A stretch of 64,000 bases of DNA from Erythrobacter aurantius (GTDB taxonomy: Bacteria; Pseudomonadota; Alphaproteobacteria; Sphingomonadales; Sphingomonadaceae), in the NCBI RefSeq assembly GCF_023823125.1, contig NZ_CP090949.1, forward strand, positions 744,001 to 808,000, in the 5' to 3' direction. Numbering within the stretch: position 1 is the stretch's first letter; each line of letters starts with the position of its first letter. Made by a program: the position numbers and the translations under genes. Shown one piece after another: positions 1 to 64,000 of the stretch. The notes under the pieces were generated by a model, which worked only from the letters and a program-made list of their open reading frames with translations, did no database searches and was not told the DNA's origin.

Positions 1-562
1 CGTGTTTGGAAAGCTCTTCAACGCTGGCACGGAATTTGAGCTGGACGGCTCGCAGTTTGACCACCTCTTTTCAGATGGCGACACCTTCAACATCGGCAAT
101 CTGCCGGTTGTTGTGCTGCACGTCCCCGGCCACACACCCGCATGCATCGCTTATGTGATTGGCGATGCCGTGTTCGTGGGAGATACGATGTTCATGCCTG
201 ACTATGGCACGGCGCGGGCTGATTTTCCTGGCGGTGACGCGCGGCAATTGTTCCGCTCGCTGCGCCGGGTGCTTGCGCTCCCGCCAGAAACTCGCCTGTT
301 CATGTGCCATGACTACTTGCCCGCTGGCCGCGAGGAGTATGTCTGGGAGACCACGGTCGCCGCCGAACGCGCCGGCAACATCCATGCCCATGACGGCATT
401 ACCGAAGACGAATTTGTCGCCATGCGCGAAGCGCGCGACGCGACCCTCGACATGCCGCGCCTGATCCTGCCTTCGGTGCAGGTCAACATGCGGGCCGGCC
501 ACATGCCGCCCGCGGACGATAATGGGGTGACTTATCTCAAGCTGCCGGTGAACGCGGTATGA
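1..562 (+). CDS. Metallo-beta-lactamase-fold hydrolase, persulfide dioxygenase/Blh type (5' partial)
   Basis: The left end is cut by the window; the reading frame is open from base 2 and ends at TGA 560-562. Visible motifs are the C-terminal part of a metallo-beta-lactamase fold: HVPGHTPAC, a GDTMFMPDYG segment with the metal-bridging Asp, and MCHDY with a late metal His. This pattern, with the PDYGTAR stretch, is that of ETHE1/Blh-like persulfide dioxygenases, which oxidise glutathione persulfide to sulfite. The next gene starts inside its stop codon (ATGA), so it is co-translated with the YeeE genes. In related bacteria such operons are headed by an ArsR-family persulfide sensor (BigR/SqrR); that would lie outside the window. 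Family confident, exact substrate inferred. Confidence 0.85.
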   Translation, partial: VFGKLFNAGTEFELDGSQFDHLFSDGDTFNIGNLPVVVLHVPGHTPACIAYVIGDAVFVGDTMFMPDYGTARADFPGGDARQLFRSLRRVLALPPETRLFMCHDYLPAGREEYVWETTVAAERAGNIHAHDGITEDEFVAMREARDATLDMPRLILPSVQVNMRAGHMPPADDNGVTYLKLPVNAV

Positions 563-1008
563 TGCTGCCCGGCTTTCCAGACGCAGCGCCCTTGGCGGGG
601 TTGGGTGGCGGGATCCTGATCGGTCTTGCTGCCGCACTGATGCTGTTGGGGGCAGGGCGGATTGCTGGCGTCTCCGGCATCGCTGCGCGCGCCGTTGGGC
701 TGAGCGAAAGCAGTCTGCCCCGCATTTCGGCATGGCTGTTTGTTCTTGGCCTGCCAGTTGGCGCGCTGATTGTCAGCGCGCTTCAGGGTGGAATGAGCGC
801 GAAGTTTGCATCGCCGATCTTCCTCGTGATTGCCGGGCTTGCAGTCGGCATAGGAACAAGGCTCGGCAGCGGTTGCACCAGCGGCCACGGCGTGTGCGGC
901 ATGAGCCGGTTTTCGCAACGCTCTATCGTCGCCACGCTCACTTTCATGGCGACGGGCTTTGCCACGGTGGCAGCCATGAATGCTCTCGGGCTGGAGGTCT
1001 TGCCATGA
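559..1008 (+). CDS. YeeE/YedE-family half-size membrane protein, first half
   Basis: 149 residues with about four hydrophobic helices. It carries the conserved GSGCTSGHGVCG motif of the YeeE/YedE (TsuA-like) family, whose full-length members move thiosulfate or other sulfur compounds through paired cysteine motifs. Start ATG 559 overlaps the hydrolase stop. The protein is half the size of full YeeE; the other half is the next gene, which overlaps by four bases (ATGA). I infer that the two proteins assemble into one channel that handles a reduced sulfur species for the neighbouring enzymes. Confidence 0.85.
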   Translation: MMLPGFPDAAPLAGLGGGILIGLAAALMLLGAGRIAGVSGIAARAVGLSESSLPRISAWLFVLGLPVGALIVSALQGGMSAKFASPIFLVIAGLAVGIGTRLGSGCTSGHGVCGMSRFSQRSIVATLTFMATGFATVAAMNALGLEVLP

Positions 1009-1424
1009 TGAACCGTGTGATCGTGCCCGCGCTTTCGGGCATCGTATTCGGAGCGGGGCTTGCGTTGGGCGGAATGACCGATCCGGCCCGGGTGCGGGGT
1101 TTTCTCGACCTTTTCGGCGCGTGGGATCCGACGCTTGCCTTCGTCATGGGCGGAGCGGTGCTGGTGATGGTGGTCGCCTGGCAGGTGCAGTCGCGCATGA
1201 TGCGCCCCCTCTTTGCCGAAGGGTTTTCGCTGCCTGATCGCAGCGACCTGACCCCGCGCCTGATCGGTGGTTCTGCACTGTTCGGCATTGGTTGGGGGAT
1301 TGCGGGTCTGTGCCCCGGCCCGGGCTTTGCCGCACTGGTTATCGACGCGGCATCGGCGGCCATCTTCATTGTCGCCATGTTCGCGGGAATGGCGATCGTT
1401 CGCCTGATCGAAGGGAAGGGCTGA
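1005..1424 (+). CDS. YeeE/YedE-family (DUF6691-like) half-size membrane protein, second half
   Basis: 139 residues, three to four membrane helices, with the signature GIAGLCPGPG near residue 105, the second cysteine motif of the YeeE family. Start ATG 1005 overlaps the previous stop. An in-frame ORF extends upstream to 732, but that part is a shadow of the first YeeE gene. It belongs to the same operon as the persulfide hydrolase and sulfide:quinone oxidoreductase. Likely the partner subunit of the preceding protein. Confidence 0.83.
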   Translation: MMNRVIVPALSGIVFGAGLALGGMTDPARVRGFLDLFGAWDPTLAFVMGGAVLVMVVAWQVQSRMMRPLFAEGFSLPDRSDLTPRLIGGSALFGIGWGIAGLCPGPGFAALVIDAASAAIFIVAMFAGMAIVRLIEGKG

Positions 1425-1834
1425 TGGAGGTCAAGCCGGTCTATTCGGGCTTCGCGGTGGCGGCGCAATTGCAGCCCGGCGACTGCGAAACAGCCGCGAA
1501 ACAGGGCTTTGCCGCAATCATCTGCAATCGCCCTGATGGCGAGGAAGATGATCAGCCTACCGTGGCCGAAATGCGCGAGGCGGCGCAAGCTGCCGGGCTC
1601 GCGTTCCACCATATTCCGGTAAGCGGCGGCGCCTTTCCTCCTCCTGCAATAGCGGCCTTCGCCGCCATTCGAAAAGGCACCGAAGGACCGGTGCTCGCCT
1701 ATTGCCGGACCGGGACGCGTTCGATCACCCTCGAAATGCTCGCCAACCCTACCGGCCTAGCGGTTTCCGAGCGGATAAAGCGAGCCGAGATGGCCGGTTA
1801 CGATCTCGGCAATTTGCGCGAAACACTGGACTAG
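1424..1834 (+). CDS. DUF442 / TIGR01244-family phosphatase-like sulfur protein
   Basis: 136 residues. The motif AYCRTGTRS is a C-x5-R loop as in dual-specificity phosphatases and rhodanese-like sulfurtransferases, typical of the DUF442 family that is often fused to, or next to, the Blh hydrolase. The start ATG overlaps the previous TGA (TGATG). It may act on a cysteine-bound persulfide, or be a phosphatase-like relic; its reaction is not established. Part of the sulfide-oxidation operon. Confidence 0.82.
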   Translation: MEVKPVYSGFAVAAQLQPGDCETAAKQGFAAIICNRPDGEEDDQPTVAEMREAAQAAGLAFHHIPVSGGAFPPPAIAAFAAIRKGTEGPVLAYCRTGTRSITLEMLANPTGLAVSERIKRAEMAGYDLGNLRETLD

Positions 1835-1852
1835 CAGCACGGGAATCAGAGG

Positions 1853-3076
1853 ATGTCCATTTCACATAAGGTCGTCATTGTTGGCGGCGGCGCTGCGGGA
1901 ATTGCTACCGCCGCATCATTGCTTGCGCGCCGGAAAGGGCTCGACATCGCGATTGTCGAGCCAAACGACACGCATGCCTATCAACCGGGCTGGACGATGG
2001 TGGGGGGAGGCATCTTCGACCCCAAGGTTACCGTTCGTCCCATGGCCAGCGTAATGCCCAAAGGTGTGACCTGGATCAGGCAGGGCGTCACAGGTTTCAC
2101 GCCCGACAGCAATGAAGTCACCCTGAGCGACGGATCGAAGCTGGGTTACGAAGTGCTTGTCGTCGCTCCGGGCATCCGGCTTGCGTGGGAGAAGATCGCG
2201 GGTCTGGAAGAAACGCTGGGCCGGAACGGGGTCACTTCGAACTATCGTTACGATCTTGCACCCTATACATGGGAACTGGTCGAACGGATGCGCTCGGGCA
2301 AGGCACTGTTCACGCAGCCACCCATGCCGATCAAATGCGCCGGCGCCCCGCAAAAGGCGATGTATCTCGCCTGCGATCACTGGTTGCGACGCGGCGTGCT
2401 GGATCAGGTCGAAGTCGGGTTTTGCAACGCGGGCGGCGTTCTGTTCGGGGTGGCGGACTATGTCCCCGCGCTTATGAGCTACATCGAGAAATACAATGTG
2501 GCGTTGAACCTAGGCAACGATCTGATCGCAGTTGATGGCCCCGCGCAAAAGGCGGTCTTCAAGACGTCAGAGGGCGAAGTGACGCGTGAATTCGACATGC
2601 TCCATGTCGTCCCCCCGCAAGTCGCTCCGCAGTTTCTTGCCGACAGCCCGCTCGCGGCGGACACCGGCTTCACCGATGTCGATCACCATACCTTGCAGCA
2701 CGTGCGTTATCCCAATGTCTTCGGTCTGGGAGACGGAGCCAACACTCCCAATGCCAAGACTGCAGCAGCGGCGCGCAAGCAGGCTCCGGTTGTCGCAGTG
2801 AATGCGTTGCAGGAACTGGACGGGCACAATCCGCGAGCAGGATATGATGGCTATGGCTCCTGTCCGCTGACGGTCGAGCGCGGCAAGATCGTGCTGGCCG
2901 AATTCGGCTATGGCGGCAAGCTTGCACCCAGCTTTCCAACCTGGCTGGTTGACGGGACCAAGCCGCAGCGGCTTTCATGGATGTTAAAGGCCGATGCCTT
3001 GCCGTGGATCTACTGGAACGGGATGCTGAAGGGCAGGGAGTGGCTGGCTGGTCCCGGCGGATTGATCGCGCAATAG
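1853..3076 (+). CDS. sqr: Sulfide:quinone oxidoreductase, type II (FAD-dependent)
   Basis: 407 residues. The N-terminal VVIVGGGAAGIATA is the FAD-binding Rossmann motif, and a second FAD motif is VFGLGDGANTPNAKTAAA near residue 290. The cysteines in PIKCAGAPQK and GYGSCPLTV fit the two redox-active cysteines of type II (SQOR-like) enzymes; the C-terminal region with aromatic residues fits membrane/quinone contact. It oxidises sulfide to a persulfide passed to an acceptor thiol and sends electrons to quinone. An 18-base gap follows the DUF442 gene, so it is co-transcribed. With the upstream dioxygenase and downstream SulP transporter it forms a sulfide-to-sulfite/sulfate detoxification route. 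Confidence 0.92.
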   Translation: MSISHKVVIVGGGAAGIATAASLLARRKGLDIAIVEPNDTHAYQPGWTMVGGGIFDPKVTVRPMASVMPKGVTWIRQGVTGFTPDSNEVTLSDGSKLGYEVLVVAPGIRLAWEKIAGLEETLGRNGVTSNYRYDLAPYTWELVERMRSGKALFTQPPMPIKCAGAPQKAMYLACDHWLRRGVLDQVEVGFCNAGGVLFGVADYVPALMSYIEKYNVALNLGNDLIAVDGPAQKAVFKTSEGEVTREFDMLHVVPPQVAPQFLADSPLAADTGFTDVDHHTLQHVRYPNVFGLGDGANTPNAKTAAAARKQAPVVAVNALQELDGHNPRAGYDGYGSCPLTVERGKIVLAEFGYGGKLAPSFPTWLVDGTKPQRLSWMLKADALPWIYWNGMLKGREWLAGPGGLIAQ

Positions 3077-3128
3077 GGTTCAGGCGCAAAAGGGTTTGCA
3101 CCCGACAAATCGAGAAAGACATCGATTC

Positions 3129-4886
3129 ATGCTAAAGCGCTATTTCCCGATCCTCGAATGGGGTCGCAGCTACAATCGGGATGTTCTGACCAGCGATCTG
3201 ATGGCGGCGGTGATCGTCACCATCATGCTCATCCCGCAAAGCCTGGCCTATGCCTTGCTGGCGGGATTGCCACCCGTGGTGGGGCTTTACGCCTCCATCC
3301 TGCCCCTGATGCTCTATGCCGTATTCGGCACATCGCGGACGCTGGCAGTCGGCCCGGTCGCGGTGATCTCGCTGATGACGGCGAGTGCGGCTGGGGCCGT
3401 GGCCGGGCAGGGTACTGCGGAATATCTCGAAGCAGCGATCACGCTCGCGTTCCTGTCTGGTGTGATGCTGGCGATACTCGGCCTGTTGCGAGCCGGTTTC
3501 CTCGCGAACCTGCTGTCGCATCCGGTGATCAGCGGCTTCATAACGGCCAGCGGCATCCTGATCGCGACTAGCCAGATCAAGCATATCGTCGGGGTCAAGG
3601 CGGGGGGCGACAATTGGCCGGAAATGATCGGTGCGCTGGCGTCTGTCATCGGGGACATCAATCCGACCACCATCGCCATCGGGATTCCGGCGATGATGTT
3701 CCTGTTCTGGGTGCGGAAAGGGGCAAAGCCGGCATTGCAATCGCTGGGCATGCCTGCCCGTGCGGCGGACATGACTGCCAAGGCGGGGCCGGTCGTGGCG
3801 GTAGCGCTTTCGATCATGGCGGTGATCTTCTTCGATCTGGAGGCTGCGGGCGTCGCCATCACCGGATCGATCCCCCAGGGATTGCCTCCGTTTGCGGTGC
3901 CGTCGACCGATCTTGCGCTGATTGAGCAATTGTGGGTTCCGGCCCTGCTGATCTCGATCATCGGCTTCGTTGAGAGCGTTTCGGTAGCGCAAACACTGGC
4001 GGCGAAGCGGCGGCAGCGGATTTCGCCGGATCAGGAACTGATAGGCCTGGGCGCCTCAAACATCGCCTCCGCCTTTTCGGGCGGCTATCCGGTCACCGGC
4101 GGGTTCGCCCGATCAGCAGTGAATTTCGATGCCGGAGCGCAAACCCCCGCCGCAGGTGCTTTCACGGCAGTCGGGATTGCCTTGGCGACGCTGTTCCTCA
4201 CGCCTCTGCTTTACAGCCTGCCGATTGCCACGCTGGCTGCGACGATAATTGTCGCCGTCCTGAGCCTTGTTGATCTGCGCACGCCGCAGCGGTTGTGGCA
4301 TTATTCAAAGGCAGACTTTGCCGCCCATGCGGCCACCATCGCGATAACCTTGCTTGCCGGGGTGGAGCTGGGTGTAATCGCGGGTGTGATCGTGGGGCTC
4401 TTGCTCTATCTCTGGCGGGCCAGTCGTCCTCACGCCGCGATTGTCGGACGCGTGCCTGAAACCGAGCATTTCCGCAATGTCGATCGGCACAAGGTCTTTA
4501 CCGTGCCGCATATCCTCTCGATCCGGATCGACGAGGCGCTGACCTATCTCAACGCGCGCTGGCTCGAGGAATATGTGCTGGAACAGGTCGCGGACCGCCC
4601 GGCTGTACGGCACGTCATCCTGATGTGCAGCGCGGTGAACGAAGTGGACGCCTCCGGTCTGGAAAGTCTGGAGGCGATCAATCACCGTCTGGGCGATGCG
4701 AAGGTCGGCCTGCACCTGTCGGAGGTGAAAGGGCCGGTGATGGACCGCCTGAAGCGCTCGCATTTCATCGACGAGCTCAACGGCCAGGTTTACCTTTCCC
4801 AGTCGAAGGCGTTCGACAGCCTTGTTGCAGACGATGGCACCCCGCCCGAGCCGCACGACCAGTATCTGGCTCGCGGGCTGATCTGA
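3129..4886 (+). CDS. SulP-family sulfate permease with STAS domain
   Basis: 585 residues. An N-terminal transporter of about 10-14 helices starts with the family motif IPQSLAYALLAGLPPVVGLYAS, and a STAS domain (about residues 455-570) carries VDASGLESL at the position of the regulatory Ser loop. An upstream in-frame ATG at 3096 would add eleven residues; ATG 3129 (MLKRYFPIL) fits family N-termini better. Behind sqr, it probably exports the sulfate/sulfite made by sulfide oxidation, but bicarbonate or sulfate uptake are alternatives. Confidence 0.88.
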   Translation: MLKRYFPILEWGRSYNRDVLTSDLMAAVIVTIMLIPQSLAYALLAGLPPVVGLYASILPLMLYAVFGTSRTLAVGPVAVISLMTASAAGAVAGQGTAEYLEAAITLAFLSGVMLAILGLLRAGFLANLLSHPVISGFITASGILIATSQIKHIVGVKAGGDNWPEMIGALASVIGDINPTTIAIGIPAMMFLFWVRKGAKPALQSLGMPARAADMTAKAGPVVAVALSIMAVIFFDLEAAGVAITGSIPQGLPPFAVPSTDLALIEQLWVPALLISIIGFVESVSVAQTLAAKRRQRISPDQELIGLGASNIASAFSGGYPVTGGFARSAVNFDAGAQTPAAGAFTAVGIALATLFLTPLLYSLPIATLAATIIVAVLSLVDLRTPQRLWHYSKADFAAHAATIAITLLAGVELGVIAGVIVGLLLYLWRASRPHAAIVGRVPETEHFRNVDRHKVFTVPHILSIRIDEALTYLNARWLEEYVLEQVADRPAVRHVILMCSAVNEVDASGLESLEAINHRLGDAKVGLHLSEVKGPVMDRLKRSHFIDELNGQVYLSQSKAFDSLVADDGTPPEPHDQYLARGLI

Positions 4887-5068
4887 GCGAATCTGCAATT
4901 CAATATAAATTAATCTGTAACTGAAATCCTGAATTTCGCCTCTTTCAGGCCAAATTGCGCCATTTGCGTGTGACTTCATAAATTCGATTAATGTATGCGA
5001 GTAATTGAATTGGCTAAAGTGTGTGTCGCGGTCTAGGAACCGGGGCATCCAATCCAGGAGCAATCATC
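4887..5068 (+). promoter_or_regulatory. AT-rich intergenic region with likely peroxiredoxin promoter
   Basis: This stretch is clearly more AT-rich than its surroundings. A short inverted repeat CCTGAA...TTCAGG just after the SulP stop may end the sulfur operon. The segment 4960-5025 holds TTGCGT and several TAAT-like hexamers that could make a vegetative promoter; no exact element can be fixed. AGGAG at 5056-5060 is a clear ribosome-binding site for the following gene. Confidence 0.35.
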
Positions 5069-5698
5069 ATGAGCTTGCATATCGGCGATATCGCCCCGAA
5101 CTTCACCGTCGCCACCACCACCGGCGAGATAAATCTGCACGACTGGGCTGGCGACAGCTGGGTGTTCTTCTTCAGCCATCCGGCCGATTTCACCCCGGTC
5201 TGCACCACAGAAATGGGCATGACCGCCAAGCTTGCCGCCGAGTTCGAAAAGCGGAACGTCAAGCCGCTCGGCCTGTCGACCGATACCGTTGAAGAGCATC
5301 TGGAATGGGTCAAGGACGTGGACGAAACGCAGGGCGTCACGCTGTCCTTCCCGATTGTCGCCGATCCGGATCTGGAGATCGCTAAACTCTATGACATGAT
5401 CCACCCGGACCAGTCGGAAACCGCCGCAGTGCGTTCGGTATTCATCATCGATCCGGCGAAGAAGATCCGTCTCGTGATGACGTATCCGATGAGCGTGGGG
5501 CGCAACTTTGACGAAATCCTGCGCGTGATTGATAGTCTCCAGCTGAGCGATCGCTGCACCATCGCTACGCCTGCCAACTGGAAAGTCGGAGATGAAGTGA
5601 TCATCCCGCCTTCGATCCCGGATGAAAAGGCCAGGGAAATGTTTCCGCAGGGCTTCAAGACGATCAAGCCCTACCTCCGAACGGCAAAAGTCGCCTGA
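5069..5698 (+). CDS. 1-Cys peroxiredoxin (Prx6/AhpC-TSA family)
   Basis: 209 residues. The motif PADFTPVCTTE near residue 40-50 contains the peroxidatic cysteine, and the length and C-terminal SIPDEKAREMFPQGFKT are those of Prx6-type enzymes. It reduces hydrogen peroxide and organic peroxides in the cytoplasm. Start ATG 5069 has AGGAG nine bases upstream; the longer reading frame from 5021 lacks such a site. It stands alone, with a hairpin between it and cydA. High confidence in family. Confidence 0.93.
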   Translation: MSLHIGDIAPNFTVATTTGEINLHDWAGDSWVFFFSHPADFTPVCTTEMGMTAKLAAEFEKRNVKPLGLSTDTVEEHLEWVKDVDETQGVTLSFPIVADPDLEIAKLYDMIHPDQSETAAVRSVFIIDPAKKIRLVMTYPMSVGRNFDEILRVIDSLQLSDRCTIATPANWKVGDEVIIPPSIPDEKAREMFPQGFKTIKPYLRTAKVA

Positions 5699-5707
5699 GG
5701 GTCGCGG

Positions 5708-5737
5708 GGGCGCGCCTGCTTGATCGCAGACGCGCCC
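5708..5737 (+). terminator. Hairpin between peroxiredoxin and cydA
   Basis: GGGCGCG-CC-TGC, loop TTGATC, GCA-GA-CGCGCCC, followed by TTCCC. The ten paired bases with one symmetric internal loop make a stable stem, but the T tail is short. Likely a terminator for the peroxiredoxin gene. Confidence 0.5.
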
Positions 5738-5786
5738 TTCCCGTATCTGCCATTCATCACGTCGCCACCCGCAATCGGGGAATGCC

Positions 5787-7241
5787 ATGTTTGACCAACT
5801 CGACGCCCTGTTACTGGCTCGCATCCAGTTCGCCTTCACGGTCAGTTTCCACTTCTTCTTCCCGGCCTTTTCGATCGGGCTGGCCAGCTATCTCGCGGTG
5901 CTTGAGGGATTGTGGCTGAAGACCGGAAAGCAAGTTTACCTCGACCTGTTCAAATACTGGCTGAAGATCTTCGCCATCGCCTTTGCCATGGGAGTCGTGT
6001 CCGGGATCGTCATGTCCTACCAGTTCGGCACCAACTGGTCGGTTTTCTCGGATGTGGCAGGGCCGGTGATCGGGCCGTTGATGGCCTATGAAGTCCTTAC
6101 CGCCTTTTTCCTCGAAGCCGGGTTCCTTGGCGTGATGCTGTTCGGGATGGAGAAAGTCGGCAAGAAACTGCACTTCACCGCCACTCTGATGGTGGCAATC
6201 GGCACTTTCATTTCGGCCTTCTGGATCCTTTCGGTCAACAGCTGGATGCAGACCCCGGTGGGGCATGTGATGGGCGAGAACGGCCAGTTCCTTCCCGGTG
6301 AAAGCTGGTGGGACATCATCTTCAACCCCAGCTTCCCCTATCGCCTCGTCCATACGGTGATGGCGGCCTATCTCACCACCGCTTTCGTTGTCGGAGGTGT
6401 CGGCGCTTATCACCTGCTCAAGGACCGCGCCAATGCCCACGCCCGCAAGATGTTTTCCATGGCGATGTGGATGGCTGCGCTGGTGACCCCGTTGCAGATT
6501 TTCGCCGGCGACTTGCACGGGCTTAACACGCTGGAGCATCAACCCGCCAAAGTCATGGCGATGGAAGGGCATTACCAGAGCCACCCGGATGGTGCGCCGC
6601 TGATCCTGTTCGGGATTCCCGATAGCGAAGCCAAGACGGTGCGTTATGCGATCGAGATTCCCAAGGCATCCTCGCTGATCCTCAAGCACGATCCGGATGC
6701 TCCTCTGGCCGGGCTCGATACCATTCCCGATGATGAAGAACCGCCGGTTGGCATGGTTTTCTGGGCCTTTCGGATCATGGTCAGCATCGGATTTGCCATG
6801 CTCGGGATCGGCCTCTGGAGCCTCTATGCGCGTTTTCGCGGGCGGCTGTATGATGCGCTTTGGCTCCACCGTGCGGCGGTGCTGATGGCGCCCAGCGGTT
6901 TCATTGCGGTCCTCGCAGGATGGATCACCACCGAGGTCGGCCGTCAGCCCTATGTGATCTATGGCCTGCTGCGCACTGCCGATGCCGCCAGCCCGCTGGA
7001 TGCGCCCGCCGTCGCCGCCTCGTTGCTGGCTTTCGTCATCGTCTATTTCACGGTCTTCGGGATCGGCGTGTGGTACATCCTGCAATTGATGGGCAAGGCG
7101 CCCCACGCCGGAGAGCTGGGTGCAAAGCGTGGCGACACCGGCCCGATCCGCACCGCCGGGATAACGCCCGGCCTTATGCAGGGGGCAATCGGAGGCGCTC
7201 CGCTCCCCGCCGCCAACACCGATGCAAGGGAAACCAACTGA
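5787..7241 (+). CDS. cydA: Cytochrome bd-type quinol oxidase subunit I (cyanide-insensitive type)
   Basis: 484 residues, about nine membrane helices. The N-terminal LLARIQFAFTVSFHFFFPAFSIG contains the haem b595 ligand His. The region GDLHGLNTLEHQPAKVMAMEGHY is the quinol-binding/GxxQP signature. The short loop after it is typical of CIO-type (short Q-loop) oxidases. The subunit oxidises quinol and reduces oxygen without pumping protons. The cydB start overlaps its stop. The respiration branch is useful under low oxygen, sulfide or NO, all of which inhibit haem-copper oxidases; the upstream sqr cluster and the H-NOX genes in this window fit such a lifestyle (inference). Confidence 0.95.
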   Translation: MFDQLDALLLARIQFAFTVSFHFFFPAFSIGLASYLAVLEGLWLKTGKQVYLDLFKYWLKIFAIAFAMGVVSGIVMSYQFGTNWSVFSDVAGPVIGPLMAYEVLTAFFLEAGFLGVMLFGMEKVGKKLHFTATLMVAIGTFISAFWILSVNSWMQTPVGHVMGENGQFLPGESWWDIIFNPSFPYRLVHTVMAAYLTTAFVVGGVGAYHLLKDRANAHARKMFSMAMWMAALVTPLQIFAGDLHGLNTLEHQPAKVMAMEGHYQSHPDGAPLILFGIPDSEAKTVRYAIEIPKASSLILKHDPDAPLAGLDTIPDDEEPPVGMVFWAFRIMVSIGFAMLGIGLWSLYARFRGRLYDALWLHRAAVLMAPSGFIAVLAGWITTEVGRQPYVIYGLLRTADAASPLDAPAVAASLLAFVIVYFTVFGIGVWYILQLMGKAPHAGELGAKRGDTGPIRTAGITPGLMQGAIGGAPLPAANTDARETN

Positions 7242-8236
7242 TGGACCTGACAGTCATCTGGGCCTTCATCATAGCCTTCGCCGTCTTCGCCTATGTGGTG
7301 ATGGACGGCTTCGATCTCGGTATCGGTATCCTGTTTCCGACCTTGCGCGTAGGGCAGGGGCGCAATCGCGCGATGAACTCCATCGCGCCGGTGTGGGACG
7401 GGAACGAGACCTGGCTGGTGTTGGGCGGGGGCGGCTTGTTCGCGGCATTTCCTCTCGCCTACGCCGTGGTGCTTCCGGCAACCTATCCGCTGATAATCGC
7501 CATGCTTCTGGGCCTCGTCTTCCGTGGCGTTGCGTTCGAATACCGCTGGCGTGATCCAGCGCATCGCGCTTTCTGGGATGCCGCGTTTTTTGGCGGTTCG
7601 CTGGTTGCAGCCATGGCGCAAGGCATGACTTTGGGCGCTTTGCTGCAAGGTATCGAAGTTATTGACCGCGCCTATGCCGGAAGCTGGTGGGACTGGCTTA
7701 CCCCCTACACCATGCTCACCGGCCTCGGTACGGTCGCAGGCTATGCCTTGCTGGGAAGCACATGGCTGATCTGGAAGCTGGATGGCGGGGTTCAGAACCA
7801 CGCGCGGTGGCTGGCTGTGCGCGCCGCTGTCGCAACGATCATGTTGATGGGGGCTGTCAGCCTCTACAACATCACCCTTAATGCCGAATACGCCGCCCGC
7901 TGGTTGACCGCCCCTGAAATCTATTTCGCCGCGCCAGTTCCGATCATCACCGCGATCGTCGCGATATCGCTGGTGCGATCGATCCTCAAGGAACGCAACA
8001 GCAAGCCGTTCTGGCTCGCCATCGCGCTGTTCTTCTTTGGCATGGCGGGTCTGGGCGTCACCATGTGGCCCTATGTGGTTCCGCCCGGACTCACCATTTG
8101 GGATGCCGCCGCGCCCGCGAAAAGCCAGGTCTTCATGCTGATCGGCGTCGCCCTGACCCTTCCGTTGATCATCGGATACACCGCGTGGACCTATTGGGTG
8201 TTTCGCGGCAAGGTTGGTGAAGAGGGATATCATTGA
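7241..8236 (+). CDS. cydB: Cytochrome bd-type quinol oxidase subunit II
   Basis: 331 residues, eight or so helices; starts [29 protein letters not shown], the CydB family N-terminus, with [20 protein letters not shown] in the second helix region. ATG 7241 overlaps the cydA stop TGA; the upstream extension to 6860 is a shadow. Forms the integral-membrane heterodimer with CydA. Confidence 0.95.
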
Positions 8237-8364
8237 TGTTGCAGCCGCCTGATCCTCCCCCGCCGCTGTGGCAGCGGCTCGCATGGATGGTGGGCATATG
8301 GCTTGCCAGCGTGGCTGTTCTCGGCATTGTCGCTATGATCATCCGGTTCTGGCTGGGAGTTTGA
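8236..8364 (+). CDS. DUF2474 small subunit of bd oxidase (42 aa)
   Basis: A 42-codon gene whose ATG overlaps the cydB TGA (TGATG). The protein has a proline-rich start (residues 4-10), then [19 protein letters not shown] and one membrane helix to the end. This is the shape of DUF2474 proteins, the small accessory subunits found after CIO-type cydAB, analogous to CydX. Likely stabilises the oxidase. It is easily missed because of its length. Confidence 0.85.
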
Positions 8365-8370
8365 CGGATA

Positions 8371-8826
8371 ATGCTGAAAACCCGCGTACCTCCACCTTTG
8401 GTTGCTCTTTGCTGTGCCGGCCTGATGTGGGGCGTGGCGGAGCTTTGGCCCGAGCTGCGGGTGAGCATCCCTCTGCAATGGATATGGGCGTTGCTCTTGA
8501 TTGGCGCAGGCCTCGCGATTGATCTCGTCTCGGTCGCCGCCTTCTTTAAGGCGCGCACCACTGTCACCCCGCTCGCGCCGGAAAAGGCATCGAGTCTGGT
8601 TACGGGCGGGCTCTATCGCTTCACCCGCAACCCCATGTATCTGGGAATGCTGCTCATCCTCATAGGGATCGCGCTGTTCTTGGCTTCGCCAGTCAATATC
8701 GCGATCCTTGGCGTTTTCGTCGCATACATCACCGCATTCCAGATCAAGCCCGAAGAAGCGCTGCTTGAGGCGAAATTCGGTGAAGCATACCGTGAATACA
8801 AAGGGCGCGTGCGGCGTTGGCTCTAG
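8371..8826 (+). CDS. Isoprenylcysteine carboxyl methyltransferase-like membrane protein
   Basis: 151 residues with about four helices. The C-terminal half has TGGLYRFTRNPMYLGMLL, a long hydrophobic stretch, and EALLEAKFGEAYREYKGRVRRWL, the signature of the ICMT/PEMT-like family (SAM-dependent membrane methyltransferases). Starts six bases after the DUF2474 stop and is probably in the cyd operon. The bacterial substrate is unknown. Confidence 0.85.
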   Translation: MLKTRVPPPLVALCCAGLMWGVAELWPELRVSIPLQWIWALLLIGAGLAIDLVSVAAFFKARTTVTPLAPEKASSLVTGGLYRFTRNPMYLGMLLILIGIALFLASPVNIAILGVFVAYITAFQIKPEEALLEAKFGEAYREYKGRVRRWL

Positions 8827-8950
8827 CGTCCACGCAAATGACACACTGTGGCGCATTTGCCGCATAGGGTGAGGGATTGCCCGCCATAGCAGGTCATTTG
8901 CCACCGCCTTCAATTTTCCGGTTGCACTTTGAAGTCGGAACACTAGGTGC

Positions 8951-8983
8951 GTGATATCTTGTCTCATGTGATGATATCACATG
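8951..8983. promoter_or_regulatory. Two overlapping perfect palindromes upstream of TonB receptor (operator candidate)
   Basis: CATGTGAT-GAT-ATCACATG at 8965-8983 is a perfect 8-bp inverted repeat with 3-bp spacer. It overlaps a second pair, GTGATATC at 8951-8958 and GATATCAC at 8973-8980 (14-bp spacer). The site ends 38 bp before the receptor ATG, a usual place for a repressor. A metal regulator (Zur/Fur/Nur type) would fit the gene, but I do not match the sequence to a known consensus. Confidence 0.55.
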
Positions 8984-9021
8984 GCGACACCCCCTGTTTT
9001 TGAGCATGATTGAGGAATTCA

Positions 9022-11202
9022 ATGAAGCCGTTCAGTTCAACCCTCGCCCTCGCAACCGCACTGACCTTTGCCTTTGGTGCAGCCCCCGCCCTTGCAAACA
9101 CTTCTTCGGAAGCTGCTGAGGCCAGCGAACAGGATGACCAGTCGCAGGCACGCGAAGCATCAGACGAAGATCGCGAAGACGATCCGCATTACCGCGGCAA
9201 CATCATCGTGGCAGCCGAAGGTTTGCGCGAACTCGATTTCATCGGCGGGCAGGATGTGATCGGCCTCGCTGAAATTCAGCGGGATCTCAGCGGCCAGCTC
9301 GGCGATCTCCTGATCAAGGTGCCCGGCGTATCGGCAACCAGCTTTTCGCCCGGTGCATCTCGTCCGATCCTGCGCGGCTTCGACGGAGAGCGCGTCCGCA
9401 TCCTGATCGATGGGCTTGGCACCGCCGATGTTGGTAACACCTCGGCTGACCACGCGACCACGATTGATCCGCTGACTGTCGAGCGGATCGAAGTGCTGCG
9501 CGGACCGGGTGCTTTGCTGTTCGGTAGCCAGGCGATCGGCGGGGTCGTGAACGTGATCGACCGTCGCATTCCGATCGCAATTCCTGAAGACGGCGTTCAC
9601 GTCGAGGCACTGACCGCCTTCGACACCGCATCGAACCTGCGCAGCGGCGGCGCCTCGATCGACGTTCCGTTGGGTGAAGTGTTCGTGCTGCATGTCGACG
9701 GCAGCTTCCGCGAGACCGGCAATGTCGAAATTCCCGGCTTCCAGCTCACTGACGATTTCAGGGCAGAGCTTCTCGCCGAAGCCGCTGAGGAGGAAGCCGA
9801 GGGTGAGTTTGAAGAGGCCGACGAATTTCGCGAGGCAGCGGGGCAGCGCGGTTTCATCCCAAACAGCGACACTCAGACATGGACTGCCAACGCCGGTCTT
9901 GGTGTGATTCTTGGCGAATCCAGCTTCGGTGCGTCGGTCGGCTACTACGAAACCGACTACGGCCTTGTCGGACGCCCCGGTGCTGAACACCATCACGGTG
10001 AAGAAGGCGAAGAGGAAGAAGAAGGCGCTGAGGAAGAGGGTGAGGAAATCGTCACCATCGGTCTCGAACAGCTTCGTGTCGATCTTCGCGGTGACATCTA
10101 TCTTGGCGAAGGCTTCTTCTCACGCCTGAAGCTGCGCGGGGGATATTCGGATTACACCCACACCGAATTCGAAGGCCCTGAAGTCGGCACCGTCTTCGAT
10201 ACCGAAACCATCGAAGCGCGAGCCGAGCTGCTTCAGAGCAGTGGCGGCATCATCGGCGTGCAGTTCAAGAACCGCGACTTTTCTGCCGTGGGTGAAGAGG
10301 CTTTCGTTGCTCCCAATGAAACCACGCAGTTCTCCTTGTTCACCGCGCAGGAAGTAGACCTCGGCGGGCTCCAGATCGAAGCCGCCGCGCGTTACGAGGC
10401 GGTCGATGTGGAATCGCAGCCGCTGGGTCTTGACCGCAGCTTCGACCTGTTCTCCGGCGCGCTCTCCGCCGTGGTCGCTAGTGAAGGCGGCGTCCGGGCG
10501 GGTTTGACCGTCTCCCGGTCCGAGCGTGCACCCGCAGGTGAGGAGTTGTTCGCCAACGGTCCGCACATTGCGACGCAGGCGTTCGAGATCGGCAATCCCG
10601 ATTTGGACACCGAAAGCGCATGGGGTCTTGAGACCTTCGTACGCGGGGACATCGGCGCGGTCAGTTTTGGCGCCTCGGTCTATTACCAGTCGTTCGACGA
10701 CTTCATCTATCTCAGCCCCACAGGCATGGAAGAGGACGATCTGCCGGTGTTCGTCTACCTCCAGAACGACGCCCAGTTCTTCGGCTTTGAAGCGGACCTC
10801 AACCTGCCGCTGATCGACAATGGCGACTGGTCGCTCGATGCGGACCTGCGCGCTTCTTATGTCGACGCCACGCTGTCCGACGACTCCAACGTCCCGCGCA
10901 TCCCGCCGCTCAGCCTGCTGGGCGCGCTGGAGGCGGAGTATGGCGATTTCGAACTGCGCGGCGAAGTGCAGTACTTCGGCGAGCAGAACGACGTGGCCGA
11001 GTTCGAGACCGAGACCGACGCCTTCACCTTCGTCAACCTTTACCTGTCCTGGCGCCCGCTGCCGTCAAACCGCAACGTCGTGTTCCAGATCGCGGGCGAG
11101 AACCTGTTCGATCAGGAGGGGCGGCGCCACTCCAGCTTCACCAAGGACTTCGTCCCGCTGCCCGGTCGCAACATCCGTGGCAGCGTCCGCATCAGCTTCT
11201 GA
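9022..11202 (+). CDS. TonB-dependent outer-membrane receptor, ZnuD-like, with His/Glu-rich loop
   Basis: 726 residues. Signal peptide at 1-29 (cleavage near ALA), plug domain about 55-175 with RPILRGFDGERVRILIDGLG and VEVLRGPGALLFGS-like segments, then a beta-barrel ending in ...RGSVRISF with terminal Phe. Two loops are very acidic: residues about 250-278, and 321-343 which begins EHHHGEE (H323-H325) followed by mostly Glu. A His-rich, acidic extracellular loop and short size recall the zinc receptor ZnuD; nickel or copper complexes are alternatives. Start ATG 9022 has TGAGG six bases before it; TTG 9010 is less likely. Preceded by a palindromic operator candidate and followed by a strong bidirectional hairpin. 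Confidence 0.85.
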   Translation: MKPFSSTLALATALTFAFGAAPALANTSSEAAEASEQDDQSQAREASDEDREDDPHYRGNIIVAAEGLRELDFIGGQDVIGLAEIQRDLSGQLGDLLIKVPGVSATSFSPGASRPILRGFDGERVRILIDGLGTADVGNTSADHATTIDPLTVERIEVLRGPGALLFGSQAIGGVVNVIDRRIPIAIPEDGVHVEALTAFDTASNLRSGGASIDVPLGEVFVLHVDGSFRETGNVEIPGFQLTDDFRAELLAEAAEEEAEGEFEEADEFREAAGQRGFIPNSDTQTWTANAGLGVILGESSFGASVGYYETDYGLVGRPGAEHHHGEEGEEEEEGAEEEGEEIVTIGLEQLRVDLRGDIYLGEGFFSRLKLRGGYSDYTHTEFEGPEVGTVFDTETIEARAELLQSSGGIIGVQFKNRDFSAVGEEAFVAPNETTQFSLFTAQEVDLGGLQIEAAARYEAVDVESQPLGLDRSFDLFSGALSAVVASEGGVRAGLTVSRSERAPAGEELFANGPHIATQAFEIGNPDLDTESAWGLETFVRGDIGAVSFGASVYYQSFDDFIYLSPTGMEEDDLPVFVYLQNDAQFFGFEADLNLPLIDNGDWSLDADLRASYVDATLSDDSNVPRIPPLSLLGALEAEYGDFELRGEVQYFGEQNDVAEFETETDAFTFVNLYLSWRPLPSNRNVVFQIAGENLFDQEGRRHSSFTKDFVPLPGRNIRGSVRISF

Positions 11203-11205
11203 CCC

Positions 11206-11247
11206 TTGGCGAGCCCCCGTCCCGACCCATCGACGGGGGCTCGCCAA
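11206..11247. terminator. Bidirectional hairpin between convergent genes
   Basis: TTGGCGAGCCCCCGTC (11206-11221), ten-base loop, then its perfect complement (11232-11247): a 16-bp uninterrupted stem. It lies between the stop of the TonB receptor (+) and the stop of the reductase gene (-), so it can end both transcripts. No long T run; stem strength is the main evidence. Confidence 0.75.
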
Positions 11248-11256
11248 ACCTTCCAA

Positions 11257-12438
11257 TCAGTCTTCCACCGCGAAGCTGATCTCGGCGTGCTCCTGCAAGC
11301 GTTCAACCAGCGCTTCGCCAAGGAACGAGCCCGGCGTGCCGACGCCGCCTTCCGCCTTTGACGCCAGCAGCGCGATGCCCGTCTCGCTCAACATCCGGCT
11401 GGTCGAGCCATAGCCCGGATCGTATTTGCCCTTCACTCCGAAGTGCAGCGTGTCTTCGCCGCCGTCAGGCGCGTGTGCGACAAACAGCACGTCGTAGAAA
11501 CCGGTCTCGCGCTCTTCCTTCGTCGGGCCTTCGCCCGGCTTGGGCGGCTTGGCCCCGAACGGGTTCTTCATCATCTCGGCGGCGGCCTCGGCCATCTTCT
11601 TGCCCGCCTCGCCCGGACTGGTCAGCACCATTTCATCATACTTGAAGTCGGTGCCGTACGGGTGGCCCAGCAGGAAGTTGGTGCGGTGCACGTTCTTCGT
11701 ATTGATCGGCGCCATGACGAACGGCGCGGCCCATTTGTCGATGTCTTTCTCGTATTTGGGGATCATGCCTGATGGCTGGTCCGGCCCGGCAAAGCCCGGC
11801 GCCAGCGCAAAGGGATCGCGCAGCACATTGATGATAGAGGGGCTTTTCGCCGCCGCTTTCATCGTCGCGCCAAGGCTGGCCGCCGTCCCGCCCGAGAACG
11901 TCCCCTTCATCGCGCGCACGCGGCCACGGATGCGCGGCGACGGCTTGCCCCAGCGGGCCACCGCAGCTTTCTGCGTCATCATCACGCCCAGATCGAAGGG
12001 GATCGAATCGAACCCGCTGGAAAAGCAGATGCGCGCCCCGCTCGCCTTGGCGGCTTCGTGATGCTCGGCGATCTTGTCGGCCATCCATGCCGGTTCGCCG
12101 CACAGGTCGGCATAGTCGGTGCCGGTCTTGACGCAGGCCGCGACGAGGTTGTCGCCATAAAGCTGGTACGGGCCAACCGTCGTCAACACCACCTTGGTGC
12201 GCGCGCACATGGCTTCGAGATCGGCCGGATCATCGGCATTGGCGACAACCAGCGGCGTCGTTGCCGGAGCGCCGATTTCGTCGCGCACTGCCTCCAGCTT
12301 GGCAAGGCTGCGCCCCGCCATCGCCCATTTCGGCGCATCGTCGCGGCCCGCGTAATGCTGGTCGAGATACTCCGCCACAAGCCGCCCGGTGTAGCCGGTG
12401 GCGCCATAGACGATAATGTCGAATTCGGTATCAGCCAT
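11257..12438 (-). CDS. Saccharopine dehydrogenase-like NAD(P)-binding protein (trans-acting enoyl reductase family)
   Basis: 393 residues. N-terminal FDIIVYGATGYTGRLVAEYL is a Rossmann dinucleotide-binding motif of the saccharopine dehydrogenase superfamily; the length and the middle segment TDYADLCGEPAWM match the trans-acting enoyl reductase / membrane-lipid reductase branch rather than lysine metabolism. The likely role is reduction of a lipid or polyketide-like intermediate, substrate unknown. Read from the minus strand, its upstream region carries the TGTCAC array. Confidence 0.8.
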   Translation of the reverse strand: MADTEFDIIVYGATGYTGRLVAEYLDQHYAGRDDAPKWAMAGRSLAKLEAVRDEIGAPATTPLVVANADDPADLEAMCARTKVVLTTVGPYQLYGDNLVAACVKTGTDYADLCGEPAWMADKIAEHHEAAKASGARICFSSGFDSIPFDLGVMMTQKAAVARWGKPSPRIRGRVRAMKGTFSGGTAASLGATMKAAAKSPSIINVLRDPFALAPGFAGPDQPSGMIPKYEKDIDKWAAPFVMAPINTKNVHRTNFLLGHPYGTDFKYDEMVLTSPGEAGKKMAEAAAEMMKNPFGAKPPKPGEGPTKEERETGFYDVLFVAHAPDGGEDTLHFGVKGKYDPGYGSTSRMLSETGIALLASKAEGGVGTPGSFLGEALVERLQEHAEISFAVED

Positions 12439-12865
12439 TGTCCTATTCTCCTTTGCCCGCCGAGATGGGCGAGGGCAGTGCCGATGTCAAAGCCCCTGCC
12501 TCTGCGTTCTTGAGTTGCGCAGCCCCGTCCGGGGCTGCGTCCTCGCTTGGTGCCCGGCTGTTTGCCTACAGGGTGGAACGGGTGGAACACGGTCCAGAAG
12601 AAAAAACCCGCGATCTGTCACCTTTGAGGCCGAAACTGTCACTTTTCCCGCCAGGCTGTCACCCGCCAGCGGCAAAGTGTCACCCTTTGCCCCAAGAGTG
12701 TCACTCTTCGAGGGCGAAAAGTGTCGCCTTTCACGCGCTGAAGTGTCACCCTGAAACGGGCAGGATGCGGGTCGGGAAGCGGTCATTGCCACAGATTAAG
12801 CCAGATTTCGGCGGAGTAGGAAAATACCCGCTCAATTCTGGAGATGTCATTCCACACCGGCTCCC
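12439..12865. other. 427-bp gene-free region between two minus-strand genes
   Basis: No convincing gene. The right half (12616-12749) holds a phased TGTCAC array (separate entry). Open frames across it on both strands translate to seven-residue repeats (for example KGDTLPLAGD on the minus strand), which I read as a by-product of the 21-bp period. The left part (12439-12600) is the leader of the reductase gene, with no element I can name. Confidence 0.6.
12616..12749. repeat. Array of seven phased TGTCAC motifs, 20-23 bp apart
   Basis: TGTCAC occurs at 12616, 12637, 12657, 12678, 12699 and 12744, with TGTCGC at 12722; steps are 21, 20, 21, 21, 23 and 22 bp, about two turns of B-DNA. Several copies are the centre of an imperfect palindrome, for example AAGAGTG-T-CACTCTT at 12695-12709 and GGCAAAG...CTTTGCC at 12671-12690. 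Spacer sequences differ although they share A-rich ends (GAAA, CAAA). The pattern resembles an iteron or a multi-site operator, but no rep gene is near. Confidence 0.8.
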
Positions 12866-13597
12866 CTACGACTCGACATTGCGTTGATAGGTGTTCTGGA
12901 AATCGTCCTGCAGCACTTCGGTTTGCCCGCCCGATTCCAGCACCAGATCGGCTTCGAGAATGTCGATGCGAAATTCCCAGCCTTCGGGAAGTTCCAGCCT
13001 GTCGCTGAGACGATCGAGCTGGTCGATTGTCTGGCCGGGGGCGATCGCGCGGGTCGCGGATTGCATGGTGTAGACCTTTCCGTCTGGATCGATCAGGCGG
13101 TAAACCTTGGTTCCGGCAAGATAGGTGTAGATCGTATCGCGTGCGACCGTCGTGGGCCGATAAGGTTTGCGCGATAGCAGATCCCACAGCGAAAGCTCCA
13201 CCACCGCCGGGACAAGGAATTCGTGCCCGCCCAGCTCTCTGCGCGGTGTCACCCGATAGCTTTCGATCCGGTCAAGCACCCAGTAACGCCTGCCGTTGGG
13301 AATGACGAAGGACGCGCCCGAAGCCTGTTTGATCGCATCCAGATCAAGCGCGTCGAATTCCTCATCCGACATCACGTCATTGAGATCGTTGTAGACGATC
13401 ACCTTGACGCCGAACCACGAACGATAGCCCAGCAGCACTTCGTTATAGGGGATCGGCCTGCCGCTGTATCCGCCCAGCGTGTCGGACTGTTCGAACTCGG
13501 GGTAGGGAATGCTTTCTTCCGGCACGCCGCGCAGCAGGTAAAGCCCCCCGGCAAGCAGTGCGATCGCAATCAGGCCCAGAATGCTACGGCGGTTCAT
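12866..13597 (-). CDS. Conserved hypothetical membrane-anchored protein
   Basis: 243 residues. MNRRSILGLIAIALLAGGLYLLRG is an N-terminal anchor helix; the rest is soluble, probably periplasmic, with no cysteine pair and no enzymatic motif that I recognise. Start ATG 13597 was chosen because the anchor follows at once; the upstream extension to 13777 reads low-complexity sequence antisense to the next gene. It lies just downstream of a TauE-type exporter gene on the same strand (92-base gap). Function unknown. Confidence 0.7.
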   Translation of the reverse strand: MNRRSILGLIAIALLAGGLYLLRGVPEESIPYPEFEQSDTLGGYSGRPIPYNEVLLGYRSWFGVKVIVYNDLNDVMSDEEFDALDLDAIKQASGASFVIPNGRRYWVLDRIESYRVTPRRELGGHEFLVPAVVELSLWDLLSRKPYRPTTVARDTIYTYLAGTKVYRLIDPDGKVYTMQSATRAIAPGQTIDQLDRLSDRLELPEGWEFRIDILEADLVLESGGQTEVLQDDFQNTYQRNVES

Positions 13598-13689
13598 TTG
13601 CCCCACTCCCCATGCAGCGGCAGCGTGACAGGCCGCAAGCTTTCCCGGTGCATAGCGCGCAAGTGATCCTTGCGTAAGCGCTGGCGCGC

Positions 13690-14685
13690 CTAGCCGTCTT
13701 GCTTGCCGGTGCGGGCCATATGCGCGAGCGAAAACCAGAAGATCGTGAACAGCACCACGCTGAACCCGGCTGACCATGCGAGCTTTTCAAGGCCGGGGTT
13801 CTTCAGGTTGAAATAGGCCATCTGGAACAGGTTGAGCGCGACGATGGCGCGCAGCATCCATTCGACGTCCAGCCTGTGCAGGATGTAGCTGCCCAGCGGC
13901 GCCATCAGCAAAACCACCGGATAGGCGCACAGCCATGTGGCAATCTGGTAATCGGTGATGCCGCCATCCCAGTACAAGCGGTAGGCGTAACCAAGGATGC
14001 TCAGCGCGGCCATCACCATGATGCTCATATGCGTCGCGATCTTCTCATCCATGCGAAACCGCGTCACCAGCGCGGTGTAGAGCACGATGTCCGCGCCCGT
14101 TCCGAACAGGCTGGCGCACATTCCGCCAACCACCAGAACGCAGCCCAGCATCGCCTTGTCCTTCATGCCCGATGCCATCAGGATCGGCCGATCACCCCGG
14201 TGCTGGCCGGAAACATAGGCCAGCGCAAAGGTCAGGATCAGGCTCAGGAACAGCGCCTGGATGATGGTGACCGGGATGGTCTGCAGCAGCGCCATGCCGA
14301 TCACGAAGCCCGCAAAACCACAGGGCACGAACCATAGCACCGGCGCATAGGCGGCGATGTTCCGGCCCTTGCGGGTCAAGATCCAGATGCTCGCGCTGGT
14401 CATCCCGATCGACTGGATCATCAGGCTGAAATCGCGGGCTGTTTCGCGCTTTATCTCAAGAAAGATGCTAAGCACCGGAAAGGCGACCGCGCCGCCCCCT
14501 TCGGGCGTCAATCCGGCCACGAAAGCGCCCAGCACCATGATCGCGGGGTAATGCCAGTGGTCCAGCAGGAAGGCGAAGGAGGCAAGCGATGCGAACAGCA
14601 CGGCCCAGACGATCATCATCCCGCCATACCAAAGGCGGAATGCCCGGCTCTCGAAGAACGGTCCGGATAGTTGGGGGGCAGCCAT
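13690..14685 (-). CDS. Sulfite exporter TauE/SafE family protein
   Basis: 331 residues, about eight helices. The segment ALVTRFRMDEKIATHMSI and the repeated half GAFVAGLTPEGGGAVAFPVL are typical of the TauE/SafE (DUF81) permease family, which exports sulfite, sulfoacetate or related anions. Starts 13 bases after the dcd stop, so both genes are probably one transcript. Substrate unknown. Confidence 0.85.
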   Translation of the reverse strand: MAAPQLSGPFFESRAFRLWYGGMMIVWAVLFASLASFAFLLDHWHYPAIMVLGAFVAGLTPEGGGAVAFPVLSIFLEIKRETARDFSLMIQSIGMTSASIWILTRKGRNIAAYAPVLWFVPCGFAGFVIGMALLQTIPVTIIQALFLSLILTFALAYVSGQHRGDRPILMASGMKDKAMLGCVLVVGGMCASLFGTGADIVLYTALVTRFRMDEKIATHMSIMVMAALSILGYAYRLYWDGGITDYQIATWLCAYPVVLLMAPLGSYILHRLDVEWMLRAIVALNLFQMAYFNLKNPGLEKLAWSAGFSVVLFTIFWFSLAHMARTGKQDG

Positions 14686-14698
14686 TGCGATTGCCGCC

Positions 14699-15253
14699 CT
14701 ACAATCTGGGCAGAGTGACCCCGCGCTGGCCCATGTATTTGCCCGCGCGGTCCTTATAGCTGACCTCGCAGCGTTCGTTGCCCTTCAGGAACAGGAACTG
14801 GCATGCGCCTTCGTTGGCGTAGATTTTGGCGGGCAGCGGCGTGGTGTTCGAGAATTCGAGCGTGACGTGGCCTTCCCAGCCAGGCTCCAGCGGGGTGACG
14901 TTCACGATGATGCCGCAGCGGGCATAGGTGCTCTTGCCAAGGCAGATCACCAGCACATCCTCGGGCACACGGAAATATTCGACGGTGCGCGCCAGCGCGA
15001 AGGAATTGGGCGGGATCACGCAAACGTCGGTTTCGCGGTCGACAAAGCTGTTCGGATCGAACTGCTTGGGATCGACCACCGATGAATCGACATTGGTGAA
15101 AATCTTGAATTCGGGCGCGACGCGCGCGTCATAGCCATAGGATGACAGGCCGTAGGAGATCACCCCTTCGCGCCGCTGCGCCTCCACGAACGGCTCAATC
15201 ATGCCGTGTTCCTGCGCCTGCGTGCGAATCCACTTGTCCGATAGAATAGCCAT
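14699..15253 (-). CDS. dcd: dCTP deaminase
   Basis: 184 residues, the usual length. [22 protein letters not shown] is the family start; [12 protein letters not shown] holds the Ser/Arg nucleotide site, and [20 protein letters not shown] contains the catalytic Glu. It deaminates dCTP to dUTP for thymidylate synthesis. ATG 15253 chosen by homology; the frame runs on to 15349 but lacks family resemblance there. Confidence 0.95.
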
Positions 15254-15418
15254 GGCGCGATTGATTCCCGATTGCGGGCAGGGCGGCAAGAAGCCTGCCG
15301 TTCTTATCCGGTGAAACTCTTCGCCCGCTTTGTCGCACATCTGTTGCAAAGGGTCTGACGGCTTGCCTACACGGTCGTTCCCGCGATGCCCCGCAAGCCG
15401 AGAATGAGAGACGCAACT

Positions 15419-16057
15419 ATGTCAGGCAATCAACTCGCCGCCGATGCCAAGCGCGGCTTCCGCCGCTCGATCACCCGGATACTCGGCCCGCGCGCGGTGT
15501 TCTTCTGGGGCTTCATCGAAGAGCCCGCGATGGTGGCCGCGGCATTCCCGTCGAGCAAGGGTCTGGTCAAGGCGATGCTGGAGCCGGTCGATTGGGACAA
15601 TTGCAAGCTGTTTGTAGAATACGGTCCTCGTGTGGGCACGTTCTGCCCGCACATTCTCGAACGCTTGCCGGACGATGGCGAATTGCTGGTGATCGACACC
15701 AACCCGCTTTTCATCGACTATCTGAGAGAGACGATTGACGATCCCCGCTTCACCGCGGTGCTGGGTTCGGCGGAGGATGTCGAAAAGATCGTTCGCGCCC
15801 ACGGGTTTGAGCGCGCCGATTTCGTCCTTTCGGGAATGCCGATTTCAACCATGCCGCCAGCTGTCACCGAAAACATCCTGAAGGCGACCTACAGGGTGTT
15901 GCGCGAAGGCGGCGCGTTCCTGACTTACCAGTATCGCGATGCCGCCTACCGCCTGACGGCGCGCCATTTCGAACGGACGATCAAGGAAAAGACCTATCGC
16001 AACATCCCGCCGTGCATTCTCGCTTGGGGGTACAAGGAGCCGCGCGCAGACGGCTAG
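15419..16057 (+). CDS. SAM-dependent methyltransferase, phospholipid N-methyltransferase (PmtA)-like
   Basis: 212 residues. [17 protein letters not shown] is a modified motif I (E-x-G-P-x-x-G), followed by an acidic residue in [10 protein letters not shown] and motif IV-like [13 protein letters not shown]. The layout, including the [19 protein letters not shown] start, recalls PmtA-type phosphatidylethanolamine methyltransferases; a role in choline-lipid synthesis is inferred. Its stop codon overlaps that of the convergent gene in a CTAG at 16054-16057. Confidence 0.75.
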
Positions 16058-16587
16058 ATCGGCCGTGCGCCCAATTGCGGGTTGAGCGTGGTGATATGAT
16101 TGAGCCACTTTTTCGGGCGGCGCAGCATGTCGCCCGGAAATTCGACCCTCAGGCCCAGGATTTCCGCCATTCGCCCGACGAAATGGATGCAGTTGCGTTC
16201 ATCGAGATTGTAACGCTTGCCCGGAGCCTGCCATGCGCGCACTTCCTGGATGATGCGGCGGTATTGCGTATCGGTCAGCGTGATGGAGAAATGGCGGTTG
16301 GTATTGCGCACGTTCTTCTCGCTTTCCGCCAGCACCATGTGTTCGGCCCAGCCTGACGTGATCGCCGCAGCCGAACTGCGGGCGGAAAAGCCGTAATTCT
16401 CGTTCACCACCGTTCCGTCGGACAAAGTCCCGTCGAGCACGATGAAGGTGTGCGGGTAGCGTCCGAACAGGACCGAGCCGTTGAAGCTGTGAAAGTGGAT
16501 CTGCACCTCGGCCATCGCCGCCCCGCTCCAGGCGAAGGCGATGATGGCGAAAAGGTGGGTGGCGAGACGGGTCAGACGCTGAATCAT
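16054..16587 (-). CDS. Secreted protein with permuted NlpC/P60-like His/Cys motifs
   Basis: 177 residues with signal peptide (about 1-26, ending GAAMA). Two motifs stand out: YPHTFIVLDG early in the mature protein and DERNCIHFVGRMAEILGL near residue 145. An early H-T-F and a late N-C-x-H-F are the arrangement of the circularly permuted NlpC/P60 (LRAT-like) papain-fold enzymes, so a periplasmic amidase or acyltransferase is possible. This is inference from motif order; I do not recognise the family by name. Overlaps the methyltransferase gene tail to tail by four bases. Confidence 0.65.
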   Translation of the reverse strand: MIQRLTRLATHLFAIIAFAWSGAAMAEVQIHFHSFNGSVLFGRYPHTFIVLDGTLSDGTVVNENYGFSARSSAAAITSGWAEHMVLAESEKNVRNTNRHFSITLTDTQYRRIIQEVRAWQAPGKRYNLDERNCIHFVGRMAEILGLRVEFPGDMLRRPKKWLNHITTLNPQLGARPI

Positions 16588-16630
16588 GGCGCCTGATCTA
16601 TCGCGCACACCCGCCTTGTTTCAAGCCCGA

Positions 16631-19600
16631 TCAAAGGCTTGCCAGCAGGCTCGCATTTCCTCCGGCTGCCGTGGTGTCGATGCACATCACCCGCTCCGTC
16701 GCGAACCGGGCGAGATAATGCGGACCGCCCGCCTTTGGCCCCGTCCCCGACAGCCCTTCGCCGCCGAACGGCTGGCTCTCGACGATCGCGCCAATCTGGT
16801 TGCGGTTAACATAGAAATTGCCGACCCGCGCGCGCGAGGCGACAAACCGCCGGGTCTCCGCAATGCGGCTGTGCAGGCCCAGCGTCAGGCCGTAGCCGGT
16901 GGCGTTGATATCATCGACCACCTGTCCGAGCTGATCCGAACGGAACCGCGCCACGTGCAGCACCGGGCCGAAATTCTCGCGCTTGAGATCGAGGATCGAG
17001 CCGATTTCCATGATCGTCGGCGCGACGAAGCAGCCCTTGCTCGTGAATTCCGCCAGCTCGCGCCGCCAAACCGTATGGCCCGAAGCCTCGCGCCGGGCGA
17101 CGTGGCGTTCGAGCGCGGCCTGCGCATCGGGATCGATCACCGGGCCGACATCGGTGGCGCTATCCGCGGGGTCGCCGATGTGCAGCGCCTCGAACCCGCC
17201 CCGGATCATCGCCAGCATTTCATCGGCGACATCTTCCTGCAGGTACAGCACACGCAAGGCGGAACACCGCTGCCCCGCGCTCTGGAACGCGCTGGCGAGC
17301 ACGTCGCGCACCACCTGTTCGGGCAGCGCGCTCGAATCGACGATCATCGCGTTCTGCCCGCCGGTTTCCGCGATCAGCGTCGCAATCGGTCCGTCGCGGC
17401 CTGCAAGCGTGCGGTTGATCGCCTGCGCCGTCTCGGTCGAACCGGTAAAGGCGACCCCGGCGAGACGTGGATCGCTGGTGATCATCTGCCCGACATCGCC
17501 GGCACCGGGAAGCAATTGCAGCGCCTCGGGCGGGATGCCGGCTTCGTGCATCAGCCTGACTGCGAGCGCGGCGATCAGAGGGGTTTGCTCGGCCGGTTTG
17601 GCGATCAGCGAATTGCCCGCCGCCAGCGCGGCAGAGGCCATGCCGGTGAAGATTGCCAGCGGGAAATTCCACGGCGAGATCGTCGCAAACACGCCGCGCC
17701 CGTGCATGGTCAGCGTGTTTTCCTCTCCCGTCGGGCCGGGCAGATAGACGGGCCGGGCAAACTGCCGCCGCGCTTCCGACGCGTAATAGCGCAGGAAATC
17801 CACCGCCTCGCGCACTTCGGCGACGCCATCGAGCAGGGTCTTGCCCGCTTCGCGTTGGCACAGGCTCAGGAATTCGTCGGTATGCGCCTCGAACAGGTCA
17901 GCCGCTTCTTCGAGCAGCAGCGCGCGCTTTTCACCGCCCAGCGCATCCCAACCCGGCTGGATCGCACAGGCGCGGTCAAACGCGGCGTCGACTTCTTCCT
18001 GCGTCGCATCGCGGCGCGTGCCGACCGTTACGGTAAGATCGTGCGGCATGGTGATTGGCGCCATTTCGCCGGGCGTTTCCGCCGGGAAAGTCGGCTCCGC
18101 ACGCCAGTGCAGCTTGGCCAATTCGGCCAGCCGCGCCTGCAACGGCTCAATCACCAGCGGATCGGACAGGTCGACGCCCGCGCTGTTCAGCCGCTGGCCC
18201 AGAATATCCTTTGGAAGCGGGATCGCCGGATTGCGGCGCGGGCTCATCGCGGCCAGTTCCGCCACCGGATCGCCGACCAGTTCCTCAGCCGGAACCTCGG
18301 CATCGCCCATGCGGTTGACGAAGCTGGTGTTGGCCCCGTTTTCCAGCAGGCGGCGCACCAGATAGGCCAGCAGTTCCTTGTGCCCGCCAACCGGCGCATA
18401 GATGCGCACGGGAGTGGGCGAATTGCCCTCTATCCGGTGCAGCGCCTCGTAAACCTCTTCGCCCATTCCGTGCAGGCGCTGGAATTCAAAGGGTTTTTGT
18501 CCGCCTACCGCTTCGCTGCTTGAGGCGGGGATTCGCGCCAACTCCTTCACCACCGCCACGGTGTAGGCGTTGTGCGTGGCAAAGGCGGGATAGATCACAT
18601 CGTCATGTTCGAACAACCGCGCCGCGCAGGCGAGGTAGGACACGTCCGTGGCGATCTTGCGGGTGAAGACGGGGTAATCGTCATAGCCGCCAACCTGGCT
18701 GACCTTCACCTCGCTGTCCCAATAGGCGCCTTTCACCAGCCGCACGAACAGCTTGCGATTGTGCCTGCGGGCGAGCTTGGCGATCCAGTCGCACAGCGGC
18801 AGGCCGCGCTTCTGGTAAGCCTGTATCGCAAGGCCGAAACCTTCCCAGCGCGATCCGTCTCCGCGGGTGAACAATTCGTCATCGGCGACCAGCGTTTCGA
18901 TGATGTCGAGGCTGACTTCGAGCCGCTCCGCCTCTTCGGCGTCGATGGTGAAATGGATGTTGGCATCGCGTGCCTTCACCGCCAGCGCGCGCACGATCGG
19001 CACGATGTCGGCACGCGCCTGCGCCGCGTGGAAATGGGTGTATTTGGGATGCAGCGCCGACAGCTTCACCGAAATCCCCGGCGATGTCCCCACGCTTCCC
19101 GACGTTTCGCGCGCCAGCCGCTCGATCGCGCCTTCATAAGCCTGCCGATAGCGTTCGGCATCGGCAAAGGTCATCGCCGCTTCGCCCAGCATGTCGAAAC
19201 TGTGAGTCAGTCCCTTGGCGCGTTCGGGCTTGGCGCGTTTGAGCGCCTCGTCAATGGTGCGCCCGAACACGAATTGCCCGCCCAGAATGCGCATCGCCTG
19301 CAGCGTCGCCTTGCGGATCACGGGTTCGCCCAGCCGGTTCATGGTGCTTTTCAGCACGCGCCCCATGCCGCGCTGGTGCGCTTCGGGCGGGTCGAGCACT
19401 TCGCCCGTCAGCATCAGCGAAAATGTCGCCGCGTTGACGAAGGTGGAGGAGCTTTCGCCAAGATGTTCGCCCCAGTCGATTTCGCCGATCTTGTCGCGGA
19501 TCAGCAGATCGGCGGTTTCATCGTCCGGCACGCGCAGCAGGGCTTCGGCAAGGCACATCAGCGCGATGCCTTCTTCGGTGTCGAGCCCGTATTGCTGAAG

Positions 19601-19834
19601 GAACGCGTCAATCCCCGAAGCCTTGTGGCTGCGGGCCCCTTCGATCAGGTCGATCGCCAGACGCGCCGCGCTCGCGCTGACCCGGCTGGCGGGGGCGGCC
19701 TGTTCCAGCCGCTCTGCCACGCACGCCTCCTCTTCGGCGCGATAGGCACGGCGCAGCTGCGCACGGTCAAGGAAATGGGCGCTGTTGGCGGGCAAGGTCG
19801 GCGTGGTCACTGGGTTGTTTCGTCCTGTCATCAT
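16631..19834 (-). CDS. putA: Bifunctional proline dehydrogenase / glutamate-semialdehyde dehydrogenase
   Basis: 1067 residues. N-terminal arm, PRODH barrel (about 190-480) with LVKGAYWDSE near residue 380, linker, then the aldehyde dehydrogenase (about 560-1050) with IAETGGQNAMIVDSSA and SAGQRCSALRVLYLQ containing the catalytic Cys. It oxidises proline to glutamate using FAD then NAD. There is no N-terminal ribbon-helix-helix domain, so unlike E. coli PutA it should not repress its own promoter. A 9-bp hairpin ends four bases before this start; the next possible start is GTG 19808-19810. Long plus-strand open frames opposite the gene are shadows. Confidence 0.95.
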   Translation of the reverse strand: MMTGRNNPVTTPTLPANSAHFLDRAQLRRAYRAEEEACVAERLEQAAPASRVSASAARLAIDLIEGARSHKASGIDAFLQQYGLDTEEGIALMCLAEALLRVPDDETADLLIRDKIGEIDWGEHLGESSSTFVNAATFSLMLTGEVLDPPEAHQRGMGRVLKSTMNRLGEPVIRKATLQAMRILGGQFVFGRTIDEALKRAKPERAKGLTHSFDMLGEAAMTFADAERYRQAYEGAIERLARETSGSVGTSPGISVKLSALHPKYTHFHAAQARADIVPIVRALAVKARDANIHFTIDAEEAERLEVSLDIIETLVADDELFTRGDGSRWEGFGLAIQAYQKRGLPLCDWIAKLARRHNRKLFVRLVKGAYWDSEVKVSQVGGYDDYPVFTRKIATDVSYLACAARLFEHDDVIYPAFATHNAYTVAVVKELARIPASSSEAVGGQKPFEFQRLHGMGEEVYEALHRIEGNSPTPVRIYAPVGGHKELLAYLVRRLLENGANTSFVNRMGDAEVPAEELVGDPVAELAAMSPRRNPAIPLPKDILGQRLNSAGVDLSDPLVIEPLQARLAELAKLHWRAEPTFPAETPGEMAPITMPHDLTVTVGTRRDATQEEVDAAFDRACAIQPGWDALGGEKRALLLEEAADLFEAHTDEFLSLCQREAGKTLLDGVAEVREAVDFLRYYASEARRQFARPVYLPGPTGEENTLTMHGRGVFATISPWNFPLAIFTGMASAALAAGNSLIAKPAEQTPLIAALAVRLMHEAGIPPEALQLLPGAGDVGQMITSDPRLAGVAFTGSTETAQAINRTLAGRDGPIATLIAETGGQNAMIVDSSALPEQVVRDVLASAFQSAGQRCSALRVLYLQEDVADEMLAMIRGGFEALHIGDPADSATDVGPVIDPDAQAALERHVARREASGHTVWRRELAEFTSKGCFVAPTIMEIGSILDLKRENFGPVLHVARFRSDQLGQVVDDINATGYGLTLGLHSRIAETRRFVASRARVGNFYVNRNQIGAIVESQPFGGEGLSGTGPKAGGPHYLARFATERVMCIDTTAAGGNASLLASL

Positions 19835-19838
19835 TGAG

Positions 19839-19859
19839 TCGCGGGGGTTGCCCCCGCGA
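19839..19859 (-). promoter_or_regulatory. Hairpin directly before the putA start codon
   Basis: On the putA strand: TCGCGGGGG, loop CAA, CCCCCGCGA, then CTCA and ATG. The nine-base perfect GC-rich stem occupies the place of the Shine-Dalgarno sequence, and its G-run is the only SD-like element. It could limit putA translation, or show that the true start is the GTG at 19808-19810. Confidence 0.5.
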
Positions 19860-19966
19860 TGTGGACCCGCGCGGGTTCTTGTTCAAGCGAAGTCGCACTT
19901 GCTTGATCAGAGGGCGCGCTGTGTTATCTCGCAACGCAACGCGCACACCGTGAGGGAGCCAGGGCC

Positions 19967-20254
19967 ATGCCGCTTTACTGTTTCTATTGCCGCGACGGCG
20001 AACAGAACGAACAGCTGCGGCAACGCCATCTTGCCGCGCAGCGCGAATGGATGGCCGAACACGCCGAAAACTATCGCGTCGCCGGGCCGCTGACGAATGC
20101 GAAGGGCGAATTCGTCGGATCATTGCTGATCATCGAAGCCGAAGACGAAGCCGAAGCCCGTGCGACGGTGAACGAGGATCCCTATCTGGTGGGCGGCGTA
20201 TGGCAATCAATCCGCGTCGACCGGTTCGAACCGGTCAAGGGTCGGTGGAAGTGA
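19967..20254 (+). CDS. YciI-like protein
   Basis: 95 residues, full length for the family. MPLYCFYCRDGEQNEQLRQRHLAAQREWM has the conserved His of the YciI (DGPF-related) fold, and the C-terminal DPYLVGGVWQSIRVDRFEPVKG is characteristic. YciI proteins are small dimeric ferredoxin-like folds of unsettled function. GTGAGGGAG at 19951-19959 is its ribosome-binding site. Divergent from putA. Confidence 0.85.
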   Translation: MPLYCFYCRDGEQNEQLRQRHLAAQREWMAEHAENYRVAGPLTNAKGEFVGSLLIIEAEDEAEARATVNEDPYLVGGVWQSIRVDRFEPVKGRWK

Positions 20255-20267
20255 GCGATCTGGAGAC

Positions 20268-20282
20268 GGTCTGACGCAGACC
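20268..20282. terminator. Short hairpin between convergent YciI and ParA-like genes
   Basis: GGTCTG-ACG-CAGACC followed by CTTTCCCC. Six-bp perfect stem between two converging stops; a weak bidirectional terminator at best. Confidence 0.4.
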
Positions 20283-20290
20283 CTTTCCCC

Positions 20291-21028
20291 TCATCCGATT
20301 TCGGCGAATTTCTTTTCCACCCCGCGCCACAGCCTGTCGAGCGCGTCGGCGCCCTTTGAACCATGGGCGAACGCGTTGATCGGAGTCTGCTTGAACGCGA
20401 TCCGCTCGATATCGTTCGACCATGGAATCACCGGAAAGCCCGACAGGATCGTCTCACGCGCAATCTGGTGGCTCTTGCGGCGCGAATCGAACATCGAAAA
20501 CACCGGCAGCAACGGCATGGAGGCGCGCCCAATGCGCTTCTGTTCCTTCTTCACCTTGTCGAGCGCGCGCAGGGCCAATGGCGAAGCGGGCAGCGGGGTG
20601 ATCATAAGGTCGGCCGCCCGGATCACCTGTTCGCTCAATTCGTCGCGCACCGGCGGGCAATCGAGGACGATGCGATCAAAGGTGCCGCTGAGGTTCCTTA
20701 CCAGCTCCTCGATCCGCTTTTTCGGGCCGATGCGTGAAAGATAGAAGGAAATGGCGCGCACGTTCTCGCCAAAGCCGAGGAAAAACAGATTGTCGTAATG
20801 GGTCAGGTTGATCGCTTGGCGCACTTCATAGGGTTTTTGCAGCAGGTAGGGATCATCGATCAGATGCGTCGGATCGATCTGGCACAGGAAGGCGGAGCCG
20901 CCCTCGGGGTCGAGATCCCACAGCAGGGTCTTGTGATTGCCGATATTCGCGCTGCGCCATGCAAGATCGAAGGCAAGCGTCGTCTTGCCCACGCCGCCCT
21001 TGGGCGAATAGACCGCCACGACGCCCAT
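20291..21028 (-). CDS. ParA/MinD-family ATPase
   Basis: 245 residues. VYSPKGGVGKTTLAFDLA is the deviant Walker A motif, WDLDPEGGS the A' motif, and IVLDCPPV the Walker B. Start ATG 21028 (MGVVAVYSPKGG) is the family-like start; upstream codons to 21112 look non-coding. No ParB partner or parS-like site is nearby, so this is probably an orphan ATPase that positions a cargo rather than the chromosomal partition gene. The 232-base gap before it (21029-21260) contains no gene. Confidence 0.85.
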   Translation of the reverse strand: MGVVAVYSPKGGVGKTTLAFDLAWRSANIGNHKTLLWDLDPEGGSAFLCQIDPTHLIDDPYLLQKPYEVRQAINLTHYDNLFFLGFGENVRAISFYLSRIGPKKRIEELVRNLSGTFDRIVLDCPPVRDELSEQVIRAADLMITPLPASPLALRALDKVKKEQKRIGRASMPLLPVFSMFDSRRKSHQIARETILSGFPVIPWSNDIERIAFKQTPINAFAHGSKGADALDRLWRGVEKKFAEIG

Positions 21029-21260
21029 CAGCAGCGCTGTTCCCGATAAAGGCCGCACGCGCAGATCGCAAAGCCGCAACGGGCGGTGAGTGAACACACC
21101 ATGCTGGCACAACCCTCTTGTCTTATGTGCAGCCGGAAGCCAGCCCGGCAGCAGGTTAGTTTGCTGCGGCTAACACGTTTGCGCCCGCTTTCGAACGGGT
21201 TACGTGGTGAATGCCCCAATCAGAGACGTTTGCAGGCCGAAAATGGACGCAAGCTGGGGC

Positions 21261-22148
21261 TTATCCCTTTTTCAGGATGCGCCCTGCCACAGCGTCGAGT
21301 TTCGCCATCAGCGCCGGATCGCGTTCGTCAGGCGCGGTGATGACAGCCGTGTCGAGGCAGGTGTCGATGGGTGAGGCTTTGCGCGTCTTGGGCAGATTCT
21401 CGATGAATTTCAGCACAGCGGCGCGTGCGAGTGCGCCGTTCGCCTTCATCTGCTCCAGCACCTCGGCGACATCGACAGCCTCGCCCCCAAATTCGTCAGT
21501 GGCGCGCCAGCAATCGTAATCGGTGCTCATCCCGATCAGCGCGTAGGGCAGCTCCGCCTCGCGGGCGAGCTTGGCTTCGGGCATCGCTGTCATCCCGATC
21601 ACGTCGGCGCCCCATGCGCGGTACATCCGGCTTTCGGCGCGGGTCGAGAATTGCGGCCCTTCCATCGCCAGATAGGTCGCGCCGGTCGCGACCTTGCCCT
21701 TGCATTCCGAAATCGCCTTGGCCGCCATTTCCGACAGGCGCGGGCAAACCGGATCGGCCATCGAGACATGCGTGACGAAACCGCTGGTGTAGAAGGTGCT
21801 GGCGCGGTGGCGGGTGTTGTCGATGAACTGTTCGACAATCGCGAACCGCCCCGGCTCGATCTCCTCGCGCAGCGATCCGACGGCGGAAATGGCTAGGATA
21901 TCGGTGCATCCGGCACGTTTGAGCGCGTCGATATTGGCGCGCGAATTCAGTTCGGTCGGCGAAATCGGGTGCCCGCGTCCGTGGCGCGGCAGGAAGCGCA
22001 CCTTCACATCGCCGATGCGGCCGCAAAGGATCTCATCGGAGGGGTCGCCCCAAGGGGTGTCGATCATCAGCCACTGCTGATCCTCGATCCCCTCAATATC
22101 GTAGAGGCCCGAGCCCCCGATAATTCCGATGCACCAGTCCTTGGCCAT
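21261..22148 (-). CDS. mtnP: S-methyl-5'-thioadenosine phosphorylase
   Basis: 295 residues. IGIIGGSGLYDIEG and FLPRHGRGH are the phosphate and substrate motifs of the PNP/MTAP family type II, and GMTAMPEAKLAREAEL with YALIGMSTDYD lines the base pocket. It splits methylthioadenosine to adenine and methylthioribose-1-phosphate for methionine salvage. Followed by the GST gene upstream on the same strand. Confidence 0.93.
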   Translation of the reverse strand: MAKDWCIGIIGGSGLYDIEGIEDQQWLMIDTPWGDPSDEILCGRIGDVKVRFLPRHGRGHPISPTELNSRANIDALKRAGCTDILAISAVGSLREEIEPGRFAIVEQFIDNTRHRASTFYTSGFVTHVSMADPVCPRLSEMAAKAISECKGKVATGATYLAMEGPQFSTRAESRMYRAWGADVIGMTAMPEAKLAREAELPYALIGMSTDYDCWRATDEFGGEAVDVAEVLEQMKANGALARAAVLKFIENLPKTRKASPIDTCLDTAVITAPDERDPALMAKLDAVAGRILKKG

Positions 22149-22188
22149 GCTCGCCCGTGCGATTCCCTTTGTTGGTATGCTCCGCCCC

Positions 22189-22893
22189 TTAGGTCAGGTC
22201 GAAGCGCTCGGGCAAGGCCTTGCGGATGAAGCGGTCCGCCTTGTCGAAGGGGCCGGCAATCGAAGGACGCGCGCGCATCCGTTCGTAATGCGCGGCGAGC
22301 GCCGGGTAGGCATCCAGCGGCATATGGGCCACCAGCGCAATCTGCATCAGCACGCAGGCAACAGTGATGTCGGCAATCGACAGCGCATCGCCGGCATAGA
22401 ATTCCGCATCGCCCAGCGCGCTGTCGAGCCAGGCGAGGATCGGCGGCATGGTATTAGCCCATGTATCGCGCGCCTTGGCGACATCGGGTTCCTCGCCCTT
22501 GTTCACCGCGAAAAAGATCGGGCGGAAGATCCCCAAGCCTCCGGCCATCGCCAGCGTGGTGTCGGCATATTCCTCGATCATCAACGCGCGCCCGTGGGCA
22601 TAGGCATCGCTGCAATAGAGCGAGGGCGAGGGGTGCTTGCGCTCGATATAGCCGCAGATGGCGGAGCTGTCGGCAATGGTGCCGTCCGGCACCTCTTCCG
22701 CGATCGAGCGGTCGCGCAGCACCGGGATGCGCTTCATCGGCGAGATTTCGCGGAACCATTCGGGCGGGTCGAAGACGTTGACCGCCTCGATCTCGAACGC
22801 CGCACCCTTCTCTATCGCCACCGCGGCGACCTTGCGGACGAAGGGCGAAACGGGGCTGCCATAGATGACGAGATCGGCGGGGGTGTCAGTCAT
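22189..22893 (-). CDS. Glutathione S-transferase family protein
   Basis: 234 residues. Thioredoxin-like N-domain with LVIYGSPVSPFVRKVAAV (Ser at the catalytic position), cis-Pro in KRIPVL and a helical C-domain. ATG 22893 is preferred over the longer frame to 22989. Located 40 bases upstream of mtnP in the same direction. Substrate unknown. Confidence 0.88.
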   Translation of the reverse strand: MTDTPADLVIYGSPVSPFVRKVAAVAIEKGAAFEIEAVNVFDPPEWFREISPMKRIPVLRDRSIAEEVPDGTIADSSAICGYIERKHPSPSLYCSDAYAHGRALMIEEYADTTLAMAGGLGIFRPIFFAVNKGEEPDVAKARDTWANTMPPILAWLDSALGDAEFYAGDALSIADITVACVLMQIALVAHMPLDAYPALAAHYERMRARPSIAGPFDKADRFIRKALPERFDLT

Positions 22894-23107
22894 TTCGGGG
22901 GTCTCTCCTCTTTCGCCTGCGTTGATAGAGCGCCAGTTTTGCTTTGCAACGGATATGGTGCAACTGATAGGCGATACGGCTTGCCGCAATCCCTATGATG
23001 GCAACAGCAATCGCGATTGATTTTTGCGGCGGATGGTCCACCTTCATTCGGGTGAGACGATTCCCCGTCCTGCTGATACGGGACAACGGATTAGAGAGAG
23101 GAAAACC

Positions 23108-24535
23108 ATGGTCACCCAGTACAAGAACCTGATCAACGGCGAGATGATCGACACCGGCGAATGGCTCGATGTGGTCAACCCGGCCAATGAACAAGTCATC
23201 GGCCAGGTCCCGGCCTGCGGCAAGGAAGAGCTGGACAAGGCCGTCGCTGCAGCGCGCGCCGCTTTCAAGACCTGGAAGAAGACCAGCTTCGAAGAGCGTC
23301 AGGCCGCCTGCATGGCGATTTCGGGTGCGATCAAGGAAAACGCCGAGGAACTGTACCGCCTGCTGACCAGCGAACAGGGCAAGCCGCATGAGCAGGCCAA
23401 GGGCGAGATTTACGGCGCGGCCGGCATGTCGGCGGCGCAATCCACGCTGAAGCTGGAAGATGTCGTCAACGAAGACAGCGACGCCCGCCTTTCGCGCACC
23501 CGCCGCGTCCCCGTGGGCGTTGTCGGCGGCATTGTTCCGTGGAACTTCCCCGTGATGATGGCGGTGCAGAAAATCGTGCCTGCCCTGATGAGCGGCTGCA
23601 CCATCGTGCTCAAGCCGTCGCCCTTCACCCCGCTGACGACGCTGCGCATCGCGGAGCTGATCGCGGACAAGGTGCCCGCCGGCATGGTCAACATCATCAC
23701 CGGCGAAGACAGCCTCGGCCCGCTCATCACCGGCCACCCGGATATCGACAAGATCACCTTCACGGGATCGACCGCGACCGGCAAGAAGATCATGGAAGGC
23801 GCGAGCGCCGATCTGAAGCGCATCACGCTGGAACTGGGCGGCAACGACGCCTCGATCGTGCTGCCCGATGCCGATCCGAAGAAGGTCGCCGAACAGCTGT
23901 TCTGGGCCAGCTTCTCCAACGCCGGGCAAATCTGCGTCGCGGCCAAGCGCGTCTATATCCACGAGGATATCTATGACGAACTGTCCGCCGCCATCGCCGA
24001 ATACGCGAAAACCGTCGTTGTCGGTGACGGCGCGCAGCAGGGCACGGGCGTCGGCCCGATCCAGAACAAGAAGCAGTATGATCGCGTGCTCGGACTGATC
24101 CAGGACGCGAAGGACAACGGCTACAAGTTCCTGACCGGCGGCAATGTCGATCCTTCGGGCACCGGCTATTACGTGCCGATCACCATCCTCGACAATCCGC
24201 CCGAAGACGCGCGGATCGTGGCCGAGGAACAGTTCGGCCCGGTCATGCCGCTGATGAAATTCTCGACCGAAGAGGAAGTGATCCAGCGCGCCAACAATTC
24301 CGAATACGGGCTTGCCGGTGCGGTGTGGACCGCGAACCCGGAAAAGGGTGTCGAGATCGCCGAACAGCTCGAAACAGGCACGGTGTGGGTGAACGAGTAT
24401 CTCCACCTGTCGCCCTTCGCTCCGTTCGGCGGGCACAAGCAGTCGGGCTTTGGCGCGGAATACGGGCTCGATGGGCTAAAGGAATTCACCTATCCGCAGG
24501 TGATCACCGTCAAGAAGGACAATGTCCCCGCGTAA
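23108..24535 (+). CDS. NAD(P)-dependent aldehyde dehydrogenase
   Basis: 475 residues. IVPWNFPV and KPSPFTPL bind the cofactor, LELGGNDASIV holds the catalytic Glu and SNAGQICVAAKR the catalytic Cys. Sequence style is that of succinate-semialdehyde or broad-range aliphatic aldehyde dehydrogenases; exact substrate not determinable. GAGAGGAAAACC before ATG 23108 is a good ribosome-binding site. Followed after six bases by the APH/DUF6285 gene, so the aldehyde dehydrogenase may serve the same catabolic route. Confidence 0.9.
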   Translation: MVTQYKNLINGEMIDTGEWLDVVNPANEQVIGQVPACGKEELDKAVAAARAAFKTWKKTSFEERQAACMAISGAIKENAEELYRLLTSEQGKPHEQAKGEIYGAAGMSAAQSTLKLEDVVNEDSDARLSRTRRVPVGVVGGIVPWNFPVMMAVQKIVPALMSGCTIVLKPSPFTPLTTLRIAELIADKVPAGMVNIITGEDSLGPLITGHPDIDKITFTGSTATGKKIMEGASADLKRITLELGGNDASIVLPDADPKKVAEQLFWASFSNAGQICVAAKRVYIHEDIYDELSAAIAEYAKTVVVGDGAQQGTGVGPIQNKKQYDRVLGLIQDAKDNGYKFLTGGNVDPSGTGYYVPITILDNPPEDARIVAEEQFGPVMPLMKFSTEEEVIQRANNSEYGLAGAVWTANPEKGVEIAEQLETGTVWVNEYLHLSPFAPFGGHKQSGFGAEYGLDGLKEFTYPQVITVKKDNVPA

Positions 24536-24541
24536 CGCAAC

Positions 24542-25894
24542 GTGGGCGACGCTACTCCTGACCAACTGATCGAAGGGCTGGCGCGGGTGTGTTCCCGTGC
24601 CGGCCTTTCGCCGCCCACAGGGCTGACCAGGCTGACGGGCGGGGCGACGATGGAAAGCTGGCGGTTCGCCGACGGAGACGGCACCTTCGTCCTGCGCCGC
24701 GCGCCTTCGCTCGCATTCATGGAAGGGCGACCCTATGGCCACGATGTCGAAGCGGCGGTGATCGAAGCCGCCCGCGCGCGCGGCGTGACCGCGCCGGAAG
24801 TTGTCGCGGTATTGGGGCCTGAGGATGCTATCGGATCGGGCTTCGTCATGCGAGCCTTGCCCGGTACGCCGAACCCCAAGGAAATCCTCGAATTCGAAGA
24901 ACCGGTCGCGCTGCTGAAACAGGCGGCGCGCGATCTGGCGCGGATACACTCGATCAGGCCGGGTGATTTGCCTGATGCGGTGCCGGTGATGGACTACCGC
25001 GCAGCTATCGCAGACCTTCGCCAGCAGTTCGAGGAAGCGGGCGGCGACCGCCCGATCATCGCGCTGGGCCTCAAATGGATGGAGGACAATTGTCCCGACC
25101 CATGTGAGCCCGTGCTGATCCACGGCGATTATCGCATGGGCAATCTGCTGGCCGAAGCACCGGGCAGGCTGACGGGCGTGCTCGACTGGGAACTGGCGCA
25201 CTTCGGCGACCCGCACGAGGACCTCGCGTTCGGCTGCATGGCGGTGTGGCGCTTCCACCGATACGACCGCCCTGCGCTGGGGCTGGGGAGCCCTGAGGAT
25301 TACTTCGCCGCCTATGAGGCCGAGGCGGGTGTGAGCGTAGACCGCGACCGTTTCCGTTACTGGCTGATCCATCGCACCGTGTGGTGGGCGATGGGGTGCC
25401 TCAAATGCGCGAAAGTATGGCGCGACGGGTCGGACCGGATGCTGGAGCGCGTGGTGATCTCGCGCCGGACGAGCGAGCAGGAACTCGACCTGCTAATGTT
25501 GCTGGAGGAGGATGCGCCGGATGAGGAGCGGGCGCGCGAGATGTTCCCGGTGCATAAGATTCCTCAGAGGAGCCTCGGTGAAGCAAGCGACAGGGAATTG
25601 TTGATCGCGGTGAACGAGTTGATTGAGGCGATCAAGAACGAGGTTTCAGGCCATAATCGGTTTCAACTGGCGGTGGCCCGCAATGCGCTTGGGATGACAA
25701 TCCGTCATTTCGAGACTGGTGCATTCGCAGGTGATTGGGTTCTTGCCCAAGACATTCTAACCGGCAAGCGCTCCCTCGATACACCGGAGATGGTCGCGAC
25801 ACTGCGCCACCGTGCTTTGAGCAAATTGTCTGCCGACGTGCCGAAATACCCCGCCCTCGCCTACGCGCGCAAAAAATGGACCGGAGAGAAATAG
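24542..25894 (+). CDS. APH-family kinase fused to DUF6285 (LvaA-LvaB-like fusion)
   Basis: 450 residues, GTG start. Residues 1-330 are an aminoglycoside-phosphotransferase fold: GGATMESWRF (Gly loop), VLIHGDYRMGNLL (catalytic HGDxxxxN) and GVLDWELAHFGDPHEDLA (metal DWE). Residues about 345-450 match the DUF6285 pattern (ELLIAVNELIEAI, RFQLAVARNALGM, LRHRALSKLSADVPKYPAL). In Pseudomonas putida LvaA kinase and small LvaB act together on 4-hydroxyacyl-CoA, followed by an acyl-CoA-dehydrogenase-like LvaC. Here kinase and partner appear fused and an acyl-CoA dehydrogenase gene follows by two bases. A 4-hydroxyacyl-CoA phosphorylation/elimination route is inferred. Confidence 0.8.
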   Translation: MGDATPDQLIEGLARVCSRAGLSPPTGLTRLTGGATMESWRFADGDGTFVLRRAPSLAFMEGRPYGHDVEAAVIEAARARGVTAPEVVAVLGPEDAIGSGFVMRALPGTPNPKEILEFEEPVALLKQAARDLARIHSIRPGDLPDAVPVMDYRAAIADLRQQFEEAGGDRPIIALGLKWMEDNCPDPCEPVLIHGDYRMGNLLAEAPGRLTGVLDWELAHFGDPHEDLAFGCMAVWRFHRYDRPALGLGSPEDYFAAYEAEAGVSVDRDRFRYWLIHRTVWWAMGCLKCAKVWRDGSDRMLERVVISRRTSEQELDLLMLLEEDAPDEERAREMFPVHKIPQRSLGEASDRELLIAVNELIEAIKNEVSGHNRFQLAVARNALGMTIRHFETGAFAGDWVLAQDILTGKRSLDTPEMVATLRHRALSKLSADVPKYPALAYARKKWTGEK

Positions 25895-25896
25895 AC

Positions 25897-27183
25897 ATGG
25901 ACTTCGCCATCCCTGCCGACCTTCAGGCCTATCTCGATGATCTCGACGCCTTCATCGCCGCCGAGATCAAGCCGCTTGAGAGCCAAGACGATAACATCCG
26001 CTTCTTCGACCACCGCCGCGAATGGGCGCGGACCAATTTCGAGGAGGGCGGCCTCCCGCGCCACGAGTGGGAGGAGTTGCTGCGCGAGGCCACCCGCCGT
26101 GCCGATGCCGCCGGACACTGGCGTTTCTCCGCGCCGAAGAAATACGGCGGCAAGGACGGGTCGAACCTCTGGATGGCGGTGATCCGCGAGCACTTTGCGC
26201 GCCAAGGCCTCGGCCTGCACAATGACTTACAGAACGAACACTCCATCGTCGGCAACTTCCCCTTCGTCGCCATGTTCGACCAGTGGGGGACCGAGGAGCA
26301 GAAGCAGGAATTCATCCTCGGCGGGTTTGAACGCACCCGGCGCGTCGCCTTCGGCCTCACCGAAGCGAACCACGGATCGGACGCCACGCACATGGAGACC
26401 CACGCGGTGCGCGAGACCCGCGACGGAGTCGACGGCTGGCTGATCAACGGCGAGAAGATGTGGATCACCGGGATGCACGTCGCCACCCACTGCGCGATGT
26501 TCGCGCGCACGAGCGGCAAGGCCGGGGATGCGAGCGGGATCACCTGTTTCCTCGTCCCCAACCCCACTGAAGGCCTCGAAATCGAGGAGTGGATGTGGAC
26601 TTTCAACATGCCCACCGACCACCCGCGCCTCAGCGTGCGCGATGTCTGGGTGCCGGACTCGGCGATCCTCGGCGTGGAGGGCCGCGGCCTCGCGCTGGCG
26701 CAAAGCTTCGTCCACCAGAACCGCATCCGGCAGGCGGCCTCAAGCTGCGGCGCAGCGATGTTCTGCATTGATGAAAGCGTGAAATACGCCCGGACACGCA
26801 AGCCTTTCGGCGAGGAGCTGGCGCGCAATCAGGCGATCCAGTTCCCGCTGGTCGAGTTGGCAACGCAGGCGGAGATGCTGCGCCTCCTCATCTTCAAGAC
26901 CGCGTGGGAGATGGACAACATGCCCCACGAACAGATCGAGAAGACCATCTCCGACAAGGTCAGCATGTGCAATTACTGGGCGAACCGGCTGGTGTGCGAA
27001 GCCGCCGACCGCGCGATGCAGGTCCACGGCGGCATCGGCTATTCGCGCCACAAGCCCTTCGAGCACATCTACCGCCACCACCGCCGCTATCGCATCACCG
27101 AAGGCTCGGAGGAAATCCAGATGCGGAAAGTGGGGGCCTATCTGTTCGGCTATCTGGGGTCGAAGCGGGGGATGTACGGTTAG
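25897..27183 (+). CDS. Acyl-CoA dehydrogenase family protein (ACAD10/11- or LvaC-like)
   Basis: 428 residues. Typical ACAD layout: N-helical domain, FGLTEANHGSD in the middle strand domain, WITGMHVATHCAMFAR, and C-terminal VHGGIGYSRHKPFEHIYRHHRRYRITEGSEEIQ with the FAD/active-site segment. Start ATG 25897 follows the kinase stop by two bases with CCGGAGAGAA as ribosome-binding site. By context it may eliminate phosphate from 4-phosphoacyl-CoA rather than dehydrogenate; this is inference. Its stop overlaps that of the convergent transporter gene (27180-27183). Confidence 0.9.
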   Translation: MDFAIPADLQAYLDDLDAFIAAEIKPLESQDDNIRFFDHRREWARTNFEEGGLPRHEWEELLREATRRADAAGHWRFSAPKKYGGKDGSNLWMAVIREHFARQGLGLHNDLQNEHSIVGNFPFVAMFDQWGTEEQKQEFILGGFERTRRVAFGLTEANHGSDATHMETHAVRETRDGVDGWLINGEKMWITGMHVATHCAMFARTSGKAGDASGITCFLVPNPTEGLEIEEWMWTFNMPTDHPRLSVRDVWVPDSAILGVEGRGLALAQSFVHQNRIRQAASSCGAAMFCIDESVKYARTRKPFGEELARNQAIQFPLVELATQAEMLRLLIFKTAWEMDNMPHEQIEKTISDKVSMCNYWANRLVCEAADRAMQVHGGIGYSRHKPFEHIYRHHRRYRITEGSEEIQMRKVGAYLFGYLGSKRGMYG

Positions 27184-28142
27184 CCTCTGCGCCACCAACC
27201 GGCGAGCAGGCTCCCGATCACCACGTGCCACACCGCCGATATCGCTGCAGGAACCGGGGCGAGCGCGGCTTGCGTGATGTCGGCGAATTGCGCGGCAAAG
27301 GCGGGGGTCTTGGCGAGGCCTGATCCGAGGCCGGAATTCTGCATCCCGACTTCGATGCTGATCGTGCGAGCCTCGGTAACGCCCAGCCGCAGCATCCGCG
27401 CCAGCACAAACCCAAGCGCGAAACCGACCGCGTGCAGCAGGAAAGTCGCCAGCAACAGCACGCCTGCGTGGCTTGCGATCTGGTCCTTCGCGCCGCCCAC
27501 GATCCCGCCGACGATCAGGATCACCAGCACGATGGCCACCAGCGGCAGCAAGCCGCTCACCGCGCCCGCCGCGCGCGGGAACAGGCGGTTGAGCAGCGTC
27601 CCCAGCACCACCGGCACCAGCACGATGGCGACCATGTTGATCAGCAGGTTCCAGCGATCAATCTCGACATAGGCACCCGCCAGCGCGCCCGTCAGTAGCG
27701 GGGTCAGCGCGACAGCGGCCAAAGTCGATGCCATCGTCATCGCCACCGACAGCGCGACATTGCCGCGCGCGAGATAGGCGACGATGTTCGACGCCGTGCC
27801 TCCCGGACAGCAGGCGACGAGGATCAGGCCGACGGCCAATCCCTGCTCCAGCCCCATGCCTTTCGCGATGGCATATCCGGCCAGCGGCATGACCGCGAAT
27901 TGCAGCGCCACCCCGGCCGCGAGCGCGCGCGGCAGTTTCGTGAGATTGCGATAATCCTCAAACGTCAGCGTCAGGCCCATCGCCAGCATGATCAGGCCCA
28001 GCGCGACCGACAGCAGTGGCTGGCCCGCGATGCGGATGCTGCCGTCTGTCATCCATGTGAAGGCGGGCGGGAAAACCCACGCCAGCGCCACTCCCACCAC
28101 GGTGAGCACGGCGAAATTGTTGGTTATGGTGCGCAGCATCAT
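27180..28142 (-). CDS. Bile acid:sodium symporter (BASS) family protein
   Basis: 320 residues, about ten helices. LVACCPGGTASNIVAYLARGNVALSVAMT and IEVGMQNSGLGSGLA are the two crossover motifs of the BASS family. Sodium-coupled uptake of a carboxylate such as pyruvate, pantothenate or bile-acid-like compound. Two adjacent ATGs (28142, 28139) with AAAGGGGG just upstream; the second has better spacing. Overlaps the acyl-CoA dehydrogenase stop by four bases. Confidence 0.9.
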   Translation of the reverse strand: MMLRTITNNFAVLTVVGVALAWVFPPAFTWMTDGSIRIAGQPLLSVALGLIMLAMGLTLTFEDYRNLTKLPRALAAGVALQFAVMPLAGYAIAKGMGLEQGLAVGLILVACCPGGTASNIVAYLARGNVALSVAMTMASTLAAVALTPLLTGALAGAYVEIDRWNLLINMVAIVLVPVVLGTLLNRLFPRAAGAVSGLLPLVAIVLVILIVGGIVGGAKDQIASHAGVLLLATFLLHAVGFALGFVLARMLRLGVTEARTISIEVGMQNSGLGSGLAKTPAFAAQFADITQAALAPVPAAISAVWHVVIGSLLAGWWRRG

Positions 28143-28196
28143 CCCCCTTTGCCGAAATCGCGCGGCACTTCATAGCCGCGAAATCGGCAGGGGCGG

Positions 28197-29498
28197 CTAA
28201 TCGAACTCGGGTTCGGGTGCCTGAGTTTCGCTTCGCCGCGCGACGAAATAGAGCGCGGTGCCGGCCACCAGCAGAACGGCCAGCAGGGCAAAGGCACTGG
28301 CGGGTGCCTGAATGATCGTGAAGATGCCAAAGCCCACCGAAACCGCCATGATCGGCCACCAATAGGCGGCGAGGTGTCCGTCGTGCCTTTCGTCCGAACG
28401 GGTCATGATGACATAGAAAGCCGCGACCACCACCAGCCACACCAGCTGCGCAGCAAGCGATGTGACGGTCGCGAGAAAGGTGAAGGCGCCGCTTGCAAGC
28501 ATCAGGCCGACAATCGCGGCGAACAGCAGGATCGCCCGGTCCGGCGCCTTCGATCCGTGCGAGACATGCGCGAAGGTGGCGGGCAGCAGGCCGCGATCAG
28601 CCATCGCGAAAGCCACACGCGGGCCGACGATGAAAAAGCTCAGCGAATTGGTCGCGATCGAGAAGATCGCCGCGAGGCTGAGCAGAAGCGCGCCATTCTC
28701 GCCCATCACCGCCGCCGCTGCCGAAGCCAGTGGGGTCGCATCGCCATCGCCCTGCGGCGCACCCGCAGCGATATAGGCCCATTGCACAGCCATGTAGAAC
28801 ACGATGATGACAGCAAGCGAACCCAGCATGGTCATGGGCAGGTCGCGGCGCGGGTTCTTCAGCTCTCCGGCGGCATAGGAAGAACTGTTCGCGCCCGAGA
28901 ATGCGAAATAGACCAGCAGGGCGACGCTTTCGAAGGCTTCGAAACGCGGCATGGCGAACTGTGTCGCGATCCCGCCTGAGGCAAAAGCGAACGCGCACAG
29001 CAGCAGGATCGGGCTGAGTTTCAGGACTGTGCCCAAGGCCAGCCCGCCCACGCTGTTCCTCATCCCCGAGAGGTTGATTGCCGTCAGCGCCGCGAGCAGG
29101 AATGCGAGAGCCAGAGCGCGGGCCAGCGCGCCGTCGAAAACCGGGAAGATTACCGCGAGGTACGAAACCAGCACGTAAAGCGTCGCCGCCCGGCCCGCCG
29201 CCATCGCAAGCACCATGACCCAGCCGATCTGGAACCCGACGAACGGCCCGAACGCGGCCTGTGCCCACAATTGCGGCCCGCCCGATGCGCGGAACATGTT
29301 GGATAGCCGGGCCGAAATGAAGATGCTGGCGCTGAACAGCAGTCCGAAAATCAGGAACATCCACGGCGCGAAATTGCCGACTTCGGCATAAAGCAGCGCC
29401 GGCAAGGCAAAGATGCCTGCACCGATCATTCCGTTGATGCTCATGAGAGTGGCGCCAAGCGGGCCGACCACGCGCGGTGGCTTGTTCGTTTCAGTCAA
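28197..29498 (-). CDS. APC-family amino acid/polyamine permease
   Basis: 433 residues, about twelve helices; MSINGMIGAGIFALPALLY is the APC helix-1 motif and FSGANSSSYAAGELKNPRRDLP the helix-6/loop signature. TTG start at 29498 is chosen because the residues before MSINGMIG (KPPRVVGPLGATL) are family-like; GGGGGG lies upstream. Substrate unknown. The 55 bases to the BASS gene suggest they may share a transcript. Confidence 0.88.
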   Translation of the reverse strand: MTETNKPPRVVGPLGATLMSINGMIGAGIFALPALLYAEVGNFAPWMFLIFGLLFSASIFISARLSNMFRASGGPQLWAQAAFGPFVGFQIGWVMVLAMAAGRAATLYVLVSYLAVIFPVFDGALARALALAFLLAALTAINLSGMRNSVGGLALGTVLKLSPILLLCAFAFASGGIATQFAMPRFEAFESVALLVYFAFSGANSSSYAAGELKNPRRDLPMTMLGSLAVIIVFYMAVQWAYIAAGAPQGDGDATPLASAAAAVMGENGALLLSLAAIFSIATNSLSFFIVGPRVAFAMADRGLLPATFAHVSHGSKAPDRAILLFAAIVGLMLASGAFTFLATVTSLAAQLVWLVVVAAFYVIMTRSDERHDGHLAAYWWPIMAVSVGFGIFTIIQAPASAFALLAVLLVAGTALYFVARRSETQAPEPEFD

Positions 29499-29656
29499 GT
29501 GTCAGCCCCCCCGAGCTGCGCGACCGGGCATGAGACTGGCAGAAACGGCCCGCATGTCAAATCGGCCCGTTCAAATCGACCAACGACTTGGGCGGCCCTC
29601 TAGCAATATTATGTCGCGCCGCTAGTCTCCCGCGCCAAACGAGGGAGATACCGATT

Positions 29657-32600
29657 ATGCGCCGCTTCACCGCTACCTTGCTTGCCTGCACCATGCTTGC
29701 CGCGCCTTCGCTGGCGCTGGCAGCCGATGACAAGGAGGACGGCTGGGACGTCAACGCGCCGCGCGGGGCCAAGATCGAACAGGTGCCGATTCAGACGGAC
29801 GAAGCGACCTGGATGGACGTGGATGTCTCGCCCGACGGGCAGATGATCGCCTTCACCGTGCTGGGCGATATCTACACCATGCCGATCACCGGCGGGACGC
29901 CCAAACGGATTGCCGAAGGGCTGGCGTGGGAAGTGCAGCCGCGCTTCTCCCCCGATGGCACGCGCATCGCCTTTACCTCTGACCGGGGCGGCGGCGACAA
30001 TGTGTGGGTTATGAATGTCGATGGCAGCGACAAGCGGCAGGTGACCAACGAAAGCTTCCGCCTGCTGAACCAGCCCGACTGGTCGCCCGACGGGCGCTTC
30101 ATCATCGCCAAGAAGCATTTCACCACTCAACGCAGCGCGGGCACCGGCGAAATTTGGATGTATCACGTATCAGGCGGCGGCGGCGTCGCGATTGTCGAGC
30201 GCGCGAACGAGCAGTTGCAGAAAGAACTGGGCGAACCCGCCTTCACCCCCGATGGCAGCGCGATCTATTACACCCGCAACACCACGCCGGGTAACACCTT
30301 CATCTACGCGCAGGACAGCCAGACCGGCATCTTCGCGATTGAGCGGCATGATCTGGAAACCGGTGAAGTCACCACCGCCGTCGATGGCTATGGCGGCGCG
30401 GTGCGTGCCACGCCTTCGCCCGACGGAGCCGAAATCGCCTTTGTCCGGCGTGACAAGGACACATCGCAGCTGTGGGTGAAGAACATCGCCAGCGGGCGCG
30501 AGCGGATGATCTACGGCGGGCTTGATCTCGACCTGCAGGAAACCTGGGCGGTCTATGGCGTCTATCCCAACATGGCGTGGACGCCCGACAGCCGTTCGAT
30601 CCTGTTCTGGGCCGGGGGCAAGCTGAACCGGATCGACCGGGACGGATCGAACAAGGCCGAAATCCCGTTCCGCATCAACGACACGCGCGGCGTGGCCGAT
30701 GCGCCGCATCCGGTGATCGATGTCGCGCCCGAGCGGTTCACCACCAGCATGTCGCGCTTTGGCCAATTGTCGCCCGACGGCACGCGCGTGGTGTTTGAAA
30801 CCCTCGGGCGGCTTCACACCAAGAGCGCGCGCGGGCGCGATGCGCCGCGGCCGCTTACGGGTGCAAGCGACGTGATCGAGGCTTTTCCCGCGTTCAGCCG
30901 CGATGGCAGCCAGATCGCCTATGTCGAATGGACCGATGAAAATCTGGGCCGCATCATCGTCGCCACTGCCGATGGCGAAAATCCGCGTGTCATCACCAGC
31001 GAGCCCGGTCATTACGCCAGCCTCGCATGGTCACCTGATGGCCAGCACATCGCCTATGAGAAACGTTCGGGCGGGTATCTGACCTCCTCCGACTATTCCG
31101 AGAATTCGGGCATCTACATGATCCCGACCGCTGGCGGCGCGCCGATGATGGTGAGCCGATCCGGATCGGATCCGCAATTCGGCGCGGACAGCAACCGCAT
31201 CTTCATGACCATGAACGAGGGCGGCAACCTTGCGCTGGTTTCGACCGATCTTGATGGCGAGGACAAGCGCACCATCGTCAAGGGCGATCTCGCCAATGAT
31301 TTCCGCGTGTCGCCCGATGGCCGCACGGTGGCGTTCCGCCAGAATTACGAAGTCTTCGCAATGCCGCTGATCCCCGGCGGGCAGGCTGTCAGCGTCTCCG
31401 AAAACGGCGGATCGCTGCCGATCACCAAGGTTTCGACCGGCGGTGCGGACTATATCGGCTGGACCAATGGCGGGGAGACTGTGTTCTGGTCAATCGGGCC
31501 GGAGCTGCGCCAGGCGCAGGTATCCGACTTCTTCCGCAATGCGCCCAAGGGCGAAGGCGAGGACAAGGGGACGGGCTACACCCCGCCCGAAACCGGCATT
31601 TCGATGGCCGTCACCGTCAATGCCGACAAGCCGACCGGCACGGTGGCGATCACGGGCGCGCGCATCCTGACGATGGCGGCCGGGCTTGATGCGACTGATG
31701 CCGGCGCGATCGAGAACGGCGTGATCGTGATCGAGGGTGATCGGATCAAGGCCGTGGGCGCGGCGGGCGAAGTGGCGGTTCCGGCAGGGGCCACGGTTGT
31801 CGATGCCAGCGGCCACACGATCATGCCCGGCCTTGTCGATGCGCATGCGCACGGGCCGCAAGGTGTGGGCGATTTCATCCCGCAGCAGAACTGGCGCATG
31901 ATGCAGGATCTCGCCACCGGGGTGACGACGATCCACGATCCGTCCAACGATGCGAGCCAGATCTTTGCCGCTGCCGAACGCCAGCAGGCGGGCCTGCTGC
32001 TGGCTCCGCGCATCTTTTCTACCGGGGAAATCATCTATGGTGCCAAGGCGCCATCGGTCTACGCCCGGATCGACAGCTATGACGATGCGCTGGCGCATGT
32101 CCGCCGTATCCGTGCGCAGGGCGGGATTTCGGTCAAGAACTACAACCAGCCCCGGCGTGAACAGCGCCAGATGGTCGCGCGCGCCGCGGCCGAGGAAAAC
32201 ATGCTGGTGGTGGCCGAAGGCGGTTCGCTGTTCGGCATGGACATGAACCTGATCGCCGATGGCAATTCCACCATTGAACACAATGTCCCCGGCGACGTGT
32301 TCTACGAAGACGTGCTGCAGTTCTTCAGCCAGTCGAACTCCAACTACACCCCGACGCTCAACGTCACCTATGGCGGTCTGGCGGGTGATCCGTACTGGCG
32401 GCAGGCAATGAACGTGTGGGAACATCCGTTGATGATCCACACCCCGCCCAAGCTGCTGCTGGCGGAAACCGGACGGCGCACCACCGCGCCCGACTGGGCT
32501 TTTGTTGACGACAATGCCGCGCGTGAGGCGCACAAGCTGGCCCAGCGCGGGGTTCGCGTGTCGATCGGCGCGCACGGGCAGCAGGCGGGGCTGGATCACC

Positions 32601-32947
32601 ACTGGGAACTGTGGAGCTTCGTGCGCGGGGGCATGACCCCGGTCGAGGCGCTGCGGGCAGGCACCATCGCCCCGGCGCAATCGCTGGGAATGGATCGCGA
32701 CATCGGCAGCATCGAGGCGGGCAAGCTCGCTGACCTCGTGATCCTGAGCGCCGATCCCAGCGCGGACATCATGAATTCGGACAAGATCGAACGCGTGATG
32801 CTCGGCGGGCGGCTGTATGATGCGAAAACGCTGAACGAGGTCGAGACCGGCAATCGCCAGCGCCGCGCCTATTGGTGGGAATCCACCGGTGCGGGCGGAT
32901 CGGAGGAAGCGACCCACGCCGCAGCGGCACATCAGGACGCGGGCTAA
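29657..32947 (+). CDS. Secreted amidohydrolase with N-terminal TolB-like beta-propeller
   Basis: 1096 residues. Signal peptide 1-23 (ALA-A). Residues about 45-590 hold repeated PD40/TolB blades (for example SPDGQMIAFT, FSPDGTRIAFTSDRGGGDN, WSPDGRFI). The amidohydrolase barrel follows, about 655-1070: MPGLVDAHAHG is the metal His pair, with later metal ligands around IEHNVPGD and SIGAHGQQAG. Such fusions are common in sphingomonads and Bacteroidetes and are annotated as peptidase/prolidase-like amidohydrolases of unknown substrate in the periplasm. GAGGGAGA precedes ATG 29657. Its TAA overlaps the fliA stop. Confidence 0.88.
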   Translation: MRRFTATLLACTMLAAPSLALAADDKEDGWDVNAPRGAKIEQVPIQTDEATWMDVDVSPDGQMIAFTVLGDIYTMPITGGTPKRIAEGLAWEVQPRFSPDGTRIAFTSDRGGGDNVWVMNVDGSDKRQVTNESFRLLNQPDWSPDGRFIIAKKHFTTQRSAGTGEIWMYHVSGGGGVAIVERANEQLQKELGEPAFTPDGSAIYYTRNTTPGNTFIYAQDSQTGIFAIERHDLETGEVTTAVDGYGGAVRATPSPDGAEIAFVRRDKDTSQLWVKNIASGRERMIYGGLDLDLQETWAVYGVYPNMAWTPDSRSILFWAGGKLNRIDRDGSNKAEIPFRINDTRGVADAPHPVIDVAPERFTTSMSRFGQLSPDGTRVVFETLGRLHTKSARGRDAPRPLTGASDVIEAFPAFSRDGSQIAYVEWTDENLGRIIVATADGENPRVITSEPGHYASLAWSPDGQHIAYEKRSGGYLTSSDYSENSGIYMIPTAGGAPMMVSRSGSDPQFGADSNRIFMTMNEGGNLALVSTDLDGEDKRTIVKGDLANDFRVSPDGRTVAFRQNYEVFAMPLIPGGQAVSVSENGGSLPITKVSTGGADYIGWTNGGETVFWSIGPELRQAQVSDFFRNAPKGEGEDKGTGYTPPETGISMAVTVNADKPTGTVAITGARILTMAAGLDATDAGAIENGVIVIEGDRIKAVGAAGEVAVPAGATVVDASGHTIMPGLVDAHAHGPQGVGDFIPQQNWRMMQDLATGVTTIHDPSNDASQIFAAAERQQAGLLLAPRIFSTGEIIYGAKAPSVYARIDSYDDALAHVRRIRAQGGISVKNYNQPRREQRQMVARAAAEENMLVVAEGGSLFGMDMNLIADGNSTIEHNVPGDVFYEDVLQFFSQSNSNYTPTLNVTYGGLAGDPYWRQAMNVWEHPLMIHTPPKLLLAETGRRTTAPDWAFVDDNAAREAHKLAQRGVRVSIGAHGQQAGLDHHWELWSFVRGGMTPVEALRAGTIAPAQSLGMDRDIGSIEAGKLADLVILSADPSADIMNSDKIERVMLGGRLYDAKTLNEVETGNRQRRAYWWESTGAGGSEEATHAAAAHQDAG

Positions 32948-33675
32948 GCCTCGTCCTCGCGCTCCATCAGCCCGCGCAGGTCTTTCAGGGCCTTGGCGCG
33001 GAGCTGGTGGACGCGCGGCACGCTGACTTCGAGCACTTCGGCGATTTCGGTGAGGTTCAGTTCCTCGACATAGAACAGCTGCAACACCAGCTTCAGCCGG
33101 TCGGGCAATTGGTGCATCGCCGCCACCAGCCGTTCGCGGTCTTCCTGTCCGGCGATGATTTCGAACGGGTCGGGATCGTCGCTGGCAAAGGCAGTGTTGC
33201 TTTCGTCATATTCGTCGCTGATCGATGAGACGGTGATGGCCGATGCCTCGATCTCCAGCAATTCGACATCGCTGATGCCCATTGCGCGCGCGATTTCGAG
33301 GCGGCTGGGGGTCTGGCCGGTCTGCCAGCGCAATTCCTCGACTGTTTCGTTGTAGCGCGCCCGCTTCTTTCGCGCGGTGCGGGTGTCATGCATCAGCTTG
33401 CGGATGCAATCGAACATCGCTCCGCGAACGCGGATCTTGGCATAGGCGGCAAAACCGTCCTCTGTCGGGCCGCTGTGGCGCTGCGCGCATTCGGCCAGCG
33501 CGAGAATGCCCGACTGGATCAGGTCTTCGATTTCCAGCCCTTCGCGGCCCGAGCCATAGATATGCCAGGCGGCGCGGTGGACCATCGGCAGGAAACGGCG
33601 GACGCGGTCTTCGACCTCGGCCCGCGATGCGGCGTAAGGATTGGTTTCGGCAAATCCGGAATGATCGTGCTTCAT
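32944..33675 (-). CDS. fliA: Flagellar RNA polymerase sigma factor sigma-28
   Basis: 243 residues. Region 2 contains LIQSGILALAECAQRH and FAAYAKIRVRGAMFDCIRK, and region 4 ends LNLTEIAEVLEVSVPRVHQLRAKALKDL, a sigma-70-family helix-turn-helix. It directs late flagellar genes and is held by FlgM, encoded upstream. ATG overlaps the flhA TGA (ATGA), so it is the last gene of the transglycosylase-flhA-fliA unit; its TAG overlaps the convergent amidohydrolase TAA. Confidence 0.93.
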   Translation of the reverse strand: MKHDHSGFAETNPYAASRAEVEDRVRRFLPMVHRAAWHIYGSGREGLEIEDLIQSGILALAECAQRHSGPTEDGFAAYAKIRVRGAMFDCIRKLMHDTRTARKKRARYNETVEELRWQTGQTPSRLEIARAMGISDVELLEIEASAITVSSISDEYDESNTAFASDDPDPFEIIAGQEDRERLVAAMHQLPDRLKLVLQLFYVEELNLTEIAEVLEVSVPRVHQLRAKALKDLRGLMEREDEA

Positions 33676-35795
33676 GCGGCCTGAACCTCCTCAGTCGGAG
33701 CGGGAAGCTGATGCGCGGGATTGTCGGCGCCGATCACGCCAACGACTTCGACAGGCTGGCGCGCGGGCAATTCATTGATCGACAGCACAAGGCAGCGGCT
33801 GGCGCGCTGGCGCAGCAGAGCGGCGAGCGCGCGGCGTGCCGGAGGCTGGACGATCAGCGCCACCGGCCCCTTTGCCTCGTCGATATGCCGGTTCACCCGT
33901 TCGGCAATCATGCTGCCGCAATCGGGCTCGATCAGCGGTTGACCCGTGCCGGGGTCCACCATCCCGCCAAGGATCGCCCCTTCGAGCGCGGCGTCGAGCG
34001 TGACGACCTTCAACCGTTCGCCGGGCTCGCAAATGCCCGCGATCAGCCGTGCGCCCATGTCGGCGCGCACCGCATCGATGACGCTGTCAAAATCCTGCGT
34101 CTTCTGCAGCGCCAGCGCGAGACTGGTGAGCAGCGGCTGCGGATGGGCAAGCGCGATGCCGTCGGCAATCAGCGCGCGGAAAATCCGGGTCAGCGCGGCA
34201 AGGCCCAGCGGATCGGGATGGATCGCCTCGATCAACGCCGGTGCGCGTTCCTTCAGATCGTCTACCAGTGCGCGCACTTCCTCCGGCCCCAGCAATTGAT
34301 CGCTGTTGCGCAGCAGCTCCTGATTGGCGTGGGTGGCGATGACGGTGCTGGGATCGACCGTCAGAAACCCTTCGGACACGGCGTGATCGCGTGCCGCCGG
34401 ATCGATCCACAGCGCCGGGCAGTCGAAACTGGGGTCGCGCGTTGCCTCCCCCGTCAGGCCGTGGCCGGGGCGCACCTCGCCGGTGTCGATGGCGAGCAGG
34501 CGCGAAGGCTTGGCCGTGCCATGCGCGATTGCGAGGCCACCGAGCAGCACGCGGTATTCATTGGCCCCGACTTCGAGCGAATCCCGGATGCGGAACTGCG
34601 GCAGGACAAAGCCGAGATCGCGCGACAATTGCTTGCGAATGCCGGTGATCCGCGTGAGCAGCGGCGCGCCCTTGTCCTTGTCGACAAGGTGAACAAGGCC
34701 ATAGCCAAGCTCTACCGTCACCAGCGTCTGATCGGAAACGTCGGCGATGTCGATCCGGTCGGGGGAAACCTCTTCCCCAGGCTGTTCGACCGGCGCGGGC
34801 CGCGCGGCGCGCTGGCGCAGGGTCCACCACAATGCGCCTGCGATCGCGGCGGCGGGGAAGAAGATGAGCTGCGGCATCGCCGGAACCATGCCGATTGCGC
34901 CGAGGATCAGCGCGACGGGCAGCCATCCGCGCGGATCGGCGAACTGGCCGCCAATCTGGCCCGAAAGATCGCGCGCATCGGCCACGCGGGTGACGATGGC
35001 GGCAGCGGCAATCGACAGCAGCAGCGCGGGCACCTGCGCCACCAATGCGTCGCCCACCGCAAGGGTGATATACAATTCCCCCGCCTCACCGGCGGAAAGG
35101 CCGTGGCTGATCATACCGAGTGCGAAACCGGCGATGATGTTGACACCCAGGATCAACAGCGCGGCAATCGCATCGCCCTTCACGAATTTGGAGGCACCAT
35201 CCATCGAACCGTAGAAGTCCGCCTCGATAGTGACCTCGCGGCGGCGGGTGCGGGCTTCGTCAGCGGTGATGAGGCCTGCGGCAATATCGGCGTCGATCGC
35301 CATCTGCTTGCCCGGCAAGGCATCGAGCACGAACCGCGCGGAAACTTCGGACACGCGTCCTGCGCCCTTGGTGATGACGATCATGTTGATGATCAGCAGG
35401 ATGCAGAACACGAACAGCCCGACCGCGAAATTGCCGCCCACAAGGAACTGGCCAAAGCTTTCGATGATCTCACCCGCGGCATTGCCCCCTTCGTGCCCGT
35501 TGACCAGCACGATGCGGGTGGAGGCGACGTTCAAGGCCAGCCGCAGCAGCGTCGCGAACAGCAGCACGCTGGGGAAGGAGGAGAAATCGAGCGGCTGGCG
35601 CGCGTTCAGCGCCACCATCAGCACCGCCACCGAAATGGCGATGTTCAGAACGAAGAAGATGTCGAGCAGCAGCGGCGGGATCGGCAGCACCATCAACACG
35701 AACAGCGCGAAAATGCCGACCGGCAAAGCCATCGCTGCGGGCGCGGCGCGCAGCCGGTCGAGCCAGGAAATCGGGTTGGAAACAGTCGTGTTCAC
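33672..35795 (-). CDS. flhA: Flagellar type III export gate protein FlhA
   Basis: 707 residues. Eight N-terminal helices, the conserved cytoplasmic loop FVLDALPGKQMAIDADIAAGLI, and a C-terminal cytoplasmic ring domain. Powers and sorts export of rod, hook and filament subunits. GTG start at 35795 overlaps the transglycosylase stop. Intact over the full family length, unlike several genes of the next cluster. Confidence 0.95.
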   Translation of the reverse strand: MNTTVSNPISWLDRLRAAPAAMALPVGIFALFVLMVLPIPPLLLDIFFVLNIAISVAVLMVALNARQPLDFSSFPSVLLFATLLRLALNVASTRIVLVNGHEGGNAAGEIIESFGQFLVGGNFAVGLFVFCILLIINMIVITKGAGRVSEVSARFVLDALPGKQMAIDADIAAGLITADEARTRRREVTIEADFYGSMDGASKFVKGDAIAALLILGVNIIAGFALGMISHGLSAGEAGELYITLAVGDALVAQVPALLLSIAAAAIVTRVADARDLSGQIGGQFADPRGWLPVALILGAIGMVPAMPQLIFFPAAAIAGALWWTLRQRAARPAPVEQPGEEVSPDRIDIADVSDQTLVTVELGYGLVHLVDKDKGAPLLTRITGIRKQLSRDLGFVLPQFRIRDSLEVGANEYRVLLGGLAIAHGTAKPSRLLAIDTGEVRPGHGLTGEATRDPSFDCPALWIDPAARDHAVSEGFLTVDPSTVIATHANQELLRNSDQLLGPEEVRALVDDLKERAPALIEAIHPDPLGLAALTRIFRALIADGIALAHPQPLLTSLALALQKTQDFDSVIDAVRADMGARLIAGICEPGERLKVVTLDAALEGAILGGMVDPGTGQPLIEPDCGSMIAERVNRHIDEAKGPVALIVQPPARRALAALLRQRASRCLVLSINELPARQPVEVVGVIGADNPAHQLPAPTEEVQAA

Positions 35796-36787
35796 AGGCC
35801 AAGTGCTTTCAATTGTTCATAGGCATTGCGCACCTGCCGCGCCGAACGCTCGCTCATGCCCGCGCTGCCATCGGCAAAAGCGGTTTTGAGCAGGCTCGAC
35901 ATCGGCGCGCGCGAGACGGGCGGGGTGGGGTTCGAAAGGGGAGGGGCAGCGATGGATCGTTGCCCGTAAACCGCAGGCTTCGGCGAATAGGCAGGAGCGG
36001 CTGCGCCTGCCTCAAGCGATGCGACGCGGAAGGCTGCACCGCCTGCCTCCGGTGTCCCCCCGCGAGCGCGATCGAGTTTGTTCGACAAATGCTCCATCAC
36101 GCCCGCAAGACTGCGAGGCGAACCGTCGGGATTGTAGAACACCGTGCGATTGGCGGCAGCGGGTGCGCGGAACAGGCTGGCGGCTGGTTGATCGGGGTTC
36201 TGCTCCATCGCCGAAAGAAACCGGCCCGCGCCGCCCGCGCCGAGGAAATGTGCAAGGTATAGCTCGCTGTGATCGGGCTCGCGGCCAAGGACCGGGGCGA
36301 GATGGGCACGGTTGTCCTGCGCCAGCCCTGCGGCCATCAGCGATGCGATCTGCGGATTGTTGCGCAGCGCGAGGATTTCGGCCCGCTGCACTGGGTCCGC
36401 GACATAGGCCGCGCCGTTCCCGTCAAGGCTAATCCGAGCGGCAAAATCGCCAAGGCCGAAACGTTCGCCATGGCGCTGCATCGTGCCGAGCCAAGTGCTA
36501 TCGATGAACTGGTAGAGCCCCGTCGCGCTGGATGTGCGTGCGCGCGCCGTTGGGTTCATCGAGGATTCGACCTGCGCCTGCTTTACGAGGAAATCGAAAT
36601 CGACCCCGGTCTGACGTGCGGCATCGGCGATTGCGGCTTCGACAGGAGTGGCGGGATTGGAGGCCGCCGAAAGCACGCGCTGCTCGCCAATGCGTGCCGG
36701 GGTAGGGGATCGCATGGCCTGATGCGCAGAAGCCGCGCGGTCAAACGCGGCCCTGATCCCGGCGACAGGTATGGAATTCTGGCTCAC
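35792..36787 (-). CDS. Lytic transglycosylase (SLT domain), flagellar-associated
   Basis: 331 residues. SLT-type fold at about 45-190: FLVKQAQVESSMNPTARA has the catalytic Glu, and GLYQFIDSTWLGTM follows. The C-terminal third is low-complexity Ala/Pro-rich. It probably opens peptidoglycan for the growing rod, since the FlgJ in this window lacks a muramidase domain. GTG start at 36787. A -24/-12 promoter lies 57-72 bases upstream, so the gene heads the flhA-fliA unit. No signal peptide is visible; export may be by the flagellar apparatus. Confidence 0.85.
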   Translation of the reverse strand: MSQNSIPVAGIRAAFDRAASAHQAMRSPTPARIGEQRVLSAASNPATPVEAAIADAARQTGVDFDFLVKQAQVESSMNPTARARTSSATGLYQFIDSTWLGTMQRHGERFGLGDFAARISLDGNGAAYVADPVQRAEILALRNNPQIASLMAAGLAQDNRAHLAPVLGREPDHSELYLAHFLGAGGAGRFLSAMEQNPDQPAASLFRAPAAANRTVFYNPDGSPRSLAGVMEHLSNKLDRARGGTPEAGGAAFRVASLEAGAAAPAYSPKPAVYGQRSIAAPPLSNPTPPVSRAPMSSLLKTAFADGSAGMSERSARQVRNAYEQLKALGL

Positions 36788-36843
36788 TGTTGCTTGCTGC
36801 CTTCCTTGCCCCGCGCGTATCCGCGCAATTACGGGGAGGTTTC

Positions 36844-36859
36844 AGCGAGCAGCGTGCCA
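36844..36859 (-). promoter_or_regulatory. Sigma-54 promoter for the transglycosylase-flhA-fliA unit
   Basis: On the minus strand TGGCAC-GCTGC-TCGCT, with GG and GC exactly ten bases apart. One mismatch to TTGCW in the -12 element. Predicted start of transcription about 45 bases before the GTG of the transglycosylase. Confidence 0.65.
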
Positions 36860-36890
36860 GTCTGCGCGTTCTAAGTATTCTTACGAGGTA

Positions 36891-37205
36891 TCATGCGCCA
36901 TTGGCGGCGGTGGCGGAATAGGTGTGCTGGCTTGCTCCCAGCGCCTCAAGCCGTGCAGTCACATTCGCTGCCAGCAGGTTGCGCACGCGGCGGTTCACGT
37001 CGTTGAGCGTCTGCGCCGTCAGCGCCAGATCACGCGCTTCGTCATCCAGTGCATCCGCGCCGAAGGGGTGCAGCAGCTCGCACAGTTCCTGTTTGCGATG
37101 CGAAGCCTCGAACAGGGCATCGGCATCCAGCGTGGCAAGCGCTTGCCGCTCTTGCTCAAGAACGGCAATCATCTGCCGCAGATTGCCGGCAAGGTCGTGG
37201 CTCAT
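36891..37205 (-). CDS. flgN: Flagellar chaperone FlgN
   Basis: 104 residues, nearly all helical. An N-terminal segment (LAGNLRQMIAVLEQERQALATLDADALFEASHRKQEL without gaps in the real protein) is FlgN-like. It should chaperone the hook-junction proteins FlgK and FlgL. Start ATG overlaps the flgM TGA. Family match is by size, context and helix pattern. Confidence 0.8.
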   Translation of the reverse strand: MSHDLAGNLRQMIAVLEQERQALATLDADALFEASHRKQELCELLHPFGADALDDEARDLALTAQTLNDVNRRVRNLLAANVTARLEALGASQHTYSATAANGA

Positions 37206-37507
37206 CTTTTGATCTCGAAACTGTATTGGGCGGCGATGATGGCATCGGCGATCTTGGCGGGTACCAGCGGATAGCTGCCGTCGCGCAGCGCTTGGCGAAT
37301 TTCTGCAACGCGATCGACATCGACAGGCGGCTTTGCCGCGCTGACACTTGAGCCGACTTCAAGGCTCACTCCGACATTTCCGCGGGAAGCGGCTCCTGGC
37401 ACGGTGTCGCGTGCCACACCGGCTTCTCCGGATGCGGCGCGATCACTGCCGGACAGGGCTTTGGGTCCCGTCACCGCTTGCAGCTTGCTGATTTCAATAG
37501 AGGGCAT
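37202..37507 (-). CDS. flgM: Anti-sigma-28 factor FlgM
   Basis: 101 residues. The C-terminal VDVDRVAEIRQALRDGSYPLVPAKIADAII is the sigma-28-binding helix pair of FlgM; the N-terminal half is Gly/Ser/Ala-rich and probably disordered, suitable for export. GGAG eight bases before ATG 37507. Sits between flgA and flgN. Its presence with fliA means late genes here wait for hook completion. Confidence 0.9.
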   Translation of the reverse strand: MPSIEISKLQAVTGPKALSGSDRAASGEAGVARDTVPGAASRGNVGVSLEVGSSVSAAKPPVDVDRVAEIRQALRDGSYPLVPAKIADAIIAAQYSFEIKR

Positions 37508-37596
37508 GATGCGTCTCCGGTTTGATCCTGTGCTAGGTAGAACGACCTGTGCCAGCCGAGTTTAAGAGCTTGGTCACACTTTTTTCGGCCAGGCCT

Positions 37597-38145
37597 TCAC
37601 GAGGCCGGAATTACGGCGAGTCCGGGGCGCTCGATGCGGGCGCGAACCGGGGTCGCATCGCGTGCGGTGCGGATCGCGATCCAGTCGCCTTGCGCGCCGT
37701 CCTCCATCGCTTCGCCGGTCTGCTGCACGCTGAACCCGCGCCCGCGCACCACGAGGGTAACGGGATCGCCGCGGCTCACCATCTTTGCCGCCGCTTCGGC
37801 CTGCGCAGCGGGACGGGTGGCGATGAAGATTCGCCATGGATCAGGGCCGGGGCAGGCGACCTGCACAGTCGATTGCCGGGTGCCGTGCCACGATAGGTCA
37901 AGCGGACCCTGGCATGCCGCCAGCCGCAACCGCCGGTCTGCAGGAACGCGTGCGCCGCCTACCTCCCCTATCGGAACTCCGGTGAATTCGATCACCGCGC
38001 GGTCGATTTCGGCCGGGTCGGTGATGGCGCGCCCGGCGCCGTTCTGGGCCGATGCTGCTGCCGCAAACAGAGGCAGGCTGACGATCAGCATGGCGGTGGC
38101 GAGCAGCCGCAATTCGAGGCGGCGTGAGGATTGATGTGTGATCAT
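37597..38145 (-). CDS. flgA: Flagellar P-ring assembly chaperone FlgA
   Basis: 182 residues. Signal peptide about 1-32 (ending ASA), then an SAF-like domain with VSRGDPVTLVVRGRGFSVQQTGEAMEDGAQGD. It assists FlgI ring assembly in the periplasm. ATG 38145 chosen at the signal peptide; the frame extends to 38238 through the promoter. A near-perfect sigma-54 promoter lies upstream. Confidence 0.9.
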   Translation of the reverse strand: MITHQSSRRLELRLLATAMLIVSLPLFAAAASAQNGAGRAITDPAEIDRAVIEFTGVPIGEVGGARVPADRRLRLAACQGPLDLSWHGTRQSTVQVACPGPDPWRIFIATRPAAQAEAAAKMVSRGDPVTLVVRGRGFSVQQTGEAMEDGAQGDWIAIRTARDATPVRARIERPGLAVIPAS

Positions 38146-38183
38146 TGCGAGTGACTCCCTTGTGATCTGGTCACCCGCCACCG

Positions 38184-38199
38184 AGCAAGCTTTGTGCCA
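38184..38199 (-). promoter_or_regulatory. Sigma-54 promoter of flgA(MN)
   Basis: Minus strand TGGCAC-AAAGC-TTGCT, preceded by CT: an essentially perfect -24/-12 element. Expected transcription start about 26-28 bases before the flgA ATG. It should also serve flgM and flgN. Confidence 0.85.
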
Positions 38200-38316
38200 A
38201 GGGGCCTCGGTATGCATCGAGCTAGGTGTTTCCCCCAAGCGCGCAAAACAAACGATTTAACCATGGCGGATTAACAGGGCTGCGATCCAGACCATCAGTC
38301 TTTGGGAATAGAAACC

Positions 38317-39387
38317 ATGAGAGTCGCAACTCAAAGCCCGCTAAAAAACACTTTCGATGTCTCCGCCAACCCCAGCCAGGCGCAGTTGGCCCGGCGTGAT
38401 CTGCTCGATCGGATTGCCGATTTCATCGAGCGCCACGACCTCAATATCACTGGCGCCAATCTGGCCGCGGTCACTACCGCGCTTTCCGGAGCCAATGCCA
38501 AATTGGCAGAAGCCTTCGCCGCGCGCGAGATTTCGGGCGAGCCGATCGATCAACGCTGGCTCGACACCGTGGTTCGGCTTGATCCGGAAACCGGCGCGAG
38601 GATGACCGAGCTGGAAAAGCTCATGGACAAGCTGGAATATTCGCTGATGCGCTTTGCCCAGACGGCCAAGTCGGCGCATGACGAAACCAGCGAGCATCGG
38701 GGCGCGATCGATGCCCAGATTCAGGAAATGGCGAAAGGCTCCAACGACAATTCATCCGCCGGCGAAATGGACCGGGTGATCGAATTGTCGCGGGCCATGC
38801 TGGAACGGATCAGCCAGGTCGAGGACGCGATGGAGCGCAGCTAGGCCGAAACCGATCATTTGCGCGAAAGCCTGGCCAAGGCACGGACCGAGGCGGATGT
38901 CGACCATTTGACGCGGCTGCCCAATCGCCGCGCGTTCGAACGCCGGCTGTCTTCTGCCGCGCAATCCGCGCAGCAATCGGGCCAGCCGCTTTGCGTCGCC
39001 TTTTGCGATGTCGATCATTTCAAGTCGATCAATGACACCCACGGCCATGACGTGGGCGACCGAGTGCTGGTGGCGATTGCCAGCACGCTCAACAGCAATG
39101 CCAGCGACACCTGCTTTGTCGCGCGTCACGGGGGCGAGGAATTCGTCGTCCTGTTCTACGGCCTCGACAAGGACGAGGCCTGGCGCAAGCTTGACGGGAT
39201 CCGCCGCGCCCAGGCGATGAAGCAGATGGTGAACCGCGATACAGGCAAGCCGTTCGGCAAGGTGACCTTTTCCGGAGGCATTGCCGAAGTGACCGGGGTG
39301 GATGAGACCCGCGAAGCCCTCGCCTGGGCGGATGAGGCGCTGTATCGGGCCAAGGCCGAAGGTCGCAACCGGATCGTCGCGGTCTAG
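38317..39387 (+). pseudogene. GGDEF diguanylate cyclase, interrupted by in-frame TAG
   Basis: One reading frame from ATG 38317 to TAG 39385-39387 is interrupted only by TAG at 38842-38844 (codon 176). Before it is an all-helical N-terminal region (about 175 residues, ending in ERISQVEDAMERS). After it the helix continues (AETDHLRESL), then a GGDEF domain with DVDHFKSINDTHGHDVGD and the active-site loop RHGGEEFVV. No RxxD inhibitory site is seen. The enzyme would make c-di-GMP for the motile/sessile switch. Either a real nonsense mutation, where the C-terminal part could restart, or a sequencing error. Its stop overlaps that of the convergent ExbD-like gene (CTAG). Confidence 0.8.
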
Positions 39388-39813
39388 TTCAATTCGTCAT
39401 AGGCGAGGCTGGCATAGAGATCGCTGACCTCGCCTTCACCAATCACCACTCTTACCCTGAAACCACGCCCGCGCGCTTGCCGGGGGCATGGCCTCTGCGC
39501 GATCCCAGATCATCGCGTCATCAGCCTCGGTGTGCTGTCCGAGAATGGTGAGCGTGGCGCGCGGATCAGCCGGGCGTTGATCGAGCCACTGGGCAAGCCT
39601 CGGGCCGCCTTCGACTTCGCGATAAAGGGCCTGCGATGCGGCGATCTCGGGCTTGGCGATCCTTGAACGATCGTCACCATCGGGGCCCGCCGCCAGCGCG
39701 GCCAGTGTCACCAGAAACAGGATCAGCGCGAGATCGGCCAGCACCACCTGCCAACCGGACGAATGGCCGTTGGGGCGCTGCGCATCCGCAGGGAAACGTG
39801 GATGCGCGATCAT
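39384..39813 (-). pseudogene. ExbD/MotB-like small membrane protein, frameshifted near its C-terminus
   Basis: Starts MIAHPRFPAD and has one helix, VVLADLALILFLVTLAALAAG, with an Asp at its head as in ExbD/TolR/MotB. The frame ends early at 39436. In the next frame, however, VRVVIGEGEVSDLYASLAYDELN follows and stops at 39384-39386. Removing one G from a GGG run (C-run 39456-39458 on the plus strand) joins both parts to a 142-residue protein. Total length 430 bases is 3n+1, as expected for a one-base insertion. Its ATG overlaps the stop of the ExbB-like gene. Confidence 0.75.
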
Positions 39814-40478
39814 GCGGCGTCCTTCAATCGCGACAGCGCACCTCGCGGCGGCTCGCGGGAAAGCTCGTGTTCGAACCACTCGATCAGAGCCAGGCGATCT
39901 TCCTCTTCGCGCAAGCCGCGCCGGTCAATCGCTCCGGCCAGAGGGATATAGACGATATGCGCGGTCAGCACCCCATAGAGCGACGACAGGACTGCTGTTG
40001 CCAGCGCCTGCATGGTGTTTTCGGCAAGGCTCAATTGCCCTGTTGGCGCGAGCTGCGAAATGGCGAAGAGCGTGCCGACCAGTCCGAACACGGGCGCGAT
40101 TTCTCCCGCGTATTCGAGCACGCGCACGGCCCTGTCGCGTGCGGTTTCGCGCGCGGTCTGTTGCTTGATCGCGGCTTCGTGCATCGCTTCGATCGAACCG
40201 CTGACGAGATAGCCCGAGACTAGGCTCGCAAAGGCCTTGTCTGGCGGCAGCGGCACGTCCGAGCACAAATGCCCCTTGGCGCGCACGGCCGCTATGGTGC
40301 GGGCAAGCGCGGCGCGATTGGCATCGCAATCGATTGGTGCGATGCGGAGCCGGGCGAGCGCGAACAGCGCCGCTCGCAGGTTGCGCCAGCCGCTTCGGGC
40401 AGCGGTGGCAATCACCGTTCCGGCAATCACGACAAGCAGCGCTCCGACATCAAAAAGGGCTGCTGCGCTCTCCAGCAT
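39810..40478 (-). CDS. MotA/TolQ/ExbB-family proton channel protein
   Basis: 222 residues, about three helices: one N-terminal, then VFGLVGTLFAISQLAPTG and LATAVLSSLYGVLTAHIVYIPLAG, the two pore helices of the family. ATG 40478 has AGGA at good spacing, better than GTG 40490. Pairs with the ExbD-like gene downstream to form a proton-driven motor complex, distinct from the MotA/MotB pair at 48597-50379. Function may be TonB/Tol energising or an accessory stator. Divergent from flgB. Confidence 0.82.
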   Translation of the reverse strand: MLESAAALFDVGALLVVIAGTVIATAARSGWRNLRAALFALARLRIAPIDCDANRAALARTIAAVRAKGHLCSDVPLPPDKAFASLVSGYLVSGSIEAMHEAAIKQQTARETARDRAVRVLEYAGEIAPVFGLVGTLFAISQLAPTGQLSLAENTMQALATAVLSSLYGVLTAHIVYIPLAGAIDRRGLREEEDRLALIEWFEHELSREPPRGALSRLKDAA

Positions 40479-40563
40479 TTGTTCCTGCACTCCCGACGGG
40501 CTTGGTGATCACAACCAGAACGGTCGGCCATCTCGAGGTTTAAGGGGCATTGTCTTGCCGCCG

Positions 40564-40583
40564 TCCGGCAATCGCTTGCCGGA
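40564..40583. promoter_or_regulatory. Inverted repeat TCCGGCAA-TCGC-TTGCCGGA upstream of flgB promoter
   Basis: Perfect 8-bp palindrome with a 4-base spacer, centred about 60 bp upstream of the -24 element of flgB. A further half-site CCGGCAA lies near 40600. Enhancer sites (ftr) bound by FlbD in Caulobacter contain similar CGGCAA half-sites as I recall, so this may bind the FlbD-like activator encoded at 56093. Confidence 0.45.
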
Positions 40584-40634
40584 AAAGCCTCGAAAACCGG
40601 CAAATTCGTGGGGTGAGCGGCTGCAAACGCGGTT

Positions 40635-40650
40635 TGGCACGCATGGTGCA
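40635..40650 (+). promoter_or_regulatory. Sigma-54 promoter of the flgB operon
   Basis: TGGCAC-GCATG-GTGCA with GG and GC ten bases apart. Predicted start about 30 bases before the flgB ATG. Likely drives flgB through motB, whose genes are joined by short gaps or overlaps. Confidence 0.75.
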
Positions 40651-40692
40651 AAGCCTTTGGCGCATGAATCTCAACCCTGACGGGAGCAAGCC

Positions 40693-41046
40693 ATGAACGA
40701 GCAGATTTTCGGCATCCACGGCGCCGCGCTTGAATTGCGTTCACAGCGCATGGGTGTGATCGCGGCCAATATCGCCAATGCCGCAACCCCCGGCTTCAAG
40801 GCACGCGATATCGATTTCAACGCCGCGCTCGATGCCCGCCTGTCCGAAGCACGCGGCGAACCGGCACGCTTTGGCGAACCCGACATGCTTTATCGCCGCC
40901 CCACCATGCCAAGCCTTGATGGGAACACGGTGGAACTGGGGCGCGAACAGGTCGCCTTTGCCGAGAACGCCATGGCCTATTCCGCCACGCTCAGCTTCGT
41001 TCAGGGCAAGGTCAACACCATCACCCGTGCGCTGAAGGGGGAATAA
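40693..41046 (+). CDS. flgB: Flagellar proximal rod protein FlgB
   Basis: 117 residues. N-terminal MGVIAANIANAATPGFKARDIDF is the rod/hook family ANxxANxxTPGFKA motif. First gene behind the sigma-54 promoter, with GGGAGC as ribosome-binding site. Assembled as part of the proximal rod on the MS ring with FliE. Confidence 0.93.
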   Translation: MNEQIFGIHGAALELRSQRMGVIAANIANAATPGFKARDIDFNAALDARLSEARGEPARFGEPDMLYRRPTMPSLDGNTVELGREQVAFAENAMAYSATLSFVQGKVNTITRALKGE

Positions 41047-41049
41047 GCC

Positions 41050-41460
41050 ATGCCTGATAGTAACCGTATGACGCTGTTTTCCATGACCGAGCGCGCTATG
41101 TCCGCGCAGCTGGTGGGGATGAACGCGGCCACGTCGAACCTCGCCAACGCCGGCTCCGTCGCCAGCAGCGAAGCCGAAGCCTATCGCCCGATCCGCGCGG
41201 TATTCGCGACCGAGCTGGACCGTGCCACCGGGATTTCCAGCGTGCGCAGCGACGGGCTGGTGCGATCCGAAACCGCGCCGACCAAGCGTTACGATCCCGG
41301 CCACCCGCTCGCCGATGAAACCGGCCACATCTGGGAAGCCCCCGTCGATGAAAGCGCCGAGATGATCGAGATCATGGAGAGCGCGCGCCAGTACCAGAAC
41401 ATGGTCCAGGCGCTCCAGACAGCCAAGCAATTGATGCTCGAAACCCTGAGGAGCAATTAA
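41050..41460 (+). CDS. flgC: Flagellar proximal rod protein FlgC
   Basis: 136 residues; AQLVGMNAATSNLANAGSVASSEAEAYRP is the rod-family N-terminus, and the C-terminal NMVQALQTAKQLMLETL is the partner helix. Follows flgB by three bases. Confidence 0.92.
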   Translation: MPDSNRMTLFSMTERAMSAQLVGMNAATSNLANAGSVASSEAEAYRPIRAVFATELDRATGISSVRSDGLVRSETAPTKRYDPGHPLADETGHIWEAPVDESAEMIEIMESARQYQNMVQALQTAKQLMLETLRSN

Positions 41461-41463
41461 GCC

Positions 41464-41781
41464 ATGGAAATCAATTCGAACGTTCTCGACCAGCTGAACG
41501 CGCCCGGCACGGTCCGCCGCGAAAGCGCGGCCGCATCGCTGGGGGCTGCCGATTTTCTGCGGCTGATGACGGCGCAACTCGCCAATCAGGATCCGCTTGA
41601 GCCGCAGAGCAACGAACAGATGCTGGCGCAGCTCGCGCAGTTTTCGACCCTTTAGAACGGCACTGCCTCGCGCGCCACGCTCGAAGACATTTCGTCCAAG
41701 CTCGATGCTCTGATCGCGGCGCAGGAAAAGGCGCTCGCGGCAGCCGAGGCGAACGCCGCCACCATCTCCGAAATCTCCTGA
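41464..41781 (+). pseudogene. flgD: Short FlgD (hook cap) interrupted by in-frame TAG
   Basis: Frame from ATG 41464 to TGA 41779-41781, 105 codons, broken by TAG at 41653-41655 (codon 64). Before it: FLRLMTAQLANQDPLEPQSNEQMLAQLAQFSTL, the conserved FlgD N-terminal scaffold region; after it: NGTASRATLEDISSKLDAL. Family members have Glu at the TAG position (QFSTLEQ), so GAG to TAG is likely. Even the repaired protein lacks the C-terminal Ig/tudor domain of enteric FlgD, which may be normal for short alphaproteobacterial versions. Cap needed for hook growth. Confidence 0.82.
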
Positions 41782-41815
41782 ACCAACTTCCCTTCAGTAC
41801 AAAGGAACTCGATCC

Positions 41816-42627
41816 ATGTCGTTCTACACCTCACTTAGCGGGATGCGTAACGCCGAAACCGATCTGCGCGTCATCTCCAACAACATCGCGAATGCCGAAA
41901 CCGCCGGTTTCAAGAAGTCCAACGCCCAGTTCACCGATCTCGTCGCCACCGGCGGCAGCACCGATCCCCGCGTAACGCCGGGCATCGGCGCTGCGGTTCC
42001 GGGATTACGCAGGATTTCGGCCTGGGCCAGATCGAGCAGACCGGGCGCGTGCTTGACGTGGCGATTACCGGCGACGGCTTCCTTGCCGTGGCCAACCCGA
42101 TTTCGGGCGACGTTACCTTTACCCGCAACGGCAATCTCGAACTGGTTGCGACCGGCGAGTTGCAGACCAAGAGCGGCGATCTGGTGCAGGCTTTTCCGGT
42201 CGACGCGAATGGCAATGCCACGTCCAACATACCCGCGAATGTCGTCGTGCCGACGGTCAACGCCGCCGGTTCGGCCCTGTCGAGCATTTCCATCGATGCG
42301 CGCGGCATTGTCGGCGCGAACTATTCCGACGGTTCGAGCGAGCCGGTTGCGATGGTTGCGCTGGCTTCTTTCCCGGCCACTGGTGGCCTGCGTCCGATCG
42401 GCCAGACCAAATGGGAAGCGACTGCGGATTCCGGTCTGCCCCAGTATGGCGAACCCGGTGTCGGCAATCTCGGCCAGTTGATGAGCGGGGCGTTGGAGCG
42501 CTCGAACGTCGACCTGGCCGAAGAGATGGTCTCGCTGCTGACGGCTCAGCGCAATTTCCAGGCGAACGCCCGTGCGATCGACACCGCCACGGCGATTTCG
42601 CAAACCGTACTCAACCTGCAACGGTAA
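41816..42627 (+). pseudogene. flgE: Flagellar hook protein FlgE, one-base frameshift
   Basis: Frame one gives MSFYTSLSGMRNAETDLRVISNNIANAETAGFKKS up to about 41998. From there the correct continuation GITQDFGLGQIEQTGRVLDVAITGDGF is in another frame and runs to TAA 42625-42627, ending with the family C-terminus (MVSLLTAQRNFQANARAIDTATAISQTVLNLQR). Adding one base near 41997-42000 (GGTTCC, for example to GGTTTCC) restores it, about 270 residues. Short for a hook protein but FlgE-like by position between flgD and flgF. Confidence 0.82.
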
Positions 42628-42649
42628 GCGATAGGCAGGGGACAGCGCC

Positions 42650-43393
42650 ATGGACCGCCTGATCTACACCGCCCTGACCGGAATGGACGCGGCGATGAAC
42701 CGCCAGCGTGCGGTGGCGAACAATCTCGCCAACGCCAACACGCCGGGTTTCCGTCAGGAGGTTTTCGCGATCACGCCTGCCACCTTGAAAGACCAGTCGA
42801 TCGAGGTGCGGGCGCTGGCGCGCGGCATGGTGCGTGGGGCAGACATGGCGCAGGCGCGGGTGAAACCGACCGGCCAGCCGCTCGACCTTGCGGTAAAGGG
42901 TTCGGGGCTGATCGCCTATCAGGCACCCGGTGGCGGCGAAGTCTATTCGCGGCGCGGCGATCTGCGGGTTGCGGCCAGCGGCGTGCTCGAGAACGGCGAA
43001 GGCCTGCCAGTCCTTGGACAGGGCGGTGCGCCGATCACCGTTCCCGGCGGGTTCTCGGTAAGGATCGCGGAGGATGGTTCGGTACTGGGTTCCGATCCCG
43101 CCGCCCCAGATGCGCCCGCCCAAGTCATTGACCGGATCAAGCTGGTTTCAGCCGAAGGCAGCCAGTTGGTGAAGGGCATCGACAGTTTCCTGACGGTGCC
43201 GGGCGGCGGCGTCCTGCCCGAAGACCCGACCGCACAGGTCACTCCCGGCGCGCTGGAGGAATCCAACGTCCAGACCGCCGAAACGCTGGTGCAGATGATC
43301 GAGGCGCAGCGCGCCTTCGAACAGCGCGCCAAGATCATCGAAACCGCCGGACAGCTCGACGAGGCATCGGCCCGACTGATGGGCATGGGCTGA
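42650..43393 (+). CDS. flgF: Flagellar rod protein FlgF
   Basis: 247 residues. MDRLIYTALTGMDAAMNRQRAVANNLANANTPGFRQ is the rod-family start, with a matching C-terminal helix ETLVQMIEAQRAFEQRAKIIETAGQLDE. Proximal rod. Reading frame intact. Confidence 0.92.
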   Translation: MDRLIYTALTGMDAAMNRQRAVANNLANANTPGFRQEVFAITPATLKDQSIEVRALARGMVRGADMAQARVKPTGQPLDLAVKGSGLIAYQAPGGGEVYSRRGDLRVAASGVLENGEGLPVLGQGGAPITVPGGFSVRIAEDGSVLGSDPAAPDAPAQVIDRIKLVSAEGSQLVKGIDSFLTVPGGGVLPEDPTAQVTPGALEESNVQTAETLVQMIEAQRAFEQRAKIIETAGQLDEASARLMGMG

Positions 43394-43444
43394 TAGCCCG
43401 CCCGCCGTGCCGCGCGCGAGAGTCAGAGAAAAGGAACACACACA

Positions 43445-44233
43445 ATGCCCACTTCCGCCCTTCACGTCGCCCGCACCGGGCTTGAGGCACAGGATGCGCG
43501 GATGCGCGTCATCGCCAACAACCTCGCCAATATCGGCACCACTGGTTTCAAGCGCGACCGTGCCGATTTCGCGACGCTTGCCTATCAGGAACAGCGGGTG
43601 GCGGGGCAGCAATCGACCAACGAAACCGCCTATGCCGTGGGGCTCAACCTAGGCACGGGGGTGCAGGTGTTGGGTACGACCAGCATCCAGTCGCAGGGCA
43701 CGCTCAACCAGACGGGCAATTCGCTCGACATGGCGCTGGATGGCAATGGCTATTTTCAGGTTGAACTTCCCGGTGGCCAGATCGCCTTCACCCGCGCGGG
43801 CAATTTCACCCTTTCGGCGCAGGGCAATCTTGTCACTTCGCAAGGCTATGCCGTGACCCCGCCGATCCAGGTGCCGCAGGGCGCGCAGAGCATCGCGGTT
43901 GCCCCGGATGGCACGGTCAGCGCGGTGCAGCCGGGACAGGCAGCGCCGGTGCAGCTCGGGCAATTACAGGTCGCCAGCTTCGTCAATCCCGCCGGTCTTC
44001 GCCAGATCGGGGACAATTCCCTTGTCGAAACCGCCGCCAGCGGCCCGGTCGAACTCGGCGTCGCGGGGCAATTCGGGCGCGGACAGATCCGTCAGGGGAT
44101 GCTCGAGGCTTCCAACGTGAACGTGGTCGAGGAGCTGGTCGAAATGATCGAGGCCCAGCGCGCCTACGAAATCAATTCCAAGATGGTGAGCGCGGTCGAC
44201 GAAATGCTGCGCAACGCCAACCAGACATTGTGA
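43445..44233 (+). CDS. flgG: Flagellar distal rod protein FlgG
   Basis: 262 residues, typical length. ALHVARTGLEAQDARMRVIANNLANIGTTGFKRDRADF and the C-terminal VNVVEELVEMIEAQRAYEINSKMVSAVDEMLRNANQTL are diagnostic. Followed by flgH with overlapping start region. Confidence 0.95.
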   Translation: MPTSALHVARTGLEAQDARMRVIANNLANIGTTGFKRDRADFATLAYQEQRVAGQQSTNETAYAVGLNLGTGVQVLGTTSIQSQGTLNQTGNSLDMALDGNGYFQVELPGGQIAFTRAGNFTLSAQGNLVTSQGYAVTPPIQVPQGAQSIAVAPDGTVSAVQPGQAAPVQLGQLQVASFVNPAGLRQIGDNSLVETAASGPVELGVAGQFGRGQIRQGMLEASNVNVVEELVEMIEAQRAYEINSKMVSAVDEMLRNANQTL

Positions 44234-44238
44234 GGGGC

Positions 44239-44916
44239 ATGATGAAAAAGACGATTTTGCCAATCGCCGCCGCGCTCTCGCTTTCGGCCTGCATGGGTTC
44301 GGGCGCGCAGCGCGAGCTTGGTTTTGCAGCGCCTCCGCCGCCTCCCGCCCCGGCAGTCGTCGCGGGCGGCAACGGGGCCAGTCAGGGCGCTATTTTTCAG
44401 GTGAGCCAGGGCTATTCCGGCCTCGTCACCGGAACCCGCGCCCGCGCACTGGGCGACATGGTGACGATCCGGCTGGTGGAAAACACCACCACATCCAAGA
44501 GCACCAGCAGCCAGACACAACGTTCCGGCAGCTTCGGAATTACGCCTCCCACCGCCGGGCCGCTCGATTTCCTGAACCCCAATGCCCTTAATGCCAGCGG
44601 CGAAGGGTCGTTCAATGGAGGGGGGACCGCTGCGCAGCAAAGCCAATTGAGCGGTACCGTCGCGGTGACGATCGCGGCGATCTACCCCAACGGAACCGCC
44701 GAAGTGGTCGGAGAAAAGCAGATGTCGCTGAGCCAAGGGGACGAATGGGTCCAGTTCGCAGGACGCATCCGGCTGGTCGATATTGATGCCGACAACACCC
44801 TGCCGTCCTCTCGCGTGGCCAATGCGCGGGTGATCTACAGCGGCAAGGGGCAAGTCCAGCAGGCAAGCCGTCCGGGCTGGCTGTCGCGCTTCTTCAATGC
44901 AGTGAGTCCGTTCTGA
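44239..44916 (+). CDS. flgH: Flagellar L-ring lipoprotein FlgH
   Basis: 225 residues. MKKTILPIAAALSLSACMG is a lipoprotein signal with Cys lipobox (LSAC). LGDMVTIRLVENTTTSKS and NANGTAEVVGEKQMSLSQGDEWVQFAG-like segments identify FlgH. ATG 44239 or 44242, with GAGGGG immediately before; stop overlaps the flgI ATG. Confidence 0.93.
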   Translation: MMKKTILPIAAALSLSACMGSGAQRELGFAAPPPPPAPAVVAGGNGASQGAIFQVSQGYSGLVTGTRARALGDMVTIRLVENTTTSKSTSSQTQRSGSFGITPPTAGPLDFLNPNALNASGEGSFNGGGTAAQQSQLSGTVAVTIAAIYPNGTAEVVGEKQMSLSQGDEWVQFAGRIRLVDIDADNTLPSSRVANARVIYSGKGQVQQASRPGWLSRFFNAVSPF

Positions 44917-46021
44917 TGCCGCGTTTTCACACATTCATCGCGCTGATTGCGCTGTTCATCGCGCTGGTGCCTTCGATGGCGTCGGCGGAGCGCATCCGTG
45001 ATCTCGGCCAGTTCGAGGGGCTGCGTGCCAACCAATTGACGGGATATGGCGTTGTTGTCGGCCTGCAAGGGACCGGTGACGACAATCTCGAATATGTGAC
45101 AGAGGCGATGCGGGGCGTATCGGGCCGGCTCGGGCTGCAATTGCCGCCCGGTGTCAGCCCCAATCTGCGCAACGCCGCCGCCGTCATTATCACCGCCGAA
45201 TTGCCGCCCTTTGCCAAGCCGGGACAGCGGATCGACATCACCGTGTCGACGCTGGGCCAGGCCCGATCCTTGCGCGGGGGGGGGCGCTGGTGCTCGCCCC
45301 GCTGTATGGTGCGGACGGGCAGATCTATGCGATGGCGCAGGGCAATGTCGCGGTCGGCGGGCTGGGCGTATCGGGCCGCGACGGATCGCAATTGACCGTC
45401 AATGTGGCGACCGTGGGCCGGATCGCCGATGGAGCGACGGTGGAGCGCGCAGTCGCAACCGGGTTCGATCAGCAAAGCTCGCTGCGCTTCAACCTGCATC
45501 AGGCCGATTTTCTTACCGCCGCACGGGTGCGTGACGCGATCAACACACGCTATCCCGGCACGGCGCAGATCGCCGATGGGGTGAGCATCGAGCTGGTTTT
45601 GCCGTTCGGCAGCAATCAGCGTGCCGCCATGCTCGCCGACATCGAAATGCTCGACGTGATGCCCGCCCCGGTTGCGGCGCGAGTGATCGTCAACAGCCGT
45701 ACCGGCACAGTGGTGATCAATCAGGCGGTGCGTCTTGCGCCAGCCGCGATCAGTCACGGCAAGCTGGTGATCCGGATCGAGGAATCGCCCGCCGTGATCC
45801 AACCCGATCCCTTCAGCCGGGGTGTGACTGCGGTTGAGGAATCCTCCGAAATCACCGTTTCCGAACGAAGTGATCGCATCGCCTTGATGCCGGGGGCTGC
45901 CAATCTTTCCGAGATCGTCGACGCGCTCAATCTGTTGGGCGTGGGCGCGGCTGATCTGGTCGTGATCCTCGAAAGCCTTAAGCAGGCAGGCGCCTTGCAG
46001 GCGGAAATGGTGGTGCTGTGA
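44916..46021 (+). pseudogene. flgI: Flagellar P-ring protein FlgI, frameshifted in a nine-G tract
   Basis: Signal peptide (1-24, ending ASA), then IRDLGQFEGLRANQLTGYGVVVGLQGTGDD to ARSLRGG, where a G9 run (45276-45284) shifts the frame. The rest, ALVLAPLYGADGQIYAMAQGNVAVGGLGVSG to the end at TGA 46019-46021, is in another frame and normal. Family sequence SLRGG-A/T-L would need seven G (ten would also restore the frame with an extra Gly). Could be a real slipped-strand mutation, a phase-variable tract or a read error. FlgI makes the periplasmic P ring, essential for swimming. Confidence 0.85.
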
Positions 46022-46314
46022 TGATTGCGCCGCGTCTTTCCGCTGTCGATCCTGCAACCCCTGCGCTCTCGCCCGAGCGGCAGGAACTGCGCGCGGCGGC
46101 GGAAGGATTCGAGGCGATCATGATCCGGCGGATGCTGGAAAGTGCGCGCGCATCGAGCTTTGCCGAGGACGCGCCGCTTACCGGAGGCGGCCTCAAACAG
46201 TTCCAGAAAATGCGCGACGAACACTTCGCCGAAGTGGCTTCGCAAAGCGGGGCCTTCGGGTTTGCACGGAGTATCGAGGAACAGCTTGCTCAATTTGTTG
46301 ATGGCAAGGGTTAG
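46021..46314 (+). CDS. flgJ: Rod-binding protein, FlgJ N-terminal domain only
   Basis: 97 residues: LRAAAEGFEAIMIRRMLESARASSFAEDAPLTGGGLKQFQKMRDEHFAEVAS is the rod-capping FlgJ_N domain. No glucosaminidase domain, as usual in alphaproteobacteria; the SLT enzyme at 35792-36787 probably supplies the lytic activity. ATG overlaps the flgI stop; ends with TAG, which shows that TAG is a working stop here. Confidence 0.88.
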   Translation: MIAPRLSAVDPATPALSPERQELRAAAEGFEAIMIRRMLESARASSFAEDAPLTGGGLKQFQKMRDEHFAEVASQSGAFGFARSIEEQLAQFVDGKG

Positions 46315-46319
46315 GGGCC

Positions 46320-47660
46320 ATGGCTACCAGTCTCATCACCATCGGCCGCACCGGATTGGCGGCATCGCGCGCAGCTTTGGAGCTGACGGCGCAGAATATC
46401 GCCAATGCCTCCAACGCCGATTACACGCGGCGGCGGATCGACCAGAGCGAGCTGGTGACGACAGGCCGGATAGAACGACTCCAGCGCAGCACACTGAACG
46501 GAGTGACGATCGGCAATGTTGATCGGCTGGGAAATGAGTTCACTCAGCGGCAGGTGCGTGCGAGCACTTCCGATCTTGCCCGCATAGAGGCGGAGATCGC
46601 GGGATTGCGCGGCGCTGAAAGCGCGCTGGAGCAATAGGGCCTTTATGAAAGCCTTGTCGATTTCGAAGCTGCGCTGACGCTGCTTGAAAGCGATCCGACC
46701 GATTCCGCCTTGCGCACGGCGGCGGTCGAAAGCGCGCGGCAGATGGCAGAGACATTCCAGTTCGCCGACTTTGCTCTTGGCAATGCCCGCGACCTTGCCG
46801 AAGCCGAACTGGGAGCCGGGATCGATAAGATCAACGGAACCGCCAGCGCGCTCGCGCGGATCAACCTTGATCTTGTCGGAGCGCGCGAAGGCACGGCTGG
46901 CCGCGCCGCGCTGCTTGATGCGCGCGATGCGGCTCTGCGTGATCTGTCGCAGGAAATCGGTATCGAAGTCAGCTTCGACCAGTTCGGAGCCGCCGAAGTG
47001 CGACTGGCCGCTCCGGGCAGTCCGGTGCTCGTCAGCGCTGCCAGCGCCAGCACCATGAGCGCCGACATCACTCCGGGCGGGCCCGTGGAAATCCGGATCG
47101 ACGGAGCAGCGGTATCGCCTGCCGGCGGGAATGTTGCCGGACGCGTCGCGGCGCTGGCCGATTACACCCAGCGCCAGAGCGAACTTGATGCCGCAGCCGC
47201 AGCCACGATTGCACGCGCCAATACCGCGCAGGCCGCCGGGGCCGCGCTGGACGGATCGCCGGGACAACCGCTTTTCTCAGGCACGCTGGCCAGCGACATC
47301 ACCATGGTCCTGAGCGGTGGTGCGGCTCTGGCTGTTGCTCCTGCCGGATCGCCTGCGGGCAGCCGCGACACCGGCAATCTCGCCAATCTGATCGCCGCAT
47401 TCGGTGCCGATGACGGGCCGATTGCCGGGATCGACCGCACGCTGCTTTCGCTGTCCAGCCGGATTGCCGGACTTGATACGACCCGCGACGGGCTGGCGAT
47501 GATCCGCGATAGCGCGGTCGCCACCATGCTGGCCGAAAGCGGGGTCGATCTCGACACAGAAGCTGCCAATCTGGTGCGGCTGCAACAGGCATTCGATGCC
47601 AACAGCCGCGTGATCCAGGTCGCCACCGAACTGTTCGACACCATTCTGGGGCTGGGATGA
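46320..47660 (+). pseudogene. flgK: Hook-filament junction protein FlgK (HAP1), interrupted by in-frame TAG
   Basis: Frame from ATG 46320 to TGA 47658-47660 (446 codons) with a single TAG at 46635-46637 (codon 106). Start: LITIGRTGLAASRAALELTAQNIANASNADYTRRRID, a FlgK/rod N-terminus. End: AANLVRLQQAFDANSRVIQVATELFDTILGLG, typical FlgK C-terminus. The TAG falls between SALEQ and GLYESLVDFE in a continuous helix, where Glu or Gln would fit. Without readthrough no filament can be joined to the hook. Confidence 0.83.
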
Positions 47661-48577
47661 TGACCGGCATCAGCAATTCCACCAGCGCCTTCTTCGATCG
47701 CTCTCTGGGTCAGATGAATGACCTAAGGGCCTCGCTAGAACGGTTTCAGACCCAGATTGCCACCGGCGTGCGGATCGAGCGCGGATCAGACGATCCGGTT
47801 GCCGCCGCGCGCCTGCGTGCGCTCACCCGGCTCGAACGGCGCGGAGAGACCGAGGCCGAGAACGCAGCCCGGCTGGGCCAGGACCTGACGCAGGCTTCGA
47901 ACGAAATCGAAGGCGTGGTCGCGATCCTCCAGCGGGTGCGTGAACTCGCTGTGGCTGCAGGCAGCGACACTGCGGGGGCCAGCGGGCGCGAGGCTATCGC
48001 GCTGGAAATCGAACAATTGGGCGAGGAGCTCTTTGCCCGTTCAAACGCCCGTTCCATCACTGGCGCGCCATTGTTCGCGGGCACTGCCGGAGCGCCCGCA
48101 TTCGTGCGCGATGCTGCCGGCAATGTCACCTACAACGGCAACAGCCAGAATGGCACTGTTCCGGTTGCGGCGGGAACTCAGATCGAACGCGGGGTGACGG
48201 GTGATCAGCTGTTCGAATTCGACGTCAACGGCACGCCCGACAGCGCCTTCAACGTGCTGTCCGGCCTTGCGCTGGCCCCGCGGGGAGGGGCGGCCGATCC
48301 GGCACAGGCGGCGCAGGATGCACTCGCCGGGATCGACGCCGCGCTCGACAGCGCGACCCGCAGCCAGACGATCATCGGCACCCGGCTCGACTGGGTCAAC
48401 GCGATCCAGCAGGATCAGGAAACCCGCGCGCTCGACGTGGCGGCGCAGCGATCGCAGATCGGCGACACTGATGTCACCGATGCGATCGTGCGCCTGCAGC
48501 AGGTGCTGACCGCGCTCGAAGCGAGCCAGGCCAGCTTCACCCGCATTTCTTCGCTTTCACTCTTCAACGCCCTTTAA
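47657..48577 (+). CDS. flgL: Hook-filament junction protein FlgL (HAP3)
   Basis: 306 residues, intact. N-terminal LERFQTQIATGVRIERGSDDPVAAARL and C-terminal LQQVLTALEASQASFTRISSLSLFNAL are flagellin-superfamily helices of FlgL. Overlaps the flgK stop (ATGATGA). Confidence 0.92.
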   Translation: MMTGISNSTSAFFDRSLGQMNDLRASLERFQTQIATGVRIERGSDDPVAAARLRALTRLERRGETEAENAARLGQDLTQASNEIEGVVAILQRVRELAVAAGSDTAGASGREAIALEIEQLGEELFARSNARSITGAPLFAGTAGAPAFVRDAAGNVTYNGNSQNGTVPVAAGTQIERGVTGDQLFEFDVNGTPDSAFNVLSGLALAPRGGAADPAQAAQDALAGIDAALDSATRSQTIIGTRLDWVNAIQQDQETRALDVAAQRSQIGDTDVTDAIVRLQQVLTALEASQASFTRISSLSLFNAL

Positions 48578-48596
48578 CCCCGGAAGGTCTGCCGCT

Positions 48597-49460
48597 GTGT
48601 TTGCCGCCATTGGTATCATCGTCCTTATTGTCATGGTCTTTGGCGGCTTCACCATTGCCGGTGGTTCTTTGGGTCCTGTCCTTGCCGCTCTGCCGCTCGA
48701 ATTCATGATGATCGGTGGAGCGGCGCTGGGTGCGACGCTGATCGGCAATTCGATGCACGAACTGAAGCTGCTGGGCGGCGGCGTGGCCAAGGTGTTCAAG
48801 GGGCCGAAATACACCGATCAGGATCACCTCGACGCGATCGCCCTTTCGAGCAAGCTGATGAAGGTGCTGCGATCCGAAGGCGCAGTGGCGCTGGAAAGCC
48901 ATGTGACCGAGCCGGAAAACTCCGCGCTGTTCAGCGAATACCCGCGCCTTCAGAAAGACCCTGTGGTCGTCAACATGATCTGCGATCCCTTGACGCTGAT
49001 GGTGGTGTCTTCGGGTACGCTCGATACCCACGCGGTGGAGGATGTGATCGACAATGCGATCAAGACCCAGCTGCATGAAATGCAGGAGCCCGAGCACGCG
49101 ATCCAGTCTCTGGCGGATGCCTTCCCCGCGCTTGGCATCGTTGCCGCAGTGCTGGGCGTGATCAAGACCATGGGCGCGATCAGCGAACCGCCCGAAATCC
49201 TCGGCAAGATGATCGGCGGCGCATTGGTGGGAACATTCCTGGGGGTGCTGCTGGCCTATGGTTTTGCCGGGCCGATGGCGAGCCGCCTGAAACAGGTCAA
49301 CGCGCATGACAGCCAGATTTATCACTCGATCAAGCAGGTGATCATCGCCAGCCTGCACGGCTATCCGCAGCCGTTGGTGCTCGAAGCGGCGCGTTCGGGC
49401 CTGCCGCCGGCACACCGGCCCAAGCTGACCGAACTGCTCGACCTGATGCGGGGCAAGTGA
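48597..49460 (+). CDS. motA: Flagellar stator protein MotA
   Basis: 287 residues, GTG start with GGAAGGT upstream. Four helices; the second pair includes FPALGIVAAVLGVIKTMG and GTFLGVLLAYGFAGPMASRLK. Cytoplasmic loop with charged residues that contact FliG. Intact, followed one base later by motB. Confidence 0.94.
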   Translation: MFAAIGIIVLIVMVFGGFTIAGGSLGPVLAALPLEFMMIGGAALGATLIGNSMHELKLLGGGVAKVFKGPKYTDQDHLDAIALSSKLMKVLRSEGAVALESHVTEPENSALFSEYPRLQKDPVVVNMICDPLTLMVVSSGTLDTHAVEDVIDNAIKTQLHEMQEPEHAIQSLADAFPALGIVAAVLGVIKTMGAISEPPEILGKMIGGALVGTFLGVLLAYGFAGPMASRLKQVNAHDSQIYHSIKQVIIASLHGYPQPLVLEAARSGLPPAHRPKLTELLDLMRGK

Positions 49461-49461
49461 C

Positions 49462-50379
49462 ATGGCTTCGCGGGCATCAGTCGCCGATCCGACGCAGTCG
49501 GGTGAAGGTGGTGTCGGCGCCATCCCCGCGCCGATCATCGTCAAGAAAGTCGTCGTCACGGGCGGCGACGGCCACCACGGCGGTGCGTGGAAAGTGGCCT
49601 ATGCCGATTTCGTGACCGCGATGATGGCGTTCTTCCTGCTGCTGTGGCTGCTGGGCGCGACAGAGGAAACCCAGCGCAAGGGGATCGCCGACTATTTCTC
49701 GCCCACTCTGGTAAAGACCCGGCAGGAAAGCTCGGGCTCTGATGGCCTGCTGGGCGGATCGTCGCTGACCGACGTTGACAACTATCCGCATGCCATGGGG
49801 CAGACGGGCACTCAGTCCATCACCATCCCGCGCGGCGCGCAGGGCGGCCCGGTCGAAGGTGGCGGAGAGGGCGATGCTACCAATCGCCTTCGCAAATCGA
49901 TCGAGGAGCAGTTGTCCGAAAAGCGCGAGATTTCGCGGCTGGTGCGTCAGGTGCGGGTGATGCGCGCGCCTGACGGTGTGCGGATTGATCTTGTCGACGA
50001 TGCCGATTTTTCGATGTTCGCGCTTGGCACCACGGTCTTGACCGAGGATGCGCGCGCATTGCTTGAAGTGATCGGCGATACTCTCGCCCAAGAGCGCAAC
50101 CCGCTGATCCTGCGTGGCCATACCGATTCCCTGCCATGGCGTTCGGGCGTGCAGGTCAACAACTGGTCGCTTTCCGCAGGACGAGCCGAGGCAACCCGCC
50201 AGCAACTGATCCTGAGCGGTCTGCCCGCCGCTCGTTTTGCCAGGATCGAGGGCGTGGCTGACACCGAGCCCCTGATCGCAAGCGATAGGACAGATCCCCG
50301 GAACCGGCGGATATCGCTGCTGCTGCTGAACCAGCAAACCAGGCCGGTGAGAAGCGCCGCGCGTGCCGAGCGACGATGA
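49462..50379 (+). CDS. motB: Flagellar stator protein MotB
   Basis: 305 residues. KVAYADFVTAMMAFFLLLWLLG is the single helix with the proton-carrying Asp; C-terminal OmpA-like peptidoglycan-binding domain with LRGHTDSLPW and NWSLSAGRAEATRQQL. Preceded by the HGGAWK motif. Last gene of the flgB-motB run. Confidence 0.94.
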   Translation: MASRASVADPTQSGEGGVGAIPAPIIVKKVVVTGGDGHHGGAWKVAYADFVTAMMAFFLLLWLLGATEETQRKGIADYFSPTLVKTRQESSGSDGLLGGSSLTDVDNYPHAMGQTGTQSITIPRGAQGGPVEGGGEGDATNRLRKSIEEQLSEKREISRLVRQVRVMRAPDGVRIDLVDDADFSMFALGTTVLTEDARALLEVIGDTLAQERNPLILRGHTDSLPWRSGVQVNNWSLSAGRAEATRQQLILSGLPAARFARIEGVADTEPLIASDRTDPRNRRISLLLLNQQTRPVRSAARAERR

Positions 50380-50455
50380 CACCCTGGGTACGCGAAGAAT
50401 GAGCCTCGGTGACGATAGCCAGATCAGATTCGGGGTGGTGCGAACCAAGCAAAAA

Positions 50456-50521
50456 CCTGCGGGGGCACGCAAATGTTGCCGAGGGAGACTCTCACCCCGG
50501 CAACATCGCGCAACCCGCAGG
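50456..50521. terminator. Nested two-stem hairpin between motB and the response-regulator gene
   Basis: Outer stem CCTGCGGG (50456-50463) with CCCGCAGG (50514-50521); inner stem ATGTTGCCG (50473-50481) with CGGCAACAT (50498-50506); both perfect. It lies in the 283-base gap between two converging genes, so a bidirectional terminator is the simple reading. No T-run follows, so a structured small RNA or processing site is also possible. The rest of the gap is AT-rich near 50585-50640, with no gene. Confidence 0.6.
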
Positions 50522-50662
50522 TGAGAACCATTGTTATCCTCTTCCTCAGACCGTATTCAGGGGTACTTTCAAAGGGGATTCGAGGCGAGTGAAAGAAATT
50601 TCATATTGAGATTTATTGTTCTCAATCGAAGCCGGTCGAACCCGCCGGAATTCGCGCCAATT

Positions 50663-51505
50663 TCATTCCTGGATGGCTGATAGATATCCGACCATCGCGT
50701 TGAAGGACTCTTCCTCGAGTTCAAGCATCACGCGCCGATTGTCTTCGGGGTCTTTCCATCTGCGCACCAGACCCGAAGCGACGAGATTGCCGACGTGACG
50801 GAATGCCGTTGAAAATGGCACCTGAGTGGCCGCGCAGGCGCTGGATACCGGAATCGGTGTGCCTTGCAGTTTCGCTAGGGTCAGTTCGAGCATTATGTCC
50901 CACATCGGGTCCGAAAAGAGCTCGGCGTCAAGGAAATCCATTCTGCGGCGCCGCAGCTTGATGATATTGCGCACAAAATCCGTCATGGTCTGGCCGCGGG
51001 TCGAAGGCGAGACTGCCGGATTTTTCTTCTTGTTAGCGGCTTCTCGCAGTGTGGCGAGCTGCCACGAGCCCAGCATCTGTGCCCGCCGCATCGAGGCGCG
51101 GCGCAGAGCCGATGCCAGATCGCCTCTTCCGACGGGTTTTGCCAGAAAATCAACGGCGTTGTGACGCATCGCCTCAACCGCGGTATCCAAAGAACCGAAG
51201 CCGGTGATCATCAGGGCAACGATCGGCCGGGAAGAGGAATAACGGGCGGCCAATTCGGATAGCAGGCCCAGGCCATCCATTTCCGGCATCTGGAAATCGG
51301 TGATGATGATCCCGATCGACTGATCTTCCCCGATAATTTTCAGTGCGTCGGGAGCGTTTCCGGCTGCATGAAACGAATAACCGAGGTGATCGATCATTTC
51401 GCAATATTCTTGAAGGCAAGCTGGATCGTCATCGATGACAAGAACCGTGCTTGTCATGATGGCCAGATCCATCGATTCAGCCCCCCGTTGCTGAAAGTCA
51501 TCCAT
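50663..51505 (-). CDS. Response regulator with receiver and winged-helix output (H-NOX module)
   Basis: 280 residues from ATG 51505 (ATG 51472 behind CGGGGGGC and ATG 51457 are alternatives). Receiver: VLVIDDDPACLQEY acidic pair, IIITDFQMPEMDG with phosphoacceptor D70, DFLAKPVG with the Lys. C-terminal about 185-280: ACAATQVPFSTAFRHVGNLVASGLVRRWKDPEDNRRVMLEL, a MarR-like winged helix. Divergent from the H-NOX genes, so it is probably the transcriptional output, comparable in role to HnoC of Shewanella/Vibrio. The 227-base shared intergenic region must hold both promoters. Confidence 0.82.
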   Translation of the reverse strand: MDDFQQRGAESMDLAIMTSTVLVIDDDPACLQEYCEMIDHLGYSFHAAGNAPDALKIIGEDQSIGIIITDFQMPEMDGLGLLSELAARYSSSRPIVALMITGFGSLDTAVEAMRHNAVDFLAKPVGRGDLASALRRASMRRAQMLGSWQLATLREAANKKKNPAVSPSTRGQTMTDFVRNIIKLRRRRMDFLDAELFSDPMWDIMLELTLAKLQGTPIPVSSACAATQVPFSTAFRHVGNLVASGLVRRWKDPEDNRRVMLELEEESFNAMVGYLSAIQE

Positions 51506-51700
51506 CCCGATTTGTGTTCCTACGACATTTATCGCCGAAAAGCGCCCCTATCCGAGCCATATCGATGCGCTTGGGCATCGACAGGGAATATACCTTCAAA
51601 ATGAGAATGATTCGATTTTGCATTGGCAAGTTCGTGGTTGATATCTCATTACCCTGATCTTTCAGGAACTTTTTGCGGGCTTTCGGCTTTGGAGCTTGGC

Positions 51701-51733
51701 GTTGTTTGAGGCGTTGTTTGAGGCATTGTTTGA
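51701..51733 (+). repeat. 12-bp tandem repeat carrying the ribosome-binding site
   Basis: GTTGTTTGAGGC at 51701-51712 and again 51713-51724, followed by a third partial copy ATTGTTTGA (51725-51733) that runs into the start codon. Each full copy contains GAGG, so two Shine-Dalgarno sequences lie 11 and 23 bases before ATG 51733. Confidence 0.75.
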
Positions 51734-51945
51734 TGATTGAAAACAATCGGCGGTTGCACGATTTGAGACAGCCATTGAATGTCATCAGACTGGCAGCCGG
51801 GAACATGAGCATCCGTATCCAGCGCGAGGCAGATTTGCCAAGCCGGGAATACTACGCGTCGAAGCTGGACCTGATCGAAACCCAGGTGGAAATGCTGGCC
51901 GCATTGCTGGACGAAATTGCAGGCGGCGACGCAAACGACCGATGA
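51733..51945 (+). CDS. Stand-alone histidine phosphoacceptor (DHp/HisKA-like) mini-protein
   Basis: 70 residues. RRLHDLRQPLNVIRLAAGN at residues 6-24 is an H-box of the HisKA type (H-D/E-L-R-x-P-L-N-x-I) with His9 as the phosphoacceptor. The second half, YYASKLDLIETQVEMLAALLDEIAG, forms the partner helix. There is no room for an ATPase domain. ATG 51733 was chosen because the H-box needs about this start and the repeat supplies SD sequences; the longer frame to 51673 is arginine/cysteine-rich and repeat-derived. It lies 34 bases before the H-NOX gene in the same direction. It may relay phosphate, or bind the kinase as a decoy helix pair. Confidence 0.7.
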   Translation: MIENNRRLHDLRQPLNVIRLAAGNMSIRIQREADLPSREYYASKLDLIETQVEMLAALLDEIAGGDANDR

Positions 51946-51979
51946 TTTTGCGCTGATTTATGTTTAGGGATCCGTGGCG

Positions 51980-52525
51980 ATGTACGGGATGATCCATTGC
52001 GCTGTGCGCGAAATGTTTGTCGAGCAGCTCGGCGCTACCGAATGGGCGGCGCTTGAACGCGCGGCGAAGATTACCGCTGCCGATCAAATCAGCTTCAACG
52101 TTTACGATGATGCTCTGACGATGCGGATACTGGAGGAAGCGGCCGCTCGCCTCGGCCTCGACATGCAGGATTGTCTGGAGGAGTTCGGCCGATACTGGAT
52201 CGTTTTCGCCGGGAAGGGGTCGTTCAAGTTGATGATGGAATTCACCGGCGATGACATCGTGACTTTCATGTCGAACCTCGATCAGATGCACAGATCGGTG
52301 GTTCGCACCCTCACGAAAGCGCAAATGCCGTCGTTTCAGGTGCTGGAAAAAGGCGAAGGCTATTTCACGGTTCTCTACCTCTCGGAACGCAACGGCTTGG
52401 GCGCATTTGTGACCGGATTGATGAAAGGTCTGCTGGATCACTTCAATCAGGTTGGGGACGTGAAGCTGATCAAGGATGGCCCGGTTGGGCTTGAATACAA
52501 GATCTGGCACCGGGACGGACCGTAA
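51980..52525 (+). CDS. H-NOX haem protein (nitric oxide sensor)
   Basis: 181 residues, starting MYGMIH as is usual for H-NOX. NLDQMHRSVV puts His104 at the proximal haem-ligand position, and Y133-L-S135-E-R137 is the YxSxR haem-propionate motif. No Tyr is visible in the distal region after it, so NO selectivity over oxygen is expected. ATG 51980 has AGGGA nine bases upstream and gives the canonical N-terminus; GTG 51974 is less likely. Followed after three bases by the hybrid kinase, its likely partner: NO binding to H-NOX should change kinase autophosphorylation. Confidence 0.93.
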   Translation: MYGMIHCAVREMFVEQLGATEWAALERAAKITAADQISFNVYDDALTMRILEEAAARLGLDMQDCLEEFGRYWIVFAGKGSFKLMMEFTGDDIVTFMSNLDQMHRSVVRTLTKAQMPSFQVLEKGEGYFTVLYLSERNGLGAFVTGLMKGLLDHFNQVGDVKLIKDGPVGLEYKIWHRDGP

Positions 52526-52528
52526 ATC

Positions 52529-54070
52529 ATGCGGTTCGCGTTGGATTCCGAAGATCTAGGACGGTTGTTTCCAAGTCATATCCTTGTCGACAAGCACCTG
52601 AATATAATAGACTTTGGAGCGTCGATCTGGAAGAGGCTGCCGGATCTGACCAAGGGTGATCATCTTGAAGATCACTTCATCGTTTCCAACCCTGAACTCT
52701 TGAATGCCCTACCGGTCATATCGGCCAATATGCCAAGCATTCAATTGCGATCCAGATCACGCCCCCTCACGATGACCGGAGTCATCATCGAATCCGATGG
52801 AACATATCTGCTGGCGCTGAATCCCAGCCCCATTCCGGACCCGACAGAACTGACCGGCCTGCGCATGTCGGATCTATCTCCGACCGATCCTTCGCTCGAC
52901 AACATCCTGCTGATCAAGATGCAGGATGCCATGATCGCCGAAGCGAAGGAAATGGCCGCCAAATTGACCGCCGAGCGGCAGAAAAGCGATGCGTTGCTGC
53001 AGCAAGTCAGCAGGATATCGGGGTGCCTGGCTCATGACTTCAACAACCATCTGTCCATCATCAAGCTCAACGCACAAAGGCTTGCACAGGAAGCCAGCAA
53101 CAACCGCCAAATTGCCACAATTGCGGAAATTCTGATGGAGACCACCACCAGAAGTTCGGCAATCGCATCCTCGCTGGTCACCCTTTCCTCCTCGCAGAAC
53201 GACAAGCGGCGCGAATTCGTGGCGGACGAAATTCTGCAGGCCTCGTTGCCTTACCTCAAGTCTTTGACGAGCGACGGGATTGAGCTGATCCTTGACCTCG
53301 ATGCGTCGGGAGTGAAGGTGAAGCTTGGCCAGGCCGGTTTTCTCAACTGCCTGACCAATCTCATCCTCAATTCATGTGACGCGATCCTGGGTGAAGGTCG
53401 GATCGAAATTTCGACCTATCAATCGGTGAACTGGCTGGTGGTCGAAGTGTCAGACAATGGGATGGGATTGGGTGAAGCCGCGATGGCGCAGGCATTCGAA
53501 CCCTATTTCTCGACCAAGGAGAAAGGAACCGGCCTGGGACTTGCTTCTGTTCAGGACTTCATGACCAACCATGGCGGGACGGTCGAGCTGTTACCAAACC
53601 CGGTATCGGGAGCGCTGGCGCGCCTGAAGTTCCCGATCATCCAAGATCTCGAAAGCGACGCAGATATGTCGCCGCTTGCCGAGGCAGGATTGCCTATCGG
53701 GCCTTCAGAGCAACCTCGAATCCTTGTCGTTGACGACGAGCAATACGCGCTTGAAGCCCTGGTCGAACTGCTTGAGCAGGAAGGCTACCATGTCGCCGGC
53801 GCATCCAGCCCGCGCGAAGGCATAGGTCTCGTTCAAGAATACAATGAAGCCGATTGCCCGTTCGACGCATTGCTGACCGACGTGATCATGCCCAAAGGCA
53901 ATGGCATCATACTGGCCCACGCAGCCCGGGCGATGTCCCCGGATATCAAAGTAATAGTGATGAGCGGAATGGGGCCAGAAGAGGCAATGCCTGACTGGCC
54001 ATTCCTGCAAAAACCGCTCAGACTGGAACTCGTAACCGAAACCCTCAGCAGAGTATTGGGGCCTCGATAG
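52529..54070 (+). CDS. H-NOX-associated hybrid histidine kinase with HNOBA-like N-terminus
   Basis: 513 residues. Residues 10-130 (LFPSHILVDKHLNIIDFG, LEDHF, LTGLRMSDLSPTDPSLDNILL) resemble the HNOBA PAS-like domain that follows H-NOX in guanylate cyclases, then a coiled coil to about 160. H-box CLAHDFNNHLSI with His169, ATPase domain about 225-375 with NSCDAI (N box) and GTGLGLASV (G2). Receiver about 395-510 with VVDDEQ and phosphoacceptor Asp451 in LLTDVIMP. Encoded directly behind H-NOX. Signal: NO-haem to kinase, then own receiver and the separate regulators. Stops three bases before the convergent LuxR-type regulator. Confidence 0.88.
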   Translation: MRFALDSEDLGRLFPSHILVDKHLNIIDFGASIWKRLPDLTKGDHLEDHFIVSNPELLNALPVISANMPSIQLRSRSRPLTMTGVIIESDGTYLLALNPSPIPDPTELTGLRMSDLSPTDPSLDNILLIKMQDAMIAEAKEMAAKLTAERQKSDALLQQVSRISGCLAHDFNNHLSIIKLNAQRLAQEASNNRQIATIAEILMETTTRSSAIASSLVTLSSSQNDKRREFVADEILQASLPYLKSLTSDGIELILDLDASGVKVKLGQAGFLNCLTNLILNSCDAILGEGRIEISTYQSVNWLVVEVSDNGMGLGEAAMAQAFEPYFSTKEKGTGLGLASVQDFMTNHGGTVELLPNPVSGALARLKFPIIQDLESDADMSPLAEAGLPIGPSEQPRILVVDDEQYALEALVELLEQEGYHVAGASSPREGIGLVQEYNEADCPFDALLTDVIMPKGNGIILAHAARAMSPDIKVIVMSGMGPEEAMPDWPFLQKPLRLELVTETLSRVLGPR

Positions 54071-54073
54071 ACG

Positions 54074-54676
54074 CTAGGCCGCAATCCCCGCGGCAACCGC
54101 GAGTCTGACCGCTTCCGGCGAGCTCGAAACACCCAGTTTCGAAATCATGATCTTGCGGTGCAGTTCGACGGTGCGGGGGCTGATGCCGTATTCCTGCGCG
54201 ATCTGCTTGTTCGACATTCCATGCGACACGCATTTGAGAACCTGCACCTGCCGGAAACTGAGTTCGCGCACCAGACGCTTGGCTCGCGCCGACCGGCTCA
54301 ATTCGTGCCCGGACTGCGCGATGATGCTTTCCAGTTGGGCAAGACGCCCCGCCACCGAATCTTTCTCTCCCGGGAACGCAAAGCAATCGAGTGCACCATT
54401 GCGCACCGCATTAACGACCTGAAGCGTCAGAAACTCCTCGGAATACACCGCGAACGGGAACCATTCACCAATGTCTTCGAGCCGACGCGCGAATTCCGGA
54501 ACAATATCTCCCTTGTCATGTATCAAGACAATACTTGGAGAGTAACAGTAGGAGAAAAAGTCGTCCAACGACTCAATTGGCTCGGAGTAATATCCAAGTG
54601 AAGCCAGGAACCGATACATCTCCGTGCGCGAAGAGGCGTCGGGATCGATGAGAAGGATTTTGCTTTTCGTGTCCAT
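54074..54676 (-). CDS. LuxR/FixJ-type regulator with degenerate receiver
   Basis: 200 residues. The N-terminal 120 residues keep a receiver shape (LLIDPDASS; D54 in VLIHDKGD) but the conserved Lys is replaced (CFAFPGEKD instead of DFLxKP). C-terminal LSFRQVQVLKCVSHGMSNKQIAQEYGISPRTVELHRKIMISKLGVSS is a NarL/LuxR helix-turn-helix. Could be an atypical or phosphorylation-independent regulator. It lies between the H-NOX kinase and flagellin and may act on motility genes (inference). Confidence 0.85.
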   Translation of the reverse strand: MDTKSKILLIDPDASSRTEMYRFLASLGYYSEPIESLDDFFSYCYSPSIVLIHDKGDIVPEFARRLEDIGEWFPFAVYSEEFLTLQVVNAVRNGALDCFAFPGEKDSVAGRLAQLESIIAQSGHELSRSARAKRLVRELSFRQVQVLKCVSHGMSNKQIAQEYGISPRTVELHRKIMISKLGVSSSPEAVRLAVAAGIAA

Positions 54677-55040
54677 GCATGTTGGATAACCCAGTATTTC
54701 CCCCTACCAAAGCGCGTCAGCTTCCAAAATGAAAGCGTTCCGAGACATTGCGGAATCTAGCCAGGTGCCCGGATCCGGGCCGCTCATAGGGGAAATCCGC
54801 CCTAGTATTTGCCGTTAGTCCGGTAAGTCCGATCATTCCCAAACTGGAAGCGAATGGGAAAACGCAATCCATGCCATCGGCAAATTTCAAAGGCATTTGG
54901 GCTGCAAGCCTGGGTGGCGCGGGGCCATGATGCCGTTCTGAAGCGGCTATCGGATGCACGAAGAAAACAAACAAAAAGCCCGGAGCGCGAGGCTCCGGGC
55001 TTCTGCTGAACCCGGCGGAGGCCGGGCCGGGAGGCGAGGT
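54677..55040. other. 364-bp gene-free region between flagellin end and LuxR-type regulator start
   Basis: Contains the flagellin terminator (54973-55001) and presumably the promoter of the LuxR-type gene. A 14-bp perfect palindrome GCCCGGATCCGGGC is at 54767-54780. TAGGG- and AAATAC-like boxes occur near 54790-54815 and 54695-54715 but fit no consensus I can name. No open reading frame of note. Confidence 0.5.
54973..55001 (-). terminator. Rho-independent terminator of flagellin
   Basis: On the minus strand AGCCCGGAGC, loop CTCGC, GCTCCGGGCT, with the T-run at the end (plus-strand A run 54973-54977). Ten perfect base pairs and U tail: a textbook terminator 40 bases after the flagellin stop. 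Confidence 0.92.
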
Positions 55041-55859
55041 TTAGCGCAGCAGCGACAGGACGTTCTGCTGCGACTGGTTGGCCTGGGCGAGCATCGCGGT
55101 CGATGCCTGGCCAAGGATCTGAGCCTTGGCGAGCGCGGTCGTCTCGGCCGAATAGTCGGCATCTTCGATCCGCGAGCGAGCGTCGGCGAGGTTGGTCGAA
55201 GTCGTGGTCAGGTTGTTGATCGCGGCTTCGAGGCGGTTCTGGCCCGCACCCAGCGACGAACGCGCCGTGTTCACATCCGAAAGCGCGGCATCGACGTTGG
55301 TGATCGCGGTTGCGGCGTTGGCAACCGAGGAAACATCGAGAGCGGCTGCATCAATATTGGTGCCGTCGATCGCGGTGCTGGTCAGGGTAACACTGCGGCC
55401 CGCGTCGATCTGGATGTCAACCGTCACATCGGTGCCGGCAGTGGTGCTGAACAGCGTCACACCGTTGAAGGTGGTGTTGCTGAGGATGTCGTCGATCTGA
55501 GCGGCAAGCTCGGTAACTTCGGTATCGAGGAAACCGCGGTCTTCCGCATCGAGCGTGCCGTTCTGCGACTGCACGGCCAGTTCGCGGACACGCTGAAGCA
55601 TGTTGGTGACTTCCTGCAGCGCGCCTTCAGCGGTCTGGGCCAGCGCGATGCCGTCATTGGCGTTACGCACACCCTGATTCAGCGCACGTATGTCGCTGGT
55701 GAAGCCGGTGGCGATCGAAAGGCCGGCGGCATCGTCGGCGGCGCTGTTGATGCGGCTGCCGGTGGAAAGGCGTTCCATAGCGGCGCCGAGCATTTCATTG
55801 GCACGCGAGCTTGCATTGGCAGCGCGCAGAGCGGAGATATTGGTGTTAATCACGGACAT
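55041..55859 (-). CDS. fliC: Flagellin
   Basis: 272 residues, a short flagellin with D0/D1 only. N-terminal [18 protein letters not shown] and [23 protein letters not shown]-terminal [47 protein letters not shown] 55859; the frame continues upstream to 55916 but MSVINTN is the true start. No D2/D3 insert. Single-gene unit with its own terminator, divergent from the FlbD-like gene. A late gene, probably sigma-28 or sigma-54 dependent; no clear promoter found. Confidence 0.95.
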
Positions 55860-56092
55860 AGGTCTAACTCCCGTAGGTCTTGAGCAAGTGGTCAACAGAA
55901 GCGACCAGAGCCGCACCTGCTGACCCTAAGAGCGACCATCCGCCGGGATGTTTAAGGCCCAAGGCAGGACCGCATCCGCCGCCATCGCGTCACATACGCA
56001 CAAACCCTAAGTGAAAGTGCGGGTACTTAAATTTGCCATATCTTGTCCGCACGGGCGGCAATTTCTTTCCACCAGGAAACAACAGGTGGATC

Positions 56093-57418
56093 ATGAGGGC
56101 AGCAGGGACCGCAAAAAATTTCTCGCAGGACGACGGCAAACCGAACCAGCGAGGTCTGACTGGCGCGCGAAAATCGCATTCCGCGCTGCTTGATCCGACA
56201 TTGCCGCTGCTGGCGCAAAGCTGGCAACAGAACCGGCTGGAGCTGGGCGATCACGGCAATTTCGCGCCGCGCGAGGGGGATCTGGCAGCAGACAGCGTCG
56301 CGCTGAACCTCGTTCACGCCGAAAATCCAGCCATCACCCAGACTGGTGCTGCGCGTTTGACACTGGCCTATTCGATGCCGTCGCTCAATCAGGCGCGGGC
56401 TGCTCTGATTGCTTGTGCAGCAAAAGAAGGTGCGCCGATTGCGGCTGATCGCCAGAGCCTTGCTTTGTTAACACTGGCGGAGCGGATTGCCGCGAGCAAC
56501 ATTCCTGTCCTGCTCGAAGGGCCGACCGGCACCGGCAAGGAAGTTATCGCCCGCTTCGTCCATTCCATGAGCGCGCGCCGCAACGGGCCGTTTGTCGCGG
56601 TCAATTGCGCGGCCATGCCGGAAGCCATGCTGGAGGCATTGCTATTCGGCCATCGCAAGGGCGCCTTCACTGGCGCGGGCGAAGCGAGCGAAGGCCTGTT
56701 CCGCGCTGCGCATCGGGGGACTTTGCTGCTCGACGAGATCGGCGAACTGCCGCTTTCCCTGCAAGCCAAGCTGCTGCGCACCCTGCAAGAGGGCGAGGTG
56801 TTGCCACTTGGGGCTACCAGCCCGGTGAAGGTCGACGTGCGGATCATCGCCGCGACCAACCGGACGCTTGCGCGCGAAGTCGAAGCGGGGAGGTTCCGCG
56901 AGGACCTGATGTACCGCCTCAACGTCTTTCCCATGGCGCTTTCCGCCCTGCGCGAACGGCGCGGGGATATCGCCCCGCTCGCTTTCGGAATGCTGCTGCG
57001 ACACGCGGCCAAGCCGGGAATGCCGTGCTGGATTTCGGGGCAGGCGATCGCTCTGCTCGAAACGCACGCCTGGCCGGGCAATGTCCGCGAACTCGAAAAT
57101 GTCATTCGCCGTGCGATCCTGCTTGCGGGCAAGGAGCATTGCATCGGCTCCGAACACATCGTGTTCGATCAACCGGTGCGCTCGCTCGATACAGAGCCGC
57201 GTTACACCACCACTCCGACCCCCGCAGGTGCCGCATCGGGATCGCTTTCCGACGTGGCGTTCCAGTCCGAGGCGCAAGCAATCCTGTCGGCGCTCGATGC
57301 GAATGACGGGCACCGCGGGCGGACCGCGCGCAGCCTCGGCATTTCCGAACGTACGCTGCGATATCGCCTCGCCTCGATGCGCGAATGCGGTCTGATGGCC
57401 GCCGGGGGTGAGGCATGA
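56093..57418 (+). CDS. Sigma-54-dependent flagellar activator, FlbD-like
   Basis: 441 residues. About 130 N-terminal residues without a recognisable receiver, then the AAA+ domain (about 130-360): LLEGPTGTGKEVIARF (Walker A), GHRKGAFTGAGEA (GAFTGA, contacts sigma-54), GTLLLDEIGELP (Walker B). C-terminal Fis-type helix-turn-helix, RTARSLGISERTLRYRL. ATG 56093 with AGGTGG; ATG-like start at 56033 is less likely. Its stop overlaps fliE, so it is the first gene of the fliE-K unit, as flbD-type regulators often sit among flagellar genes. Should act at the three sigma-54 promoters listed here. Confidence 0.88.
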   Translation: MRAAGTAKNFSQDDGKPNQRGLTGARKSHSALLDPTLPLLAQSWQQNRLELGDHGNFAPREGDLAADSVALNLVHAENPAITQTGAARLTLAYSMPSLNQARAALIACAAKEGAPIAADRQSLALLTLAERIAASNIPVLLEGPTGTGKEVIARFVHSMSARRNGPFVAVNCAAMPEAMLEALLFGHRKGAFTGAGEASEGLFRAAHRGTLLLDEIGELPLSLQAKLLRTLQEGEVLPLGATSPVKVDVRIIAATNRTLAREVEAGRFREDLMYRLNVFPMALSALRERRGDIAPLAFGMLLRHAAKPGMPCWISGQAIALLETHAWPGNVRELENVIRRAILLAGKEHCIGSEHIVFDQPVRSLDTEPRYTTTPTPAGAASGSLSDVAFQSEAQAILSALDANDGHRGRTARSLGISERTLRYRLASMRECGLMAAGGEA

Positions 57419-57768
57419 ACACGATCAGTCCGATGCGCGGCATTCACGAAGTGATGGCGCTGCGCCACGAAGTGCTCTCCAAGAGCAGGGCGCTGCAGGA
57501 AGTGCGCGCCACCGGGGATGCGCCTGAAATCAAGGGCGCTCGTCCGGCGGCTGGCTTTGCCGATGCGCTTACCGGCGCGCTGCAGAATGTCAGCGCGGTC
57601 CAGCAAAGGTCTTCCGACATGCAGGCCGCCTATGAACGCGGCGAGGTGACCGACATCGCGCAGGTGATGCTGGCCCGGCAGGAAGCCGGGGTGGCGTTCG
57701 AGGCCACGCTGCAAGTGCGCAACAAATTGCTGTCCGCTTACCAGGACATCATGCGGATGGGGAGCTGA
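57415..57768 (+). CDS. fliE: Flagellar hook-basal body protein FliE
   Basis: 117 residues. ADALTGALQNVSAVQQRSSDMQAAYERGEVTDIAQVMLARQEAGVAFEATLQVRNKLLSAYQDIMRM is the FliE C-terminal helix region. Joins the MS ring to the rod. ATG inside the activator stop. Confidence 0.92.
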   Translation: MNTISPMRGIHEVMALRHEVLSKSRALQEVRATGDAPEIKGARPAAGFADALTGALQNVSAVQQRSSDMQAAYERGEVTDIAQVMLARQEAGVAFEATLQVRNKLLSAYQDIMRMGS

Positions 57769-57771
57769 TAG

Positions 57772-59418
57772 GTGGCCGAAGCAGATGCAAACATGCCGGT
57801 GCCCACGGGCACTGCGGTTCCGATCGGATCGTTCCCGGCGCAGGGTGATTGGCGCGCGCGGGTGGCGGACTTCACAGCACAGCCGGCCTTTCGCCGCGCG
57901 CTTCCCGCGCTTGTCGGTGTCGGGACGGTCGCGCTGGTCGCCGCGCTCTACCTCTCGATCGCGCAGGGTCCGCAGCGCACCCTTTATGCGAGCCTGAACG
58001 ACAGCGAGCGCGCGAAGGTGGTAGAGGCGCTGGAACGCGGCAATATCTCTTACACGATCGACAATGGCACCGGCGCGGTGACCGTGGCGGAAGACGATGT
58101 CTATCGCGCGCGGATGCTGGTCGCCAGCGATGCCGGACTTGCCGCTCCCCAAGGCGCGAGCGAGATGCTCGACGCGATCCCGCTGGGTTCCAGCCGCACG
58201 CTCGAAGGCGAGCGGTTGCGGCTGGCGCGTGAGCGCGAACTGATGCTAACGATCCGCGAGATCGACGGGATCGAAAGCGTGCGCGTGCATCTGGCGACGC
58301 CCGAACGTTCGGTCTTCGTGCGCCAGAACAGCGCGCCCAGCGCCAGCGTGATGGTGCGCCTCGTCAGCGGGCGCAGTCTTAGCCAGCAACAGGTCGAGGC
58401 GATCGTGAACCTGGTGTCGGGATCGGTTCCCGGAATGACACCGGATTCGGTCCGCGTGGTCGACCAGAACGGGCGGCTACTGTCGGCGGAAGCGGACAAC
58501 ACGCTCGACGCGCTGACGCTGCAGCGGGAATTCGAGGCCAAGCTGCGCGAACAACTCACAACACTGCTCATGCCGCTGCTGGGGGAAGGCAATTTCTCCA
58601 GTGAGGTGCAAGTCGTGCTTGATCAGGCCGAAGTGACATCCGCGCGCGAAAGCTATGATCAGGAAGGCGTCGTCCGCAGCGAAAGCGAGCGTTCCGCCAC
58701 AAGGCTGGCCGCTGGCGGGACGGGCGGCATACCCGGCGTGACGGCCAATACGCCGCCTGCCGATGCGCAGCTTGTCGATGGTGCTCCCGATCCGCAGGGC
58801 CAAGCGGCCGGCGCAGAGGGCGGTCAGCCGACCGACAGCGAAAGCGCGGTGCAGCGCAATTACGAACTGGGCCGCGAAGTCGCCGTGACCAGCACAAGGG
58901 CGGGCGGCCTCGTCAAGCTCTCGGTCGCGGTCGCCGTAAGCGATGCCGCGCTCGAAGCGGCGAAGCCGCTGACCGCCGAGGAACTGGAAAACCTTGTCAG
59001 CGCCGCAGTTGGCGCGGATCCTGCGCGCGGCGATCAGGTGCAGGTTGTTGTCAGCGCATTCGAAAGCCGTGAACTGCCTGAGTTGGCGTTCTACGAGCAA
59101 GGCTGGTTCGCCACCGCTCTGCGCTATGCCACGGCCTTGCTGGCTGTCCTGCTGGTACTGCTTCTGGCGGTCCGCCCGTTGATAAAGCGGATGCGCGATC
59201 CCGCGGCCAAGCCTGACGAGGATGCTTCGGAGGCAAATTCACTTGCGTCAGGCCAGATTCGGATCGGCATCGCGGCCGATATTGCCGAGGATGCACAGGC
59301 AGCGGACTTCCCCAAGAAGATCGAACTCGCCCGGCAACTTGCCGCAACCCAGCCCGATCGCGCGGTGGAGGCGCTCCAGCGCATGCTTGAAACTCCGCAG
59401 GAGGCGAAATCGCAATGA
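57772..59418 (+). CDS. fliF: Flagellar MS-ring protein FliF
   Basis: 548 residues, GTG start. Two helices (about 40-60 and 440-465), ring-building motifs with YASLNDSERAKVVEALERGNISY and VRVHLATPERSVFVRQNSAPSASVMV. C-terminal end binds FliG. Overlaps fliG by four bases. Confidence 0.94.
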   Translation: MAEADANMPVPTGTAVPIGSFPAQGDWRARVADFTAQPAFRRALPALVGVGTVALVAALYLSIAQGPQRTLYASLNDSERAKVVEALERGNISYTIDNGTGAVTVAEDDVYRARMLVASDAGLAAPQGASEMLDAIPLGSSRTLEGERLRLARERELMLTIREIDGIESVRVHLATPERSVFVRQNSAPSASVMVRLVSGRSLSQQQVEAIVNLVSGSVPGMTPDSVRVVDQNGRLLSAEADNTLDALTLQREFEAKLREQLTTLLMPLLGEGNFSSEVQVVLDQAEVTSARESYDQEGVVRSESERSATRLAAGGTGGIPGVTANTPPADAQLVDGAPDPQGQAAGAEGGQPTDSESAVQRNYELGREVAVTSTRAGGLVKLSVAVAVSDAALEAAKPLTAEELENLVSAAVGADPARGDQVQVVVSAFESRELPELAFYEQGWFATALRYATALLAVLLVLLLAVRPLIKRMRDPAAKPDEDASEANSLASGQIRIGIAADIAEDAQAADFPKKIELARQLAATQPDRAVEALQRMLETPQEAKSQ

Positions 59419-60470
59419 CGAGCATGGATCAGATCGAAGTTGGCGATGGCGAAGAGGCCGGCTCGGCAGCGCCCAGGCCGTTGCTGAGCCGGATCGACCG
59501 CGCGGCGGTGTTCCTGATGTTGCTGAGCGACGATGAAGCCGCAGCCCTGCTTTCGCGGATGGACCCGGTCGAAGTCGAGATGATCGGCGCGGCGATGTGT
59601 GAGCTCGGCGAAATCGACCGCGCGGCCATGACCGAGGCGCTGGAGGATTTCGTCGCCGAAAGCACGCGCGAGGTGCTGGCCCGGCAGGATCGCGGTGCTC
59701 AGGTGCGCGCCTTGCTTGAACGCTCTATCGGCCCGGCCAAGACACAAAGCATGATGCTGCGGATCGAGCCGGAGCCCAAGGTGCGCGGGATTGAAATTGC
59801 CCGCTGGCTGGCTCCGCCGGTGCTGCTCAAGCTGGTGGAGGAAGAACACCCGCAGGTGATCGCCGCGCTGCTGCTGATGCTGGAGCCCGAACCCGCAGCC
59901 GAAGTGCTGTCTGGCTTGCCGACCAGTGTTCAGCCGCTGGTGGTCGAACGCATCGCCCGGATCGGGCCGGTTTCCCAGCAGGCAATCGACATGATCGAAA
60001 GCCTGTTGTCGCAGAAGATCGGCGCGAGCTTCGGCATCAGCACGCTCACAATCGGCGGCCCGCGCGAGGCGGCGAACCTTATCAACCTGGCCTCAGGGGA
60101 CATGCGCGGGACCGTTCTGCCCGCGATTGCCCAGCGCGACGGCGCACTGGCCGAACGTATCGAAGAAGAAATGTTCACTTTCGAAATGCTGTTCGATCTC
60201 GATCGTCAGGCGATGGAGCGGCTGCTGCGCGATGTTGAAACGGAAAATCTGGTCGATGCGCTCAAGGGGCTCAAGGAGCCCGAACGCGCGCCGTTCTTCG
60301 CCGCCATGTCGAGCCGTGCGGCCGATGGCATTCGCGACGAGATCGACCTGCGCGGCCGCCTTGCCCGCAGCGAAGTGCTCGCGGCACAGCGCAAGATCGT
60401 CGAGGTCGCGCGTGCATTGGCCGATCAGGGCGAGATCATAATGGGGGCGGACGATGGCGAGTTCGTCTGA
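59415..60470 (+). CDS. fliG: Flagellar motor switch protein FliG
   Basis: 351 residues. VEEEHPQVIAALLLMLEPE is the EHPQ motif of the middle domain, and the C-terminal torque domain has TFEMLFDLDRQAMERLLRDVETENLVDALKG. Drives rotation through contact with MotA. Overlaps fliH. Confidence 0.94.
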   Translation: MTSMDQIEVGDGEEAGSAAPRPLLSRIDRAAVFLMLLSDDEAAALLSRMDPVEVEMIGAAMCELGEIDRAAMTEALEDFVAESTREVLARQDRGAQVRALLERSIGPAKTQSMMLRIEPEPKVRGIEIARWLAPPVLLKLVEEEHPQVIAALLLMLEPEPAAEVLSGLPTSVQPLVVERIARIGPVSQQAIDMIESLLSQKIGASFGISTLTIGGPREAANLINLASGDMRGTVLPAIAQRDGALAERIEEEMFTFEMLFDLDRQAMERLLRDVETENLVDALKGLKEPERAPFFAAMSSRAADGIRDEIDLRGRLARSEVLAAQRKIVEVARALADQGEIIMGADDGEFV

Positions 60471-61095
60471 TTGGGTGTCGGCGCTTGCCGAAATGGAACC
60501 CGTCGCCGGGCCGGCTGCGCCGAACTGGATCGAAGCGTTGGGAGCAGGACACAGCTTCGTTGCCGGATTTCCGGCCAGGGACAAGCCGAAAGAGCCGAGA
60601 CGGCCCGATGCCCAAGTGCCTGCACCAGCACCCGATGCACCCGATCCTGTGGCGGAAGCCTTCGCCCGAGGCGAGGCGAGCGGACACGCTGCGGCGGCAG
60701 CCGAGTATCGCGCGGAGCAGGAGAAGCAGCGCGGCCTGAGGCTGAATTTCAGGGCGCTTGATCAGGCTGCGATGGACAGTCTTGCCTCCGAGTTATCGAA
60801 CACCGTGATCGCGCTGTGCGAAGCGGCCATTGCCGGGTTCACTCCCGATCCTCAGAGCCTTTCGCAGCGGTGCCATGAAGCGGCGCGGCGCATCGGCAGC
60901 GCGGCTGCGGAATGCGCGCTCCATTTGCATCCCCAAGACATCGAATTGCTTGCCCCTGAAACGCGGGAACACTGGCGCATCGTGCCTGACCCTGGCGTTG
61001 AACGCGGTGGCCTGCGGTTCGAAGGCGACGAGGGCGCGATCAGCGACGGTCCGGCAGATTGGCGCCGTGCCATTGCCGCGGCGATCCGGGGCTGA
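60454..61095 (+). CDS. fliH: Flagellar export ATPase regulator FliH
   Basis: 213 residues. Starts inside fliG (17-base overlap). Central region EAFARGEASGHAAAAAEYRAEQ has small-residue periodic helices typical of FliH/HrpE, C-terminal domain with CALHLHPQDIELLAPE. Holds FliI before docking at FlhA. Family assignment relies partly on position between fliG and fliI. Confidence 0.85.
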   Translation: MASSSDWVSALAEMEPVAGPAAPNWIEALGAGHSFVAGFPARDKPKEPRRPDAQVPAPAPDAPDPVAEAFARGEASGHAAAAAEYRAEQEKQRGLRLNFRALDQAAMDSLASELSNTVIALCEAAIAGFTPDPQSLSQRCHEAARRIGSAAAECALHLHPQDIELLAPETREHWRIVPDPGVERGGLRFEGDEGAISDGPADWRRAIAAAIRG

Positions 61096-62445
61096 GTGGC
61101 GGCAATGCTGGCGGAGCTCCAGATTGAGCTGGCGCGGATGCGCAGTGCGGTGGTGGCCACTGGTCCCGTCCCAAGCGGGCGCGTGGTCGCCTGCGAAGGC
61201 GGGTTGATCGAGGTATCGGGCCTTGCCTTGCCGATCGGGTCGCTTGGCGCGATCGAGGATGAGACAGGGCATGAGGCGCTGGCCGAAGTCATCGGCTTTC
61301 GCAGCGGCCATTCACTGATGATGCTGTTGGGCGACACGCAATTGCTGCGCCCGCGTGCCAAGGTGCGCGCAGTCGGCTCTCCTGGTTCCGTCCGGGTGGG
61401 CGCAGCGCTGCTGGGGCGAGCAGTCGATGGTCTGGGCAATCCGATCGACGGCGGCCCGCCGCTCGACCTTGCCCAACGCTGGCCGCTGGGCGGTTCGCGC
61501 GAAGGGGCGCTGGAACGCGCGCCAGTGCGCGAGCCGTTCGATTGCGGTGTACGCGCGATCAATGCGCTGGCGACGATGGGTATCGGACAAAGGCTGGGCG
61601 TAATCGCCGGATCGGGCGTCGGCAAATCGGTGTTGATCGACACGATAGCAGGCCATGCGGTCGCTGATGTGACGGTGGTTGCACTGATCGGCGAGCGCGC
61701 CCGCGAGGTTTCCGATTTTGTCGCTCGCCATATGGTCGGCGCGAGGCGCGGGCGGATGGTGGTGGTCGCGGTGCCAGCCGATCATGCCCCCAATCTGCGG
61801 CTGCGCGCCGCGCAATATGCCTGCGCTATTTCCGAACATTTCCGCAGCCAGGGCAAGCGGGTGCTGCTGATTCTCGACAGCCTGACCCGCGTTGCCCATG
61901 CCGCGCGCGAGCTGGCATTGCTGCTGGGCGAACCGGGCGCGGCGCGAGGATATCCGCCGTCCGCGCTTGCCGCTGTCACCCGGCTGGTGGAGCGGGCCGG
62001 CAATTCCACGCGTTCGGGCGGGGCGGTGACAGGTCTCTACACTGTGCTGGCCGATGGCGACGACACCTCCGATCCCGTTGTCGACACCGCGCGCGCAATC
62101 CTCGACGGGCATATCGTCCTCTCGCGCGATCTCGCGCAGCGGGGGCACTATCCCGCGATTGACATACCCGCCTCGCTAAGCCGGGTGATGACCGATGTCA
62201 CCGGCCCGGAAATTGGCGAGGCGGCCCGCCGCTTGCGGGCGCTGATTGCCGCGCGCGAAGACAATCGCGACCTTGTGATGATGGGTGCCTATCGCGCCGG
62301 CACTGACAAGGTGCTCGACACAGCGTTGGCGCACTCCGGGCAGATCGACGGCTTCCTGCAACAGCCACGCGGAGAACCAGTGTCGTTGGTGGAAAGCTAT
62401 GCCCAATTGCGCGAGCTTGGCGCCGGTCTAGGAGCGTCCTCATGA
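61096..62445 (+). CDS. fliI: Flagellar export ATPase FliI
   Basis: 449 residues, GTG start directly after the fliH stop (ATG 61105 also possible). IAGSGVGKSVLID is Walker A, GKRVLLILDSLTRVAHAAREL Walker B region, and DTARAILDGHIVLSRDLAQRGHYPAIDI the F1-beta-like signature. Powers export. Confidence 0.95.
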   Translation: MAAMLAELQIELARMRSAVVATGPVPSGRVVACEGGLIEVSGLALPIGSLGAIEDETGHEALAEVIGFRSGHSLMMLLGDTQLLRPRAKVRAVGSPGSVRVGAALLGRAVDGLGNPIDGGPPLDLAQRWPLGGSREGALERAPVREPFDCGVRAINALATMGIGQRLGVIAGSGVGKSVLIDTIAGHAVADVTVVALIGERAREVSDFVARHMVGARRGRMVVVAVPADHAPNLRLRAAQYACAISEHFRSQGKRVLLILDSLTRVAHAARELALLLGEPGAARGYPPSALAAVTRLVERAGNSTRSGGAVTGLYTVLADGDDTSDPVVDTARAILDGHIVLSRDLAQRGHYPAIDIPASLSRVMTDVTGPEIGEAARRLRALIAAREDNRDLVMMGAYRAGTDKVLDTALAHSGQIDGFLQQPRGEPVSLVESYAQLRELGAGLGASS

Positions 62446-62891
62446 CAAAGGTGCAACGCCGCGTAGCGCTTGCCCGTCGTCAGGTGACCCTTGCCAGGGT
62501 GCGCCGCCGTGAAGCGCTCGCTTCGCTGGCGGATGCGTTGAGCGAGGAGAACCGCAGCGCCGCACTCGCCCGCAAGAGCGGGGAGCTGCTCGACGCCTAT
62601 GCCCGCCGCAATCAGGCAATGACGGGCGACGCTCTGCGGCTCGATGCCAGCTTTGCGCGATCGCTCCATGACATCGCGCAACAGGCAGAGGCCGCGCGCA
62701 CTGATGCCAGCCAACAGGCGCAATGGCAGCTCGATGCGCTGGCCGCAGCCGAGACGCGTCTCAACCGTACCGAGGAGCGGCTCGATCTGGCGCGCAAGGA
62801 TGCGGAGGCGCTGCGCCAGTCCCGCGAGCAACACGCCGCGCTCTTGGCACGCAAGCTGCAGAGCAAATCGCGCAAGCCCGCCGGTTCGTGA
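62442..62891 (+). CDS. fliJ: Flagellar export protein FliJ
   Basis: 149 residues, almost entirely coiled coil rich in Ala, Arg, Glu, Gln, as in FliJ. ATG inside the fliI stop (ATGA). Links the ATPase to the export gate. Confidence 0.82.
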   Translation: MTKVQRRVALARRQVTLARVRRREALASLADALSEENRSAALARKSGELLDAYARRNQAMTGDALRLDASFARSLHDIAQQAEAARTDASQQAQWQLDALAAAETRLNRTEERLDLARKDAEALRQSREQHAALLARKLQSKSRKPAGS

Positions 62892-62918
62892 CCGGCCCGA
62901 AATCCGAGGAAGAGAGAA

Positions 62919-64000
62919 TTGCTGCCGATCCTGCCTGAAATTTCGCTTCGTTCCACCCCAGTCACGCCCGATACGGAACGTGCGAACCCTTCTGCTGCAG
63001 GCGGATTTTCCAATATTTTACAAGGATTTGATGGGTCGGACTTGCCTGCTTTGGAATACGGGCAGCCAGCGGTGTCACTCCAAGGGACCTGCGACATCTC
63101 CTCGCCCGCGAACGGGCCGTTTCATTTCTCGCGGCCTCTGGATTTGCAAGTAAGCGGCAGTGTCTTGCCGCCCACCGACGCTGCGGTGCCGGACGATGGC
63201 AATGTTTTGCCGTTGGCGGGGCCTCCGCCCATGACGCAGGCGGTCGTCTCCGCTAATCATGCCGATCAGCCTGCCGATACTGATACCCACGCATCGGACG
63301 AGGACGAAAATCCGCTGGAGCAGGGGCGGGAAGATGTTGAGGCGCGAGCAGCCCATCTGGCTGTCGGCGAACAGGTCCCGATCGCGGCCAAGGCCTTCGA
63401 TCCTGCTCGTGCGGCCCCCGCCATGGCTGCAAGAGTTGCTCCGCTCAAATTGCCAGACGGCGTGAGAATGGCTGGCCCCGTGCCGGTCCGTGAGGCGATG
63501 CTGGTGCCAGTCGCGCAGGAGCGCGAGCCTCAGCGCGTTAACCCGGTTCAAGCGAACTCCGAATACCCGATCACCTCGCTTGGACCAGTCTTGCAGACGG
63601 TTTCCCCCGGCTCGAATGAAGCGGGGGAAGCGGGCCTTTCTTCCAGCGCGAGTAGCGCGCTAGTCGCGTCGTCTTCTCCATCGGCCAACCCTTCGACGCA
63701 CGCCGTATCCGCTGCGGTTGCCGAGCCTGCAGCAGCGCTTGCCCTCAACCATTCTCCCGCCGCTCCCTCGGCTGCGCCCCCTGTTCAGGGCGTTGTGGCC
63801 GAGCCGCGCGCGATGGCCGCGCTCGAAACCGCCATCGAACATCTGGCGGAGGCACGGGAAGCCGGCCGCGCCGCACGTTCGCAAGTAACGCTCAGCCATC
63901 AGGAGTTCGGCGCCATCTCGCTCAGGATCGACGCCAGCGGCAATGATCTGCGCGCCACACTGGCGAGCCGCGACCCCGGTTTCGTCCCCGCGATCCAGGC
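62919..64000 (+). CDS. fliK: Flagellar hook-length control protein FliK (3' partial)
   Basis: The frame is open from TTG 62919 to the window end (360 codons and two bases). TTG follows GAGGAAGAGAG; it starts LLPILPEISLRSTPVTP. A long Ala/Pro/Val-rich middle, then the conserved hook-length domain begins: VTLSHQEFGAISLRIDASGNDL, of the Flg_hook family. Rest outside the window. No internal stop, so it is not affected by the lesions seen in flgD-flgK. Confidence 0.85.
   Translation, partial: MLPILPEISLRSTPVTPDTERANPSAAGGFSNILQGFDGSDLPALEYGQPAVSLQGTCDISSPANGPFHFSRPLDLQVSGSVLPPTDAAVPDDGNVLPLAGPPPMTQAVVSANHADQPADTDTHASDEDENPLEQGREDVEARAAHLAVGEQVPIAAKAFDPARAAPAMAARVAPLKLPDGVRMAGPVPVREAMLVPVAQEREPQRVNPVQANSEYPITSLGPVLQTVSPGSNEAGEAGLSSSASSALVASSSPSANPSTHAVSAAVAEPAAALALNHSPAAPSAAPPVQGVVAEPRAMAALETAIEHLAEAREAGRAARSQVTLSHQEFGAISLRIDASGNDLRATLASRDPGFVPAIQ

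Follow-up and report, generated by a model that had tools for sequence, protein, structure and literature searches.

A phased array of TGTCAC motifs in the genome of Erythrobacter aurantius (G000; 3,422,084 bp) is best explained, with a probability of roughly 45%, as a multi-site operator inside a translated leaderless leader ORF, which belongs to a dispersed family of cassettes and has a small helix-turn-helix (HTH) protein as its putative binder. This reading was derived from sequence comparisons that started from the window, i.e. the whole stretch of 64,000 bp analyzed (C1:744001-808000). As judged from its recurrent flanking motifs, the window array is one member of a family of small cassettes dispersed over the chromosome.

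The window array and its neighbors

The array (12616..12749, plus strand; GTGACA on the ORF strand) comprises six exact TGTCAC copies, at 12616, 12637, 12657, 12678, 12699, and 12744, and one TGTCGC variant (12722..12727, plus strand). The original prediction of seven phased TGTCAC motifs was exact with respect to phasing and steps (21, 20, 21, 21, 23, and 22 bp), but one of the seven units is the variant. The longest chain of exact copies with 19-24 bp steps in the 64-kb window had five members; when 200 sequences of this length were simulated with a first-order Markov model, the longest TGTCAC chain was one in 199 cases and two in a single case. The spacing is regular beyond chance, as expected for a multi-site operator.

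The neighbors agree with the original prediction, which named a minus-strand reductase gene downstream of the array and a membrane protein gene upstream. The downstream gene (11257..12438, minus strand) is saccharopine dehydrogenase-like with an NADP-binding domain (PF03435, 6e-14), and the upstream gene (12866..13597, minus strand) had no Pfam match at 0.001. An Rfam search with positions 12000-13300 of the window gave no match at E ≤1. What the earlier reading missed is that the array is located inside a minus-strand ORF (12487-12786), and that it is one copy of a dispersed family.

A family of small cassettes on the chromosome

The proposed genome scan for phased arrays gave a clear result: a pattern of three phased TGTCAC copies had 27 matches at 15 loci in the whole E. 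aurantius genome, and the reversed pattern had none. The spacing of the arrays was similar across these loci. Read on the minus strand, the cassette has the order TTTCCTAC motif, weak -10 motif, ATG about 36 nt further on, short ORF, optional GTGACA array, T-tract, and a conserved motif referred to as the head. The orientation of the array motif relative to the promoter motif was constant in all elements printed.

The TTTCCTAC motif, referred to as the tail (12816..12823, minus strand), is the candidate -35-like promoter motif of the cassette. It was present at 74 of 83 heads from four genomes (G000, Erythrobacter sp. NAP1 (G186), G168, and G116); three of the initial 86 loci (L142, L143, L171) had been dropped because a head was not recognized near the expected place. 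On the TGTCAC strand of the array the tail reads GTAGGA[A/C]A, and on the opposite strand T[T/G]TCCTAC. A weak -10 motif follows about 17 bp past the tail, and the ATG is mostly found 35-37 nt from the tail start; in the window, the sequence suggests TTAATC (12794..12799, minus strand), 18 bp after TTTCCT, as candidate -10.

Alignment of the loci revealed an A-rich stretch between array and head (12597..12609, plus strand; the T-tract of the ORF strand). The head itself (12566..12595, plus strand; C1:756566-756595) is a conserved motif of 30 bp that contains a direct repeat of 9 bp; the genome has 27 copies of the head at ≤3 mismatches, on both strands by eye. The consensus from 15 aligned loci is C[T/A]ACAG..TGGAAC...TGGAACAC.GTCC, followed by the A-rich stretch and the array. 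These 27 heads include 14 of the 15 array loci, at least two TGTCAC copies were found at 16 of the 27, and at the array locus at 903 kb the head carries an insertion. A role of the head as conserved peptide was ruled out, as it is read in all three frames. Likewise, TTTCCTAC and GTAGGAAA were considered as inverted ends of a transposon and rejected, since they are not regular on the head side in NAP1, G118, and G116. At the 2243 kb locus the array lies beyond the tail and not between head and tail, which argues against reading the array as operator of the cassette.

The span from tail to head was 210-281 bp in the 14 array elements with tail of E. aurantius, and 60-135 bp in array-free elements (n = 47), with 105-123 bp in 34 and 71-83 bp in nine of them. 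Helical phasing of the latter distances was absent (mean resultant ≤0.23 for periods of 8-14 bp, n = 47), a point against the operator reading. RNA structure was weak (mean z of -0.86 on one strand and -0.66 on the other, n = 38 array-free elements).

Several cassettes deviated from this scheme or had conspicuous surroundings. The array cassettes L058, L059, L061, and L062 (E. aurantius) and L047 (G118) have, by eye, a GGCTCTTT- or GCTCTTT-like sequence instead of an ATG, and may represent a second, non-coding class. The ORF in the tail-head interval of L053, L135, L168, and L186, from four genomes, resembles by eye the start of a phage-type lysozyme gene. At 1273 kb of E. aurantius (L065), an array cassette is located about 140 bp from a tRNA-like sequence.

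Candidate leaderless ORFs that stay open

The window ORF (12487..12786, minus strand, ATG at 12784-12786) comprises 99 codons plus stop, runs through array and head, and had no Pfam match at E ≤1. A gap of 48 bp separates its end from the start of the next gene; the two do not overlap. The distance from promoter motif to ATG would be compatible with a start codon at the 5' end of the transcript, and we consider the cassette ORFs as candidate leaderless ORFs. The pattern TTTCCTAC-N26-30-ATG was counted 27 times in E. aurantius, 27 in NAP1, 18 in G116, 10 in G135, 24 in G127, and 25 in N. guangzhouense, and its reversed form 1, 2, 2, 2, 2, and 2 times, respectively. The two-type head pattern gave 0 matches in G127 and G135, in which the promoter pattern is nevertheless frequent, so the leaderless promoter class appears to be wider than the cassette type of the window. 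Cassettes with this common promoter are located at core genes named by eye as ispG, lpd, rpsA, icd, trpA, and folP. In G127, an ORF of this kind near a ruvA-like sequence (L408) ends by eye in another 9-bp-repeat motif (residues GQCVRCVRC), which is perhaps a further head type.

Among the array-free cassettes with tail from six genomes, 60 of 78 had an ATG at 33-38 nt and 18 had none; the ATG frame was open to the head in 60/60 cases, the other two frames in 18/60 and 31/60. For array cassettes with tail, the corresponding values were 33 of 43 with and 10 without ATG, with the ATG frame open to the head in 26/33 and the other frames in 1/33 and 5/33. Thus, the frame is kept open in the cassettes compared. 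By genome, the open array ORFs amounted to 9/9 in E. aurantius, 2/2 in NAP1, 6/7 in G118, and 9/15 in N. guangzhouense; the six N. guangzhouense ORFs that close before the head, the closed ORF of L367, and the cassettes without this ATG argue against an operator in an open ORF.

At least 13 of the 74 cassettes printed have an ORF that runs into the start codon of the following gene, by ATGA (L069, L070, L074, L075, L078, L080, L081, L146, L175, L188), TAATG (L076), or GTGA (L066, L182). Translationally coupled leader ORFs are likewise short and end at the next start codon; unlike in these, it is a frame-independent nucleotide motif that is conserved here and not the peptide.

A nucleotide motif kept inside the frame

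The fate of the TGA within the motif was followed in 18 Erythrobacter-type array ORFs with ATG, with a unit defined by at least five of six motif matches and a neighbor 19-24 bp away. TGA was kept in 74 of 80 out-of-frame units vs three of 12 units in which it would be an in-frame stop (Fisher p = 1e-6), and all three belong to the closed ORF of L367. The TGTCGC of the window, where the standard motif would give an in-frame TGA stop, is one of the changed stop-frame units. Of the 83 units in N. guangzhouense, only one has its TGA in the stop frame; this unit has kept it, a point against the operator reading. Owing to the variable spacing, the motif can appear both as GDT and as VT within one and the same ORF; the residues are therefore not what is kept. 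The nucleotide motif is conserved independently of coding, as expected for an operator, and amino acid conservation of a repeat peptide was not found. An expressed ORF with a seven-residue repeat and codon-level constraint had been named as a finding that would speak against the original prediction; half of this applies, as the candidate leaderless ORF avoids in-frame stops, but its residues are not conserved. Together, these observations suggest that selection acts on the motif as DNA or RNA while the surrounding frame remains open, and the regular spacing near two helical turns favors the DNA level.

Action of the array in the mRNA has an appreciable though low probability. The GGUGA in AAGGGUGACA is Shine-Dalgarno-like, and the array would then pace or stall ribosomes and control polarity or coupling to the next gene. 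The retention of the motif in two frames of a translated ORF, its invariant orientation relative to the promoter motif in all printed elements, and the overlaps with the next start codon described above are all in line with such a function; however, a regular spacing of 20-23 nt is unnecessary for pausing, many cassettes do without an array, and the Shine-Dalgarno likeness is a reading by eye.

Distribution in relatives

The three-copy array also recurred in relatives, as anticipated: it was found in four of 100 genus genomes (G000, G118, G186, and G130, with no head at the G130 match) and in four of 99 family genomes, one per genus. The two-head-type pattern was present in 33 of the 100 genus genomes. 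Within a genome the head type is nearly uniform; in NAP1, 29 of the 31 listed heads have one 21-bp sequence, and 19 heads in N. guangzhouense match the TTTACACGG type at ≤3 mismatches. Arrays of TGTCACCTTG are frequent in N. guangzhouense and N. naphthalenivorans. A collection-wide scan gave at least 80 matches, mostly in unrelated organisms; 14 of these loci were inspected, seven of which contained head and array (L201, L214, L223, L224, L244, L259, L265), with a tail in view in six of the seven.

For the window locus, 30 loci were fetched from relatives, 26 of which were readable. A tail was located ≤420 bp upstream at 12 of the 26 orthologous loci (E. aurantius included) and was not seen at 14. 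Ten of the 12 had other head sequences with, by eye, TGTCAA-, TGTAAC-, or TGTCAC-like pairs. The coordinates place a head about 130 bp from the orthologous gene in G118 and NAP1, and the G118 copy contains six array units. From the tails with other heads and the copies in G118 and NAP1, the cassette appears to predate the long array at the window locus.

Many loci are common to genomes with different head types, and loci both with and without the cassette were observed; neither a clean boundary nor a target duplication was identified at these. It is quite unlikely that the cassettes are MITE-like mobile elements, with the HTH cassette being autonomous, the short ones internally deleted, and the arrays serving as putative sites of the mobilizing protein. 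Such an origin would fit the promoter motif and head common to complete and short forms, the loci with and without cassette, and the similar array spacing in E. aurantius. It is at odds with the interiors of array-free cassettes, which do not align whereas the ends do, with the sharing of many loci between genomes of different head types, with the maintenance of open frames, and with the failure to identify a target duplication.

A putative HTH binder

In complete cassettes, a small HTH gene of the terminase-small-subunit family adjoins an array and a head of its own. The ORF preceding the array codes for a small HTH protein in L244, L281, and L385 (Novosphingobium-type; translated) and in E. 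aurantius (C1:3270984-3271172), and, by eye, also in L311 and L318 (Novosphingobium-type). The HTH protein matched phrog_4044, terminase small subunit, at 6e-7, and two larger relatives did so at 6e-16 and 5e-24; Pfam gave weak or borderline HTH matches. In the predicted structure (mean pLDDT 72.9), the helices are modeled with confidence and the tail is disordered. Among solved structures there was no sequence relative at E ≤1, and a Foldseek search with the model gave none at E ≤0.001, with the small terminases of PaP3, NV1, and Sf6 at E values of 3-7; the missing structure match speaks against the operator reading.

Related small HTH genes amount to 2-5 per genome in eight genomes, 30 in total. 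In five of the eight, a terminase-large-like sequence follows one such gene (by eye; whole ORFs for NAP1 and E. aurantius, Pfam for NAP1). At C1:204780 of E. aurantius (L476) and in NAP1 (L461), a terminase small-subunit-like gene precedes a terminase large-subunit gene (identified by Pfam in NAP1); these gene pairs are a prophage or gene-transfer-agent cluster. Eight of 21 small HTH genes from five genomes are located ≤600 bp from a head, with 0.27 expected. A profile of the small form ranked genes from G197, G118, G186, and G000 first (166.9 to 78.2 bits); its best four of the 30 genes were one from each of the four array-bearing genomes among the eight, in a small set and with a profile built from repeat-bearing proteins. 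The other four genomes have no three-copy array, and the fifth match, from array-less G135, scored 66.6 bits vs 78.2 for the weakest of the four, which argues against the HTH-array pairing. An adjoining terminase small subunit gene, as at a pac site, is found in complete cassettes, and none lies beside the window copy.

It is very doubtful that function resides in the peptide and its repeat of roughly seven residues. The ORFs are open and stop-avoiding, and a homologue search gave 37 proteins; all 26 that were read among the other 36 had at least one QGD heptad, a count biased by a query that carried the repeat. QGD is the array read in one frame, and its presence is also in line with the operator reading. 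Both the GDT and VT readings within one ORF and the reading of the head in all three frames are difficult to reconcile with a conserved peptide.

Discussion

We prefer the reading of the array as a multi-site operator for the HTH protein. The small HTH protein would cooperatively bind the phased TGTCAC sites on the same face of the DNA, possibly in the form of a ring around which the DNA wraps. Such binding would tune its own cassette and other array cassettes, the leader ORFs of which overlap in some cases with the start codon of the next gene. The motif kept within the ORF would probably provide a strip of binding sites for this regulator, a relative of phage packaging proteins. The multi-site protein-binding array of the original prediction agrees with the recurrence, the spacing of about two turns, the motif kept in two frames, and the link with an HTH gene, but is incomplete in that the array does not stand alone. 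By extension, the downstream gene (11257-12438) may be regulated by the array; by eye it has a likely promoter of its own and a ribosome site nearer by.

In published accounts of small terminases (PMC4737164, PMC6854486), the HTH domains sit on a ring, and direct repeats are found in the pac region, at the gene for the terminase. The HTH domain of a related phage small terminase was reported to have little sequence specificity for its repeats (PMC4737164), which speaks against an operator, and the two accounts also report that a gene-transfer-agent small terminase binds DNA non-specifically. Complete cassettes resemble the SPP1/SF6-type pac region (PMC4737164) in direct repeats at a small-terminase gene and in the terminase-small-subunit-type HTH protein, whereas the cassettes as a family are dispersed over the chromosome and mostly without terminase genes. 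The likeness to ring-forming small terminases with HTH domains leads us to favor a putative operator for the HTH protein.

REP/BIME and Rickettsia palindromic elements occur in many intergenic copies with lineage-specific sequence, some of them compatible with open frames. The cassettes share these properties but differ by their own promoter motif, candidate leaderless start, phased arrays, and linked HTH gene. Plasmid iteron arrays are short repeats about two helical turns apart, as are the arrays described here, which are in contrast chromosomal, dispersed, inside ORFs, and without an initiator gene seen adjoining. A function as plasmid-type replication iterons or segregation site, which the original prediction had allowed for, is hardly credible, as the similar spacing and a TGTCAC array adjoining, by eye, partition- and replication-initiator-like ORFs at L258 are opposed by 15 chromosomal loci inside cassettes, by the lack of a partition or initiator gene seen beside the window array, by the absence of a plasmid match for this array (near records may be left out), and by the failure to find support for an iteron or ParB-type role at the window locus.

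In the titles and opening lines of abstracts of the open-licence literature, the cassette was not recognized. A far-reaching and improbable extension is that domesticated terminase small subunits run chromosome-wide pac-like sites in Sphingomonadales. A ring of HTH proteins would wrap DNA at TGTCAC arrays, a lineage-specific head code with 9-bp repeat would mark about 20-35 loci per well-sampled genome, and the array code would be written in nucleotides through leader ORFs; such sites may couple the expression of core genes to the structure of the chromosome, or even to gene-transfer-agent packaging.

The arrays clearly illustrate how a nucleotide motif can be conserved irrespective of reading frame within translated sequence. 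With a head code that differs between lineages and is near-uniform per genome, the cassettes are suited to a test of regulator-site co-evolution. If the operator reading is true, they would constitute a regulatory layer for which no description was found, common to Erythrobacter relatives and Novosphingobium, and phage terminase small subunits may have found a second career in it.
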